A stretch of 64,000 nucleotides of DNA. Origin: Methanomicrobiaceae archaeon (GTDB lineage Archaea; Halobacteriota; Methanomicrobia; Methanomicrobiales; Methanomicrobiaceae). Positions 1-64,000 of this stretch are shown in pieces. The position numbers and the translations under genes were made by a program. The stretch spans positions 1-64,000 of the forward strand of contig JAFGNT010000018.1 of assembly GCA_016926855.1 (NCBI GenBank), written 5' to 3'. A model generated the notes under the pieces. It was not told where the DNA came from. It saw nothing but the letters and a program-made list of their open reading frames with translations, and made no database searches. The stretch's first letter is position 1; every line of letters starts with the position of its first letter.

Positions 1-275
1 GCCTGAGTGACTGCCTGAAATCCCCCCTGACGGCAGAGCGCCGCAGCGGAGAAGACAGAGCAGATCGACCTTACTATGTAAGTCCGGGTAGTACATAAAG
101 ATAGTGAATAGAAACCGGACGGCATCCAAAGAAACACATTATACAGCCGGTAGGAGGAAATGAAAATGCCCGGATCACACCCGGATTGTATCCCTCCAAA
201 AAAACGCGCGCATCAAGCGCATTTCAGAAGGAGGTGCGTGGCCTTCTCCGCGCTCCGCCGTTCTCACCGAGAACG

Positions 276-1004
276 TTATTCCGAAGCAGATCCATTATCC
301 TGGCACTTCGTGATGATAATATCACCAAAGAACTCTTCCTGGCGGAGCGCAAGTTTTCCGTCAATCATCAAAAACAGGAGGGGGATATATACTTCGCGTA
401 TTCCGCATTCCATCTCTGTACAGAGTTCGGCAAGAGTGACGACATCCCGCCCCTCCTTCGCCCTTTCAAAACAAGAGAGGACTGAAGACGCTGAATCCTG
501 AAAATCCTCCTCATGTGCGATATTCACAACATCATCCGCCTCGATGAACAGTTGGGGAATAACATTCCGGCGCCTGTGGCGGCGGCGCTCCTCCTTCTCC
601 GCCGTTTTTAATTGTTTAATCAGTTCATAGAGGGTCACTGGCCGTGCGCGCTGCTTTTTTCTCCCTATTCTTCGCTGGATTTCCCGTTCGAGACGTTCTA
701 TCGGTTCCGCCACGTCGTCAAAATCGTAATTCCCATCCAGGCCGATATCATCGGTGAATTCATCTATCTCTTCGGAAAACTCACCCTCATCACTGAATTC
801 AGCTTCCTCAAGATATTCTGACTTCATCCGAAGAAGCGTTGCGGCAAAAAAGAGAGTCCTCCCGGATATGCGAAGATCCAGTTCCTTCAGGCGTTCCAGT
901 TCCGAGAGGAAACGATCGGTTACTTCGACTATATCGATATTCCAGGGATCTATTTCACCCCGTTCAGCCATTGAAACCAGGATTTCAACCGGTTCCTCAT
1001 ACAT
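276..1004 (-). CDS. scpA: Segregation and condensation protein A (ScpA/kleisin)
   Basis: 242-aa ORF; ScpA-like N-terminus 'EEPVEILVSMAERGEIDPWNIDIVEVTDRFL'; overlaps the smc 3' end by 8 bp. Confidence 0.9.
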   Translation of the reverse strand: MYEEPVEILVSMAERGEIDPWNIDIVEVTDRFLSELERLKELDLRISGRTLFFAATLLRMKSEYLEEAEFSDEGEFSEEIDEFTDDIGLDGNYDFDDVAEPIERLEREIQRRIGRKKQRARPVTLYELIKQLKTAEKEERRRHRRRNVIPQLFIEADDVVNIAHEEDFQDSASSVLSCFERAKEGRDVVTLAELCTEMECGIREVYIPLLFLMIDGKLALRQEEFFGDIIITKCQDNGSASE

Positions 1005-4000
1005 TGCTCTTTACACCAGTGACATACGTGCTCTTGTCAGGCCTGAGTGTCACCCCGACAATACGATCAGCCCGATCGATGGTCGGGCGACGCAATGATA
1101 CAATAATCGACTGTGCATCATGGGAGAGCTCTTTGATAAGATTTGCGATCCGCTCAACATTCGATGCGTCGAGAAACATGTCAATCTCATCAAGTGCATA
1201 GAAAGGTGCAGGCATGAACTGCTGAATGGAAAATATGAACGCAAGTGTTGTAAGCGATTTTTCACCACCCGAAAGAGAGCTGAGCAGATGTACCTTTTTG
1301 TCACGCGGTTTGACTGCAAAGGTCATTCCACCGCTGAAAGGATTCTCCTCGTTGTCCAGTATCAGGTTGCCGCTCCCACTCGTGAGACGGGAGAATATCA
1401 AGCGGAAATTTTCGTCAATTGCACGGTAAGCCTCCATAAAAGTGTCGAATTTCAGCTTCTCAAACCTCTCGATGCGTTCGATGAGCAGCGTACGCTCGCG
1501 TGACAGGACCTCTTTTTTCTCAGTCCGGTCTTCAACTCGTTTCTCCACCCGCTCGAATTCATCAATGGCAAGCATATTGACGTCACCGATTGATTTCAGG
1601 GAACGGTCGGCACCGGCAATTTCTTCTTCAATCTCAGCCAGCGAGAGATCGGTCTCATGATCCCCGATTTCCTGCCTGAGAGCCTCAATTTCTATTGAGA
1701 GACTTTCCTCCCGCTGGCGGAACGATGATATCTGAAGGCGTATTCGATCAATGGCACTGTCACACTCGATTTTCCGCTTCTCTGCCGCGGCAATCCCGCG
1801 GTTCACACCATCGCGCTCGTTGCGCAGATTCTCAAGTTCGTCCGAAAAGCCCGACTGCCGTTCTTCCAACGCTTCAATACGCGCTTTGTTCCCTTCAATA
1901 ACAGATTCGGCCGAGTTCACATCGGCCTCAAGTGTACTATTTCGTCCCTCGATATTCTCGCGTTCCGCTTCGAGTTCCTCAAGGCGTTTTGTGAAATACT
2001 GTCTCTCGCGCTGTGCATCGGCAATATCCGCATCTTTATTTCGGAGACGGCGCTCCTGTTCGGCAATTTCTTTTCCCATTCGACTCATTTTTTCTGATAG
2101 CGCCGGAATTCCCGTTTCTTCGAGCCGTGCCTTCAACCGGTCGATTTCACAGCCGATTGACGATATGTCCTGCGAGACAGTTTCAATTTCAGCTTCGATT
2201 GAAGCGAGGTGTGCCGAACCCTCACCAACCTCCCGCTCCATCGCCTCCAGCGACGCACGAATTTGATCACGTTCCTCGGACATATCGGTATTTCGCTTGG
2301 AATACTCATCAATAAGCATCTGATAGCGGGCAATCTGCTCCTCTATACCTGAGCGCTGCCTCCGCATCTCCTCTCCCTTGGTAGTCAGCCGCGATATGGC
2401 GAGCTCGATATCCGAGGCTTCCGACTCCATTCCTGCAAGCTCATGGTGAAGGCGGCTGATTTCATCATCAGCGGCGACGCCGAATCCGAGCGTCTGTTTC
2501 TGCTGCCGGGATCCGCCGGTCATCGCACCGCTTTTTTCAAGAAGTTCGCCATCAACCGTCACCATTCGGTACTTGCCCATCATCTTCCGGGCGTGTTCCA
2601 TAGTGTCAATGATAACCGTTGCACCGAATACAAGGCGGAATACCGGGTCGAAGAGCGGATCATAATCCAGCAGATTAACTGCATAATCAATAATGTTACG
2701 ATCCCTCATCGGAGGGATTTCAGGCGATTTCAATTTATTCAGGGGGAGAAACGTCAATCTTCCCAGGCGATGGTCTCTGAGATACCGGATGGCATCTGCT
2801 GCTATTGCATCGTTCTCGACCACAACATACCGGAGGCGCCCACCTGCCGCCACATCAAGAGCATGAGTGTATTCCGGAGGCGCCCGCCCAAGCTGGGCAA
2901 CAGTCCCATACACGCCGTCCATGCCTAAAATGGCCTCCATAACCTTGCCCCCTGCACCTCCCGCAGCATGCTGCTGTGCTTCAAGACGCATAACCGCCTG
3001 TTCATACGACTTGATGTCCTTCTGGAGAGTTTCGCGGGATGAGCGGTAGGAAAACAGGCTGCTCTCAGTTTCCGACAAATCGCGCTCGAGAGCCTCTTTT
3101 TCCGTGTTCAGACGTGCAATGCAGGCATCGTATTCTCCTATCTGCCCCTCCTTCTCGGCCTTTTCCCTGTCGACCTGTGCAAGACGGACAGATATCCGCT
3201 CTGTTTCGGAAGAACGGAGACGGCTGCGTTCAATGAGCATATCCTGCTGGTGCAGAAAATCACCCCGGATACTTTTTTGCTCCTCAACGCGGTTCATCAG
3301 GGAAAAAAGCTGCTCTTTCGCCGCGACGACATCGTCATTTTCGACATGGAGCGATCTTTCGACAGCCTCGAGATCGGCACGTTGCCCGGCAAGCTCCATC
3401 CCGATATTTGACCGGTCAATCGAAAGTGAGCGTACCGCGTCGGAGAGTTCGCCGACACGGGTTTCAGCCCGCTTCGCATCCATGTAGATCTTTTTTATCT
3501 TTTCAAGATTCGAGTCTTTTTCGTGTTTCAGGCGAGATATTGTCTGCTCAGCGAGCTTTATCTCACTTTTCGCCTCCTCCAGATCCGACAGTAACGCGAG
3601 GTATTCTGTACCACTTTTTTCATTGATCTGGCGTTCAATGTCCCGAATTATTTCTGAAAGGCGCTCGATTTCCTCGTGACCGGCTGCACGCCGCTGTTCA
3701 ATCGTCCCGATATCCACAGTCTGTTCGGCAACCAGTTGTCTGAGTGCCCCAAGTTCCCTGATTCGATCTCTGAGTTGAGCGGCTGAGAGGCATCCCTGAT
3801 AATATGCCAGTTGCTCCTGCCAATGACGGTATTGAAGAGCCTGTTCGCGTTCCGACGTGAGATCCTCAAGGCGTGAGCTCAGCTCGCGCAGGAGAAGTTC
3901 TTCCCGTTCGATACGTTCACGAACCACCTCAAGTTCGGCAAGCGACTGCTCTTTTTTCTTATCAAATTCAGCGACACCGGCAATTTCATCAATAATTTTC

Positions 4001-4440
4001 CGGCGTTCCGTATCGCTCATCTCCATTATCCGGGTGATATCGCCCTGCATGACAACGTTATACCCTTCCGGCTTGATCCCATGACGGACGAGGAACTCCA
4101 GAACGTCGCCCTGTTTGCAGAGTCGATCATTGAGGTAATTGTAACTGTAATAACCGTGTCCGGTACGTTTGATCCGGCGGCGAATCCGGGTTCCGTCGGA
4201 GAATGTAATCGTCACTTCCGCGGTATTTTTACCGGTATTTAAGTTGATTAAATCGGTCAGTTTTTCCGCACGAAGCCCACGCGCACTCGAGAGTGCAAGG
4301 CAAAAAAGGATACAGTCAATAATGTTACTTTTACCTGAGCCATTTGGTCCAGAAATGACGGTGAAACCTTCAAAAAAAGGTATTTTTGTCTTCTTTCCGA
4401 AAGACTTGAAATTATCGATCTCAAGCTGGGTGATATGCAA
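997..4440 (-). CDS. smc: Chromosome segregation protein SMC
   Basis: 1147 aa; N-terminal 'FKSFGKKTKIPFFEGFTVISGPNGSGKSNIIDCILF', long coiled coils, hinge, C-terminal 'LSGGEKSLTTLAFIFSIQ...PFYALDEIDMFLD'. Confidence 0.98.
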   Translation of the reverse strand: MHITQLEIDNFKSFGKKTKIPFFEGFTVISGPNGSGKSNIIDCILFCLALSSARGLRAEKLTDLINLNTGKNTAEVTITFSDGTRIRRRIKRTGHGYYSYNYLNDRLCKQGDVLEFLVRHGIKPEGYNVVMQGDITRIMEMSDTERRKIIDEIAGVAEFDKKKEQSLAELEVVRERIEREELLLRELSSRLEDLTSEREQALQYRHWQEQLAYYQGCLSAAQLRDRIRELGALRQLVAEQTVDIGTIEQRRAAGHEEIERLSEIIRDIERQINEKSGTEYLALLSDLEEAKSEIKLAEQTISRLKHEKDSNLEKIKKIYMDAKRAETRVGELSDAVRSLSIDRSNIGMELAGQRADLEAVERSLHVENDDVVAAKEQLFSLMNRVEEQKSIRGDFLHQQDMLIERSRLRSSETERISVRLAQVDREKAEKEGQIGEYDACIARLNTEKEALERDLSETESSLFSYRSSRETLQKDIKSYEQAVMRLEAQQHAAGGAGGKVMEAILGMDGVYGTVAQLGRAPPEYTHALDVAAGGRLRYVVVENDAIAADAIRYLRDHRLGRLTFLPLNKLKSPEIPPMRDRNIIDYAVNLLDYDPLFDPVFRLVFGATVIIDTMEHARKMMGKYRMVTVDGELLEKSGAMTGGSRQQKQTLGFGVAADDEISRLHHELAGMESEASDIELAISRLTTKGEEMRRQRSGIEEQIARYQMLIDEYSKRNTDMSEERDQIRASLEAMEREVGEGSAHLASIEAEIETVSQDISSIGCEIDRLKARLEETGIPALSEKMSRMGKEIAEQERRLRNKDADIADAQRERQYFTKRLEELEAERENIEGRNSTLEADVNSAESVIEGNKARIEALEERQSGFSDELENLRNERDGVNRGIAAAEKRKIECDSAIDRIRLQISSFRQREESLSIEIEALRQEIGDHETDLSLAEIEEEIAGADRSLKSIGDVNMLAIDEFERVEKRVEDRTEKKEVLSRERTLLIERIERFEKLKFDTFMEAYRAIDENFRLIFSRLTSGSGNLILDNEENPFSGGMTFAVKPRDKKVHLLSSLSGGEKSLTTLAFIFSIQQFMPAPFYALDEIDMFLDASNVERIANLIKELSHDAQSIIVSLRRPTIDRADRIVGVTLRPDKSTYVTGVKSNV

Positions 4441-4451
4441 AGACCGGGCTC

Positions 4452-5039
4452 CTACTCCTTTTTGCGTTTGATTTCCACAGTATCATCGTCACCCGCATAA
4501 ATAAGAGGTTTGCTTTCTTCCTTGGCCGGCCTTTTGTAATCTTCGGTACCGCCCGACGTCTTTTTCCGGGGGATTCCTCGTGATCCTGCGACGATCATTT
4601 CATCCGATTGCCGCTGTTCGGGCTTCAGAGTGCCGTCAGTTTGCATAATGAGCACTTCACCCTTCTTACGGGCCGTGGTGGCGGAAACTTGAGGTTCTGA
4701 AACAGGTTTTTTCGTAACAGTGCTCTCGGTCTTCCCCGTTTTTTCGCGCAGAGTTCGTGCGCCCTGAAGGATATCAGGTGCCTGAGGGCGCGGTATCTTT
4801 TCCATGCGCTCCTCATGCTTCTGCATGATTTTTCGGACAATCGCCTTGAGATCAAGAAGCTCCTCTTTTAATCCTTCCACCAGGCTTTCAAGCTGTACAA
4901 TTTTCTTCTCAAGCGTGCGGATACGCTCGGGTTCGTCGGTATTCCGGATTGGTCCGCCTTCTTTCAGCATGCTAATCTCCCTCTCTTTTTCTTCGATAAT
5001 ATTCTCAAGCATTCTTATTTTTGCATCCTTTTGCGCCAT
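4452..5039 (-). CDS. Coiled-coil protein of unknown function, first gene of the smc-scpA operon
   Basis: 195-aa ORF 11 bp upstream of smc on the same strand; heptad-rich N-terminus, charged low-complexity C-terminus. Confidence 0.75.
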   Translation of the reverse strand: MAQKDAKIRMLENIIEEKEREISMLKEGGPIRNTDEPERIRTLEKKIVQLESLVEGLKEELLDLKAIVRKIMQKHEERMEKIPRPQAPDILQGARTLREKTGKTESTVTKKPVSEPQVSATTARKKGEVLIMQTDGTLKPEQRQSDEMIVAGSRGIPRKKTSGGTEDYKRPAKEESKPLIYAGDDDTVEIKRKKE

Positions 5040-5140
5040 TATTCTCTCAACGATAAAGATGCATCTGGTTTCCTAATAATCCTTCTGTTACCCTTGGCAT
5101 GACAAAAAGATATTACCTTTTCGCACAAATTTAACTGCAC

Positions 5141-6385
5141 ATGTCATATCTGGCTGACTTTGATCCAGAAATTGCCGGTTTAATCGAGAAAGAGCGCCTT
5201 CGACAGGTGAACGGCCTCGAACTGATCGCATCAGAGAATGTCGTCAGCAAGGCAGTCCTCGAAGCAATGGGGTCCATAATGACCAATAAATATGCCGAAG
5301 GGTACCCCGGGAAACGGTACTATGGCGGATGTGAATATCATGATATGGTAGAGAATATTGCACGGGACCGCCTATGCACCCTTTTTGGTGCGGAGCACGC
5401 CAATGTCCAGCCCCATTCTGGCAGCCAGGCAAATCAGGCAGTATATTTTGCATATCTCGGCCACAAGGATAAAATCATGAGCCAGGATCTTGCACAGGGC
5501 GGGCACCTGTCTCACGGATCACCGGTGAATATTACCGGGAAATGGTACACCATCACACATTATGGCGTCGATAAGGAAACCGAGATGCTTGATTACGCAG
5601 CGATTGAGGAAATGGCCCGGAAAGAACGGCCGAAAATGATTGTCTGTGGTGCAAGCGCATACTCCCGTGAAATTGATTTTAAAGCGTTTCAAGAGATTGC
5701 TGACAGCATCGACGCCTATTGTATGGCTGATATTGCCCACATTGCGGGTCTCTGCGCTACAGGTCAACACCAGACATCAGTCGGTGTTACGAACTTCACT
5801 ACAACAACAACCCATAAAACACTTCGCGGACCCCGCGGCGGTGCGATCATGTGCAACAAAGAATACGCACAGGATATTGATCGAAGTGTGTTCCCCGGGA
5901 TGCAGGGCGGTCCGCTCATGCACACCATCACGGCAAAAGCGGTATGCTTTAAAGAGGCACTCCACCCCGCCTTCACGGATTACTGCCGACAGATTGTGAA
6001 AAATTCCCAGGCTATGGCCGCGACGCTCACCGAAGCGGGCTTCGACCTTGTTTCGGGAGGCACGGACAACCACCTTATCCTGCTCGACCTCACTAACATG
6101 GGAATAACGGGTCTCGAGGCGGAAAATACGCTTGGAAATGCAGGCATCACGGTTAATAAAAACACCATCCCACGGGAAACCAGAAGCCCCTTTGTGACAA
6201 GCGGTCTCAGAATCGGGACACCCGCCGTAACTTCACGTGGCATGAAAGAGGAGGAGATGGTACAGATCGGTGAGTGGATTGGCCGTGTCCTGAAGGATAT
6301 CACCGACACATCCACGATTGCACGGGTACAGGAAGAAGTAAAGGCACTCGCGAGCGGATTCCCGCTCTATCCTGAAATCGCATGA
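5141..6385 (+). CDS. glyA: Serine hydroxymethyltransferase
   Basis: 414 aa; '[21 protein letters not shown]', '[17 protein letters not shown]' PLP-lysine motif. Confidence 0.98.
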
Positions 6386-7227
6386 TTCTCGACGGAAAAA
6401 AACTCTCAGAAAAACGCCTTGAAATCCTCAAGGAGCATATCGAGGAGGCAGGGCTATACCCCCGCCTTGCCACGGTGATCGTGGGAGATGATCCCGGATC
6501 GCGGATGTATGTCCGCATGAAGCACCGTGCATGCGAACGGGTGGGAATCGGATCAATCGGTGTGGAACTTCCGGCGGATGTCACGACGGAAACTGTTCTG
6601 GAGCAGGTCACACGTCTTAACGAGGACCCGTTCATCAGCGGAATTCTCGTACAGCTCCCTCTCCCGGCCGGAATCGATACTGAAGGGGTGATCGAGGCAG
6701 TCTCGCCGGAAAAGGATGTAGACGGATTTCATCCGGTAAATCTCGGCAATCTCTTTTCAGGGCGGCCGCGATTTGTGCCCTGCACTCCGGGCGGTATTAT
6801 GACCATCCTTTCGGAGTATGGTTTTGAATGCGAGGGAAAGCGTGCAGTGGTCGTGGGGAGAAGTATTGATGTCGGGCGCCCGATGGCAGCACTGTTGCTC
6901 AATGCCGACGCAACCGTTACAATCTGTCATTCGAAGACGAAAAATCTCGCCGACGAAATGAAGTCAGCCGACATTCTCGTCAGTGCAGTCGGCAGGGCAC
7001 GGTTCGTCACGGCTGACATGGTGAAGGACAACGCTGTTGTCATCGATGTCGGCATCAATTACGATGCGGAGGGCAAACTCTGCGGCGACGTGGACTTTGA
7101 TGCCGTCGTGACAAAAGCAGCCGCTGTAACGCCGGTGCCGGGCGGGGTAGGCCCGATGACAATTGCAACGCTGATGGAGAACACCTTTAGGGCAGCCCGG
7201 TTGTTGGCATGCAATCCTGTCTTATAG
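6382..7227 (+). CDS. folD: Bifunctional methylene-THF dehydrogenase/cyclohydrolase FolD
   Basis: 281 aa; '[35 protein letters not shown]', '[19 protein letters not shown]'; overlaps glyA by 4 bp. Confidence 0.97.
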
Positions 7228-8021
7228 GTGGACTGCGGGTAGGCGGGGATGCCCCCGTACGCCTCATGGGCGTGATAAACTGCAGCCCCGAATCTTTTTT
7301 TTCCGGCTCATACGTTACGCCTCCGGGAGTAATGGATTGTGCACGGGTATTTGTTCGCGAAGGTGCTGACATCATCGATGTCGGTGCCCGCAGTACGGCG
7401 CCGCATGCACCGCCCATCTCTGTTACTAAAGAAAAGGAACGCATTATTACTGCTTTGAAATCGCTGGAGGGAAGCGGGATCCGAATCTCAGTGGACACGA
7501 TGCATCCCTCTGTGCTTGAAGCATGTACCCGGTACGACATCGCAGCGGTCAATGATATTTCAGGGCTCTCAAACCACGCATTTGCAGCACGCGTGGCGGA
7601 CACGGGACTTCCCGCAGTCTGCATGGCGGCGTTCCGTGAACCGGGAGACGCTGTGGGAATGGAAGAGACGATGGATGCCCTCGGGGGCGTCCTTTCCCGT
7701 GCTGAAAATCACGGCATTCGTGATGTTGTTCTTGATCCCGGCATCGGCAGGTGGACCGCGGCAAGGACTGGAGCAGATGACTGGGACCTCTGCCGGAATT
7801 TTTCCGGTTTTCTGGCTTATAAAAGGCCTCTACTTGCCGCAGTTTCACGAAAAACATTTCTCGGCGAGCTCCTCAACCGACAGCCGGCTGACCGGCTTGC
7901 CGGATCCCTTGCCGTCACCTACAGCCTGCTTGAACAGGGAGCGGCAATGGTACGGGCTCATGACATCTCCGAAACCCGGGATATAATCCGGGTATACGAA
8001 GCGATGAGAGGAGGACGATGA
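7209..8021 (+). CDS. Dihydropteroate synthase-like protein
   Basis: 270 aa; '[18 protein letters not shown]', '[14 protein letters not shown]', 'DPGIGR' pterin-binding motifs. Confidence 0.88.
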
Positions 8022-8803
8022 ACGCATCATTCTGCGTATACGGCCTGAAAACCCGTATCATTAATGTGGACGACGACCTTGCTTCAGAATTCATCAGTGC
8101 GGCGAAGGCTATCGGAGGCTTTGAAGATGGAGATATCCTCGTCATCGCAGAAAATGCAGTTGCAACCGCAGAAGGGAGTATTGTCGTCCTGAAAGACATC
8201 ACGCCGTCTCAGGAAGCGCGCGCGCTCGCAGAACGATATTCAATGGATGAGCGCGTTGTAGAGTCTGTTCTCCGTGAAAGCGATGAAATCGTGGGGGGGA
8301 TCAGGGGATTCCTTCTCTGTATGAAAAACGGAACCCTGCTCCCGAACGCGGGTATTGACGGATCAAATGCACCGCCGGGAACACTTGTTAAATTGCCGGA
8401 AAATTCAGATGCGAGCGCCGATGCGATACGCCGCACTGTGAAGGGACGTACAGGTGCTTCCGTTGCTGTAATCATTGCCGATTCGAGAACACACGCAATG
8501 CGTCTCGGATGCAGCGGAGTTGCGATCGGCTGCTCGGGGATCGAAGCAGTCCTCGATGACCGGGGAAAGCCGGATCTGTTCGGCCGTGCCCTTGAAGTTA
8601 CCAAACGCGCCGTCGCGGATAATATTGCCTCCGCCGCCGAACTGGTGATGGGAGAGGCGGATGAATGCATTCCGGCAGCAGTCATCCGGGGCCTCGGATT
8701 ACCCCTTTCGGAAGTGGCGGGAGTCGAGAGTATCGAGCCCTCAGAATGCCTCTTCATGGGGGTCGCGCTGCATGGCAACCCGTCCCTTTTCGATCGAAAG
8801 TGA
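8018..8803 (+). CDS. cofE: Coenzyme F420-0:L-glutamate ligase
   Basis: 261 aa; 'YGLKTRIINVDDDLASEFISAA', 'GIDGSNAPPGTLVKLPENSDASADAIR'. Confidence 0.95.
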   Translation: MNASFCVYGLKTRIINVDDDLASEFISAAKAIGGFEDGDILVIAENAVATAEGSIVVLKDITPSQEARALAERYSMDERVVESVLRESDEIVGGIRGFLLCMKNGTLLPNAGIDGSNAPPGTLVKLPENSDASADAIRRTVKGRTGASVAVIIADSRTHAMRLGCSGVAIGCSGIEAVLDDRGKPDLFGRALEVTKRAVADNIASAAELVMGEADECIPAAVIRGLGLPLSEVAGVESIEPSECLFMGVALHGNPSLFDRK

Positions 8804-9382
8804 AAAACCGCGATCTGTGAGAAACTTCCTGCTATTCTGCCGGCCGTGCAGGATTATCTCGACGAGATCCTCCTTTTCATCCACATCAGTATGGAGACGG
8901 AACGAATCGACGATCTCGACTTTCAGGCCTCCTTCTTCAGCAATGGCCATGTGATCGAGAAAACTTGCGCCATAGAAATCAACATGGAAATCCTCAGGAC
9001 GCCGGATGAACAGTGCATTTGTTCCTCCCCCCCGACCCGGCACGATTGCGAGATCGCAATTCGTGGAGATAATACGGTGTATTGATTCCGGTGTAGCCAG
9101 CGGAAGATCGGACATGATAATCAGCACCGGCTCCTGAAGGTTGGCGAGGCATTCGTTAAGTGCTTCGTTCAGTCCGAGGTCCTTTACAACCGTATCAGCG
9201 CGGGGGTGAGTGAACGGGTGAGTACAGAGCAGGGTGACCCGGCATCCGGCATCACAAACCGCAGAAATGACGTCGTCAAGCATTACCCGGGCAAACGCTT
9301 CACGTTCCTCCCGGTTCATTATACAGGAGAGCCTCGTTTTGGGATTTTCCGGCTTGAAGGGTATAACAGCCCGGACTAACAT
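8741..9382 (-). CDS. cofC: 2-phospho-L-lactate guanylyltransferase
   Basis: 213 aa; 'AVIPFKPENPKTRLSCIMNREEREAFARVMLDDV', 'IIMSDLPLATPESI', 'DLAIVPGRGGGTNALFIRRPEDF'. Confidence 0.95.
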   Translation of the reverse strand: MLVRAVIPFKPENPKTRLSCIMNREEREAFARVMLDDVISAVCDAGCRVTLLCTHPFTHPRADTVVKDLGLNEALNECLANLQEPVLIIMSDLPLATPESIHRIISTNCDLAIVPGRGGGTNALFIRRPEDFHVDFYGASFLDHMAIAEEGGLKVEIVDSFRLHTDVDEKEDLVEIILHGRQNSRKFLTDRGFSLSIEKGRVAMQRDPHEEAF

Positions 9383-9448
9383 CTACAGACGGTTGTTGTG
9401 GATGGGCTAAAAATGCATCGTTCGGGAACGTTTACGGTCGGAAAATAG

Positions 9449-9910
9449 CTAATAGGAAGGCCGGGTCGCCGCGACATACACCGGGCCCTCATCGTCCGTT
9501 TCCGTTTCCCAGTCCCATGTCGGATCCGGCTGACCGGATCCCGTCGTACCCGAACCGGAGCGTGCCGTAAGCACAATATCAAGATAGGTGGTTTCACCCG
9601 TCCAGACAGTTTCGTATACCGAATATTCCTCGTACCCGTCTTTTACGACTTCAATCCGGTGGGATCCGGCGGTTAATTCAAGAATTATATCCCCGTATTC
9701 GTCGGTCGATCCCCAGTAGATGCCGTCGACGGAAATATATGCTCCGGGAGGGAGCGTCCATATTTGCAGATAGCCGTTAGCCCGATGACGAATATCCCGG
9801 ATTATATCCACCGGGATCTGTATCATACGGCTCGTCTATGCATCCTGCCGATACAGTAAGTATCGCTGCGATAACCAAGAGGGGACATACTACCCGGAAA
9901 AACGGATCTC
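9449..9910 (-). pseudogene. PEGA-domain lipoprotein, apparently frameshifted
   Basis: PEGA-like ORF 9449-9826 ('GYLQIWTLPPGAYISVDGIYWGSTDEYGDIILELTAGSHRIEVVKDGYEEY'); the lipobox segment 'VVCPLLVIAAILTVSAGCIDEPYDTDPGGYNPGY' lies immediately upstream in another frame (ORF 9777-10457). The 5' boundary is approximate. Confidence 0.6.
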
Positions 9911-10043
9911 CCGTTCGCGCCGTAGAAATTAATTGGCAGGGGCGGGGTAATATACATGCTGAAATGAAGCAGGTGTCATGTCGGACAGATGGCGATGTTG
10001 GATTTTCCGAAAGTTGAAAAAGGGGTGATGCTGACATGTATAC

Positions 10044-11027
10044 ATGCACCGTCGCGCCATCACTTTTTCGCGAAATGTGTTTCTTCCCCTGACAACCGTG
10101 TGCCATAATCGGTGTGCTTACTGCTGTTTCCGCACGCCGGTGGGGAACGAGTGCATCATGCCACCGGATGAGGTCATAGGAACACTCACCCGTGGGGCTG
10201 CTCTGGGCTGCACGGAGGCGTTGTTCACGTTCGGTGAACGGCCGGAGCGTGAAGAAGGTTTTCGAGAGTTCATGCATGCCGTCGGATATGCGAACGTTCT
10301 GGAGTACTGCTATGCAATGTGTAAACAGAGTATCGCGATCGGGATTCTTCCCCACACAAATGCAGGTATATTGACATATGATGAAATGGCGCGCCTGCAG
10401 GAAGTGAACGCAAGCATGGGGCTCATGCTCGAAACCACAGCGGAACTGCCGGCACACCGTAATTCCCCGGGAAAACAGCCTGAAGTACGGATCGAGATGA
10501 TCGAAAATGCCGGGCGCCTGAAAATTCCCTTTACCACCGGCCTTCTTATCGGCATTGGTGAAAGCGAGAGGGACCGTGAAGAGTCACTTGAGGCGATCGC
10601 GGATATTCACCGTCGTTTCGGCCACATCCAGGAAGTAATCATCCAGAATTTCTGCCCGAAAGAAGGGACGCCGATGGAAGATGCCCGAATTCCGGATACA
10701 AGCGAGTTCTGCGCGGTAATCCGGATGGCGCGTGAGATACTTCCCCCCGACATTGCCGTTCAGATACCTCCGAACCTTGCAGATGCCGCCCGCCTTATTA
10801 ATTGCGGTGTAAACGATCTCGGCGGGGTATCGCCCCTCACCATCGACTACGTCAATCCGGAGCACCCGTGGCCCGCGATCAACCGCCTCCAGGAGGTTGT
10901 CGGAAATGCGGAATTGGTGGAAAGGCTCTGCATCTACCCGCAATTCATCGAAAAGGGATGGTACCACCCAAACATCGAAGGACTTATCAGAAAGCTCAGA
11001 GAAGTGATTCAGGAGAGAGAGTCGTGA
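10044..11027 (+). CDS. cofG: 7,8-didemethyl-8-hydroxy-5-deazariboflavin (FO) synthase subunit CofG
   Basis: 327 aa radical SAM; 'TFSRNVFLPLTTVCHNRCAYCCFRTP', 'VIIQNFCPKEGTPM'. Confidence 0.96.
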   Translation: MHRRAITFSRNVFLPLTTVCHNRCAYCCFRTPVGNECIMPPDEVIGTLTRGAALGCTEALFTFGERPEREEGFREFMHAVGYANVLEYCYAMCKQSIAIGILPHTNAGILTYDEMARLQEVNASMGLMLETTAELPAHRNSPGKQPEVRIEMIENAGRLKIPFTTGLLIGIGESERDREESLEAIADIHRRFGHIQEVIIQNFCPKEGTPMEDARIPDTSEFCAVIRMAREILPPDIAVQIPPNLADAARLINCGVNDLGGVSPLTIDYVNPEHPWPAINRLQEVVGNAELVERLCIYPQFIEKGWYHPNIEGLIRKLREVIQERES

Positions 11028-11743
11028 ACCGAAGTCAACTCCTCTATGCAGGAAAGGCAAAATCAGTCTACAGGTCGGAGGTGCCGGAGGAACTGATTGT
11101 GTCGTTCAGGGACGACATTACCGCCTTCGACGGAGGAAAAAAAGACATCATCGTCGGAAAAGGAGCATTCAACGCACGGATATCCGCATTTTTCTTTTCA
11201 TATCTTGAAGAGCACGGCATTCCAACGCATTTTATCCGCATGACTGATGAACGGACAATGGTTGTCCGGGAACTGACCATGATCCCCCTTGAAGTCATCG
11301 TCCGTAACCGAGCGGCCGGATCGATTGTCCGGCGCTATCCGTTTCAGGAAGGGCAGGTTTTTTCACCTCCCGTCATCGTCATGGATTACAAGGACGATAC
11401 CCGTCACGATCCCATGATCAACGAGGATCTTATTTGCGCTCTCGGTTTGCTCACCCGCGAAGAGATTCAGACGATCAGGAAACTTGCCCTGACAATTAAC
11501 AGGCATTTAACAGATCTTTTCAGTAACAAGGGCCTCGATCTTATCGATTTTAAGATCGAATTCGGGCGGTCCGGGGATAAAATTCTGCTTGCAGACGAGA
11601 TCTCTATGGACTCGATGCGCCTTTGGGACAGGGAGACGGGTGCGTCCCTGGATAAGGATGTCTACCGGTTCGATAAGGGCGATGTGTTATCTGCTTACGC
11701 ACAAGTAGTAAAAATGATGGTTCCGGAAGGATACGGGGTTTAA
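11024..11743 (+). CDS. purC: Phosphoribosylaminoimidazole-succinocarboxamide synthase
   Basis: GTG start overlapping the cofG stop; 'LLYAGKAKSVYRSE...VSFRDDITAFDGGKKDIIVGKGAFNA', 'EIVVRNRAAGSIVRR'-type core, 'LIDFKIEFGRSGDKILLADEI'. Confidence 0.97.
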   Translation: MNRSQLLYAGKAKSVYRSEVPEELIVSFRDDITAFDGGKKDIIVGKGAFNARISAFFFSYLEEHGIPTHFIRMTDERTMVVRELTMIPLEVIVRNRAAGSIVRRYPFQEGQVFSPPVIVMDYKDDTRHDPMINEDLICALGLLTREEIQTIRKLALTINRHLTDLFSNKGLDLIDFKIEFGRSGDKILLADEISMDSMRLWDRETGASLDKDVYRFDKGDVLSAYAQVVKMMVPEGYGV

Positions 11744-11991
11744 TGATGAAATTTACCATAGATATTACCATCGGTCTGAAAGAGGGGATGCTGGATCCCG
11801 AAGCGCGGGCAATCCGCCATGCCCTTTCAAATCTCGGGTTTCCTACAGACAACCTGAGTACGGCACGGGTTTTCCAGATAACGCTTGATGCGCCGGACAG
11901 TGATGCGGCACGCGATCGGGCCGAGGAGATGTGCGCCCGTCTTCTCGCAAATCCGGTCATTCATCGATATACGGTTGAGGTCCGTTCATGA
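11743..11991 (+). CDS. purS: Phosphoribosylformylglycinamidine synthase subunit PurS
   Basis: 82 aa; 'DITIGLKEGMLDPEARAIRHALSNLGF'; between purC and purQ. Confidence 0.95.
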   Translation: MMKFTIDITIGLKEGMLDPEARAIRHALSNLGFPTDNLSTARVFQITLDAPDSDAARDRAEEMCARLLANPVIHRYTVEVRS

Positions 11992-12713
11992 GATTTGCTG
12001 TCGTACAGTTTGGCGGAAGCAACTGTGACCGGGATGTCTGCCACGTACTCCGGGATATCTGCGGTATATCCACGGACCTTGTCTGGTACAAGGAACGGCT
12101 TACCCAGCCGTACGATGCAATTGTCATCCCGGGAGGATTCTCCTATGGCGATTATCTTCGGGCCGGGGCGATCGCAGCACGCACGCCTATCATGTCAGAC
12201 ATCCTTGCACATGCAAACGACGGACGGCTTGTTCTCGGAATCTGCAACGGTGCACAGATCGGAGCTGAATGCGGCCTTATTCCGGGCATATTCACCGTCA
12301 ACGCCTACCCAAAGTTCATATGCGAATGGACATACCTCCGGGTGGAGAATACAACATCGCCTTTCACGACCGCATACCGCCGCGGTGAAGTGATCAGAAT
12401 CCCTGTTGCACACAAGGAAGGACGGTATGTCGCACCCCCGGAAACCCTCGAAAAACTCGAACGAAAAAACCGGATCGCGTTTCGGTTCTGCGATCCGTAC
12501 GGGGTATGTACACCGGAGAGCAATCCAAACGGGTCGGCACGAAATATTACGGGGCTTCTTAGTGAACAGGACAATGTCCTTGTTATGATGCCTCATCCCG
12601 AACGGGCGGCTGAGGCGGTGCTGGGATCGGATGACGGAAAAAAGGTATTCGATTCGATGATAGGGTCAATCGAGGCGGGACGGGTGCCCTCTGCAGAGCA
12701 GGTGAGAACATGA
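11988..12713 (+). CDS. purQ: Phosphoribosylformylglycinamidine synthase I (glutamine amidotransferase)
   Basis: 'VVQFGGSNCDRDV', 'IPGGFSYGDYLRAGAIAA', 'GICNGAQIGAECGLIPG', 'MMPHPERA'. Confidence 0.98.
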   Translation: MRFAVVQFGGSNCDRDVCHVLRDICGISTDLVWYKERLTQPYDAIVIPGGFSYGDYLRAGAIAARTPIMSDILAHANDGRLVLGICNGAQIGAECGLIPGIFTVNAYPKFICEWTYLRVENTTSPFTTAYRRGEVIRIPVAHKEGRYVAPPETLEKLERKNRIAFRFCDPYGVCTPESNPNGSARNITGLLSEQDNVLVMMPHPERAAEAVLGSDDGKKVFDSMIGSIEAGRVPSAEQVRT

Positions 12714-13003
12714 GTGAGGATGAAAAAGCACGATTAAAGGAACTGGAAGAAGAAATCTATGCATGGGCACGGGAATACGCACGAAAGAACGGCTGGGATC
12801 TCAATCCTGATGAGAAACAACTCAGGACTGTGATCCGGGGACTCGCGCGAAACCGGACCCGGCATGGAGAACAGTACTGCCCCTGCAGGATCCGGAGCGG
12901 AGATCCCACTGAGGATAAGGAAATTGTCTGCCCGTGCATCTATCATGAGGATGAAGTGCACAACGACGGACACTGCCACTGCAATCTCTTTTTTTCGTCC
13001 TGA
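12710..13003 (+). CDS. Ferredoxin:thioredoxin reductase catalytic-subunit-like protein
   Basis: 97 aa; Cys pattern 'YCPCRIRSG...VCPCIYHEDEVHNDGHCHCNLF' typical of FTR beta. Confidence 0.9.
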   Translation: MSEDEKARLKELEEEIYAWAREYARKNGWDLNPDEKQLRTVIRGLARNRTRHGEQYCPCRIRSGDPTEDKEIVCPCIYHEDEVHNDGHCHCNLFFSS

Positions 13004-13079
13004 AGAAATACCAACAGAATAACCGGGTAAATTCCCGCCTTTTTCACCGAATAATAGTCGGCGTGCTGTTTACCGGCAT

Positions 13080-14252
13080 TCACGTATTTATGGGAGTCTG
13101 TTTCCGTAGTGACCGGAGGGGATATGGTGCCAGAAGAAAGATCAGGAATGCTGCCGCGACAGGAAAGATCAGGAGCGCAAATCCCTGCTCTAGGCCGAGA
13201 GTGTCGGCGAGAAGACCGGTTACGGCAACTCCCACACCACCGGTTCCAACGGCAAGCCCGAGCATCAGGCCCGAGACAAGCCCGAGGTTTCCGGGTACCA
13301 GTTCGTGCGCCATCGCCAGCGTGACAGAAAACGTCGACCAGAGGAAGAATCCAAAAAGAAACAACGCGATGACCGATAGCGGACCGGTGGTTCGAATAAA
13401 GAGGAGGAAAAACGGTACCGATGCCGCCAGACCAAAGAGGGTGTACTCCTTTCTGCCGTACCTGTCCGACAGTGTCCCGCCAACAACCTGTCCGAACACC
13501 CCGGCAAGCAGCATCACCGAAACGAGCGTGTTTGCCGTTATCAGCGTCATATCCCGGGAAATAAGAAGTGTCGGGAGAAATGCAATTGATCCGAAGATTG
13601 CCCATGAACGGAACGCGGAGCCAGCAACGACAAGAACAACGGCAGACAGCACCGAAGAGCCTTTCGAACCGAACCCGGCACCGGTTCCGTCCCGCGGCGC
13701 CCATTCGGGCTGCGGGAGGAACATCCAAAGGGCTGCAGCCGTGATAACACCCGGAATAACAAGGAGAACAATGCCATGCAGGCCGAAAAGTCCGACCAGC
13801 GCTCCGGCAAAGAGCGGCCCCACAGCAAACCCGAAATTGCCGCCTACGACAAAGTATGACGTGAGACGCCCACGACTCTGGTCTTCCACCAGTTTACTCA
13901 CGGTCCCGAGCGCGGCAGGATGGAACAACGCATGGCCGAGTCCGCCGAGGGCGGCGCACAGAAGAATAGCCCGGTAATCGTTCAGAAGCCCGATCGATGA
14001 GATGCAAACCGCACTGAGAAGAATGCTCAGGCTCACATGCACCGCTGTTCCCCGGGTATCATAGAGCCATCCGGTTACGGGCTGAATAAAGGACGAAGTC
14101 AACTGAAACACGGTGATGAATAAACCGGCCATCACGTAGGAATACCCATTCTGCAGGATGAGAAGCGGAAGAATCGCAGGGATAACCGGCGTATAGAGAT
14201 CCGTCACCAGATGGGCAAAGGACAGGACGAGTATGGGGCGAAGCGACGTCAC
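13080..14252 (-). CDS. MFS transporter, fosmidomycin-resistance-like
   Basis: Multi-TM ORF 13080-14312; GTG start at 14252 preferred because it avoids overlap with the upstream gene; 'SFAHLVTDLYTPVIPAILPLLI', 'ALGGLGHALFHPAALGTVSKL'. Confidence 0.88.
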   Translation of the reverse strand: MTSLRPILVLSFAHLVTDLYTPVIPAILPLLILQNGYSYVMAGLFITVFQLTSSFIQPVTGWLYDTRGTAVHVSLSILLSAVCISSIGLLNDYRAILLCAALGGLGHALFHPAALGTVSKLVEDQSRGRLTSYFVVGGNFGFAVGPLFAGALVGLFGLHGIVLLVIPGVITAAALWMFLPQPEWAPRDGTGAGFGSKGSSVLSAVVLVVAGSAFRSWAIFGSIAFLPTLLISRDMTLITANTLVSVMLLAGVFGQVVGGTLSDRYGRKEYTLFGLAASVPFFLLFIRTTGPLSVIALFLFGFFLWSTFSVTLAMAHELVPGNLGLVSGLMLGLAVGTGGVGVAVTGLLADTLGLEQGFALLIFPVAAAFLIFLLAPYPLRSLRKQTPINT

Positions 14253-14262
14253 TATCTCACCA

Positions 14263-14874
14263 TCATTTCTGTATGATACGGACGATTTCAACCGGAATTT
14301 CCATCCGGTCACGCGTATGGTGTGAAAAACTTCGCTTCAGGGGGAAGGAACATGCAATGGCTTCATCAACCGATGCACGCCCCCGGATGTAGGCATCAAG
14401 AAATGGCCGGGTGCCCGCGTTGAATATGCCGTACACGACCTGTGCGCACGCAAGCGAACGGTCGATGAAAGGGCGGTCGGCATGCCGTTTCTGGGCGCCA
14501 AAGGGGGGATTCATGACAACGGTATCACAGGGACAGAATACCGGAAAAAGCGTGTCATCACTGACATCGCCGGTGATAAAGGTTACGTCTGCGCCAAGCA
14601 GTGCGGCATTCTCCCGGGCTGTGCCTATAGCGCCTGAATCGACATCCAGACCCATAACCTCTGCGGCACCTAAGAGCGACGCCCCGCACGCAAGAACCCC
14701 GGTTCCGCAGCCGAGGTCGAGCACACGCTTCCCCCCGATATCTCCTTTCAGGTGTGCATGGTAGAGGAGACGTGCCGCTACGACCGCAGGAGTGCCATAC
14801 TGCTCGAGCGGCGCACGCGGGCGGGTGAACCCCGCACACCGTTCAAGGGCCATTTCAAGGTGCCTCAACTTCAT
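14263..14874 (-). CDS. METTL5-like archaeal methyltransferase
   Basis: 'VLDLGCGTGVLACGASLLGA', catalytic 'VVMNPPFGAQKRHADRPFID'; start at internal Met 14874. Confidence 0.88.
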   Translation of the reverse strand: MKLRHLEMALERCAGFTRPRAPLEQYGTPAVVAARLLYHAHLKGDIGGKRVLDLGCGTGVLACGASLLGAAEVMGLDVDSGAIGTARENAALLGADVTFITGDVSDDTLFPVFCPCDTVVMNPPFGAQKRHADRPFIDRSLACAQVVYGIFNAGTRPFLDAYIRGRASVDEAIACSFPLKRSFSHHTRDRMEIPVEIVRIIQK

Positions 14875-14875
14875 C

Positions 14876-15829
14876 TCAGGATATCTCGTCAATCAGGTAC
14901 TCGTCCCAAGTGCGAACACCGCACGCAATCTCGAACTCCGGCGGGCTCAGCACCGGAGCGGGAAACCGAATTTGGTCATCATATGCGATGCGGGGGCATG
15001 CGGTGTTGACATAGCAGGTGCAGCCAAGATTCTGGAGTGCATCCGGTGTAATCTCACGCAGGGTTATTAGAAAGGCCCGGGGTGAGAGAGCTTCGAGACT
15101 CCGTGCAAGATCAAGGCGCTGCTGACCGCTTTTCAGGCTGACGAGGATACCGACGGTCTCTGCATCCCGGGCCTTTTCGATTCGTGCAAACCTCTTCCGC
15201 AACAGCCGCTCCGCATCAACCACGCTCGCATGCCCTGTAAAGGGATCGAGTGCGATAACCCGCACTCCCGTTGCCAGCTGAACACCGAGTGGATGAAACA
15301 TCCCCGTGCCGACGTACAGGATCTCCGGAGCGCCTGTCTGGCGTGCCGCCTCAAAAGAACAGCCGAGAATCTGCCCGCGCATCGGCGTGCGGGGTCCCGG
15401 GCCGCCGATGCGGCATTCGATTCCGCGGGTTGCCAGAAAGGCTGCCATGTCATCTACAAGATGGGCATGCTGGATAGTCGTGACAAGGCCCACACACGGC
15501 CCGGTAAGCAGGCTCACCGCTTCCGCGAGGACGGCAGGATCGAAGGTAAAGGGCACATACTCATACATGACTCCGGGGCGGTCTTCAACAGGTGCGTGTC
15601 CGAAGTGGACCAGGACATCTGCCAACTCTCCGGTCTCAAGCGCTAGATCACACGCACCGTAGCAGGGATCACCGCTTATGACCGCCTCAAATCCGGCACT
15701 CCTCAGGTCCCGCGCCACATCACATGCCCGCCGCCGGAGACCATCGGGAAACTGGAGGGCAACCCGGCGGGCACCCCGCTGCCGGAGCCGGCAGATAACA
15801 TCAGAAACAGGTATTCCTGACATGCACAC
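14876..15829 (-). CDS. dph2: Diphthamide biosynthesis enzyme Dph2 (3-amino-3-carboxypropyl transferase)
   Basis: 317 aa; '[12 protein letters not shown]', '[13 protein letters not shown]', '[10 protein letters not shown]', '[11 protein letters not shown]'. Confidence 0.94.
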
Positions 15830-16352
15830 CGGTTCCGGTTACCTCGATCTCAACCAGGTATTTATAAGGCCTGCTCAGCGGAGCGTCGCCGCGTTTGATT
15901 ACAACGCAGACATCAGCAACATCCGCCCCTTTCGTCTCGAGCGCGGCAAGAACCGCACGCATGGTGCCACCGGTGGAGAGGACATCGTCGATAACGACGA
16001 CACGATCACCGGCCTCAACTCCGTTAAGGTACAATTCGCCCTTCGAATAGCCTGTACTCTGGTGAATGGGGACTTCACCCGGCAGTTGATACGGGCGTTT
16101 CCGGACAATCGTTATGGGAATGTCAGTAATCAATGACAGGGCAACCCCGATATGTATACCCATGGCTTCCGCCACGACGATCTTATCTACTCCTTCAAGA
16201 TCCAGCACTCGGACAAATGATGCGGCCACCTCGCGAAGGAGAGAAGGCTCGACGATAGGGACCCCATCTGTGATTGGGTGGATGAAATAGTTATATTCGC
16301 CCCGTTTTACAATAGGGCATGTTTCCAGGGATTTTATCAATTTTTGGAGCAT
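15801..16352 (-). CDS. Archaeal hypoxanthine/adenine phosphoribosyltransferase
   Basis: 183 aa; PRPP motif '[15 protein letters not shown]'; '[13 protein letters not shown]'. Confidence 0.92.
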
Positions 16353-17464
16353 GGTAGTTCACTTATATCCTGTAAAAATTCCTCAATCACGTTCCGGTGG
16401 ACATGCGGCATGCAGACAATGCGCATGTGCCCGCGCCGGGTACGAGACACAAGCCATCCCGGAGGTGTTTCTGGGCAGTTAAAAGTGGCAACGTTGACGT
16501 CGGGATTCACAGCGACCGGATAGCCCCATGTTTCCATCCCTTCAATCAGGCGGCGGGTATTCTTCATACACCCGGCCACAACGGCACGCATGCCTTCCCG
16601 TCCGAGGTATTCGAGCACAGCGACGGCGCTTGCCACCGGAGCACCGGAACGGGTGCCGCTGAGCGTGCACGCATGCTTGACGGTCAGGTACGGAGTATCC
16701 ACATTCAGCAGATGAAGGGTGGCATTATCACGAGTCAGCAGGCAACCGACAGGTATTGTGGAAAGCCCCATCTTATGGGGATCCACGGAAATGCTCGCGA
16801 CACCGGGAAGCGCGAAATCAAATGGCAGAGGATTTTCGAGGAACGGCAGTACAAGCCCCCCGAAGGCTGCATCGACATGCAGGAAAATATCACGATCAAC
16901 AGCAATGTCCGAGAGCACTTCGATGGGATCGACCATTCCATATTCCGTCGTACCGGCAATCCCGACAATGCAGACGGTATTCTGATCTATCAGCTCCTGG
17001 ACTGTGTCGGAATCCATCCGGAAGGTTTCATCGCAGGCGACGGTCCGCATCTCAACCGATAACATATCGCACGCCTTGTCAAACGAGAAATGTGCAGATT
17101 CCGGGACGATAATATTCGGATCGCGGACACCTGCGCATCGTTTTGCAATCCTGAGCGCCTGGATGTTCGATTCCGTTCCACCCGATGTGGCGTAGCCTCC
17201 TGCTCCGCGATGGTGAAACAAGGCCCCGAGACGCCCGACCAGCATCTCCTCAAGGGCGGCGGTGCCACGGAAAAGGCCGGGATCGCCGAGATTTGTCTCG
17301 AGGAACATGGCATGAGCTTTCGCCGCGATGGGATGCGGGATGCTGCACATCGAACTGAGGACATGATCGTAACCCCTGTCCTCTTTTTTCTTCATCGAAA
17401 GAAAGGATAAAAGGGATTCTTCGGAACAACCGTGTTCACGCATTATGAATTCTCGCAAAATCAA
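16337..17464 (-). CDS. mfnA: L-tyrosine decarboxylase MfnA (methanofuran biosynthesis)
   Basis: PLP group II decarboxylase; '[13 protein letters not shown]', '[20 protein letters not shown]'; likely start Met at 17443. Confidence 0.93.
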
Positions 17465-19703
17465 GGATCATGCGTTTTTCGGTCCGTGCCGCAGTTTCAC
17501 GGATTTTTCCAACCGCATCGATATTCGCGGAGACGCTGGAGATGCCGTGCTCAATCAACCACTCCACCATCGACGGATCAGACCCCGCCTGACCGCAGAT
17601 CGAACATTCGACATCGTACTTCCGGCACACCGCAATCGCATCGTCGATGAGTTTCAGAACGGCCGGATGGCGCGGATTATACATTTCCATGATATTCTGG
17701 TTGTTTCTGTCAATAGCAAGGGTATACTGGATGAGATCATTGGTTCCAAAGGATGCGAACGATATCCCTGCCCGGCAAAAGTCCTCGATCATGATCGCAC
17801 TCGATGGAATCTCGATCATAATGCCAAGTGTCGTGTTCTGGATATCGACACCCCATGAGCGAATCATCTCACGGGCAATGATAAACTCATCCGGATGGCT
17901 CACAAGCGGGAACATCAGGCCGAGGTTGTCGTACCCGTCTTTCCAGAGCCGTTTGAATACCTCTATCTGAAGCCGAAACTGTTCGGGGCTACGAATATCC
18001 CTGCGGATCCCACGCCACCCGAGCATCGGATTATGCTCCTCAGGCTCATCCTCACCGCCTTCCATATTCCGGAATTCATCGGTAGGCGCATCCAGCGTTC
18101 GTACCCAGACGGGTTTGCCGGGGAAGGCGTCAAGCACTGTTTTTATACCCGTATACAGTTCATCGATGAATTCTTTTTCGAGCCCGTTTTTAATGAACCA
18201 GCCCGGCGTTTTGTTCATGCCGAGGATGAGGTGTTCAATGCGGAGCAGACCCACGCCGTCGGCCCCGGTTGCCGCGGCGCGTGCCGCTGCCTCAGGCAGT
18301 GAGACGTTGACCTTGATGCTCGTTGCCGTGATGAGCGGTGCTGCCGCAACAGGCACGCGCTGCGGTGCCGTATCGGATTCCTTTACCACAGCGCCTTCAA
18401 AAACCAGGCCCTTTTCACCATCAACGGTAACCACCTGTCCCTGTTTCAGGGTTTTTGTGGCCTTCTTCGTTCCCACGACGGCGGGAGTGCCCAATTCACG
18501 GCTGACGATGGCCGCGTGGCAGGTCATGCCGCCCTCGTCAGTAATAATCGCAGCGACCTTCCGCATTGCAGGAACCATGTCAGGGTTTGTCATCTTCGCG
18601 ACCAGAATATCGCCTTCCCTGACCTGAGCTGCATCCTTCATGGTCCGTATGATCACGACTTTTCCGGTCGCAATACCTGGAGATGCACCCTGTCCCTCAA
18701 TCAGAACACTACCCAGAACATCCCCCTTTGCCATGATGCTTTTTGTTCCACCAATGGTTGTGATCGGGCGCGACTGAAGTATATATACCGTGTCACCGAC
18801 GATACTCCACTCTATATCCTGCGGCACTTCGTAGTGGCTCTCGGCGACACTCCCGAAACGGGCAAGTTCGGCAAGCTCCGTGTCGGAAAGGACCGGAATA
18901 TCCTGTCGATCCGCGGGCACCGGAACCTCTTTTGTCCCGTGCGTCCCGTCGGGGAGAATTTCAATGAGCTTATTCGCAATATACCGGTCCACAACACGCG
19001 CTGTGCGGTTGTCGAAGACATACTTGTCAGGAGATACGCTGCCGGACACAACCGCCTCGCCAAGCCCCCAGGAACCTTCGATAATCGTCATGGATTCGCC
19101 GGTAACGGGGTGAGAACTAAACATTACTCCCGCCTTTTCCGATCTGACGAGCTGCTGCACCACAACGGCAATATCGACATTCCGATCATCGAAGCCCTGT
19201 TTTGCACGATAATAGATCGCACGAGCACCGTAGAGTGATGCCCAGCATTTGTGGACGGCTTCAATAAGGGCTTTATAGCCTTTAATATTGAGGAAGGTAT
19301 CCTGCTGGCCGGCAAAACTCGCATCGGGAAGATCTTCCGCGGTCGCACTCGAACGCACTGCAACAACAAGGGATTTGCCTATTTTCCTATATGCAGCAGT
19401 AATATCTTTTTCTATAGCCGGAGGCATTTTCACACTTAAAACAAGTTTTTTCGCCTCATATGCTGCTTTTTCAAGCTCATCGGGATCTTCGACATCAAGA
19501 TTGAAGAGCCCCTTGAATAATCGTTCTTCAATACCGGTCTCAATAAGAAAACGACGAAATGCCTGTGCGGTCACTACAAACGCACCGGGCACAGGCAATC
19601 CGATTGAAGACATTTCACCCAGTGAAGCCCCTTTTCCGCCAACGGATGAAATATCATCTTTTTTTATCTCTTCGAGCCAGAGAATATTGGGCACTTCGCT
19701 CAT
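17436..19703 (-). CDS. ppsA: Phosphoenolpyruvate synthase
   Basis: 755 aa; 'VGGKGASLGEM', 'SSATAEDLPDASFAGQQDTFLN', phosphohistidine 'GGMTCHAAIVSRELG'. Confidence 0.98.
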   Translation of the reverse strand: MSEVPNILWLEEIKKDDISSVGGKGASLGEMSSIGLPVPGAFVVTAQAFRRFLIETGIEERLFKGLFNLDVEDPDELEKAAYEAKKLVLSVKMPPAIEKDITAAYRKIGKSLVVAVRSSATAEDLPDASFAGQQDTFLNIKGYKALIEAVHKCWASLYGARAIYYRAKQGFDDRNVDIAVVVQQLVRSEKAGVMFSSHPVTGESMTIIEGSWGLGEAVVSGSVSPDKYVFDNRTARVVDRYIANKLIEILPDGTHGTKEVPVPADRQDIPVLSDTELAELARFGSVAESHYEVPQDIEWSIVGDTVYILQSRPITTIGGTKSIMAKGDVLGSVLIEGQGASPGIATGKVVIIRTMKDAAQVREGDILVAKMTNPDMVPAMRKVAAIITDEGGMTCHAAIVSRELGTPAVVGTKKATKTLKQGQVVTVDGEKGLVFEGAVVKESDTAPQRVPVAAAPLITATSIKVNVSLPEAAARAAATGADGVGLLRIEHLILGMNKTPGWFIKNGLEKEFIDELYTGIKTVLDAFPGKPVWVRTLDAPTDEFRNMEGGEDEPEEHNPMLGWRGIRRDIRSPEQFRLQIEVFKRLWKDGYDNLGLMFPLVSHPDEFIIAREMIRSWGVDIQNTTLGIMIEIPSSAIMIEDFCRAGISFASFGTNDLIQYTLAIDRNNQNIMEMYNPRHPAVLKLIDDAIAVCRKYDVECSICGQAGSDPSMVEWLIEHGISSVSANIDAVGKIRETAARTEKRMILDFARIHNA

Positions 19704-19811
19704 TTGGTCGCACCACCTATTTAATCAATCATTTGACTTAATACCCTTTTTACTTTCCGTGAAACACAAACCATGAATAGAGATCACGCGAATTAATTGT
19801 GGGGTTTACCA

Positions 19812-21398
19812 GTGAATTATCGAGTTCTTGTCAGCGATGATCTGGCAGAGGAAGGCATTGAGATACTCCGGGGATTCTGCGACGTCGACGTAAAGACGAA
19901 TCTCCCGGAAGATGAACTGATCGCAATTATCGGGAACTACGACGCACTGCTTGTCCGGAGCGGAACGCAGGTGACGGCGGAGGTTATCGCAGCCGCGGAT
20001 GCTTTGAAGTTCATCGGCCGCGCCGGCGCTGGAGTAGATAATATCGATCTGGATGCCGCAACACGGCGGGGCATCATTGTCGCAAATGCACCCTCCGGAA
20101 ATACGCTTGCCGCCTGCGAGCTTACGCTTGCCATGATGGCATCGCTTGCGAGGAACATTCCTCGGGCGAATGCCTCGCTGAAACGGGGGGAGTGGAAACG
20201 TTCTGCATTCATGGGTGTGGAATTAAACGAAAAAACCCTTGGCATTGTTGGTTTCGGTCGCATCGGCCAGGAACTGGCCCGCCGCGCACTCGCAATGGAC
20301 ATGAAAGTGATCGCCTACGACCCCTATATCAATATTGAGAAGGCCAGACAACTCGGAGCAGAGGTCGTTTCCCTTGAGGAACTCTTCCCGATTGCCGATT
20401 TCATCACGGTGCACACTCCTCTCGTGAAACAGACACGACATCTCATCAATGCAAAGACGATTGCCACCATGAAAGACGGCGTGCGGATCATTAACTGCGC
20501 ACGCGGCGGCATCATCGATGAAGCAGCCCTGTACGATGCTATTAAGGGAGGAAAAGTCGCCGGGGCCGCACTGGATGTCTTTGAGGAGGAACCGCCGCAT
20601 GGCTCGCCCCTTTTAACTCTCGAAGAAGTTGTCGTTACACCCCACCTCGGTGCAAGCACAGTTGAAGCACAACAGAATGTTGCGGTTTCGGTTGCAAAAC
20701 AATGCATTGAAGTCCTGAAAGGCGGATCCGCCAAATTTGTGGTGAACGCACCGATGATTCCCGTCGAATTGCAGGAACGTATCGAACCGTATGCGACACT
20801 TGCCGGAAAGATGGGGAAACTCCTGATACAGCTTGCAGAAGGGCGACTGAAAGCGGTTGATATCGAATATGGCGGAAAGGCAGCTGACTTTGGACAAAAT
20901 ACAAAATACATTACCCGCATTGCGCTTAAGGGGCTTCTCGATCCGATCCTTCAGGCGCCGGTAAACATAGTCAATGCGGAATTCATTGCACGGGAAAGGG
21001 GCATCAAGGTAAGCGAATCAATCACCAGTGAGGCGCTCGGGTTCACCAGTCTCGTTACGATCACCGTGACGACCGACACGATGACCGAGACCGTAAGCGG
21101 GAATGTCACAGGGCCAAATAAACTCAGAATCGTAAAAATCGGAGATTATATGACGGATATGACCCCCGGCGGCCATGTCGTCATCTCCCGCCACCAGGAT
21201 GTGCCCGGAGTAATCGGACGGTTTGCAACCACCCTCGGGCGTTATAACATCAATATCGCCGGGATGCAGGTGGGACGGAACCAGCCGGGGCAGGAGGCGA
21301 TTATGGTCCTGAATGTCGACAGCGAGGTGCCGGTAAAGGCCATGGAGGAGATCCGCACGTTTGATGGAGTCTTCACCGCAAAATATGCCCATATATGA
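19812..21398 (+). CDS. serA: D-3-phosphoglycerate dehydrogenase
   Basis: GTG start; 'VNYRVLVSDDLAEEGIEIL', 'GIVGFGRIGQELARRALAMDMKVIAYDPY', C-terminal ACT domain. Confidence 0.97.
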   Translation: MNYRVLVSDDLAEEGIEILRGFCDVDVKTNLPEDELIAIIGNYDALLVRSGTQVTAEVIAAADALKFIGRAGAGVDNIDLDAATRRGIIVANAPSGNTLAACELTLAMMASLARNIPRANASLKRGEWKRSAFMGVELNEKTLGIVGFGRIGQELARRALAMDMKVIAYDPYINIEKARQLGAEVVSLEELFPIADFITVHTPLVKQTRHLINAKTIATMKDGVRIINCARGGIIDEAALYDAIKGGKVAGAALDVFEEEPPHGSPLLTLEEVVVTPHLGASTVEAQQNVAVSVAKQCIEVLKGGSAKFVVNAPMIPVELQERIEPYATLAGKMGKLLIQLAEGRLKAVDIEYGGKAADFGQNTKYITRIALKGLLDPILQAPVNIVNAEFIARERGIKVSESITSEALGFTSLVTITVTTDTMTETVSGNVTGPNKLRIVKIGDYMTDMTPGGHVVISRHQDVPGVIGRFATTLGRYNINIAGMQVGRNQPGQEAIMVLNVDSEVPVKAMEEIRTFDGVFTAKYAHI

Positions 21399-21528
21399 AG
21401 CGGGCCCGAGGTCACCTCCGTTTTTCCCGTATAGATAAGTTAAACGGTGGCAGGGCCGTTTTTTACCGGGGCAAAAGCAATTTTTTTTATAGATTGGAAA
21501 ACCACAGTATAAAGCGTCACAACGAAGA

Positions 21529-21602
21529 GGGCTCGTGGTCTAGCTGGTTATGACGTCGCCTTGACATGGCGGAGGTCCTGAGTTCGAATCTCAGCGAGCC
21601 CA
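21529..21602 (+). tRNA. tRNA-Val (GAC anticodon)
   Basis: Cloverleaf read by hand: acceptor GGGCTCG/CGAGCCC, anticodon loop TTGACAT, T arm CTGAG-TTCGAAT-CTCAG; CCA not encoded. Confidence 0.95.
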
Positions 21603-21620
21603 TTATTTTTTTAAAAAAAG
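21603..21620 (+). terminator. Possible T-rich archaeal transcription termination signal after tRNA-Val
   Basis: 'ttatttttttaaaaaaag' directly after the discriminator base. Confidence 0.35.
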
Positions 21621-21666
21621 TATTGAGAAAAGCAGTTATTTATTATTGACATCCACGGCCGCCGCA

Positions 21667-21897
21667 TCACCCGAGAAGGTCAAATGGCGACACGAACCGG
21701 TTGAAGACGAAGAGATTCACACCGACAATTGAACAGAACACAATCAGACTTCCGATAATCCATTCCTGCTGCAGGAGAAGGAATGTTGCAAACAGCATAC
21801 CAGCCAATGATATTAAAAAGAGAAACACAACCTGTCGTTTCTGATCGTCATCCATAGTCAATAGTATGTCCAATACGTCAAAAATATATTGTTCCAT
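21667..21897 (-). CDS. Small two-TM membrane protein
   Basis: 76 aa; two hydrophobic segments. Confidence 0.6.
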   Translation of the reverse strand: MEQYIFDVLDILLTMDDDQKRQVVFLFLISLAGMLFATFLLLQQEWIIGSLIVFCSIVGVNLFVFNRFVSPFDLLG

Positions 21898-21940
21898 CCG
21901 GACTATCGGGCTGATTCCGGCAGGGTAGTTGTACTGCTGC

Positions 21941-22501
21941 TCACTCTCCCTTCACGGTTTCTCCACGGATGCCTGCCTGTGCATCGCGCACTCCGCTCCA
22001 GACAGGTGCCTCTTTCCGCGCTACGGTCATATCACAGAATTCGCTGCCTGTACAGATGCCTCCCGAAAATGCCACGGAGTATGCCGGATTCAGCTCCGCT
22101 ATCATTGCAGCATAAAATGCCTCGCACTCCTTACGGGCCATCTCAGGGGCAATTCCTGTCTCACGTGACACTTCGTTGACGGGGCACTCTTTGATCCTGA
22201 ATATCACCCTTTCATGCGAAATTTCCACGGGATCACCCTCCATGCCCGGACTGAATACTATCGTCGAGATAATGTCGGCCGCATGAGCGACCTCAGCAGC
22301 ATTCGTGGCTGGAAAGTGAAACGACGATAGCAATGTCGCAATTTCCCGTGCAATCTCAGGGTATGCTGCCGAACGAACCGCCCCATATGACCTGCCTTTC
22401 GTTTCCCGGAATGCCCGGGCAAACGCAAGCGGCAGAAAAGTAAGTGTCCGGGCGGCGATCCGCCACCGGATTTCCATGGGAATGTTTCTGATATGATCCA
22501 T
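21941..22501 (-). CDS. Hypothetical protein, paralog of 22735-23253
   Basis: Start at Met 22501; shares 'IP[MV]EIRWR[IL]AA[RK]', 'LPLA', C-terminal 'C.G...C[DE][MI]T[VI].R' with the neighbour. Confidence 0.75.
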   Translation of the reverse strand: MDHIRNIPMEIRWRIAARTLTFLPLAFARAFRETKGRSYGAVRSAAYPEIAREIATLLSSFHFPATNAAEVAHAADIISTIVFSPGMEGDPVEISHERVIFRIKECPVNEVSRETGIAPEMARKECEAFYAAMIAELNPAYSVAFSGGICTGSEFCDMTVARKEAPVWSGVRDAQAGIRGETVKGE

Positions 22502-22734
22502 ACGTCCCTCCTCTGCGCTCTCCTGAATGAAGATTACCCATTCGTATTTGCATGCCAGTAAACTGAGCGGAATTCCGGTCTGTCCTTTCAAAATTAAAAT
22601 CCGGACGATTCACCGCGTTCTGGCGACACCGGTTACGTACACCGTATTGTTATTTTCCGAAAAAATACAGTCCTCATCTACATCGTAATCCCATATACAA
22701 TTTATCCTCCTTCGGGATCCGAATAAAATGTGTC

Positions 22735-23253
22735 TTATTTATGCAGGGTATCCATTCTTCCGATCGTGATTTCACAGTATGGATCTCCCCTGCACATGGA
22801 TTTTATTCGGGTAATACTATTCAAAGACCCGAAGTGGTCCACCACAGATCGGGTATAGGCGTCACACGTGTCGAAGGCCCGTTCATGCTCAAATCCGAGG
22901 TCATCAGCGACTGACAGCAACGGGCATGTTCGCAAACGCAGGATTTCTGCTCCGGAGGGTGCCTTTTCGTGTTCAATTTCATATCCCGGTCCGAAAAGAA
23001 CTCCTGAAACGATGCTGAACATCCGGGCGATGTCCTCTGGAGTATCCTTCGGGGCGAATTGCGCTTGAGCAATGGCATAGGTTTCCTTCGCAGCTTCGCT
23101 GAATATAGCCTTTTCAAGGAACGGGTAGGCGCCTCCCACCCGGTCTCTGAACGCCCAGTTGTACGCCAGCGGAAGGGAGCATAGGGCCTTCGCAGCAAGA
23201 CGCCACCTGATTTCGACAGGTATCGCCTCAATGTCACTCGTTGAATGCTCCAC
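22735..23253 (-). CDS. Hypothetical protein, paralog of 21941-22501
   Basis: 172 aa; 'IPVEIRWRLAAKALCSLPLAYNWAFRDR', C-terminal 'SMCRGDPYCEITIGR'. Confidence 0.75.
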   Translation of the reverse strand: MEHSTSDIEAIPVEIRWRLAAKALCSLPLAYNWAFRDRVGGAYPFLEKAIFSEAAKETYAIAQAQFAPKDTPEDIARMFSIVSGVLFGPGYEIEHEKAPSGAEILRLRTCPLLSVADDLGFEHERAFDTCDAYTRSVVDHFGSLNSITRIKSMCRGDPYCEITIGRMDTLHK

Positions 23254-23601
23254 TAATTCATCCTCTCCTCTCTCCCCGGCAGGGCGTATGCATAATTCCC
23301 GGCAAAGAATTACCGGGTTGATGCGACGACGCGCCTGCAGATGACGGGCAGTTTTTTAATGTCCCGATTTCCCTCGCGGAGGGTGTATTCAAAAATATAT
23401 CGGGCTGTATATATTAAGAGTACATATAATTTTCCCGCGCGGAGGAACGGATGCATCGGTATAATATTTTCCTTCCAATCCGCCGGATGTCCCGAAAAAC
23501 AATATCTTGATGGAACGGTCGTGCCTGATACGTCCGGCAGTGCATCCGGCAGATTTTCCGTGTCGGGTTATCTATAATTCTTATCCCACCGACAGGTGAG
23601 T

Positions 23602-24288
23602 ATGGAGTACGATATTCAAGGCGACAATCTGCAAATGGTGTGCTGCCACCTCTCACCCGGATCACGGGTGTATGCCGAAGCAGGCGCTATGGTAAACATG
23701 AGCGGGAATATGCAGATGAAAACAAATATGAAAGGCGGGCTCTTCAAGGGACTGAAAAGGGTGCTGACGGGGGAAAGCCTGTTCATGACCGAGTTCGAGC
23801 CGGCGGGTGATAGCGGATTTGTCTCATTTGCGGGAAATGTTCCGGGAAAGATCTTTCCCGTCGTGCTGTCGGACAATGACTTCATCGCACAGAAAGATGC
23901 TTTTCTGTGTGCAGAGGACGGAATTGATCTCGACATTGCATTCACAAAACGGATACGATCAGGTTTCTTCGGTGGTGAAGGATTCGTTCTTCAACGGCTT
24001 TCCGGTACTGGCACGGCGTTCCTCCACTGTTGTGGCGACATTATCGAACGCACACTCGCGCCGGGTGAAGTCGTTCGTGTGGAAACGGGGCTCGTCGTCG
24101 GATTCGAAAGCACCGTCAGTTATGATATCGCCCTTGCGGGTGGCGTGAAGACAGTCTTTTTTGGTGGTGAAGGACTCTTTCTCACGACCCTGACAGGTCC
24201 CGGAAGGGTCGTGCTCCAGTCGCTTGATGTGGCAAAACTTGCTGCGTCCCTGCTTCCGTATCTGCCGATTAAGACGTCCGGAAACTGA
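23602..24288 (+). CDS. AIM24/TIGR00266-family protein
   Basis: 'MEYDIQGDNLQMVCCHLSPGSRVYAEAGAMVNMSGNMQMKTNMKGGLFKGLKRVLTGESLFMTEF'. Confidence 0.9.
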   Translation: MEYDIQGDNLQMVCCHLSPGSRVYAEAGAMVNMSGNMQMKTNMKGGLFKGLKRVLTGESLFMTEFEPAGDSGFVSFAGNVPGKIFPVVLSDNDFIAQKDAFLCAEDGIDLDIAFTKRIRSGFFGGEGFVLQRLSGTGTAFLHCCGDIIERTLAPGEVVRVETGLVVGFESTVSYDIALAGGVKTVFFGGEGLFLTTLTGPGRVVLQSLDVAKLAASLLPYLPIKTSGN

Positions 24289-24329
24289 CAATGACTTCCC
24301 TCCCGAATTCCCGAAAGACCAGAGGGACG

Positions 24330-25355
24330 ATGATCGTTCACGGCCCTCTCGCATTCGACGCTGGCGATGTTGCCCGCCTTACCCGCGTCCTCGCCCCGGG
24401 GCGCCTGATTGTCGCGGGTGTTATGGCACGGACGGCAGCGGAGGAGCAGGGAATCCCCTTCGAATGCCCATGTGCACCACCTTCGGCAATCATTCGGGAC
24501 ATGCAAAAAGAGATGCTCCCCTACCTCCTCAACCATGGAAAAACACCGGAATCCGGAAGAGTGTTCGGGGAGATCGTCGCTTCGCGCCTCCCCGGCGATA
24601 TGGGGCTCGTCCATATCGAAACCTCATCAGACATCATATACGTCTGGAACGGCGGTGACCGCGAATTCGCGGCGGCACTTGCGGACAGGACAGGATACGC
24701 CCTCGAGTACGCGACTGCCTCCCCGTCTGAACATGGAAAGATGAGGCGTATCCGTGGGTGTCGTCCGGGCGAACCGGTGTTTGTCAACGGTACGGTTATC
24801 GGGATCGCCACCGCAGAAACGGCGGTGATAGAGTCCCTGAATAATATGATCTCAGCTGTATCCGGCCTCATAACGAAACCGCACGGCATCGAGAAGGTTC
24901 TCCGCCAGGGGTCGCCCGATCTGTCAACAGCGTGGTGCAAGAGCGGCGCAGTTCGTTCGGTTTCTCCGGTCTCGAGAACCCGCGTTATGCGGACAGGCAG
25001 GATCGCGGTCATCGATCATGCCGGGCATACGATTTATGACAGGATTGAAGGTGATATCTGCGGTGTGCTCGCAGTTGGTGATGACACGACGGCAATCTGC
25101 GGCCATATCTGCAGTCACCACGGGATTCCCGTCTTCGGTGTGGTGGATGACGATGCCGACGGCATTGTTCCCCCGGCCTTTTCACCGGGATCAGTCGTTG
25201 TGAAGACCCTGCAGGAACGAGATGATGACGTGGGCGCTGAGCTCGCCCGACTGGTCACGTGTGCAGACTGTCGCTGGGATGCGTGGGTGTCGGAAGCCCT
25301 CGGGCTGCTTGGCAACCGGATCACAATCGCGATTGATCTCCGGAACTCTTCATGA
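24330..25355 (+). CDS. DUF2117-like conserved methanogen protein
   Basis: 'MIVHGPLAFDAGDVARLTRVLAPGRLIVAGVMARTAAEE'; Met at 24330 with GAGGGA upstream. Confidence 0.75.
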   Translation: MIVHGPLAFDAGDVARLTRVLAPGRLIVAGVMARTAAEEQGIPFECPCAPPSAIIRDMQKEMLPYLLNHGKTPESGRVFGEIVASRLPGDMGLVHIETSSDIIYVWNGGDREFAAALADRTGYALEYATASPSEHGKMRRIRGCRPGEPVFVNGTVIGIATAETAVIESLNNMISAVSGLITKPHGIEKVLRQGSPDLSTAWCKSGAVRSVSPVSRTRVMRTGRIAVIDHAGHTIYDRIEGDICGVLAVGDDTTAICGHICSHHGIPVFGVVDDDADGIVPPAFSPGSVVVKTLQERDDDVGAELARLVTCADCRWDAWVSEALGLLGNRITIAIDLRNSS

Positions 25356-26506
25356 AGCAATGTGGCACGTGCAAGGGGCGGGGTTTCTGCGGGCTTTCGC
25401 AGTGCCCCGTCACCAGCAGATTTTACGCGAGCCTTTCCATCAGCCCTTCATCATCCTACATGGGAGGAGCCCCATCGGTTTTTGTGGGCAGCACAGGATA
25501 TCCCCGGGTGCGGGGAGGCCCCCTGCTCACCGACGGAAGCGATAATCCCGAACACTGGGTCCACCATAAGTTTGGCATCGATGATATCGTGCGCGTGAGG
25601 GCACAGACAATCCGCGGGACGGCGGAAGCATCAATAACCTGTGAATCGATGCATGAGATCGCACTCTCAAGCAGGCCTGTGGACGTTGAAGTGGCATTTG
25701 AGAAACCTGTGCGCTTTGACCTCACGTTTGACGGGACACTCGCTCCCGTCGGCCTGTACGGAAGCATCACATCCATTGCGGTGCTGGATAATGCGCGTGT
25801 CGAACGCCCGGTTGAACGCGTGACGTCAGATACGGATCTGCGGGCGACCGAGGCAGTTGATCAGCTGTACCGCGAGAAGGTTGATGTACACCGGATCCAG
25901 CAACTCTTCACATCAGGTCTGCTTGGTGTGCGGCGGCGCATCGTGCCGACGCGCTGGGCGATTACTGCCGTAGATGATATGATTGCAGAGGGGCTGAAAC
26001 AGCGGATACGGCACAATCCCACACCCGAAGGCATCCGTATCCACACTGCAACCCTCTATGGCAACCAGATAATCTGCCTCCTCCTTCCTGGCCCATGGGC
26101 ATATGAAATGATAGAGATCTGGGATAAAAACAGCCTCTGGGGTGGAGAAAAAACCTCAATTATCAGAGATGGCGAGAGAGAGAGAAAAAGCGGCTATTCG
26201 CCAATTGCGGGTGCATATTATTCGGCGCGGCTCGCAGTGCTTGAGTTACTGGAGCAAACAGGCCATATGGCGTCAGCAATTGTTGTCAGGCGTGTTTCGG
26301 ACGAGTACTGGGCCCCACTCGGAACATGGGTCATCCGGGAAGCCGCACGCGCCGCGCTAAAGACGCCGCCCCTCTGTTGTCCGGATATCGACACGGCCAG
26401 CCGTACAATAACCGCTCTCCTGGGATCATCAGACTGGCTCGCGGCCAGCACGCATTTCAGGACGATCAGAACCCAGAAAACCCTCTTCGATTTCATTTCA
26501 GGGTAA
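25352..26506 (+). CDS. NreA-family DNA repair protein with C-terminal PIP-box
   Basis: 'MKQCGTCKGRGFCGLSQCPVTSRF', 'GGAPSVFVGSTGYPRVRGGPL'; C-terminus 'QKTLFDFISG'. Confidence 0.93.
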   Translation: MKQCGTCKGRGFCGLSQCPVTSRFYASLSISPSSSYMGGAPSVFVGSTGYPRVRGGPLLTDGSDNPEHWVHHKFGIDDIVRVRAQTIRGTAEASITCESMHEIALSSRPVDVEVAFEKPVRFDLTFDGTLAPVGLYGSITSIAVLDNARVERPVERVTSDTDLRATEAVDQLYREKVDVHRIQQLFTSGLLGVRRRIVPTRWAITAVDDMIAEGLKQRIRHNPTPEGIRIHTATLYGNQIICLLLPGPWAYEMIEIWDKNSLWGGEKTSIIRDGERERKSGYSPIAGAYYSARLAVLELLEQTGHMASAIVVRRVSDEYWAPLGTWVIREAARAALKTPPLCCPDIDTASRTITALLGSSDWLAASTHFRTIRTQKTLFDFISG

Positions 26507-26552
26507 AGTGATGCACCGATAATCTCTTAATATCAGGTCAATCATAAAGAGA

Positions 26553-27317
26553 ATGATGATAAATAGGCTCAGGAACGGTCTGCTTCTGGTTATGGCAACG
26601 GGACTTGCGAGCGCTGTCCAGGCAGTCGATTCCACAGGTCAGTCCACCTCTCTCACACAGAGTGACTATTTCACAATTTTCCTCGCGGGAATTATATTCA
26701 TCAACGTGTTCTTGGTCCTCTTGTACAGGATTTTCCGCAGGGAGCAGCCAGCGAAGAAACGGTCATCGGCATTCACCGTCATTGGAACGATTATCGCCTT
26801 TTTTATGGTCGGTGTCGGAAGTATCTTATTTATTACCGATATCCTCGTGCTGATTCATATTATCGGCGGAGTTGCTCATTTTCGAAGCGCATATTATTTC
26901 CTCCTGAACTTCTTCCCCGATAATATCACCTTTGGTATCATCATTGCCGGAGGAACGGGACTGTTGATGTTCCTGCTGGGTTTTTACCTCATCATTTTAA
27001 TCCACGGTACGAAATTTATCGACCCAAAAGGAATGCCGACGATGAGTGGAGCTATTTCAAAAGGCCAGAATGTCAAAGAAGAGCTCGAACCTCTCAATCC
27101 CACACTCACGTTCAGGGTATTGCGGCGAGACAACGATAAACCCGCACCTGATGTCAAAGTAGTCCTGAAGCAGCGACAGGGTATCAAATTCCACACAAAA
27201 TTTACCGACTTCAACGGAGAAGTAAAATTTTCCAATATCGAAGGGTATGCCTATGATCATTATGCATATGTGGAGGGTGATGAAAACCGCCAGGTTTTCA
27301 GGGTTTTACAGAAGTGA
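26553..27317 (+). CDS. Multi-TM membrane protein with C-terminal carboxypeptidase-regulatory/Ig-like region
   Basis: 254 aa; at least three TM helices, then '[50 protein letters not shown]'. Confidence 0.75.
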
Positions 27318-28941
27318 CTTGTGAATAATAACGTTCCCCGATCTGTGCGAGACTCTCCACGTCATCCACACTTTTATCCTCGCGCAGGCAGATAAACCGG
27401 GGAAACCTGAGAGCATATCCACCGGAATAATTCGGACTGCGCTGGATCTCCGCATATCCCACTTCAATGACGACGGAGGGCTCAAACACGATTTCCTTGC
27501 CCGAGGTCGAGAGAACCGTGTCCTTTAGCAGATCATACATGATGGCAAGCATCTCGTCTGAAAAGCCCGTCGCAACTTTACTGACCGGAATGAATTCCCC
27601 GGAATCCCGGCATGCAAGGAGAAATGATCCGTAGAGCTTCGCCCTCCGGCCTTCTCCCCATTCAGCACCGATAACAGCAAGATCGAGTGTATCAACCGCT
27701 GGTTTGATCTTCACCCAGTTTTTTCCCCGGACACCGGGAGTATATGGTGAGGACGGCGCCTTGATCATAATTCCCTCGTGCCCTTTTTCAAGCGCTTCCC
27801 GGTAAAATTCCTCAACCTCTTCAGTATTATCACTCACCAGTTGCGGGGCAATATAATCTCCGAGGACCGATTCAAGATGCGCCCGTCGCTCGGATAGTGT
27901 CGCATCGATATATGTGGTTCCGTCGAGAAACAGCAGGTCGAACACCCAGGGAATCATTGTGATCTCATCGATATGAAGATCGAGATCGTGCTTTCTCCTG
28001 AAGCGGCGGAGAACGAACTGGAAGGGAAGCGGTTTTCCGTCCCTGACCGCAATCACCTCACCATCCAGGATTACATCGTGTTTCGTCGCTCCGACAAGCG
28101 CCTGAACGATATCAGGGAGTGCATGGGTTACGTCTTCAAGTTTCCGGGAATATATACGGCACTCACCGCCCTTTTTATGGAACTGAAACCTGCTCCCGTC
28201 ATACTTCATCTCCGCAGCCACAGCGCCGTGTTCGGCCAGCATTGCCCCGATGCTTCCCTGCTGGGCCAGCATCATCTTTACCGGCCGGAACAACTCTATC
28301 CTGACCCCGGAAAGCGCATCGGCACCCTCACGCGCAAGCAGTGCCACCTCACCAAGATCATTGCGTGCCTGGTAGGCATGCTCAACCAGAACCGATGGTA
28401 CATCGAATGCGCGTGCTATCGCATCACGAATGTTGCCTTCCCCAATCCCGATTCGAAGTTCACCGAGGAGCAGCCGTGCCAGATATTTCCCCTCAACCGG
28501 CTGCGCATTGGCAAACAGTCTTCGGATAACCTTCAGTTTTTCACGCTGGGAGCGGGATCCGCCCACGCCGGCGATATATGTGAAATCACGATACACCTCC
28601 TCGAGCTCAAGGGCAGTCGTAAAAAAGGATGTCTGTTCCTTGGTAGTAAGGATATGCTCTACTGCGCGGCCTACATCCCCTTCACGGTTAATGGTCCGAA
28701 CGACCGACTCCTTTTTTATCCCTGCTACATATGCAACGCCTTCATAGAGGAGATTCGGGCCCACGCCAACCTTCTCCGGCCGCCAGTCAGGAAATATTCG
28801 GCCCATTATAAACCGCACAAAGACAGGAAGTTCTCCCTCGCTCAGGGAAGGAAGCTCTCCCTGAAGGACGTCAATCATCTCGAGTCTCCCGGAGATCGCT
28901 TCGAGCCGTGTGCACAGATCAGAAAAATCACTGAACAGCAT
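27298..28941 (-). CDS. lig: ATP-dependent DNA ligase
   Basis: 547 aa; '[31 protein letters not shown]' catalytic Lys motif, '[10 protein letters not shown]', '[23 protein letters not shown]'. Confidence 0.98.
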
Positions 28942-28968
28942 TGATAATATCCTCCGAAGATGGCGCAG

Positions 28969-29769
28969 TCACAGGACTATCGTCTCAGAAACCTCATGCT
29001 GCCCTGCGACATGAAGGCGGATTGATCCCGCATACAGACCAAGTCCCAGAACAGCACTTGCCTGCGCCCGTTCCGGTGTGTTGTTCACTTCGCTGAGGTG
29101 GGCAAGCACGGCCGTATGCACCGTATCCGCGAGCCTTCCGAGGCAGGCGGCGCTCGCCGTGTTGGAAAGATGCCCGCGTTTTACGTCACGGATGCGGCGT
29201 TTTAAAAACGCGGGATACGGACCGTTTTCAAGCATCTGGGGGCAGTGATTACTTTCAAGGACCAGTGCGTCGCAGGTTTTCAGGTGGGAGAGCATCTGCT
29301 CGCTCACGCACCCCGTATCGGTGCAACACCCGAGCACCGAATCACCTTCCCGGATGAGGAAACCACAGGGTTCGGCAGCGTCATGGAAAACGGAGAACGG
29401 TGTGACGGAAAAATCAGATACCGGAAATGTCGTGCCCGGACGGCAGGCGGAATGCGTGATCGGTTTTGCCGACGTGCGGCGGTTGTTCAGAAAATCATGC
29501 AGTGTTCCTTCCGTCGCCATGACCGGAACATCAAGGTGCCGTGCCAGCGTGTCGACTCCGCGCAGGTGATCGGTGTGCTCATGGGTAACGAGAATAGCCC
29601 GGATTAAATCTTCCCTGCCGCCGCATGCCAGAAGCCGGTTTCTGATCTGGCGTCCCGAAAGTCCGGCATCGACGAGAAGGGCGCCTGATTCACCTTCGAT
29701 ATAAATACAGTTTCCCTTGCTCCCGCTTGCGAGAACGGTCACCCTCATACCAGTATAGTGGAGGGGCAT
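28969..29769 (-). CDS. MBL-fold metallohydrolase
   Basis: 'VTVLASGSKGNCIYIEGESGALLVDAGLSGRQI', 'LVTHEHTDHLRGVDTL'. Confidence 0.93.
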   Translation of the reverse strand: MPLHYTGMRVTVLASGSKGNCIYIEGESGALLVDAGLSGRQIRNRLLACGGREDLIRAILVTHEHTDHLRGVDTLARHLDVPVMATEGTLHDFLNNRRTSAKPITHSACRPGTTFPVSDFSVTPFSVFHDAAEPCGFLIREGDSVLGCCTDTGCVSEQMLSHLKTCDALVLESNHCPQMLENGPYPAFLKRRIRDVKRGHLSNTASAACLGRLADTVHTAVLAHLSEVNNTPERAQASAVLGLGLYAGSIRLHVAGQHEVSETIVL

Positions 29770-29796
29770 CCCCCATATAAGCCACGTTTTATACCG

Positions 29797-29982
29797 TCAC
29801 TTCACCTGTCCGCCGACCTCCAGTTCAACAAGAATGGGGGCTATCGTGCCTGTATTGACCGAGCGTTTTGCAAGTTTTGTCAGCTTCCTGCAGTAATAGA
29901 TATGCGTCACCTGAAAGCCGACAAGCAGGCCGAAGCAACATGCAGTAATCGCAATCAGCAGGTAATTTAGGGGATCAATCAT
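29797..29982 (-). CDS. Small single-TM protein, paralog of 30004-30213
   Basis: 61 aa; TM followed by 'IYYCRKLTKLAKRSVNTGTIAPILVELE'. Confidence 0.6.
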   Translation of the reverse strand: MIDPLNYLLIAITACCFGLLVGFQVTHIYYCRKLTKLAKRSVNTGTIAPILVELEVGGQVK

Positions 29983-30003
29983 TCAGGTCACCAGGAATAC
30001 TAC

Positions 30004-30213
30004 TCATGATTCTCTTTCAAGTTCGTCAAGGAGAGGCTCAATTGAGTCGACATCGCGGCATGCCGCGGCGACATGCATAAACCGTTTCTGATAGTATCGG
30101 GTCATCACAAGGTATCCGGCAAGAAGACCGATAACAAATGTGAGAAAGCCTATCGCACTGTAGATGATAACTTCGGTGAGAAGAACCATTGGAGTTTCAT
30201 TCATTGACGCCAC
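30004..30213 (-). CDS. Small single-TM protein, paralog of 29797-29982
   Basis: 69 aa; TM followed by 'RYYQKRFMHVAAACRDVDSIEPLLDELE'. Confidence 0.6.
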   Translation of the reverse strand: MASMNETPMVLLTEVIIYSAIGFLTFVIGLLAGYLVMTRYYQKRFMHVAAACRDVDSIEPLLDELERES

Positions 30214-30377
30214 TGATAAAGCTATTGAAACAGGAGACCGGATGGGGGGTGCAGAAGTCTGGGGACAGACAGCGAGATATCTTTAATCCGGACAAAAAGG
30301 ATACCTCATATAGTTTATCCCATGCACACTCACGATGCTGAATACTGCCTCAATGGTCAGGCCACGGAGATTTTTCG

Positions 30378-31514
30378 GTGACCGAAGGAGAATCTTCCGG
30401 GAAGATGCCTGCATTCCGGCTTTCCCTTGAGGAGGCTGCCGGCTCGATCGGCAATTTCGGAACGGTGCTTCCTATAGTGCTTGGCGTTGCGTTGGTTTCC
30501 GATGTGAATCTCGGCCAGATTCTCCTCTTCTTCGGCATCTGGTATATCCTGACCGGGGTGATTTACCAGATCCCGGTGCCGGTCGAGCCGATGAAAGCGA
30601 TGGGTGCCATTGTGATAGCCGAAGGGCTCCTTTATAATGAGATCGTGACCGCAGGAATGCTAATCGGTGTATTTACCCTCCTGATCGGAGTTTTCGGAGG
30701 GATGCGCTTCATGCGTGATCGTATTCCCGAATATGTGATCCGCGGCATTCAGCTGGGCCTTGCGCTCGTCCTTCTGAAGACTGCAACCCCCTTTATCCTC
30801 AAAGACCTGTTTTTTGCGTTTCTTGGGATTGGCATCATCGTCATTTTTCTCCTCGCCGGGACACGCAGGCAGATCCCCAACCTTTCCGCGTTGGTGGTCA
30901 TCCTGATCGGAATTGGCGCCGCCGTTACATCGACGGGCGTGCCGGAAGCGCATATGATCGAACCGCTTCGGCTGACGCTTCCATCGTTATCCACCGTTCC
31001 CGCAGCAACGTGGCAGCTGGTTATCCCGCAAATCCCCCTTGTTCTCACCAATGCAACACTAGCAACGGCGCTTCTCGCCCATGATCTCTACAAAAAGAAT
31101 ATCGAGCCTGACAGGCTCGCAATCACCATCGGGACGATGAATCTCATCTCCGTCCCATTAGGCGGATTTCCCATGTGCCACGGTGCGGGGGGCCTTGCCG
31201 CACACTACCGTTTCGGTGCACGTACAGGAATGGGGAACGTCATTGGCGGCATTATTCTCATCGGTGCAGCTCTCTTTTTTGCATCCCCGGCAGCAATCCA
31301 GAGTATTCCCCCGGGTGTATTCGCCGCCCTGCTGGTCTTCGTCGCCATCGAACTGGCGAAGAATGCCCTGAAAACCGACTCCATGGTGATCACCGCGATA
31401 ATGGGGGCCGTCGCCGTTCTTTCCTCGATGACAATCGCATTCCTTGCCGGGCTTGCCATGGCGTGGATTCTCCATATACGAACTTCGCGTTCGGGCAACA
31501 CGGGAAGTACATGA
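30378..31514 (+). CDS. MOT1-family sulfate/molybdate permease
   Basis: 378 aa, about 10 TM; 'LEEAAGSIGNFGTVLPIVLGVAL', 'PVPVEPMKAMGAIVIAEGL', 'GGFPMCHGAGGLAAHYRFGARTG'. Confidence 0.88.
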   Translation: MTEGESSGKMPAFRLSLEEAAGSIGNFGTVLPIVLGVALVSDVNLGQILLFFGIWYILTGVIYQIPVPVEPMKAMGAIVIAEGLLYNEIVTAGMLIGVFTLLIGVFGGMRFMRDRIPEYVIRGIQLGLALVLLKTATPFILKDLFFAFLGIGIIVIFLLAGTRRQIPNLSALVVILIGIGAAVTSTGVPEAHMIEPLRLTLPSLSTVPAATWQLVIPQIPLVLTNATLATALLAHDLYKKNIEPDRLAITIGTMNLISVPLGGFPMCHGAGGLAAHYRFGARTGMGNVIGGIILIGAALFFASPAAIQSIPPGVFAALLVFVAIELAKNALKTDSMVITAIMGAVAVLSSMTIAFLAGLAMAWILHIRTSRSGNTGST

Positions 31515-31610
31515 CCCGGAAACGGAACCTTATATCCTGTGAATATATAATGATGTAAAAAATATATAGGAGATATATCAATTGGTATCAAACCTGCGAG
31601 GTGAACAGAC

Positions 31611-31835
31611 ATGGCAATTAAAATCTATGTCCGCGAACGGCAAAAAGTCGGAAGCGGAGTTAAACAGCCGAAATACCGCGTTGTTGCGGTAACGGGCGGT
31701 CAGGGTGCGCACTTCAAGATCGAGGCGACCCACTTCAGAAAAAACGAGATCGAACTGATTGCGAAAGATATCGGCGCCGAACTGGTGTACCTCGAACAAA
31801 TGCCCGAGGAAAAACACGGTTCGATGAAGGATTAA
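31611..31835 (+). CDS. Small conserved-looking hypothetical protein
   Basis: 74-aa basic ORF preceded by a GAGGTGA Shine-Dalgarno. Confidence 0.7.
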   Translation: MAIKIYVRERQKVGSGVKQPKYRVVAVTGGQGAHFKIEATHFRKNEIELIAKDIGAELVYLEQMPEEKHGSMKD

Positions 31836-31863
31836 ACACACAAACCATTCCATTTTTTCGTAA

Positions 31864-32229
31864 ATGCTCTCCGAAAGCATTCTTCTCACAGCAGCGATCG
31901 AGATCATGCTCCGTCTGGATTATCATGTGGCGATACAGGCAGGTCCGGACGGCATTGCCATCCGCCTTCCCACGACCCGTCGGCTGGCAGAGTATCTCGG
32001 TGTGCCCCACTACTATGTACTGCCCCATTTTGCGGAGATGGAGAAAAACAATCTAATACAGCGAAAAGAGCGTGTCGGCATCTCAACGACACCCCGCGGC
32101 ACACGGATGCTTCTTTCGCAGATGGGAGACGAGTATGCCGAAGAAACGAACGCCGTGCTCGGTGATGACCTGTTTGCGCTCCTGCAGAAGCGCGCACTCC
32201 TCATCTCACCGGATGACCAGGTATCATAA
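31864..32229 (+). CDS. Winged-helix-like small protein
   Basis: 121 aa; 'TTRRLAEYLGVPHYYVLPHFAEMEKNNLIQRKERVGISTTPRGTRML' resembles wHTH. Confidence 0.65.
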   Translation: MLSESILLTAAIEIMLRLDYHVAIQAGPDGIAIRLPTTRRLAEYLGVPHYYVLPHFAEMEKNNLIQRKERVGISTTPRGTRMLLSQMGDEYAEETNAVLGDDLFALLQKRALLISPDDQVS

Positions 32230-32291
32230 AGGCCACTCCCGGATCACGAAGACCATTATCCTGTCACCGGCAGAAAATAGGGTCGTCCTTT

Positions 32292-33338
32292 TCAGAAAAC
32301 GTGGACAGAGCATGCCTTGAAGGTCAGGTAAACGGAGTCCCCCTCTGAAAGGTTCATGGCTTCATAACCCTGGCGGGTCAGGACGACCACGAAGGGAATC
32401 CCCGCATCGACAGAGAGGCGTACAAACATACCATTGTCAACAATTTCGGCAATCATCCCCTGAAAAGAGTTGCGCGCGCTTGCATCGAGGGGTTCTCTAG
32501 ATATAAGAATATCCTCCGGCCGGACACTCGCATAAACACTCTCCCCGGAAACACAGGTTGATGACACGATGTGCAAACCTTTTACATCGATATATGACCC
32601 ATCACCCTGTTTCCTGCACGCACCCCTGAAGAGGTTTTCAACGCCCACAAACTGTGCGATGAATTCTGATTCGGGCCTCCTGAAAATATCATCAGGTTCT
32701 CCGATCTGTACAATTTCCCCTTTGTTCATGACGGCAACACGATCGGCAAGTGAAAACACTTCCTCGAAATTGTGCGTGATGTGGATGATCGTGGTCCCGA
32801 AAATGGTGTGCAGGCGTTTTAATTCCTTTCTCAGTTTCTCGCGTGTCTGACCGTCCAGAGCACTCAGAGGTTCATCGAGAAGCAGGACTGTCGGGTTGAG
32901 GATAATAGCACGCGATATCGCCGCCCTCTGCTGTTCCCCTCCGCTTAATGTGTCCGGGTACCGGTGGAGAAGGTGATCGATCCCGAAAAGTTCCGCAACC
33001 TCGTGCACTTTCGTTTCTTTCTCATCTTTGGGTACTTTGCGGTTTTTCAGGCCAAATGCGATGTTTTCCCCGACGGTCAGGTGGGGAAAGAGCATATAAT
33101 CCTGGTACACCATGGTGATGTTCCGGTCTTTCGGAGGCTTATGGGTGATATCATTCCCCAGAAGAAGCACTTTCCCGCTGTCGGGAGGGTAGACGCCCGC
33201 GACAGTCTCCAGAAGAATTGTCTTCCCCGCCCCCGTCGGGCCGATGATAACCATGTATTCGCCATCTTTCACATCAAGGGAGACATTCTTCAACGTAAAC
33301 TCACCAAGATCTTTGGAGACGTTTTCAATCCGGAGCAT
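32292..33338 (-). CDS. Molybdate/tungstate ABC transporter ATP-binding protein, system 1
   Basis: Walker A 'GPTGAGKT', 'LSGGEQQRAAISRAI', 'LLLDEPLSALD', C-terminal TOBE-like domain. Confidence 0.93.
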   Translation of the reverse strand: MLRIENVSKDLGEFTLKNVSLDVKDGEYMVIIGPTGAGKTILLETVAGVYPPDSGKVLLLGNDITHKPPKDRNITMVYQDYMLFPHLTVGENIAFGLKNRKVPKDEKETKVHEVAELFGIDHLLHRYPDTLSGGEQQRAAISRAIILNPTVLLLDEPLSALDGQTREKLRKELKRLHTIFGTTIIHITHNFEEVFSLADRVAVMNKGEIVQIGEPDDIFRRPESEFIAQFVGVENLFRGACRKQGDGSYIDVKGLHIVSSTCVSGESVYASVRPEDILISREPLDASARNSFQGMIAEIVDNGMFVRLSVDAGIPFVVVLTRQGYEAMNLSEGDSVYLTFKACSVHVF

Positions 33339-33349
33339 GTAAAAACCTC

Positions 33350-34192
33350 CTAAAAGCGGGCAGCACCACCATACCGCTCAAAAATATAGAGTGAAACAAC
33401 GGAAATCACGATAAGTATCGTTGCCGCAGATATCGCCAGTTCAAGTTTTCCGCAGGACATGTTCAGGAACAGTGAAATCGGTAGTGTTTCTGTCTGCATA
33501 CGTGTCGCACCGGCAACGAGCAGTGCCGCTCCGAATTCGCCGATACCCTTTGACCACGTAATAACAGATCCGGCAAGCAGACCGTTTGCGGCCATCGGAA
33601 GCGTAACCCGCCATATAGCCTGAAAATCACTGCACCCGAGCGTTTTTGCCACATATTCATACCGCGGGCTGATGCTTTCAAATGTGGATCGCATGATGCG
33701 GAGCATGAACGGGAGATTGACAAAGAACTGTGCGGCGATAATCCCAAGTGGCGTGAACACAAAGACAAGCCCGATGTCTGCCAGCGCCTGACCGAACGGC
33801 GTCGTGCCGAAGAGGAGGAGGAGACCCACACCTGCAACCAGCGGGGGGAGGGCGAGGGGCATATCAAGTACCATGTTCACAACATTTTTTCCGAAAAACC
33901 GGTACCTGGCAAGGGCATATGCGGCTGGTACGGCAACAAGGATACAGAGCAGTGTTGAAACAATCGAGGTGATAAGGCTCAGTGTGATGGCGAACTGTAT
34001 CTCTTCGCTCATGAGAGAGGCGAGTACGGCTTCGGGAGCGGGGTGGCTTACTACCAGCAGGAGAAGTGCGACAATGAATCCCGTCAGGACCAGACTTGCG
34101 GCAATTGTGATGATTTTCAGCCAGTCAGGCCTGATTTCCGTCAAATGGTAGTCCTCCCCCTCTCCCGCAGCTTTTTGGGTGTCGCGTTCCAC
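33350..34192 (-). CDS. Molybdate/tungstate ABC transporter permease, system 1
   Basis: Six-TM permease; 'PLALPPLVAGVGLLLLFG', 'EFGAALLVAGATRMQTETLPISLFLNMS'; a TTG start at 34144 overlapping the upstream stop is an alternative. Confidence 0.92.
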   Translation of the reverse strand: MERDTQKAAGEGEDYHLTEIRPDWLKIITIAASLVLTGFIVALLLLVVSHPAPEAVLASLMSEEIQFAITLSLITSIVSTLLCILVAVPAAYALARYRFFGKNVVNMVLDMPLALPPLVAGVGLLLLFGTTPFGQALADIGLVFVFTPLGIIAAQFFVNLPFMLRIMRSTFESISPRYEYVAKTLGCSDFQAIWRVTLPMAANGLLAGSVITWSKGIGEFGAALLVAGATRMQTETLPISLFLNMSCGKLELAISAATILIVISVVSLYIFERYGGAARF

Positions 34193-34695
34193 TGAGCGAT
34201 GTCATCCATATGCTGGTCATCGACCCATCCGCTTTTCACGTCCCCCCTGTGGTCGAACTGGCGGACATAGGGTTTGATATCCAAGAGGGGCGTGCCGTCC
34301 AGAATATCGACCGCTCCTATCCTCAGAATGTTGCGATCGACGCCGAGCAGGTCCACGATGGAAAGGCCGATCGGGTTCGGGCGGTTGAAATGCCGGATGG
34401 CAAAGATCCCCCGCTCCTTCTCCCCGTCAAGAAACGGCTTCTGCGTCAGATTTTTCCCGGTAGCCCGGTCAAAATGGTACAGCAGGATAAGATGTGAGAA
34501 CCGTTCGATATCCAGAAGCCCGTGTTCGTACTCAGGAAACAACTCGACTGTCCCGACCGAAGGATTGAATATACCCTGTATGGGCGTATTTTCATGTTCA
34601 GTATGTTCTGAATGGATTACTCCGATAGGCGTATAGACAAATTCCATCCGTTTTACTTTTTCACTTATTTCTTTCGAATCCACCTGTATCATCAC
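34141..34695 (-). CDS. TrmO/TsaA-family SAM-dependent methyltransferase
   Basis: 'YTPIGVIHSEHTEHENTPIQG', 'IFAIRHFNRPNPIGLSIVDLLGV', 'LLDIKPYVRQFD'; start could be Met at 34647. Confidence 0.9.
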   Translation of the reverse strand: MMIQVDSKEISEKVKRMEFVYTPIGVIHSEHTEHENTPIQGIFNPSVGTVELFPEYEHGLLDIERFSHLILLYHFDRATGKNLTQKPFLDGEKERGIFAIRHFNRPNPIGLSIVDLLGVDRNILRIGAVDILDGTPLLDIKPYVRQFDHRGDVKSGWVDDQHMDDIAQWNATPKKLRERGRTTI

Positions 34696-34830
34696 CTGAA
34701 AGAGAGATTTGCCATCAGAATTGGCAGATTATATACCATTGAGACAACCGTTCCTGTACATGTCCTATTTCCCACCTGATATAATACATAACGAAAAAGG
34801 AGTGGCGGTACGATAATGCCACCGGTCACT

Positions 34831-35649
34831 CTACATGCTTTCGTACTTTTCGGACGGGTATGTTTCAAATCCATGCTTTTCAAAGATTGCCTTGCCCTCA
34901 TCGGACGATACGAAATTCATGAACTTCTCCGCATTCCCGGGATTTTCAGAGAATGAGAGTGTTCCGATGGGGATTACCTTAATAAATCCTTTGTCAATCG
35001 GAATATCCACTTTCTCCATCGTCTCGGGGTTGAACAGGTCTTCCCAGATGATCGCCGCATCCGCCTGGTCCATCGAGATATAGACAAGGAGTTCGTTCAC
35101 GGTTCCGGATTTCACCACGCAATTCTTCTCCACGTCTTCCCACAGGCCGTCTTTCTCCAGCATGGATTTCGCTGCTGTACCGACAGCGGGGCCGGTTGGT
35201 TCGCCTATCGCCACGCGGATACCCTCTCGTGTCAGATCCTCAAGAGTCTGAATATTTTTCGGGTTGCCTTTCCCGGTGACGATCGCCAGTACATGATACA
35301 CCGTCGGTGCGCTCTGGTCGATGAAACCCTTTTTAGCAGCCGAATCTATATAGGACTTCGCCCCCGGCATGTAGGCGTCACCCTTCTGAACCAGTTCAAT
35401 CTGCGACAGGAGCTGAGCGGAACCGCCGTACGTGTAATCAATGGAAATACCTTCCTTTTCCGAAAACACTTCAGCTATTTCATCCATCGGTTCACGAAGG
35501 CCCGCGCCGCAATAGACGAGCAGGGACCCGCCGGCCTCGTCCCCGGTGAGGGGAGGATTGACATTCGAGCCCGCATTCGTGCATCCTGAAACAAGGAGCG
35601 CCATCAGCAGCACAACGACGGCACCAACGAGAAGATTGTGTTTCTTCAT
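34831..35649 (-). CDS. Molybdate-type ABC substrate-binding lipoprotein (ModA-like), system 1
   Basis: Lipobox 'LLVSGCTN'; 'LLVYCGAGLREPMDEIAEVFSEKEGISIDYTYGGSAQLLSQIE'. Confidence 0.92.
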   Translation of the reverse strand: MKKHNLLVGAVVVLLMALLVSGCTNAGSNVNPPLTGDEAGGSLLVYCGAGLREPMDEIAEVFSEKEGISIDYTYGGSAQLLSQIELVQKGDAYMPGAKSYIDSAAKKGFIDQSAPTVYHVLAIVTGKGNPKNIQTLEDLTREGIRVAIGEPTGPAVGTAAKSMLEKDGLWEDVEKNCVVKSGTVNELLVYISMDQADAAIIWEDLFNPETMEKVDIPIDKGFIKVIPIGTLSFSENPGNAEKFMNFVSSDEGKAIFEKHGFETYPSEKYESM

Positions 35650-35727
35650 ACTATGACATTATGAGTGAAATTATTAAAAGAGTTAGTTTCTTTACATCAT
35701 AGTTAGATTTTTATTAAATATTTTTGA

Positions 35728-36798
35728 TTAACAAACCCCTTCCGGTTCCGCAAGGTGCACTGTCCAGGCATCGAATATTGCAAAAACGGTATCCCCCACG
35801 CAGAGTTTCAACTCATCAATGGTTTTTTGAAAGACCATTGCCGCAAGCGGAAAACCGCAATCGAGGCCGACACGAACCACCGGGCCTTTCGGGTTAAGAT
35901 CCGTCACCACCCCTTTCAGGACATTTTTCATCTCACCGCCTGTATCGGCCCGGGAGAGTCCTACATTCTCCGCACGCAGGCATACCGTGACGCTATCACC
36001 GGGGTCATGATCAGATTGAGCCTTTATCTCCTCTCCATTTACGTCAATATCCGCGATGCCGTCATGGTTGCGGACGACCACGCCGTCAAGGATATTGTCG
36101 ACACCGACAAACTGCGCCACCTGCTTGGTCACGGGACGGGCAAAGACTGTTGCCGTTTCTCCTTCAGCCACGAGTGATCCCTCGATGATGACGCCGACGC
36201 GGGTGGCGAGCTGCAACGCTTCTCCCCGGGAGTGGGTTACCTGGACGATTGTCAGTCCGTGTTTGCGGTGAAGATCGCGGAGTTCGCCGATGAACGTCTC
36301 CTTCGTGATAGGATCCAGCGCTGCGAGAGGTTCATCAAGGAGCAGGATATCGGGTTCGACTGCCAGTGCGCGGGCAATGGCTACCCGCTGCTGCTCCCCG
36401 CCGCTCATCGTCAGGGGGTGGCGGTCCTTCAGCCCCTCGATTCCGAAGGACGCCAGCAGCTCATGTACCCGGCGTGCGATCTCTCCGGGCGGAAGTTTTT
36501 TCATGCGGAGGCCGAATGCGATGTTATCGTACACAGTCATATGAGGAAAAAGCGAGTAGTCCTGGTAAACAAGCGCAACGTTTCTTTTTTCCGGGGACAT
36601 CGCTCCGGCATCTTTCCCCCGGATACGCACCGTTCCGGAATCGGATGCATGCAGGCCTGCAATAGCCTCGAGGATGACCGTTTTCCCGGCACCCGACGGC
36701 CCGAGGATGAAATAGTATTCCCCTTTCCCGACCTTCAGGCATACATCATGAAGGTGAAAATCACCGAGCTGAAGGCAGACGTTGTTAAACTCGATCAT
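35728..36798 (-). CDS. Tungstate/molybdate ABC transporter ATP-binding protein, system 2 (WtpC-like)
   Basis: 'MIEFNNVCLQLGDFHLHDV', 'GPSGAGKTVILEAIAG', 'MSGGEQQRVAIARAL', 'LLLDEPLAALD'; internal Met start. Confidence 0.93.
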   Translation of the reverse strand: MIEFNNVCLQLGDFHLHDVCLKVGKGEYYFILGPSGAGKTVILEAIAGLHASDSGTVRIRGKDAGAMSPEKRNVALVYQDYSLFPHMTVYDNIAFGLRMKKLPPGEIARRVHELLASFGIEGLKDRHPLTMSGGEQQRVAIARALAVEPDILLLDEPLAALDPITKETFIGELRDLHRKHGLTIVQVTHSRGEALQLATRVGVIIEGSLVAEGETATVFARPVTKQVAQFVGVDNILDGVVVRNHDGIADIDVNGEEIKAQSDHDPGDSVTVCLRAENVGLSRADTGGEMKNVLKGVVTDLNPKGPVVRVGLDCGFPLAAMVFQKTIDELKLCVGDTVFAIFDAWTVHLAEPEGVC

Positions 36799-37597
36799 CA
36801 TATCTCCCCAGCGCCCGTGAAATAAGTCTGAGCATGATAAATGCAACAAAGCAGGCAAGAATCATCACGAATGCCACCGTACTGCTTTCTTTTAAACCCC
36901 CGGTCGTGAAACGGTAATAGATGAGGGTCGAAATGACCATCGGGTAGTAGGCAATCATGATGATTGCAGCGAATTCACCGATTGCACGCCCCCATGCCAG
37001 AATCGATCCGTTCATGATATGCCGTGAGCTCAGGGGCAGGACGATGCGAAGAACCGCGTGAAAACGGGATGCTCCGAGTGTCCTGGCGACGTTTTCGAGG
37101 TGAATCGGCACTTTTTCAATGCCTTCACGCACCGAATTGATGTAATAGGGGGACGAGACAAACAGCATTGCAATGACAATTCCCGGAAAAGCATCCTCGA
37201 AAATAAAACCAACCGCATCAAGCGGTGCGCCGATCAATCCGCGCTGCATAAACAGGATATAGACAAGAATCCCTGCGACCGTATGCGGCAGCATGACAGG
37301 AAGATCCACGAGACTTTCGACAACTCCCTTGCCGGCGAAGTTGGTTCGCGCGAGAATGTAGGCAAGTGGCGTCCCTATAAATATCAGAATGACAACGGCA
37401 AGCGCTCCGGCTCCCATCGTCGTGACGATGGAATCAATCACCCGGGTCTCGGTTGCAACACGGATAACATGGGGGATGTCGGCAAGTTCCCGCACCGTCA
37501 TATTCAGCAGGGCAAGGACGGTCAGCCCGACAATGAGGCTTCCGATGAGTGCAAACGATATCAGACACCGATCGGGAAGAGGACGTGTTCTGCGCAT
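36785..37597 (-). CDS. Tungstate/molybdate ABC transporter permease, system 2 (WtpB-like)
   Basis: Six-TM; 'DLPVMLPHTVAGILVYILF', 'WGRAIGEFAAIIMIAYYPMVISTLIYYRF'. Confidence 0.93.
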   Translation of the reverse strand: MRRTRPLPDRCLISFALIGSLIVGLTVLALLNMTVRELADIPHVIRVATETRVIDSIVTTMGAGALAVVILIFIGTPLAYILARTNFAGKGVVESLVDLPVMLPHTVAGILVYILFMQRGLIGAPLDAVGFIFEDAFPGIVIAMLFVSSPYYINSVREGIEKVPIHLENVARTLGASRFHAVLRIVLPLSSRHIMNGSILAWGRAIGEFAAIIMIAYYPMVISTLIYYRFTTGGLKESSTVAFVMILACFVAFIMLRLISRALGRYDDRV

Positions 37598-37656
37598 AGG
37601 TGTGATATCCCGGACTATCCGTAGGTGACGGCAACGTATGAAGCTCTCGGAAAAAA

Positions 37657-38730
37657 TCAGGAGTGGAGGGTGACCAGTGAGGTCAGCATCGAAGGAACAC
37701 TGCCGTAGCCACCGGCAGGCACGATCGGTGGTTGTCCCTGCCCATTCATTATCTCCTGTCCGGGAGCCTCAATCAGCATTTTCACAAATGCAAGTCCGGC
37801 TTCGGGATGGTCGGCGTTTTTCGGGACGGTCACGCCATAGACAATCGGACTGCCCTTGTTCATGATAGTTGATCCCGCTTCACTTCCGACGCACTCAATC
37901 TGCACCAGGGCATAGGTCGATTCGTAGTCGACCGAGGAGAGATCGATTGCTTCGGGGAGTTCGATGAATTTCAGGTTGTTCTGGACCGCAACACTGCGAT
38001 ACTCCCATGCATAGTCCAGACCCCCGGACTCCACCATCTGCACGAGTTCAACACTCTTGGGCCTGATGGAGAGGGAACCGCTGGGTTCGGGTTCGGTCGC
38101 GTGGATGGTGTAGATACCGTCCGCTTCGGTTACGGTCAGGGCACTGTTCGCTCCGACGGTACGGTCGAATATCTGGTCGTCACCATAATGGAGTTCGGCA
38201 AGCTGTATCACCATTGGTGTCCGGTACCCGCAGGGATCAAGATTCGGGTCGGAAAACGCCCATTTGACATCCTCACGTGCCAAGATGTCATACCAGTTAT
38301 CGGCGGTGATCTCATCGGCATAGTTGCTCGCGTCCGTATACGTAAGAACCATCTGGTTCTTGGCAAACGTGACGTACCAGTCGGCATCATCCGGCACCAT
38401 CAGGTTTGGGATGAGCGAATAATCCGCAGAGGCGAGAACATCAGCGGATTTATCCAGTTCGGTGATATCCTTCACCACTTTCGTGCTGCCACCGGGAACG
38501 AGCTGAACCTCGACATTCGGATATTCTGCCTCAAATGCCGCCTTCATCTCTTCAAACGGGGCGGTGAGGCTCCCTGCGTGAAAGACGGTGAGTGCGAACT
38601 CTTCGGGAGCGGCAGTCGGTACGGGTGTTTCAGTGCCGCTCTGCGCGGGCTCGGTTGTTGTACACCCGCAGACGAAAAACACGGCACACACCATCATAAT
38701 AACTATTGTAAGCTGTATTGAGCTTCTCAT
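37657..38730 (-). CDS. wtpA: Tungstate/molybdate-binding lipoprotein (WtpA-like), system 2
   Basis: Lipobox 'FFVCGCTT'; 'LTVFHAGSLTAPFEEMKAAFEAEYPNVEVQ', 'ADVLASADYSLIPNLM'. Confidence 0.93.
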   Translation of the reverse strand: MRSSIQLTIVIMMVCAVFFVCGCTTTEPAQSGTETPVPTAAPEEFALTVFHAGSLTAPFEEMKAAFEAEYPNVEVQLVPGGSTKVVKDITELDKSADVLASADYSLIPNLMVPDDADWYVTFAKNQMVLTYTDASNYADEITADNWYDILAREDVKWAFSDPNLDPCGYRTPMVIQLAELHYGDDQIFDRTVGANSALTVTEADGIYTIHATEPEPSGSLSIRPKSVELVQMVESGGLDYAWEYRSVAVQNNLKFIELPEAIDLSSVDYESTYALVQIECVGSEAGSTIMNKGSPIVYGVTVPKNADHPEAGLAFVKMLIEAPGQEIMNGQGQPPIVPAGGYGSVPSMLTSLVTLHS

Positions 38731-38811
38731 GCACAGAATTAACAGGCTGAAACAATATAAGATTTTGTTTTCAGAGCTGAGTTAAGCAGGTTTAGTATAC
38801 TTTATTATCAT

Positions 38812-39961
38812 TCATCCCGTGTCCTCCATGACATGCACCGCGCTTGCCTTAAAAGAAATCCTGACTACATCACCTTCGTGAAGATCAAGATCCTCGACGG
38901 ACTTCCAGGTCAGCGTCACCATCAGGGTGATCCCGGCATCGACCATGATCTCATTGACGGGTCCGGCCGCGATGATTTTACTGATGGTGCCCTCAAGCAC
39001 ATTCAGCGCACTTATCCGTTTCGCATGCGACAGGTGAAGGGTGATATCCTCGGGCCGGATACATCCGCAGGCACGGACACCCGCAGGAAGATCCGTGACG
39101 GCGTGAATGACGGTTTTCCCAACAGTGATCGTTGCGATCCCCTTTTCCGTAGCACTGATGAATCCTTCCAAAACATTGCCTATGCCGATGAAACGGGCAA
39201 CTTCCTTGTTTTTCGGTGTGGAAAAGACATCGCGGGGAGTTCCCGTCTGGGAAAACGTACCGTGCATCATGACCCCGATCCGATTTGCAAGTCGTTGTCC
39301 CTGAAGCATATCATGGGTGGACATGATCACCGTAATTCCCGATTCACGGTTGTACCGCAGGATCAGTTCTTCAATCGCCTCTGTTGCGACCGGATCAAGA
39401 TTTGCCGTCGGTTCGTCGAGCAGCAGAATCGCAGGTTCGGTTACCATCGCACGCGCGAGGGCGACCCATCTTCAATTAATATATATGACGAATAACCTCC
39501 GTTACCATCGCACGCGCGAGGGCGACCCGCTGCATCTCTCCGCCGGACAAGGTACGTGCCTTCCGGTTCCCGAATCCCTCCATGCCGATGACGTCAAGTG
39601 CGTTATCAATCTGTTCACGGATAATCCGGCGATCGAATCCGCGATATCGCAATCCGGTCGCGATGTTGTCGCTCACGCTTGAATTAAAGACCACGGGTTT
39701 CTGAAAAACCATCGCCATCATCCGCTGTAATTCCATCCTCCGGTTTTTTTCCCGGTGGATATCCATGCCGTCGAAGAGGATCTGTCCTGCCGTCGGTTCG
39801 TCAAGAAGGTTGATCAGGCGGAGCAGAGTCGACTTGCCCTGCCCCGAAGGCCCGATAATAGTGAAGATCTCCCCGTCATTGATGGTGGCATTCACATCCC
39901 TGAGTACCTCTTTTCTCCCAAAACTCTTGCAAATTCCACGAATTTCAATCATCATCCTCAC
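38812..39961 (-). pseudogene. Tungstate-type ABC transporter ATP-binding protein (TupC-like), split by a 61-bp direct-repeat insertion
   Basis: N-part 39476-39961 with Walker A 'GPSGQGKSTLLRLIN' and signature '[18 protein letters not shown]' then stop; C-part 38812-39447 begins '[19 protein letters not shown]'. Confidence 0.9.
39440..39528. repeat. 28-bp exact direct repeat (39440-39467 and 39501-39528) separated by 33 bp
   Basis: Both copies read gttaccatcgcacgcgcgagggcgaccc; period 61 bp; inside the TupC-like gene. Confidence 0.97.
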
Positions 39962-40680
39962 CGCTGCTGCACCTGCGTCATCAGGGTATTGATCACCAGT
40001 GCGATGAGCAGCAGGATCAGCCCGAGAGCAATGGACAATCCGATATTCCCCTTGCCGGTCTCCAGTGTAATCGCCGTCGTCAGCGTCCGTGTCGATCCCC
40101 AGAACGAGGTCGCGTCAATGTTGCCGCCGATGATGATGGCGGCCCCGACCTCCGAGATGGCCCGTCCGAACGCCATCGCTATGGCGGCAAATATTGCAAA
40201 GCGTGCTTCTTTTATTACCGAGAGAAGAAACTGCAGGCGGTTTGCACCGAGTGAAATTACGGTATCGGTAATTGTCCGGTCAATACCCGAAAGGGCCGAG
40301 ATTGTCAGCCCGGTGATGATGGGAAGCACCAGAATCGTCTGACCGATGATCATCCCCCAGGGGGAGAAGAGAAAACCGAGAAATCCGAACGGTCCTATGC
40401 GCCTGATAAAAAGAAACACGAGCAGGCCTATCACAACGGTCGGAAAAGCATAGAGCGTCTGAATCAGATTAATAAAGAGTTTTTTCCCCGGAAATTCCCG
40501 GAACGTTATGAACGAGCCGACGGGAAGAGCTATCACCGTACCGAGGATTGTCGCGCTGAAGGTAATGACAAGGCTGAGTCCCGTGATTTTCAGCACTTCG
40601 GGATCCAGGGTTATCATCAGATGAAGCGCCTGCATTATGCCGTCTGCAATCGGATACAGCCCTTCAAGAATCCCCGTCAT
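39958..40680 (-). CDS. tupB: Tungstate-type ABC transporter permease, system 3 (TupB-like)
   Basis: 'VITFSATILGTVIALPVGSFI', 'TLYAFPTVVIGLLVFLFI', 'GRAISEVGAAIIIGGNIDATSFWGSTRTLTTAITLETGKGN'. Confidence 0.94.
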   Translation of the reverse strand: MTGILEGLYPIADGIMQALHLMITLDPEVLKITGLSLVITFSATILGTVIALPVGSFITFREFPGKKLFINLIQTLYAFPTVVIGLLVFLFIRRIGPFGFLGFLFSPWGMIIGQTILVLPIITGLTISALSGIDRTITDTVISLGANRLQFLLSVIKEARFAIFAAIAMAFGRAISEVGAAIIIGGNIDATSFWGSTRTLTTAITLETGKGNIGLSIALGLILLLIALVINTLMTQVQQR

Positions 40681-40754
40681 GGTTACACATCATAGCTTTT
40701 ACCGGTCATTCATATATAAAAAGAGGCGGACGTGGGGGATCAGTCCATCACTGA

Positions 40755-41711
40755 TCAGGAGATGGGTGTTTCGCATTCTTCCTGCGTCACACCGATCTTT
40801 TCCCATGCACCGAGTGACGGGAAGAAGAGCGGCCTCCCGAATTCCGCGACGCGGAAGGTGCCGATCTTATCCTGCGTCTCTTCCGCAATAAGATAGTTGA
40901 TCCATTCCTTGGCAAGCGTACTGTTCACTTCCGGATACGTTGCCGGGTTGATCTGCATTGCGCTGTAGATGTTCAGCAGGATATCTCCCTCCTCGACGAC
41001 GATCACCAGACTGATGTCCCCCTGATACGCAAGGAACGTCCCGATGTCGCTGAGAGTATATGCCTCTTTTTCGTTTGCAAGTGTCAGCGTGGCGCCCATA
41101 CCGCTGCCTGCCTCGATGTACCAGTCGCCTGACGCTTTTACCTCGTCATAGGTATACCCTGCACTTGTCCAGATGGCCTTCTCTTTAGCATGGGTACCTG
41201 ATTCATCGCCGCGGGAGACGAACTTCACCGCGGGATCGGTCTGCCCTCTCTCCATGATCGTCGTAAAGGCATCCTCCGGGCTCAGGCCGGAGATGGCGGC
41301 AGGATCGGATTCAGGACCGACAATGACAAAGTAATTGTACGCAATGACCCGGCGGTTAACACCGAAGCCGTTTTCGATGAAGAGATCTTCGCGAACGCGG
41401 TCGTGCACCATCATGACGTCCACGTCGCCCGCTTCGCCGTATTCAAGCGCTTTGCCGGTTCCTGCAGAGATAATTTTTACTTCTGCATTATACTGGCCCT
41501 CAAAATCTGTCTTGAGGTAATCCAGAAGCCCCGTATCATACAGGCTCGTTGTCGTCGCAATATGCAGTTCCTGTTTGGGGCCGGGCGCTGCGGTTGGTGC
41601 GGGCGTCGGCGTTGCCGCCGGTGCCTGGTCGGTACATCCGGTCATGAATACTGCGCCGATGAGCAGCAGCATGATAAACGAAAAAAGAATCAAACGTAAT
41701 TTCCTGTTCAT
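40755..41711 (-). CDS. tupA: Tungstate-type substrate-binding lipoprotein, system 3 (TupA-like)
   Basis: 'AVFMTGCTDQ' lipobox; 'LHIATTTSLYDTGLLDYLKTDFEGQYNAEVKIISAGTGKALEYGEAGDVDVMMVHDR', 'FVSRGDESGTHAKE'. Confidence 0.95.
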   Translation of the reverse strand: MNRKLRLILFSFIMLLLIGAVFMTGCTDQAPAATPTPAPTAAPGPKQELHIATTTSLYDTGLLDYLKTDFEGQYNAEVKIISAGTGKALEYGEAGDVDVMMVHDRVREDLFIENGFGVNRRVIAYNYFVIVGPESDPAAISGLSPEDAFTTIMERGQTDPAVKFVSRGDESGTHAKEKAIWTSAGYTYDEVKASGDWYIEAGSGMGATLTLANEKEAYTLSDIGTFLAYQGDISLVIVVEEGDILLNIYSAMQINPATYPEVNSTLAKEWINYLIAEETQDKIGTFRVAEFGRPLFFPSLGAWEKIGVTQEECETPIS

Positions 41712-41764
41712 GAAAATTGTTGAAGTTGTGATGATATGTATAATGTTTTGTTTTGTGACAATGT

Positions 41765-41780
41765 TAAACCAATTGGTTTA
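41765..41780. promoter_or_regulatory. 16-bp perfect palindrome TAAACCAATTGGTTTA, candidate operator upstream of tupA
   Basis: Lies in the 85-bp gap between the MoSto-like gene and tupA, about 54 bp upstream of the tupA start. Confidence 0.5.
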
Positions 41781-41796
41781 CCTTTGCACCGCCATA

Positions 41797-42603
41797 TCAG
41801 GCACGAATCACGGTACCGACCTTCTCTCCCGCAAGCGCCCGGGAGAGAGTCCCGGGGACATGGCCGTTGATGATGTGCACCTCGTGAACACTCCGGGCGT
41901 GCAGAAGGAGTTCAACCACCTTATTCTCAAGCACCATGTCCTCCATGTCCATCGCGAGCAGCTCTCCGGCGGTAATTTCGGGTATCAATTCCGCACCGGG
42001 ATTCTCGAATGGGTTTTCGGTAAAGAGGCCGTCGACGTTTTTAAGGAGGAAACAGTTCTTTGCTCCGAGCACTTCGGCGGCAAGAAATGCACCCGTATCG
42101 GTACGATGCGGCGGAATCATCCCGACTTCTGGGGGGTACTCGTACAGGCCGTACGGTGGCGTGCCGTGTGTGACCGGCAGGAGCCCCATCTTCAGAAGAT
42201 ACGGCACTTCAAGCAGATCCGCCGTATGAATCCGCATGCCGTTGTACTGAGAGAGCAGAACTGCCATCATGATCGCGTTCTGTTCGCTGATTTTCCCCGC
42301 AAGTTCGGCGAGAACCCCCGTCGGCATATCAAGATCGAGACCGATATCAAGAATGTGCCGAACCCGGACCCCACCCCCGGTAATGACCAGCATCTGGTTG
42401 GTCGCCGAGAGCCTCCCGATCTCTTCGGACAGCGGTTTGACAACCGGTGCACCGTAGTCGATGATCCCGTGCCCGCCAATCTTTACAATATTGAGCTCCG
42501 GTGCGATCCGGAGCGGATGTCGTCCCTCGTACCTCGCGAGCAGGCCTTTCCGGACCAGGGATTCCCCTTTGAGTTTCGATTCCATGTCATGCCGGTGAAC
42601 CAT
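41797..42603 (-). CDS. Molybdenum storage protein (MoSto) subunit homolog, amino-acid-kinase fold
   Basis: 'NIVKIGGHGIIDYGAPVVKPLSEEI', 'YPPEVGMIPPHRTDTGAFLAAEVLGAK', 'VHEVHIINGHVPGTLSRALAGEKVGTVI' match recalled MosA/MosB motifs. Confidence 0.82.
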   Translation of the reverse strand: MVHRHDMESKLKGESLVRKGLLARYEGRHPLRIAPELNIVKIGGHGIIDYGAPVVKPLSEEIGRLSATNQMLVITGGGVRVRHILDIGLDLDMPTGVLAELAGKISEQNAIMMAVLLSQYNGMRIHTADLLEVPYLLKMGLLPVTHGTPPYGLYEYPPEVGMIPPHRTDTGAFLAAEVLGAKNCFLLKNVDGLFTENPFENPGAELIPEITAGELLAMDMEDMVLENKVVELLLHARSVHEVHIINGHVPGTLSRALAGEKVGTVIRA

Positions 42604-42704
42604 AATGCACCACTTTTCATGTACGTATCGGGATTGTTAAAGAAATAGTCATCTGAATACCTGCGTGAACAACCTTATACACCTCGGGAATAAACGCTCT
42701 TTCC

Positions 42705-43958
42705 ATGTGGAAGGCGCTGGACATTGAGGAATGGGTCGTGGGCCGCCGTTCGGGCATTGAGGCGGTGAAAAGCCGGGTGCAGGAGATCATCGAACAGGTC
42801 CGCCGCGACGGTGATCAGGCCCTTGTTGAACTTACAAAGCAGTTCGACGGTATCGATCCGGGTGACCTCAGGGTTCCGGAAGAGGAAATTGAACAGGCAT
42901 ACGAAGTCACGGACGTACGCGTTGCAGAAAACATCATCGAGGCCGGGGCGCGGATCAGCCGGTTTCATGAGCTATCGAAGCCACGGGGCATGTGGCTTGA
43001 AGAGACCGAACCCGGCATCGTGCTCGGCGTGAAGACCACCCCGCTCGCCCGAATCGGATGTTATGTTCCCGGCGGAAGAGCTGCTTACTCGTCCACAGCG
43101 CTGATGACCGCCGTCCCGGCTAAAGTGGCGGGCGTCCGGCAAATTTGCTGCTGCACACCTCCCCCCGTCAATCCGCTCACCCTGCTCGCTCTCGATGTCG
43201 CAGGCGTGGACGAAATCTACCGGGTCGGCGGAGCGCAGGCAATCGCCGCGATGGCACTCGGAACCGGGACGATCGATCCTGTCCAGAAGATCGTGGGCCC
43301 CGGAAATGTCTACGTAACGGCGGCAAAGATGCTGCTTCGTGACTATGCAGAGATCGACTTCCCCGCCGGCCCTTCGGAGATCGGCATCCTCGCCGATGAA
43401 ACCGCGAATCCCACCTTCATCGCCGCCGATATCCTCGCACAGGCGGAACACGACCCGGATGCCGCGTGTATTCTCGTAACAACGAATGCCGCACTCGCGG
43501 ACCGGGTAGGTGTCGAAGTTGCCCGCCTGCTTGCCGAAACACCCAGAAAAGAGATTGTCAAAACAGCGCTTGAAAATTCGGGGTTCGTAGTGACGACCGA
43601 TATCGACAGCGCCGTGCTCGTGATGGACCTGGTTGCACCCGAACACCTCTCCCTTCAGGTCGCCGATCCGCTCTCCGTCCTCAACGCCGTCCAGAACGCC
43701 GGATCGATCTTTGTCGGCCCCTATACTGCAGTGGCCTGCGGAGACTACGCTTCCGGGACAAACCATGTACTTCCCACCGCAGGCTATGCACGGGTGTACT
43801 CGGGGCTTGACGTGGGGCACTTCTGCAAGCGATCCACCGTACAGATGATTTCACGTGAAGGCCTTTGTGCTATCGGGGATATCGTCGACACGGTTGCCAC
43901 GGCGGAGGGGCTCCATGCCCATGCCAGATCCGTCCGGATCCGCCGCGAAACTGATTGA
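42705..43958 (+). CDS. hisD: Histidinol dehydrogenase
   Basis: 417 aa; 'GCYVPGGRAAYSSTALMTAVPAKVAGV', 'DFPAGPSEIGILADETA', 'LPTAGYARVYSGL'. Confidence 0.98.
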   Translation: MWKALDIEEWVVGRRSGIEAVKSRVQEIIEQVRRDGDQALVELTKQFDGIDPGDLRVPEEEIEQAYEVTDVRVAENIIEAGARISRFHELSKPRGMWLEETEPGIVLGVKTTPLARIGCYVPGGRAAYSSTALMTAVPAKVAGVRQICCCTPPPVNPLTLLALDVAGVDEIYRVGGAQAIAAMALGTGTIDPVQKIVGPGNVYVTAAKMLLRDYAEIDFPAGPSEIGILADETANPTFIAADILAQAEHDPDAACILVTTNAALADRVGVEVARLLAETPRKEIVKTALENSGFVVTTDIDSAVLVMDLVAPEHLSLQVADPLSVLNAVQNAGSIFVGPYTAVACGDYASGTNHVLPTAGYARVYSGLDVGHFCKRSTVQMISREGLCAIGDIVDTVATAEGLHAHARSVRIRRETD

Positions 43959-44192
43959 ATAACATTAATTTTTCACTCTTCGCGGAACGGGAATCGATAT
44001 GCGGATCCTCCGCTCCACTCCTCATTTACCATTTTCTCAGGGTCTGATTGCGGAGATCTCATTGGCAACCCCCGGCGGCTGTGTGCTCGCTATGGTCGGC
44101 GATATGCACCGCCCATGCCCCGGTTGTCCGGGGTATTATATCACCGTGGGGCCCGTAATGTCTGAAAAAAAATGTTTTCCCGTTTTTTAACC

Positions 44193-44888
44193 TCACCAGA
44201 AACGTACCCGCAGCAGGCGGGTGAACATTGACACCGCATCCCGTAAACCGACCCGGGAATCCCCACGGTTTTCCCAGACAGTCGGTACCTCCACGACATT
44301 GCATCCCGCCGAGCGGAGGCGCCACAGCAGCTCAACGTCGAATTCAAAGCCACATGACCGCATCAAAGGCAGCACGCTAACGAGCGCCTTTCGCCGGAAG
44401 GCCTTTGCACCGCACTGCGTATCCCGGAACGGGAGCCCGAACACCACCCGGACAAACCCGTTAAAGAGACGGCTCTGCAGCAGCCGTGACGGTGTCTGGC
44501 GGACGGGTATCTCGGCTCCGGAAATCCAGCGTGAGGCGATGGCACCGTCCGTGTCCGAAAGCGCATCAAACAGACGCTGCATCTCACCTGCGGATGTCGA
44601 TGCGTCAGCGTCCATAAATCCGATACAGGATGTTTCTGCCATGCTCATCCCCTGCATGACACCTCCGCCCTTGCCAAGACGGATCGAAAATTCACGACAG
44701 GTAATATCACGTTCCGGGTGATCGAGTGCAAACGTACGCACAAGGGCGGCGGTCTCATCGGTCCCGTCGCAGATGACAATAACACGACCTTCAAATGTTC
44801 GAAGCTCATCAAGAAGGCGTGGGAGACGCTGTGCCTCATTGTATGCAGGGATGACGAGAGTGCAATCGTGGGGATCAACGGGAGGCAT
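44193..44888 (-). CDS. Family 2 glycosyltransferase
   Basis: 'CTLVIPAYNEAQRLPRLLDEL', 'GKGGGVMQGM', 'GFMDADAST', 'FRDTQCGAKAFRR'. Confidence 0.92.
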   Translation of the reverse strand: MPPVDPHDCTLVIPAYNEAQRLPRLLDELRTFEGRVIVICDGTDETAALVRTFALDHPERDITCREFSIRLGKGGGVMQGMSMAETSCIGFMDADASTSAGEMQRLFDALSDTDGAIASRWISGAEIPVRQTPSRLLQSRLFNGFVRVVFGLPFRDTQCGAKAFRRKALVSVLPLMRSCGFEFDVELLWRLRSAGCNVVEVPTVWENRGDSRVGLRDAVSMFTRLLRVRFW

Positions 44889-44908
44889 AAAATAGTGCGG
44901 ATATCGGT

Positions 44909-45430
44909 TCAGTCATTAAGTTTCTCGACTATCATCTCGGCAAACCGTTCCGCGGCAGCAGGTCCGTTGGCTGTCACAAGGTCAAGGTCGGCAACGACAG
45001 GCATCCCGACGAGGTTAGCCCCACCGTGCTCCATCTCCACGACAGATGCGGGTGTCCTGAACACGGTCGCCTGCCGCCCTTTCAGGACACCGGCCTCGGC
45101 AAGAACTACCGGTGCGAGGCAGATTGCCGCTACCAGTTTTCCGGTTTCAAAAAACATTCGGACAAGCGCCTGAAGGGGTTTATTGTCCCAGAGGAAGTCC
45201 TGCGATCCCATTCCGCCGATAACCACAATGCCGTCATAATCGTCTGTCTTCTCCGTTGCATCCTGAATGGTAAGCGTCGCCTCGGCCTCCCCGCCCATCA
45301 TGCCCGTGCATGTGCCGGTCCGTGTAGACGCGATATCGTATTCAATATCCTCCTTGTCGAGGATATCACAGGGAACGAACAGCTCCTCGTCGCGGAACCG
45401 CTCCGGTGCGATGATGAAGAGGATTTTCAT
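44909..45430 (-). CDS. DJ-1/PfpI family protein
   Basis: 'MKILFIIAPERFRDEELFVPCDIL', 'YDGIVVIGGMGSQDFLWDN', 'VAAICLAPVVLAEAGVLKG'. Confidence 0.92.
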   Translation of the reverse strand: MKILFIIAPERFRDEELFVPCDILDKEDIEYDIASTRTGTCTGMMGGEAEATLTIQDATEKTDDYDGIVVIGGMGSQDFLWDNKPLQALVRMFFETGKLVAAICLAPVVLAEAGVLKGRQATVFRTPASVVEMEHGGANLVGMPVVADLDLVTANGPAAAERFAEMIVEKLND

Positions 45431-45551
45431 GATAATAAAGTGGAGAGCCATTAAAGAAGAAGATTTTTATTAGCAGAATTTCATTCGAAACCAAGTGGCA
45501 GTGGCCGGGACCTGTCGAATTAAGTGCAAACAGGAGCGCGGTCAGGGTTTC

Positions 45552-45830
45552 CTATCCATGCTTCTCCACATGCTGGCGGATCTCCGTGCCGGGACGGTAC
45601 CGGTCCGCAATATCAAGCGCGACCGCCCGGAGTTTCGCGTGTTCAAGAAGGCAGCTCTCCGGGATATCGCCCTTCCGCAGGAAAGCGGAGCTGTTTTCAA
45701 CGAGCTGAATGAGTTCCGTTGCGATCAGGGCATTGAGCCAGAGAAGATCGCGGAGCATTACCGCGGTGTCGTCATGCAGGGGAGGTGCCGGGTTGCCGGG
45801 GTGGCGGAGTCCGGTTGATGCTTTTTCCAT
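45552..45830 (-). CDS. Hypothetical protein
   Basis: 92-aa ORF; composition plausible but an overlapping plus-strand ORF is similar in size. Confidence 0.4.
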   Translation of the reverse strand: MEKASTGLRHPGNPAPPLHDDTAVMLRDLLWLNALIATELIQLVENSSAFLRKGDIPESCLLEHAKLRAVALDIADRYRPGTEIRQHVEKHG

Positions 45831-45950
45831 GACACCATGATGTCACCCGGAGGATTTTTCTTTTTTGGTTCCCCGTCCCGCGGTACCAATTTCCACACGC
45901 TCCTACGTGGGAAGATACTTTCTTCATCGTCGCCGCAGAATTGTAAAAAG

Positions 45951-46367
45951 ATGAGTACCGGGTATCTTGAGGAAATTGCAGAGCACGGACGGGATGTAAA
46001 TCCGTTCTTTGTCATGGCAGGAATCGAGATAGTCTCCTATGGAGGCGGTGAGGCCGAACTTTCCATGACGGTCGCCCCTGCTATGCGAAACGGCGTCGGA
46101 TGGCTGCAGGGCGGCATGTTTGTTGCCCTATGCGACGAGGCGATGGCTCTCGCCCTGTACACGAAACTCGAGAAGGGGGAGTCGATAGCCACAGTCTCGG
46201 AAACAACCTCCTTTCTTCGGGGCGTCCGGGAAGGTACGATCCATGCTCGCGGGCGTGTCATCCGGAAAGGTCGCCGTGTCGCGTTCACCGAAGGCGAAGT
46301 GTTCATCCCGGATAAGGAGCAGTCGCTGCTCTCAAAGACGAGTGCGTCGTTTGCAGTGCTCCAGTAG
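45951..46367 (+). CDS. PaaI-type hotdog-fold thioesterase
   Basis: 'GGEAELSMTVAPAMRNGVGWLQGGMFVALCDEAMALAL', 'TVSETTSFLRGVREGTIHARGRVIRKGRR'. Confidence 0.88.
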   Translation: MSTGYLEEIAEHGRDVNPFFVMAGIEIVSYGGGEAELSMTVAPAMRNGVGWLQGGMFVALCDEAMALALYTKLEKGESIATVSETTSFLRGVREGTIHARGRVIRKGRRVAFTEGEVFIPDKEQSLLSKTSASFAVLQ

Positions 46368-46508
46368 GAGGCGGAGCGGGGAATGCCGCCCCTGCCGAAC
46401 AGGCCGTCACGGGGGCCTGCGACGAATCTCACCTCAAGGCTCATGTGTGACCGGGTGCATACTATACTGTCAGCAGGACGTAGATATTTGACAAGGGGAG
46501 AGGGCATA

Positions 46509-48089
46509 GTGAAATATGTTGTTGTAACCGGCGGCGTGATGAGCGGTCTTGGTAAAGGTATCACTACCGCGTCCATCGGTCGCCTGCTGAAAAACCGGGG
46601 GTACCGGATCACTGCTGTCAAGATCGACCCGTACCTCAACATCGATGCCGGTACGATGAACCCCGCACAACACGGCGAGGTCTTTGTGCTTGATGACGGC
46701 GGGGAAGTCGACCTTGATCTCGGCAATTATGAGAGATTTCTTGATATAAACCTCAGTTCCGATCATAACATCACCACGGGAAAGGTATACCAGACCGTGA
46801 TTGAGAGAGAGCGGCGCGGGGACTTCCTGGGAGGAACCGTCCAGATCATCCCGCACATAACCGACGAGATCAAGGATTCGATAGCGCGGGCAGCGCATAA
46901 ACTGCTCGACGGCAACCATGAAGCAGACATCTGTCTCGTTGAGGTGGGCGGGACGGTGGGTGACATCGAAAGTATGCCGTTTCTCGAAGCTGTCCGGCAG
47001 ATGCACGGGGAACTTCCGCGCGACGACATGGTGCTCGTGCACGTGACCCTCGTGCCCGTTGACACAATGGGGGATCATAAGACAAAACCCACCCAGCACT
47101 CCGTCAAGGCGCTCCGGGAGCTCGGGCTTGCGCCAGACATCATCGTAGCACGGAGCGACTGCATCATCTCCGCCGCAACGAAAAAGAAGATCACCGCCTT
47201 CTGCGATGTGCCGCAGCGGGCGGTGATCTCTGCCATCACCGCTCCCGACATCTATCAGGTTCCCATGGAAATGGAGAAGGAAGGGCTCGCCGATGTTGTC
47301 ACTGAATACCTCAGCCTCGAAACACGGGAACCCGACACGGAGTGGTACCGGGTTGTCTCAAAAGAATATACAAACAGGGTCACGGTCGGCATCGTAACGA
47401 AGTACGGCATTGAGGATGTATACATCAGCATCAAGGAGGCGCTGAAACATGCGGGCAGGTCGCTCTCCATCGAAGTGGACATCAGGTGGTTCGATGCCGA
47501 GTCCTTTGAGCCGGGCGACCTTGCCGAGGTCGACGGCATACTCGTGCCCGGAGGGTTCGGTAAACGCGGAATCGAGGGAAAAATCAGGGCAATCGAATAC
47601 GCCCGCACGTATAAAAAACCGTATCTGGGGCTCTGCCTCGGATTCCAGCTTGCCGTCATCGAGTACTCCCGCAATGTACTCGGGTGGGGCGACGCGACGA
47701 GTGAAGAAATGGGTGAGGGAACCCACGTCATCGCGATCCTGCCCGAACAGGAAGACGTGTATATGCTCGGCGGCACAATGCGCCTCGGCAACTGGGACAT
47801 CACTTTAAAAGACGGGACGCTTACCCGGCGCCTGTATGGCACACCGGAGATCGTCGAACGACACCGGCACCGCTATGAAGTCAATCCCAAATATATCCCG
47901 GATATTGAAGAAGCAGGGCTGGTCTTTTCAGCGAACTGCGGCATGCGTATGGAGGCGTGTGAGATAGATGAACACCCCTTCTTCCTTGCAACACAATTCC
48001 ATCCCGAATTCAAGTCACGGCCGACCCATCCGTCACCGCCGTACATCGGCTTCGTTCAGGCGTGCCGGACTAACCGGAACAGTGCATGA
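46509..48089 (+). CDS. pyrG: CTP synthase
   Basis: GTG start; '[28 protein letters not shown]', '[39 protein letters not shown]', GATase '[20 protein letters not shown]'. Confidence 0.98.
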
Positions 48090-48105
48090 TGTGAGGGAGA
48101 AGAAA

Positions 48106-49023
48106 ATGGTAAATGTCACAAAATTTATCGATGAAGCGGTAGAGAAGATCCGAGCCGCGGCAGGAGACGAAAAAGTCGTGATGGCGCTTTCGGGCGGTGT
48201 TGACAGCTCAGTCTGCGCAGAACTCGCAAAACGGGCAATAGGCACCAATCTGATGCCGATATACGTTGACACCGGGCTGATGAGGAAAGGTGAGAGCGAG
48301 CGCATTTGCGAGCTCTTCTGCGACATAAATCTCACAATGGTCGACGCAGGGGACGAATTTTTTTCTGCGCTCGAAGGTGTGACCGATCCCGAGGAGAAAC
48401 GGAAAATTATCGGCGAAAAATTCATCAGAATTTTTGAGCGTGAAGCAAAAAAGACCGGTGCAAAGTATCTCCTGCAGGGAACGATCTACCCTGACCGCAT
48501 CGAAAGTGAAGGGGGAATCAAGAGCCACCATAATGTCGGCGGGATGCCCGTCCATATCGATTTTTCGGGCATCATCGAACCGCTCGAAGACCTCTACAAG
48601 GACGAAGTGCGCGACGTGGCGGGTGGGCTCGGCCTCCCCCGTGAAATCCAGCACCGGATGCCGTTTCCGGGACCGGGGCTGGCGGTGCGGGTGCTCGGGG
48701 AAATCACTCCGGAAAAGGTAGGAATCATCAGGGAGGCGAATGCAATCGTCGAGCAGGAACTCGTCGAGCAGTATACTCCGTGGCAATGCCTTGCCGCTCT
48801 TATCGGACTCGGCACAGGTGTGAAGGGGGACGTCCGTCTGCACGGCTGGATCGTGGCAGTGCGGGCTGTCCATTCTCGCGATGCAATGACCGCTGACCCG
48901 ATCGAACTTCCGTGGAAGACCCTGCACCAGATTGGATCACGGATCACATCTGAAATTCCCGGTGTCGCCCGGGTGGTCTACGACATTACACCGAAACCCC
49001 CGGCGACGATCGAATACGAATAA
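48106..49023 (+). CDS. guaAB: GMP synthase subunit B (ATP pyrophosphatase)
   Basis: '[18 protein letters not shown]', '[26 protein letters not shown]', '[14 protein letters not shown]'. Confidence 0.97.
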
Positions 49024-49036
49024 AAAAGGTATTGAC

Positions 49037-50167
49037 ATGAACGAAAATCAGGATTACCGGGATCTGGACGCCCGGTATTATATGCAGGCATTCGGGCGGA
49101 GCCTGATGCTGGTGAAAGGCGCCGGATCGCGGGTATGGGACGCGGACGGGAACGAGTACATCGACTGTGTCGCGGGTATCGCTGTATGCAGTACCGGGCA
49201 CTGCCACCCTGCTGTTGTCACGGCACTCTGCGATCAGGCACACCGGCTTATACACTGTTCCAACCTGTATTATGTCCCGGGACAGGCCGAATGCGCTCGC
49301 AAACTTGTGGAACTCACCGGAATGAACAGGGCTTTCTTCGTCAACTCTGGCGCGGAGGCGATGGAGGCGGCAATCAAACTGGCACGGGTCAGAACGGGAC
49401 GGAAGAAGTTTGTGGCGTTCGAGGACGGTTTTCATGGCAGAACAATGGGATCCCTTGCAGTCACGCACAAACCCGCCATACGCGAACCGTTTGACCCCCT
49501 TGAACCGCAATGCAGCTTTGTACGGTATGGCGACCTGAATGCGCTCGAAACGGTTATCGATGATAAAACCGCGGGTGTGGTCGTCGAACCAATACAGGGT
49601 GAAGCCGGGATCATCAGTCCTCCCGACGGATTTCTCGAAGGTGTGCGCGAGGCATGTAATCGCCACGGGGCGCTCCTGATTGTTGACGAGGTGCAGACAG
49701 GCATGGGAAGAACGGGAAGATGGCTCGGCCTCCAGCACACGGGTGTGAAGGCGGATATCATCACCCTTGCAAAGGGGATTGCAAGCGGCTTTCCGATGGG
49801 TGCGATTGTTGCACGGGAGGGGCTTGAATTTGAGCGGGGCGAACACGGAAGCACGTTTGCCGGCGGGCCACTTGCCTGTGCGGCAGCCCTCGCTACCATC
49901 GACGTGATTGAAAAAATCCTCCCGTCAATCCCCGAAAAAGCCGAACGCTTTGCAGCAGGACTTTCCGCCCACAACCCCCGGGTGCGCGGGCTGATGATTG
50001 GTATCAGTGTCGGTGACACCTGCCCCGCCGTACAGGAGGCATGCGCCCGCGCCGGTGTGCTTGTCAACTGTGCCGGCCATGGCAACCTCCGACTCGTCCC
50101 ACCCCTCATAATCACCAACGAGGAAATCGACCGGGTGTGCGAGGTCGTCAATGAAGCACTTGGTTAG
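49037..50167 (+). CDS. argD: Acetylornithine aminotransferase
   Basis: 'VWDADGNEYIDCVAGIAVCSTGHCHPAV', 'VDEVQTGMGRTGRW', 'ITLAKGIASGFPMGAIV'. Confidence 0.95.
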   Translation: MNENQDYRDLDARYYMQAFGRSLMLVKGAGSRVWDADGNEYIDCVAGIAVCSTGHCHPAVVTALCDQAHRLIHCSNLYYVPGQAECARKLVELTGMNRAFFVNSGAEAMEAAIKLARVRTGRKKFVAFEDGFHGRTMGSLAVTHKPAIREPFDPLEPQCSFVRYGDLNALETVIDDKTAGVVVEPIQGEAGIISPPDGFLEGVREACNRHGALLIVDEVQTGMGRTGRWLGLQHTGVKADIITLAKGIASGFPMGAIVAREGLEFERGEHGSTFAGGPLACAAALATIDVIEKILPSIPEKAERFAAGLSAHNPRVRGLMIGISVGDTCPAVQEACARAGVLVNCAGHGNLRLVPPLIITNEEIDRVCEVVNEALG

Positions 50168-51206
50168 GGATATCTTCCGGACGGAGGGGTACGTCTTTGC
50201 AACGAAAGCGAGGGAGATCGCGGCATCACATGGCCATAAAAATCCCGCACTCCTCGCAAGCAATGAAAACCCGTTCCCCCCTTCTTCACATGCCCTTGAG
50301 GCCGCTTCCCGGGCCCTCTCCACCGTACACCGCTACCCCGACGAACGAAACGAGGCACTCCGGGAGGCGCTCACCCTGCACTACGGCAGTCACCGGTTTG
50401 TAACCGGTGTCGGTATGGACGGGATTATCGAAACGATAATTCGCGTTCTCATCAGTCCCGGGGATTCCGTAGCCGTCAGCCAGCCCACATTTTCTTTCTA
50501 CGGCATTGCCGCACGGGCACAGGGCGCCGAAGTCGTGCCGGTGCAGCGTGAGGCGGACTTCTCGGTGGATCCCGATACGTTCATACGCGCAGCACACGGC
50601 GCTAAACTCGCATTCCTCTGCTCTCCGAACAATCCTACAGGTAATGCGACGCCCGCTTCCGTGGTTGGAGAAATTGCAGAAGGGATTGACGGCCTGCTTT
50701 TTCTCGACAATGCCTATGTGGAGTTTTCAGACAAGGATTATCTGCCGCTCATGAAGAACTACGAAAACATCCTCATCGGGAGGACGTTTTCAAAGGCCTA
50801 CGCCCTTGCGGGCCTCCGCGTCGGGTATGCATTTGTGCCCGCATGGCTCGAACCCTATTACCGGCGCGCGGAAACTCCCTTCGCGCTGAACAGGGTTTCA
50901 TCCGCAGCTGCTGCTGCGGCTCTCGCTGATCGCAATCATACGGATGCGATTATCAGCCATGTCACCGAATGGCGGGAGAGAATGACAGCCGGGTGCCATC
51001 TCCCTGCTTTCCCGAGCAGTGCGAACTTCATCCTGATTGATGTGGCCCCGATGACCGGAGAAAAGGCCGTGGAGGCGCTTGCGGCGAGAGGAGTCATCGT
51101 CCGCTCGTGTTCGAGTTTCCCTGGGCTTGAAGACCACTACATCAGGGTAAGCATCGGGAATGCATGGGAAAACGAGATGTTTCTCACAGAGGTCAACAGT
51201 CTATGA
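50151..51206 (+). CDS. hisC: Histidinol-phosphate aminotransferase
   Basis: 'LASNENPFPPSSHALEAA', 'LCSPNNPTGNATP', 'GRTFSKAYALAGLRVGYAF'. Confidence 0.95.
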   Translation: MKHLVRDIFRTEGYVFATKAREIAASHGHKNPALLASNENPFPPSSHALEAASRALSTVHRYPDERNEALREALTLHYGSHRFVTGVGMDGIIETIIRVLISPGDSVAVSQPTFSFYGIAARAQGAEVVPVQREADFSVDPDTFIRAAHGAKLAFLCSPNNPTGNATPASVVGEIAEGIDGLLFLDNAYVEFSDKDYLPLMKNYENILIGRTFSKAYALAGLRVGYAFVPAWLEPYYRRAETPFALNRVSSAAAAAALADRNHTDAIISHVTEWRERMTAGCHLPAFPSSANFILIDVAPMTGEKAVEALAARGVIVRSCSSFPGLEDHYIRVSIGNAWENEMFLTEVNSL

Positions 51207-51715
51207 TGACCTGTATCACCGGAACTCCAGGCACCGGGAAAACCGCTGTGGCGGAGTGCCTTGCAGACCGTGGACACAAGGTCATACATATACGGGACAC
51301 GATTACGCCGTATGTGCTGGAAGAGGATGATGAACGGGACACCCTTGTCATCGATACTGACCGATGGGCATCCGCTTTTCCCCGGCATGACGGAATTGTC
51401 GAAGGGCATCTTGCCCATATGCTCTCCTGCGACGCAGTCGTTATACTTCGCTGCCGGCCTGATGAACTCAGGGTGCGCCTTTCCCACCGGGGTTACCGGG
51501 AGGAGAAGATACGTGAAAATTCTGAGGCGGAGGCACTCGATGTGATCCTCGTTGAAACGCTCGATATCCATCCTGACGGGATGATTTTTGAAATCGACAC
51601 CACGACAACTCCAATCGAAGTTGTGAGCGATGCGATCGAGGAGTTTATGCGGGGGAAACGCGCACCACAATACGGAAATGTTGACTGGTCCGCATTTCTG
51701 GTGCCATCCCCATGA
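51203..51715 (+). CDS. Adenylate kinase family protein (Fap7/AK6-like)
   Basis: 'MMTCITGTPGTGKTAVAECLADRGHKVIHI', 'VILRCRPDELRVRLSHRGYREEKIRENSEAEALDVI'. Confidence 0.9.
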   Translation: MMTCITGTPGTGKTAVAECLADRGHKVIHIRDTITPYVLEEDDERDTLVIDTDRWASAFPRHDGIVEGHLAHMLSCDAVVILRCRPDELRVRLSHRGYREEKIRENSEAEALDVILVETLDIHPDGMIFEIDTTTTPIEVVSDAIEEFMRGKRAPQYGNVDWSAFLVPSP

Positions 51716-52329
51716 CGCTTGACCGCCTGCGCCCCTATACCGGCCCCCTGTTCCAGCCACTGGTCACGTTTTCCCGGTGGCTGGGCCTTACACCCAATAC
51801 CTGCACGATCATTGCTTTTTTCGGAGCGGCAGCAGGCGGGGCAGCGTTTTACGCAGGCAACATCGCACTCGGGATAGGACTTGTCGTCGTTAATGCAGTT
51901 TTCGATGCGATTGACGGGGCACTTGCCCGGGAGATGGACCTTGCCGGACCAAAAGGAGATTTCCTTGACCACGCACTGGACCGTTATGCCGATATTTTCA
52001 TCATCAGTGGCATTTTCGCGGGCGGACTGGCATCGTGGCAGATTGGTGTGTTTGCGCTGACCGGTGTTTTAATGGCGTCATATCTCGGGACACAGGCGCA
52101 GGCAGTCGGAATCGGCCGCTTTTATGGCGGGTTGCTCGGCCGGGCGGACCGCCTTGCCCTGATCGTGTTTGCCGGTGTGCTGGACCTTGCGATACCTGAT
52201 GGTATATGGGGGATGCACTACCTTGGCTGGCTCCTTGTCATATTCGGTATTTTCGGTCATATTACAGCCATGCAACGATTCGCATATGCTTGGAGAGAGA
52301 TGGAGAAAGGCGATACGGGATACCGATGA
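51712..52329 (+). CDS. CDP-alcohol phosphatidyltransferase (archaetidylinositol-phosphate-synthase-like)
   Basis: 'FDAIDGALAREMDLAGPKGDFLDHALDRYADIFI' matches D-G-A-R-G-D-D motif. Confidence 0.92.
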   Translation: MTLDRLRPYTGPLFQPLVTFSRWLGLTPNTCTIIAFFGAAAGGAAFYAGNIALGIGLVVVNAVFDAIDGALAREMDLAGPKGDFLDHALDRYADIFIISGIFAGGLASWQIGVFALTGVLMASYLGTQAQAVGIGRFYGGLLGRADRLALIVFAGVLDLAIPDGIWGMHYLGWLLVIFGIFGHITAMQRFAYAWREMEKGDTGYR

Positions 52330-52512
52330 TACCGGTAGTTATGTGTTGCCCTTCTATTCAGGGCTGAAAAAAGGTGCGGGGTCGGAAACGGGAACCAATT
52401 TGATAAAGCTTTATTTATGGCATGAATTGTAAAAAATCGCCAGATTTCCTTTTTATTCATTCCACCAAGCAAACATTTATACCTCCCTGTGGTACAGGTT
52501 TTGGTGAGTGAC

Positions 52513-53739
52513 ATGACGAATACTGGATACCATCAACATAGCTATCTTCCTTCTCTGGATGAGAGCGATATGGTAAAAATCTGGGTGATCTCCGCGTTCA
52601 TCCTCCTATCCGGCCTGCTGACAATGATTGCGCAGAACCCGGGAATCGCAGTCGCCTATCCATTCCTTTCAAAGCTGACCCCTCATCTTTTCTATATTCC
52701 AATTGTGCTGATGTCACTTTGGTATCCCCGCCGGACACTCCAGTGTGTCGTCATGATCATGGCAGTCTTTGCAGCTGTGGTGACGTATTTCACCCTGACG
52801 GGAGTTGCGGTTGATTTCATCGCATCAGGGTTTACTGCGGCGATCTACCTCTGGGTTGTAGCCGCAACCTCGACCGTATCACGCGACGACCCGCTGACCT
52901 ATGCAAAATGCCGCAGTATTGTCGAGAACAGGGCGAGAAACGGCCTTCTCATCAGGCAATATCTGGGTCTGACGGGAGAAGGGCAACAGTATCTCCGGAA
53001 ATCACGTGAATACATCGATGCGCTTATTGAAGCGTGCCATTCGCACAACAGGGAAGTGCGTGAAAGCGCCGTCCAGACACTGGATCTGATCGGTGAACCG
53101 GCAGTCGAACCCCTCATCAACGCATTGCAGAATGAGAACGTAGCCACGCGAGAGGCCGTGGCACGGGCACTCGGTACGATCGGGGATGCCCGCGCCATCG
53201 AACCCCTCATGGAATCGTTACGTGATGAAAGCCGCCGTGTCCGTGAAGCCGGCGCCCGTGCACTCGCCGCAATCGGCACCCCGTCTGTTGAACGGCTCAT
53301 TCAGGGGCTTTCGGACGATGACTGGCATATGCGGGTCGGATCAATTATTGCTCTTCGGATCACCGGTGTTCCCGAGACAATTCCCGACCTGATAGGGCTT
53401 CTTTCTGACAAGAGCATCTACGTTCGCCGCGAGGCGGTTAAAACACTCGGGAGAATGGGTGATGCCCGAGCGGTCCCACAGCTCTGCAGGGTGCTCCGGG
53501 AAGATGCCAAGGAGGTCCGGGTCAGGGCCGCGTGGGCCCTCGGTCGGATTGGCGATGATGATGCTGTTGATGCCCTGGTCGATACACTATACCATGACGC
53601 GGAACGGGAGGTGCGTGAGCGTGCTGCACACGCACTCGCATTAATGAGGACCGAAAGGGCCAGATCTGCACTGATGACGGCCACTCGCGGTGACGAAAAT
53701 ACGAGGGCCGCTGCGCTTGAGGCGCTCGGCAGTATATAA
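52513..53739 (+). CDS. Membrane-anchored HEAT/PBS-lyase repeat protein
   Basis: N-terminal TM helices, then repeated units such as 'DARAIEPLMESLRDESRRVREAGARALAAIG'. Confidence 0.9.
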   Translation: MTNTGYHQHSYLPSLDESDMVKIWVISAFILLSGLLTMIAQNPGIAVAYPFLSKLTPHLFYIPIVLMSLWYPRRTLQCVVMIMAVFAAVVTYFTLTGVAVDFIASGFTAAIYLWVVAATSTVSRDDPLTYAKCRSIVENRARNGLLIRQYLGLTGEGQQYLRKSREYIDALIEACHSHNREVRESAVQTLDLIGEPAVEPLINALQNENVATREAVARALGTIGDARAIEPLMESLRDESRRVREAGARALAAIGTPSVERLIQGLSDDDWHMRVGSIIALRITGVPETIPDLIGLLSDKSIYVRREAVKTLGRMGDARAVPQLCRVLREDAKEVRVRAAWALGRIGDDDAVDALVDTLYHDAEREVRERAAHALALMRTERARSALMTATRGDENTRAAALEALGSI

Positions 53740-53753
53740 ATCTTTTTTTTAAT

Positions 53754-54767
53754 TCAGAACCACTGGTCCAGTGTCCGTTGCCCCCCGCGTTGCACAATTT
53801 TATCCAGAGCAGTCTGGATACGTTCCTCTGCGAAGTCATAGGTTTCGCACAGAAATGCAAGAATTTCATCAGGATTTGGATCTCCCCACTGCAGGGAGTA
53901 CGAAGATGTGTTTGGCGGTTCGAGAAAAAATTGCAGAACCGGTTCGAAATCGAAGTCTGGTGACTTTTCCCTGATTGTTTCAAGAAAACGGTCCTGCCTG
54001 ACAATTTTCAGCGCGGTTTTTGCACCGACCCCCCTGATGCCGGGATTGAAATCCGTTCCGATGAGGATACCAATCTTGATCAGGTCCTCACGTGAAAGAG
54101 AGTGCCCTTCCAGAACATCGCGCAGGATAATACGTTCGGGCCTGACTACAATAGTCCTCCCCCTGACTTTTCTTCGGGAACTGACTGTCAGGTTACGGAC
54201 GAGTACCGGAGCACCGAAGAGCAATGCGTCATAGTCCTGCGAAACCGCATAGCTGACAACGCCGTTACGTGCCATCGATGCAGCCTGAGCCTCACCCTCG
54301 CTCGGTGCGTCCACAAAAGGTATCTTCATCAGGCGCAGCAGCTCTTTCGCACTCCCGATGATCTGCGCGTCAACCCGTGATGAAGAACGCGCCTGTCGGT
54401 ACGCTTCTTCGGTATCCCCCTCCTTCAGGGCCTTTATCCACAGCTCACCCGCAACTCGCCGCGTTTCCCGTCGTTCCCTGACCGTTTCAGCTTTGAATTC
54501 AGGCGGGGGTCCATCAAAGATAAAGACGGGACGGATCCCCTTTTCAAGGAAATTAATCGTACGGAAAAAGATGCCTGACAGGTGCGAGGTCACCCTTCCT
54601 TCACGGTCCATCAGGGGTGTTCCGTCAGGCTGCCTGATGATGCTGAGAAACTGGTACAGCGCATTATGCGCATCGATGGCACCTATGCCGCCCAGCGAAT
54701 TCCACTCAACAGTGGTCTTATAATCCGCCAGCAGGTCCCGGATTGCAACTCCCATGCTATCAGACAC
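53754..54767 (-). CDS. fen: Flap endonuclease 1
   Basis: 'RPVFIFDGPPPEFK', 'IPFVDAPSEGEAQAASMA', C-terminal PIP-box 'QRTLDQWF'. Confidence 0.98.
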   Translation of the reverse strand: MSDSMGVAIRDLLADYKTTVEWNSLGGIGAIDAHNALYQFLSIIRQPDGTPLMDREGRVTSHLSGIFFRTINFLEKGIRPVFIFDGPPPEFKAETVRERRETRRVAGELWIKALKEGDTEEAYRQARSSSRVDAQIIGSAKELLRLMKIPFVDAPSEGEAQAASMARNGVVSYAVSQDYDALLFGAPVLVRNLTVSSRRKVRGRTIVVRPERIILRDVLEGHSLSREDLIKIGILIGTDFNPGIRGVGAKTALKIVRQDRFLETIREKSPDFDFEPVLQFFLEPPNTSSYSLQWGDPNPDEILAFLCETYDFAEERIQTALDKIVQRGGQRTLDQWF

Positions 54768-54806
54768 GCGAAAATTAATTGGTATGTTCCGGGGCCATGC
54801 GCCGGA

Positions 54807-55139
54807 TTAACGGTACATCCGCCGCGAGAGGTCGTTCACGATCCCTTCCATATGCGAAACGGTGTGTTCGTACTTCTGGCTCATCCCGCTCGAGAGTTCC
54901 TCGAGGTTCACCCGCATCGTACGTTCGCGTGAGATGACGCTTTCATCGAGATGACGGATTTTCATGGCAAGGGAGAGAAAAAGGCCGCCAAAGGACAGCA
55001 TCATCAATACCGTCGAGATTGCGATGATGAGATCCTGCCACAGGCGCATAACGAGAACAAGCGTCGAGACAACGAGCACTATGGTCAGAATGATATCAAT
55101 CAGGTATTCCCGAATATCCATGCTTTTAGATGATGACAA
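54807..55139 (-). CDS. Two-TM hypothetical membrane protein
   Basis: 110 aa; two hydrophobic segments plus coiled C-terminus. Confidence 0.65.
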   Translation of the reverse strand: MSSSKSMDIREYLIDIILTIVLVVSTLVLVMRLWQDLIIAISTVLMMLSFGGLFLSLAMKIRHLDESVISRERTMRVNLEELSSGMSQKYEHTVSHMEGIVNDLSRRMYR

Positions 55140-55337
55140 ACCATTAATTAATCTAACTATATAGTCTGTAGACGCCGGATTGGTTCCAATCCCATTTCGG
55201 GCAGTGCTGGCATCACCACCAGAGCGGGTACGCGAGTAAGGTGAATCCCCGCCGGAAAGACAGATACGGGCATACGAAGAAACGCCCCGTATCCCACGTT
55301 TTCCTTATATCTCAGCAAAAACAGACGGAGCAATACA

Positions 55338-56243
55338 ATGGATTTACGAAATAGTGCACCTTTCATCGGGATGCCGCTACTGCTGATCGCAGTCCAGATA
55401 GGCGCCCTCCTCCTCACTCCCCAGATGCAGAGTGCGGGTATCTCGGCATTCGAAGATCCGGCATCATTCGGAAACACGCTCATCTTTATCGGTATTCTTC
55501 TCGGATTCACTCTGATACTGCTCCTGCTGATCCGCTGGGGGGGCAAGCGGATAATCGCCGCAGTCATCGCCGCTTCGATATTCTTTACGTTCATCTACAT
55601 ATTCAGCGCTTTAACGATGTTTGTATTCGGCGGATCGCTCATCGGTACAATCGCTACGTTCCTGCTTGCTGTATGTGCAACGGGCGTGCTGTACCTCTAC
55701 CCGGAATGGTATGTTATTGATACGCTGGGGGTACTTATCGCTGCGGGAGTTGCCGCGATCTTCGGCATTTCTCTGGAGATCGCCCCGGTGCTCATCCTGC
55801 TCGTCCTGCTCGCGGTGTATGACGCCATCTCGGTGTACAAAACACGCCATATGATCGAACTCGCGGAGAACGTCGTGGAAATGAAGGCACCGATTCTTGT
55901 CGTCATTCCGAAAAGCAGGAATTATTCCTACATAAAGGAAGGGCTTTCACTCGAGAAAGGCGAACGGGGGGCATTCATTATGGGGATGGGGGACCTGATC
56001 ATGCCTTCCATCCTTGTCGTATCAGTGCACGCTTTTCTTGATGCACCACTCATCCTCGGGCTTCTTTCGCTGCCGACTGTAGGCACGATGCTCGGATCCC
56101 TTGCCGGCCTTGCGGTGCTCCTGTATTATGTAAACCGCGGCAACCCACAGGCAGGCCTTCCCACCCTGAATGGCGGTGCCATTGCGGGCTTTCTTATTGT
56201 ATGTCTTCTAACGGGGAGCTGGGGCTGGATACCCGGTATCTGA
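55338..56243 (+). CDS. Presenilin/SPP-type intramembrane aspartyl protease homolog
   Basis: Multi-TM; catalytic-type 'LLAVYDAISVYKT' (YD) and 'IMGMGDLIMPS' (GxGD). Confidence 0.9.
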   Translation: MDLRNSAPFIGMPLLLIAVQIGALLLTPQMQSAGISAFEDPASFGNTLIFIGILLGFTLILLLLIRWGGKRIIAAVIAASIFFTFIYIFSALTMFVFGGSLIGTIATFLLAVCATGVLYLYPEWYVIDTLGVLIAAGVAAIFGISLEIAPVLILLVLLAVYDAISVYKTRHMIELAENVVEMKAPILVVIPKSRNYSYIKEGLSLEKGERGAFIMGMGDLIMPSILVVSVHAFLDAPLILGLLSLPTVGTMLGSLAGLAVLLYYVNRGNPQAGLPTLNGGAIAGFLIVCLLTGSWGWIPGI

Positions 56244-57150
56244 GCAGCAAATCCAGCACCTCCATTACTCCCTCGCCCGTTGCCGTTGACATGGAGGGAT
56301 ACCCTTCACCCGGGAAAATATCCGCCTTATTAACCACAGCTTCCACAGGGACGTCCGATTCCCTGCGAATCTCGTCGAGGAGGTGGATCTGGTCAACAAG
56401 GGGGTACCCGCACTCCTCACTTGCATCGATTATGAAAAGAATGACGTCCGCTACATGGGTCACCGCACTCATCGCCTGCTGCTCTATTACGTTGCGTTCG
56501 TCCGCAGGCCGGTCAAGCACTCCGGGCGTGTCCACGAACTGGATACGCTCCCGGCCGATTTCACGGTGCCCGACAATCACCTGTTTGGTGGTGAAGGCAT
56601 AGCCTGCGATCTCCGGTTCTGCCGAGGAGACAAGGCGAATGAATGAAGATTTACCCACATTGGGGAATCCGGCGATGACCACAGTGAATGTGTCCTGCAC
56701 TTCGGGAAGCTTTCTCAGGCTGTTTCGCACATCATTGAGAAAATGAAGATCGGTGTCGACCTGATGCACGATGGAGGAGATCCGGGCGACTGCCCGCCTC
56801 CGGAGAACCGCCGTGTCTTCCGCGTGCCGCATCTCCCGCGCGTACGAAACCCCGACCGATCGTGCCTGCGATGCAGCCCATGCCAACGCCCCAAGGGACT
56901 GTTTTACCCGGTCGATCCCAAAGAGTATATTGACCGTCTCCCGGTAAAACGGTGAAAGAGCATCAAAAGATGGAAATTTACGTACCGTATCGTCAAGTTT
57001 GTCGAAGACGGCGCTGGAGATGCTCCTGACAAACTCTTCGTTGCCCCGATCCTTATTGAGTTTCTCCTTTCGTTTCACTGCCGCGCGGCGAAATGCCCGG
57101 TCGAGCACTTCTTCCGCCGTGGGCACTGTTGGGATTTTTTCTAATTCCAC
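56194..57150 (-). CDS. NOG1-like GTPase
   Basis: 'TVVIAGFPNVGKSSFIRLVSSAEPEIAGYAFTTKQVIVGH', 'FVDTPGVLDRP', 'NKADIF'. Confidence 0.95.
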   Translation of the reverse strand: MELEKIPTVPTAEEVLDRAFRRAAVKRKEKLNKDRGNEEFVRSISSAVFDKLDDTVRKFPSFDALSPFYRETVNILFGIDRVKQSLGALAWAASQARSVGVSYAREMRHAEDTAVLRRRAVARISSIVHQVDTDLHFLNDVRNSLRKLPEVQDTFTVVIAGFPNVGKSSFIRLVSSAEPEIAGYAFTTKQVIVGHREIGRERIQFVDTPGVLDRPADERNVIEQQAMSAVTHVADVILFIIDASEECGYPLVDQIHLLDEIRRESDVPVEAVVNKADIFPGEGYPSMSTATGEGVMEVLDLLLRYRVSSPSSPLEDIQ

Positions 57151-57197
57151 GTCTGCACAACCGTATCTATTTATGTAAATCCGGATGATTAATCGTT

Positions 57198-58076
57198 ATG
57201 GATCTCTCGCTCATCCAGAAGGATATCCTCATTACGCTCATTTCCCTCTATCATAAGCAGTCGCATGCTATAAAAGGGGAGGAGATCGCGGAGGTGCTGC
57301 GGCGAAATCCGGGTACTGTGCGAAACCAGATGCAGGCTCTCAAGGCACTCAGTCTTGTGGACGGGGTACCAGGCCCTAAAGGCGGCTACACACCCACTGA
57401 GCAGGCATACCGTGAACTCAACCTGACATCGTATGAGCAGGAATCCGATGTTCCGATTTCAAAAGACGGAAAACCAGTCCATGGCGTGAATGTCTCGGAG
57501 ATAGACTTTACCACGATTTGCCATCCGGATGTCTGCCATGCGGTGGTCAAGCTCATCGGAAGCGTCAAGCTCTTCACTATCGGGGATATGATCTCAATCG
57601 GACCGACACCTGTAAACAAGCTCCTCGTCAGCGGAGAGATCTACGGAAAGGACGAAGTTCAGCAGGCCCTCCTGATCACCATATCCGAGATGATATCGCT
57701 TCCGAAAAAGCACATTAAATCATACATGAGTTCCCCCCTGTATACTCTTCCGGTCGATGCCAGTCTGCGCGAGGCAGTCCATCTCTTCACTCTCCACCAT
57801 ATCCACGGCGCGCCTGTCATCAGGGACGACCACCTGCTGGGCATCGTGACACTGAGCGATATTGCCAGGGGCATTGATGACGGAAAAACGCTTGAAACAC
57901 CGGTTTCGGAAGTAATGACCGCCGACGTGGAAACCGCCCCCGCAGACATGAAACTCTTCGAAGTGATTGGACAGTTTAAAGAGCGGGAAATCGGGCGCCT
58001 TATTATCGTCGAAGGATCCAAACCGGTGGGCATACTGACACAGTCAGATATTATCCGCGTCTTCCCGCTTCTCTGA
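57198..58076 (+). CDS. HTH domain plus tandem CBS domains regulator
   Basis: 'EEIAEVLRRNPGTVRNQMQALKALSLVDGVPGPKGGYTPT' then two CBS repeats. Confidence 0.9.
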   Translation: MDLSLIQKDILITLISLYHKQSHAIKGEEIAEVLRRNPGTVRNQMQALKALSLVDGVPGPKGGYTPTEQAYRELNLTSYEQESDVPISKDGKPVHGVNVSEIDFTTICHPDVCHAVVKLIGSVKLFTIGDMISIGPTPVNKLLVSGEIYGKDEVQQALLITISEMISLPKKHIKSYMSSPLYTLPVDASLREAVHLFTLHHIHGAPVIRDDHLLGIVTLSDIARGIDDGKTLETPVSEVMTADVETAPADMKLFEVIGQFKEREIGRLIIVEGSKPVGILTQSDIIRVFPLL

Positions 58077-58169
58077 TAGGGTCGGGATCAAAAGACGCAA
58101 ATTCGCCCGCCTTTTGTACAAAACTCGATATTAGAACAATTTAAATATTAGTACATACTCCTTTTTTTT

Positions 58170-58421
58170 ATGAAAAATACCTACTCCCGCAGCCTTTCAA
58201 AGAAAAAAGTCATGAGTACCGATGGCATGCTGATCGGTATGATAAAAAATATCCTTGTCGATCTCGATACCGGCCTTGTCATCGACCTTGTCGTGAAACC
58301 CGATCCCACTTTTGACACGGGCGGATACACGATGGATGGCGATCGGATGTTCATACCGTTTGAAGCGGTCAAAGACATCAAGGACTACATCGTGGTCGAT
58401 CGCTATCTTTCCAAAAAATAA
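58170..58421 (+). CDS. PRC-barrel domain protein
   Basis: 83 aa; 'KKVMSTDGMLIGMIKNILVDLDTGLVIDLVVKPD'. Confidence 0.85.
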   Translation: MKNTYSRSLSKKKVMSTDGMLIGMIKNILVDLDTGLVIDLVVKPDPTFDTGGYTMDGDRMFIPFEAVKDIKDYIVVDRYLSKK

Positions 58422-59155
58422 TGTGAAAAGCAGGCACGCACAAACTCGACAAACCCATCCCCGTACATTTTTTTCGTCACGTAATCGGCGGCATCCTTCG
58501 TGACCTGATGCCCGTTTGCCACCGCCCCGCCGATTCCGGCGGACCGTACCAGTTCGGCGTCGTTTTCAGAATCCCCGATTGCAATAAAATCAGCCGGAGA
58601 TAAACCCATTTCGGCAGAAAGCCGGATAAAGGCCGAACCTTTGTGTACTCCGGGGGTCTGGAGATGAATGGCAAATCCGGTGTCAAGTACGCAAACCTGA
58701 TAATCACGAAGCACGGTCCGCACCTCATCGACATCGACGGTTTTCGCAAACGCCACGTCCGCCACCCGGTAATCCGGACTATAGAGTTCGAGCCGGACTC
58801 CCTTTTCGTTAAAATATGCTTCAAGCGCGTGAAACGCTGTCCAGCACCCCTCCTGATCTCCGCATACACGGGGGGTGCCCTGAAATGTGACACGAAAGAC
58901 ACCGCCGTTCTCGGCGATGATCGTCCCGTCAGTCCCAATCATTTTGCAGAGAATATCAAGGGAACAGACCGTGTTCCCGCTTGCGAGGACAACAGGGACG
59001 CCTTTATCGACGAGAGTACGGATTACATGGATGGCATCGGTATTGATCCGGCGTCTGGAGTCGGTAATCGTGCCGTCGATGTCGCAGATCAATGCCCGCG
59101 GGGAAGGGCGGGGCACTGCCGCCTGACCGCGTTCGGTGTGCTGTGGACAGGTCAT
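58403..59155 (-). CDS. HAD-family phosphoglycolate phosphatase
   Basis: '[28 protein letters not shown]', 'VVLASGNT', '[26 protein letters not shown]'. Confidence 0.92.
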
Positions 59156-60126
59156 ACGCTTTTGAGCCCTGCCTCTTCCACGATAAACGCCGCTTCCCCC
59201 TCAGGGAGGTTCGGGCTGTCAACAAGTTTCGCAACCCGTTTTCCGCCCTTGCTCTTCCGCAGGTACACCCGGAACTTGGAGGCATGCCCGACAATATTAC
59301 CTCCGACCGGCTTCGTTGGGTCCCCGAAAAAGACAGCGGGGTTCGACTGCACCTGGTTGGTAACGAGTGCGACGGCATTGTGCTCTTCTGCGATCTTTGC
59401 AATGTCGTACATGTGTTTGTTGAGCTTCTGCTGGCGAACCGAGAGCGTTCCCCTCCCCGAATACTCCGCCCGGAAGTGTGCGGTCAACGAATCGACGATG
59501 AACAGGCGCACCGGCCGATTCGTGTCACGAAGCCCGGCGGCCAGTTCACGGGCACTGTCAAGCAGCAGCATCTGGTGATCCGATGTGTATCCCTTCGCTA
59601 CATGAATATGTTCGAGGAACTCCTCGACAGGAGGGATATCCCAATCAATCTCGAGGCCTGCGACCATCTGTGCGATACGTTCAGGACGGAAGGTGTTTTC
59701 GGTATCGATATACACGCATGATGCGGAAAGGCCGCCAAAATCCTCGGGCAGTTGGGCGTTCACCGCCATCTGGTGGGCGATCTGGCTCTTCCCCGAACCG
59801 AATTCCCCGTAAAATTCGGAAATCGACTTGGTTTCAAGCCCTCCACCGAGCAAATCGTCAAGCTCGGGCACCAGCGTCGAGAGCTTTCTCACCTCTTTTC
59901 GCTCCTCGAGGACTACTTTTCCCGTCTTGAAACCACCGATATCGGCCATTTTCCGGGCTTCCCGGATCATCTTCTTTGCCGTGGCTTCGCCAATCTCCGC
60001 CGCTTCGGCAAGATCGGAATACGACGCCGTCGCAATGCCTTCGATGGTCGCATACCCTGCCTCGCGCAATTTGTCGGCGGTCGTCGGCCCGACACCGGGC
60101 AGGTCTTCGAGATCAATTTCTCCCAT
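59152..60126 (-). CDS. radA: DNA repair and recombination protein RadA
   Basis: Met at 60126; '[18 protein letters not shown]', '[21 protein letters not shown]', '[37 protein letters not shown]'. Confidence 0.98.
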
Positions 60127-60178
60127 GGTCGTTGTACCTCTCGTAATTCGATTACATATGACTTTCCAAAACGGCATA

Positions 60179-61501
60179 TTACAGGGGCGGCGCGGAGGGT
60201 GAAAGTGTTCGCTCAGGAGTCTTTCTGAGAATCCGGGCAATCCGATCCTTCAGGAGAGCCGGATCAATCCGAACAGGAGTGCACGTTCCGACCGTAATGC
60301 GGTTCTGTGAACGCCGCCCGGTTACCTGCACTTCGGCACCCGGCGGCAGCGGGGTGTCTAGCAGGAAGGCGGTCTCCCCGTCATCGATGCAAAGTCCGAA
60401 GAAAGTCTCGATGACAGTACCTGTAAACGTCACAGGCTCATCGTCCGTCATGACAACCCGGATGGCGCTTCCCCACCCTATGTGCAGCTCACATTCACCT
60501 GATTTCGCCCGCTTCACGGGTGCGTTGAATACCTCCACGGTGTCACCGGGCGCGAACGGAAGCAGGGCGTGCTCCCCCCAGAGGACAAACGGCACTTCAG
60601 TCCCGCCGGACCCGACGGTAATGTTTCGGACATGGGAACGTGTCCCCTTCCGTGTCTCGAACTCCCGTGCCGGACGGACCGCGACCACCTCCCCTGCACT
60701 ACACACGGGCTTACCCTCCGCGAGCATACCAAGAGGTGTAAACGGTACCGTGACCTGCACGTCGACTGCCTGAACAACAGCCTGTTCCCCGAGGCTGTAC
60801 TCCCTTCCGCCTGTGCGGGGATTAAATGCTGCACCTTCGATTCGCACCGCACGCCCGGATGCATCCGACAGCTGCTCGAAAAGCGGAGGGTGCCAGCAGA
60901 CAAGGCGTGCAGTCCCATCCGCATCCCCGACAATGACGTCGATCCGTTCCCCCGGGGTGCCGTCCCGCCGGGTGAATGTCTGCACATCGCCCGCAAAGAG
61001 GACACGGACTTCAAGGAGTACCCGATCGGCATCGGGAACCTCCCCGGACACCGTGACTTCCCGTGTCGCGATGTCGCACGCCGCCTTCTGAAGATCGACG
61101 ACCTGCACCTCGGCAGGGGATCGGAGCCTTCCTGCAATCTCAAGCACATCTCCGGGAGCGATCTCGGCCACGGCACCCGTTCGCTCGTCCCAGAGAAGAA
61201 GTGTGATCTCACCCGTTTCGTCACCAACCCTGACGCGGGCCACACACCCCTCTGTGCCGTCCGGCCTGCCAAATGTCCGCGGTTCGGAAACAGTAAGCAC
61301 TTTACCAAAAAAACAGGCAAGGCTTGCATCGGATGCAAGCTTCGCAATCGGCCGGTGTTCACGGCCTGCCGCCCTGACGACGAGCATCGCCGCCGTCTGC
61401 TCGTCGAGTAATCCCCCGGAGGCCTCGATCGTCTCTCCGATGAGCCGCTCATACTCCTCAAAGGAGTAGAGATCATCCACGAGCGCATAATGCAGGCGCA
61501 C
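60179..61501 (-). CDS. OB-fold single-stranded DNA-binding (RPA-like) protein
   Basis: 440 aa; repeated OB-fold patterns such as '[38 protein letters not shown]'. Confidence 0.9.
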
Positions 61502-61519
61502 CCGGCCACCCCCTCTGCT

Positions 61520-62812
61520 TTATTCCTGCCATGGCGGCGTCTGCATCGTGCCGGTGAGATCCCCGACGGTCTCCCCGCGGCGCATCAGTGCCGCCCGTGC
61601 ACCATTCACCAGCACCTCGGGACACCGGGGCCTGCTATTGTACTGCGATGACATGGAAAAGCCATATGCTCCGGCATCGAGAACCGCAATCAGGTCTCCG
61701 GCCTTTACGGCAGGCAGCCGGCGATCCGAAGCAATGATGTCCCCTGTTTCGCAGATCGGCCCCGTGACGGTATACTCGCCTGCGGGTTTAGCGTCCGCAC
61801 GGTTGGCAACCACTACTTCATGCCATGCATCGTAGAGCACCGGTCGGGCAAGCAGGTTGAATCCCGCGTCGACGTTCACAAACGTCTTATGCGACTGCTT
61901 GACGGAATTGACAGCCGTCAGAAGGACCGTGGAATCCCCGACAAGATACCGCCCCGGCTCGACCCATAGTTCGGGGGTGATCCCGCACCGGTTAATCGCC
62001 TCGAGAAACACCGGCATCACGGCGTCTGCGTATTCCTCGGGTGTTGGAGCAACATCAATCGAACGGTGGTACGGGATCCCGAGCCCGCCCCCGATATCGA
62101 GAAACTTCAGTTTTATACCGAGATCCGTGACATCCCGCGCAACCTCCGCCATCACGCCGGCGGCCCGGGCAAACGGCAGGACGTCGAGGATCTGTGATCC
62201 GATATGGCAGTGCATCCCGACAGGGCGCACATGGTCGCAGGCAAGGGCCTCCCGGTACGCGTCGAGTATCTGGTCCGCGGGAATCCCGAACTTGCTCGTC
62301 CTGAGCCCTGTCGCAATCTTCGGGTGCGTAGGTACTTCAAGGGCCGGGTTGACACGGAAAGCAATCTCGACCGTTTTCCCGGCAGCCCCGGCAGCAGCAT
62401 CGAGCTGGCGGAGCTCGTCGATCGAATCGACCGACACGCGAACTCCTTTCGCAGCGGCAAGCGCGAGATCGACAGGGCTCTTTGAGCTCCCGTTGAAGAG
62501 CAGCAGGCGGGGATCCATCCCTGCCGAAAGTGCGAGATCAAGTTCGCCTGCAGAGAAGACATCGGCACCGGCTCCCTGCCGGGCGAGAGTCCGGAGAATG
62601 GCGAGATTCCCGTTCGCTTTCGCCGCGTACAGAACCTGTATGGCAGGGTAGTGGCGTTTCAGGGCCGACGCAAACCGGGTGAAATTCGCGATAATCCGCA
62701 TTTCGTCCGTAACATAGAGCGGTGTGCCGTATTCTTCCGCAAGAGTGACACAGTCGTGCCCACCGATATGCAGGTGCCCGCCCCCGATGGTGAGGTGGGG
62801 AGGGAGGTTCAA
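61520..62812 (-). CDS. lysA: Diaminopimelate decarboxylase
   Basis: 'VLYAAKANGNLAILRTLARQGAGADVFSAGELDLAL', 'HCHIGSQI', 'GPICETGDIIASDRRLP'. Confidence 0.97.
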   Translation of the reverse strand: MNLPPHLTIGGGHLHIGGHDCVTLAEEYGTPLYVTDEMRIIANFTRFASALKRHYPAIQVLYAAKANGNLAILRTLARQGAGADVFSAGELDLALSAGMDPRLLLFNGSSKSPVDLALAAAKGVRVSVDSIDELRQLDAAAGAAGKTVEIAFRVNPALEVPTHPKIATGLRTSKFGIPADQILDAYREALACDHVRPVGMHCHIGSQILDVLPFARAAGVMAEVARDVTDLGIKLKFLDIGGGLGIPYHRSIDVAPTPEEYADAVMPVFLEAINRCGITPELWVEPGRYLVGDSTVLLTAVNSVKQSHKTFVNVDAGFNLLARPVLYDAWHEVVVANRADAKPAGEYTVTGPICETGDIIASDRRLPAVKAGDLIAVLDAGAYGFSMSSQYNSRPRCPEVLVNGARAALMRRGETVGDLTGTMQTPPWQE

Positions 62813-63957
62813 AAGGCAAGCCCCCTCATGCGCTCGAGCGCCTCTTCTATCCGCTCCATCGACCGGGTAATGGCGAACCGGACATATCCTTCTCCGTGGG
62901 TTCCGAACCCGACGCCGGGAGTGACGACAATGCCGGCTTCGTTCAGCATCCGTGCTGCGAACGCCATGCTATCCGCAACAGGCATCCAGACATAGAAGGT
63001 CGCCTTCGGCATCGGAACCTCAAAGCCAAGTTCCCGCAGACCGCCGACAAGCAGATCACGCCGCTTCTGGTAGACACGGCAGGCATCGGCGACACACTGT
63101 TGCGGGCCGGTGAGTGCAGTGATTGCCGCCCTCTGGATAGCATCGAACGCTCCCGAATCGACATTCGTCTTGACACGCCCGAGCCCCGCAATGATGTCCG
63201 CATTGCCCGCGGCCATCCCGATTCGCCATCCCGTCATGTTGTAGGTCTTTGAGAGAGAGTGCATTTCAATACCCACCTCTGCCGCCCCGTCAACCTCGAG
63301 AAACGAAAGCGGCCGGTACCCGTCGAAGGCGATCTCGGAGTACGCATTGTCATGCACAACGACGATATTGTGTTCCCGGGCGAAATCCACCACTTCGGCA
63401 AAGAAAGCCCGGGACGCGACGGCGGCTGTCGGGTTGTTCGGATACCCGAGAAACATCAGTTTCGCCCTCTGCAACACGTCGGAAGGGATGTCATCAAGCA
63501 CCGGGAGAAACGCATGCTCCGCTGTGAGGGGCAGTTCGTGCATCTTTCCCTCGGCAAAGAGCGTCGATGTCCGGTAAACCGGGTATCCCGGATCGGTGGC
63601 AAGCACATAATCGCCGGGATTGACGAACGCCTCGGGAATGTGTGCGATGCCCTCCTTTGATCCAATCAGGGCAAGAACCTCGGTGGCGGGATCGAGGTCG
63701 ACTGAAAACCGTCCGGAGTACCAGGCTGAAACCGCCTCGCGGAACGCATACATACCCGTATAACTCGGGTAATGATGAGTAGCGGGATCGCGGGCGGCAG
63801 TGCAGAGTGCCTCGACGATATGAGGGGGTGTCGGGAGATCGGGATCGCCGACACCGAAGTCGATAACGTCCACACCCTGCCGCTGTTTTTCTGCTTTCAT
63901 CTCGTCAATTCGTGCAAAAAGATACGGAGGGAGATGATTCAGGCGTTGAGCGTACAT
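62809..63957 (-). CDS. dapL: LL-diaminopimelate aminotransferase (DapL-type)
   Basis: Met at 63957; 'INFGVGDPDLPTP'-type 'VIDFGVGDPDLPTPPHIVEAL', 'LGYPNNPTAAVA', 'HSLSKTYNMTGWRIGMAAGN'. Confidence 0.92.
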   Translation of the reverse strand: MYAQRLNHLPPYLFARIDEMKAEKQRQGVDVIDFGVGDPDLPTPPHIVEALCTAARDPATHHYPSYTGMYAFREAVSAWYSGRFSVDLDPATEVLALIGSKEGIAHIPEAFVNPGDYVLATDPGYPVYRTSTLFAEGKMHELPLTAEHAFLPVLDDIPSDVLQRAKLMFLGYPNNPTAAVASRAFFAEVVDFAREHNIVVVHDNAYSEIAFDGYRPLSFLEVDGAAEVGIEMHSLSKTYNMTGWRIGMAAGNADIIAGLGRVKTNVDSGAFDAIQRAAITALTGPQQCVADACRVYQKRRDLLVGGLRELGFEVPMPKATFYVWMPVADSMAFAARMLNEAGIVVTPGVGFGTHGEGYVRFAITRSMERIEEALERMRGLAF

Positions 63958-64000
63958 TACGCAATGGTGTTGAACGCCCCGACACATTAACATTCACACA

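Follow-up and report, generated by a model that had tools for sequence, protein, structure and literature searches.

A conserved Methanomicrobiales island of predicted molybdate and tungstate uptake and storage genes, with a candidate regulator and an interrupted tupC

A conserved island of Methanomicrobiales quite probably serves to acquire and store molybdate and tungstate under the control of a regulator, and its Tup importer is probably inactive in the genome analysed here. The island occupies positions 30378-42603 of the window, by which we mean the whole 64-kb stretch of DNA under study. On the evidence of Pfam, NCBIfam and solved relatives, it encodes a MOT1-type permease, ModA-, WtpA- and TupA-type ABC sets and a MoSto homologue. 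The source genome is a metagenome-like assembly of 35 contigs that is 89% complete. Many Methanomicrobiales genomes carry this set of genes together, in varying order, and the island is therefore not a chance grouping.

We propose that the MOT1 permease and the Mod-type and Wtp-type ABC sets would import the oxyanions, which the single-gene MoSto homologue would then probably store in an ATP-loaded cage. A small ORF and a winged-helix gene may form a pair that controls itself and the tungstate-type tup operon through a palindromic operator and that, in relatives, would control mosB through such an operator too. The formylmethanofuran dehydrogenases of methanogens need Mo or W. MoSto relatives are common in this archaeal order and are linked there with Mo/W importers and with a candidate regulator whose operator is readable, so that Mo/W control in these methanogens becomes directly testable.

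The first-pass annotation of this DNA had proposed a specialised module for uptake, discrimination and storage. The uptake and storage parts of that proposal are well supported by the protein families, the MoSto match and the order-wide conservation. The discrimination part is not: in the first set a ModA-type binding protein is paired with an ATPase scoring above the WtpC cut-off, and the WtpA lacks the equivalent of one of the two carboxylate ligands of tungsten.

Uptake genes of the island

We assigned the binding proteins to families using curated models and solved relatives, and we infer the substrates of all the transporters from these assignments. The genes named in the first-pass annotation were found at the coordinates given there. 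They include the MOT1-family molybdate/sulfate-type permease (30378-31514(+); PF16983, 4.5e-49), whose MFS_MOT1 domain passes the gathering score of 30 with 165.9 and which recurs in the islands of relatives. The annotation's three types of binding protein also held up, in that they match ModA, WtpA and TupA rather than phosphate or iron families, and the matches of ModA to sulfate models are weak and far under cut-off.

The first ABC set resembles the ModABC molybdate importer in its ModA-type binding protein (34831-35649(-)), which passes the family cut-off (TIGR01256, 97.5 bits against 62.5) and matches ModA structures with E values down to 1.9e-17. The set differs from ModABC in its other components. 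The ModB-like permease (33350-34192(-)) passes TIGR01581 (244.6 against 210.3) but falls under the ModB cut-off (170 against 182.6), and the ATPase (32292-33338(-)) passes the WtpC model NF040840 (481.9 bits against 440) but not that of ModC (214.8 against 285.05). A further difference is a TrmO/TsaA-family gene within the mod operon (34141-34695(-); TIGR00104, 134.1 against 93.25), a position that is kept in relatives retaining the operon. The first-pass gene list had missed this gene, along with the small ORF and the winged-helix gene described below.

The second set is related to the WtpABC importers of Pyrococcus, Archaeoglobus and Methanosarcina. Its WtpA-type binding protein (37657-38730(-)) passes the curated cut-offs of NF003196 (424.7 against 355) and TIGR03730 (384.7 against 242.75) and matches MA_0280 at 1.2e-96. 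Tungsten is coordinated in WtpA by Asp and Glu carboxylates (PMC10221389). The key Asp is present in the island protein, whereas the equivalent of Glu218, a position placed by alignment with AF_0094 and a reconstructed numbering offset, is occupied by Ser in this protein and by either Ser or Gly in 15 relatives. Also unlike the characterised systems, the WtpB-like permease (36785-37597(-); NF040839, 253 against 340) and the WtpC-like ATPase (35728-36858(-); NF040840, 374 against 440) are under the equivalog cut-offs. The match of this ATPase begins at residue 21, and its real start is probably near 36801.

A single-gene MoSto homologue

The gene at 41797-42603(-), which the first-pass annotation had rightly called MoSto-type, encodes a protein homologous over its full length to both subunits of the Azotobacter vinelandii storage protein and closer to MosB (2ogx_B, 3.5e-56) than to MosA (9e-47). 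We found full-length MosB-type genes in 36 of 60 genomes. MoSto was said in 2019 to have no known homologues (PMC6448029). The archaeal gene differs from the A. vinelandii system in being single and in adjoining Mo/W importers, and some relatives carry two adjacent copies. Because MoSto proper consists of alpha and beta subunits and only one subunit gene was matched in the 89%-complete genome, we call the protein a MoSto homologue.

The single subunit gene could also be read as a sign that the protein is a kinase of the amino acid kinase family and not a storage protein. The protein does have the amino acid kinase fold (PF00696), and NCBIfam yields just weak UMP kinase matches (56.6 bits against a cut-off of 158). 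However, the full-length match to MoSto subunits far exceeds that to the best amino acid kinase (1.6e-7), and MosB-type genes adjoin Mo/W importers across the order. We therefore regard a kinase as very unlikely and a role in storage as the probable one.

A candidate regulator and its operator

The first-pass annotation overlooked regulation. Between the MOT1 gene and the mod operon lie a conserved 74-aa small ORF (31611-31835(+)), with 15 invariant columns in 15 sequences, and a gene for a 121-aa winged-helix protein (31864-32229(+)), with 22 invariant columns in 18 sequences. The two genes adjoin each other in 29 of 30 loci. The winged-helix protein is modelled by AlphaFold2 at a pLDDT of 92.7 and has no family in Pfam or NCBIfam; the model of the small protein is of low confidence, and fold searches with both returned nothing below an E value of 0.001. 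The transcription factors ModE and TaoR are associated with Mo/W transport (PMC11980592), as the candidate winged-helix regulator would be, but they bear TOBE or PBP-like ligand domains, for which the 121-aa protein has no Pfam or NCBIfam match.

Two strong sites for a palindrome, TTATACCAATTGGTATAA, lie within the 64 kb. One precedes the small ORF (ATATATCAATTGGTATCA, 31573-31590; matrix score 20.4) and was part of the training set. The other precedes tupA (TTAAACCAATTGGTTTAC, 41764-41781) and is the best site in the window, with a score of 23.1, although it lay outside the training set, the matrix having been built without sites preceding tup genes. In relatives the palindrome precedes mosB and some tup operons. 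It is found before 10 of 41 first genes of tup operons and before 2 of 197 other genes (Fisher 4e-7, an optimistic value because related genomes are not independent).

The palindrome also tracks the winged-helix gene. That gene, the small ORF and the operator occur together in 29-30 of 30 loci, with mosB in 28 of the 30. Given that the sites stand before the regulator pair and tupA and go together with the winged-helix gene, an undescribed Mo/W regulator is probably encoded within the island itself.

An alternative that we consider unlikely is that another regulator binds the palindrome and that the winged-helix protein is linked to it by position only. That the winged-helix protein binds the operator is a prediction, and of the 40 loci that have its gene, 37 carry a strong site and three do not. 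Four short loci scored as regulator-negative are left out of this co-occurrence count, since the gene may lie past their ends, as is seen directly for G039 and G044. Against this alternative, the site is absent in four genomes in which a whole-genome search finds no winged-helix gene. It is likewise missing before tupA of the same-genus genome G001, in which the gene was also not found, and the sites at tup genes played no part in building the matrix. The winged-helix protein thus remains our candidate, and nothing else in the data speaks as strongly as this protein and its operator for a controlled unit made up of tup and, in relatives, mosB.

Neither the mod nor the wtp operon was found to be preceded by an operator, and we therefore do not describe the island as one regulon. 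A TATA scan left the promoter geometry ambiguous, since TATA matches are near-palindromic. For a simple metal-responsive repressor, common control of an importer and a storage protein would not be the obvious arrangement. An Rfam search of the window at the gathering threshold returned tRNA only, with no known Mo/W cofactor riboswitch.

Interruption of tupC

The third set resembles the TupABC tungstate importer in the conserved binding residues of its TupA-type protein (40755-41711(-); 3lr1, 3.2e-58). When the alignment with 3lr1 was read against published residues (PMC5517513), the equivalents of TTTS, His59, Arg118, Thr124 and Asp170 were all retained. The set differs from TupABC in that its TupA and TupB are under equivalog cut-offs (NF041772, 193.8 against 400, for TupA; NF041773, 162.5 against 320, for the TupB-type permease at 39958-40680(-), which nevertheless scores 229 against 100 with NF038017) and in that its tupC is interrupted.

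A 61-bp insertion disrupts the frame of the tupC ATPase gene (38812-39961(-)) and divides it into a 5' piece with the Walker A and signature part (39476-39961(-)) and a 3' piece with the Walker B and TOBE part (38812-39447(-)). The earlier description of three complete ABC importer sets thus does not hold, and its count of four importers is overstated for the present genome. The insertion consists of an exact 28-bp target duplication (first copy, 39501-39528(-); second copy, GGGTCGCCCTCGCGCGTGCGATGGTAAC, 39440-39467(-)) flanking an AT-rich 33-bp insert (39468-39500(-)) that has no second copy in the genome. Removing the 61 bp in silico restores a 362-aa tupC frame, and the empty site is present in G001. 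A chance direct repeat is ruled out by the exact 28-bp match and the empty site. We saw no feature across the 61 bp that would support translational bypassing. Because tupC carries this insertion, the Tup importer of the present genome is probably inactive.

Origin of the insertion

The lesion is known from one metagenome-like assembly, and there is close to an even chance that it arose as an artefact of the assembly, represents a minority variant or goes back to a replication error with filler DNA. The fragmented, incomplete state of the genome would fit such an origin, as would the conserved appearance of both tupC halves (dN/dS of 0.085 and 0.20). Yet the duplication is exact and the 33-bp insert is absent elsewhere in the genome, and only by chance would a filler event reproduce the geometry of a type I-E CRISPR array.

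That geometry suggests another origin, namely off-target spacer acquisition, in which type I-E Cas1-Cas2 would have inserted a prespacer of 33 bp into a 28-bp site resembling a repeat, with duplication of that site. Off-target ('non-canonical') CRISPR spacer integration was reportedly described by Nivala et al. in 2018 (listed in PMC11394691), and the tupC lesion is like it in having a duplicated target and an insert that together make up a 61-bp unit. It is unlike it in lying in a genome in which neither an I-E Cas1 over cut-off nor a Cas2 match was detected and in having no known spacer source. The only Cas1 in the genome is a solo gene with no CRISPR array nearby. The 33-mer, although foreign to the genome as a spacer would be, has no source in IMG/VR viruses either and only chance-level matches to phages and plasmids. 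Because no I-E Cas1 or Cas2 was detected in the 89%-complete genome, we do not class the insertion as CRISPR and consider this origin possible but somewhat doubtful. More tentative still is the full scenario, in which a natural off-target I-E acquisition would have put 61 bp into the chromosomal tupC and so disabled a tungstate-type importer, within an island whose Mo/W control lies with an undescribed small-protein/winged-helix regulator. If the lesion does stem from a misplaced spacer, it would show in a natural setting that CRISPR adaptation can mutate the host that carries it.

Several observations are consistent with a misplaced spacer. The 61 bp equal the period of the I-E arrays of relatives, and I-E Cas1 is encoded in 10 of 60 genomes, six of them within the same family. 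The tupC target is identical to the I-E repeats of relatives, the only ones compared, at up to 17 of 28 positions; 0.13% of window positions are as good, or 0.05% by mean identity, although this likeness was examined only after the geometry had been noticed. Both integration borders carry a G, the base favoured there by Cas1 (PMC6895254).

Gene content of the island

The island (30378-42603) was re-examined by ORF calling, by Pfam, NCBIfam and PDB sequence searches, by motif analysis and by predicting two structures; 60 genomes from the order and 247 from the phylum served for comparison. The MOT1 permease, the Mod-, Wtp- and Tup-type importer sets and the homolog of the Azotobacter vinelandii molybdenum storage protein (MoSto) reported by the first-pass annotation were all recovered at the positions it gave. 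The permease matches PF16983 in Pfam, and the set 1 ATPase, whose partner is a ModA-type binding protein, passes the NCBIfam model for WtpC and not that for ModC. A homolog of TrmO/TsaA-family tRNA methyltransferases (34141-34695) lies between modA and modB, a position that it also occupies in relatives keeping the mod operon. That one organism can carry ModABC, WtpABC and TupABC together is known from the literature (PMC6147048) rather than new.

WtpA (37657-38730) exceeds the curated NCBIfam cut-offs, and its closest solved relative in the PDB sequence search is Methanosarcina MA_0280. In characterised WtpA, Glu218 is one of two carboxylates coordinating tungsten (PMC10221389). The protein encoded here differs in having Ser at the equivalent position, as placed by an AF_0094 alignment and a reconstructed numbering offset, but retains the key Asp; 15 relatives have Ser or Gly at this position. 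TupA (40755-41711) matches tungstate-binding proteins (3lr1, 3.2e-58) in the PDB search and retains the residues with which Desulfovibrio TupA is reported to bind its ligand (PMC5517513); it scores under the NCBIfam TupA equivalog cut-off.

A 61-bp insertion interrupts tupC

The importer sets had been described as three complete ABC systems. Of these, the Tup set would be lost, barring an assembly or minority variant, because tupC (38812-39961, minus strand) is split by 61 bp. The TupC frame is in two pieces (39961-39476 and 39447-38812), and the gene contains two exact copies of GGGTCGCCCTCGCGCGTGCGATGGTAAC flanking a unique 33-mer, GGAGGTTATTCGTCATATATATTAATTGAAGAT. Removing the 61 bp in silico gives a 362-aa ATPase frame. 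The same-genus relative G001 has the gene order hisD-tupA-tupB-tupC-MOT1; its TupC is uninterrupted and its insertion site is empty. Both halves of tupC are still open, with dN/dS of 0.085 and 0.20 relative to G001, and the event therefore looks recent from these sequences.

One tentative explanation, which we hold to be somewhat improbable, is off-target integration of a type I-E CRISPR spacer. I-E Cas1 is encoded in 10 of the 60 genomes, six of them in the same family, and the adjacent arrays have 61-bp periods, with repeats such as GAGTTCCCCACACGCGTGGGGATGAACC; the 28 + 33 = 61 bp geometry in tupC matches this unit. The tupC target is at most 17/28 identical to the relatives' I-E repeats. 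Of all window positions, 0.13% do as well by this measure and 0.05% by mean identity; the resemblance was looked at only after the geometry had been noticed. On either strand the target's first base is G, which Cas1 prefers at integration borders, as studied at off-target sites of a type II-A system (PMC6895254). However, neither I-E Cas1 nor Cas2 was found in the source genome (89% complete), which has only a solo Cas1 without a nearby array, and searches found no source for the 33-mer. The solo Cas1 gene (336 aa; G000:C1:21678-22688, or L044:1678-2688) has arginine deiminase-like and carbamate kinase-like neighbours, and no Cas2, array or other cas gene was recognised around it.

The tup genes (38812-41711) are just 43-56% identical to same-place tup genes of family members (L033, L039 and L031) and up to 66-69% identical to those of more distant genomes, suggesting from sequence comparison that the operon was replaced. 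For mosB, identity to the same family members is 78-80%.

A candidate regulator and its operator-like site

A small ORF (74 aa, 31611-31835) is paired with a gene for a 121-aa winged-helix protein (31864-32229); this pair and mosB are some 10 kb apart within the island. The winged-helix protein has a confident structure model (pLDDT 92.7) and 22 invariant columns in an alignment of 18 sequences; it has no match in Pfam, in NCBIfam or, at E < 0.001, in the PDB. Of 30 loci recovered across the phylum, 29 have the small ORF and 28 have mosB next to the winged-helix gene, and all 30 have a site scoring at least 13.

The site matrix, derived from winged-helix/mosB intergenic regions, corresponds to TTATACCAATTGGTATAA. 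The window has sites before the small ORF (31573-31590; score 20.4, in training) and before tupA (41764-41781; 23.1, not in training), the next-best score being 12.3. No mod or wtp operon has a site in front of it. Over 638 kb of island sequence, 35 of the 36 sites scoring at least 15 lie in front of the small ORF, of mosB or of a tup gene; roughly 234 kb of other sequence contains no such site. Among genes outside training, sites occur at 10/41 tup first genes versus 2/197 others (Fisher 4e-7, optimistic given relatedness); one of these two sits in a shared divergent promoter. A whole-genome pattern search placed the two island sites among its top three, with the remainder at control level.

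The site is present in 37/40 loci having the winged-helix gene. It is absent from G008, G019, G028 and G033, four genomes that encode the small ORF but in which a whole-genome search found no winged-helix gene (chance about 3e-4 by our own arithmetic). In G001, the winged-helix gene was not found and no site precedes tupA. The winged-helix protein would probably control its own gene, as well as the tup genes for tungstate-type import and, in relatives, mosB for storage; the small protein may serve as a sensor or partner. Mod, Wtp and MOT1 probably supply molybdate and tungstate under separate control.

The MoSto homolog

Identification of mosB as a MoSto homolog is well founded, with E values of 3.5e-56 to MosB and 9e-47 to MosA versus 1.6e-7 to the top other amino acid kinase, and full-length MosB-type matches occur in 36 of the 60 genomes. 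In the limited literature searched, open papers did not describe MoSto relatives of the archaeal order adjoining Mo/W importers, the candidate regulator pair and its operator, the WtpA Glu218 difference or the tupC footprint. One related genus has two adjacent mosB-like genes (L058:9600-11563; G034, G039, G044, G049, G054 and G059), possibly an alpha/beta-like pair, with 63-68% identity to the window protein. In another family member, the MosB-type gene (G027:C1:201673-202484) matches as two pieces, possibly through a frameshift.
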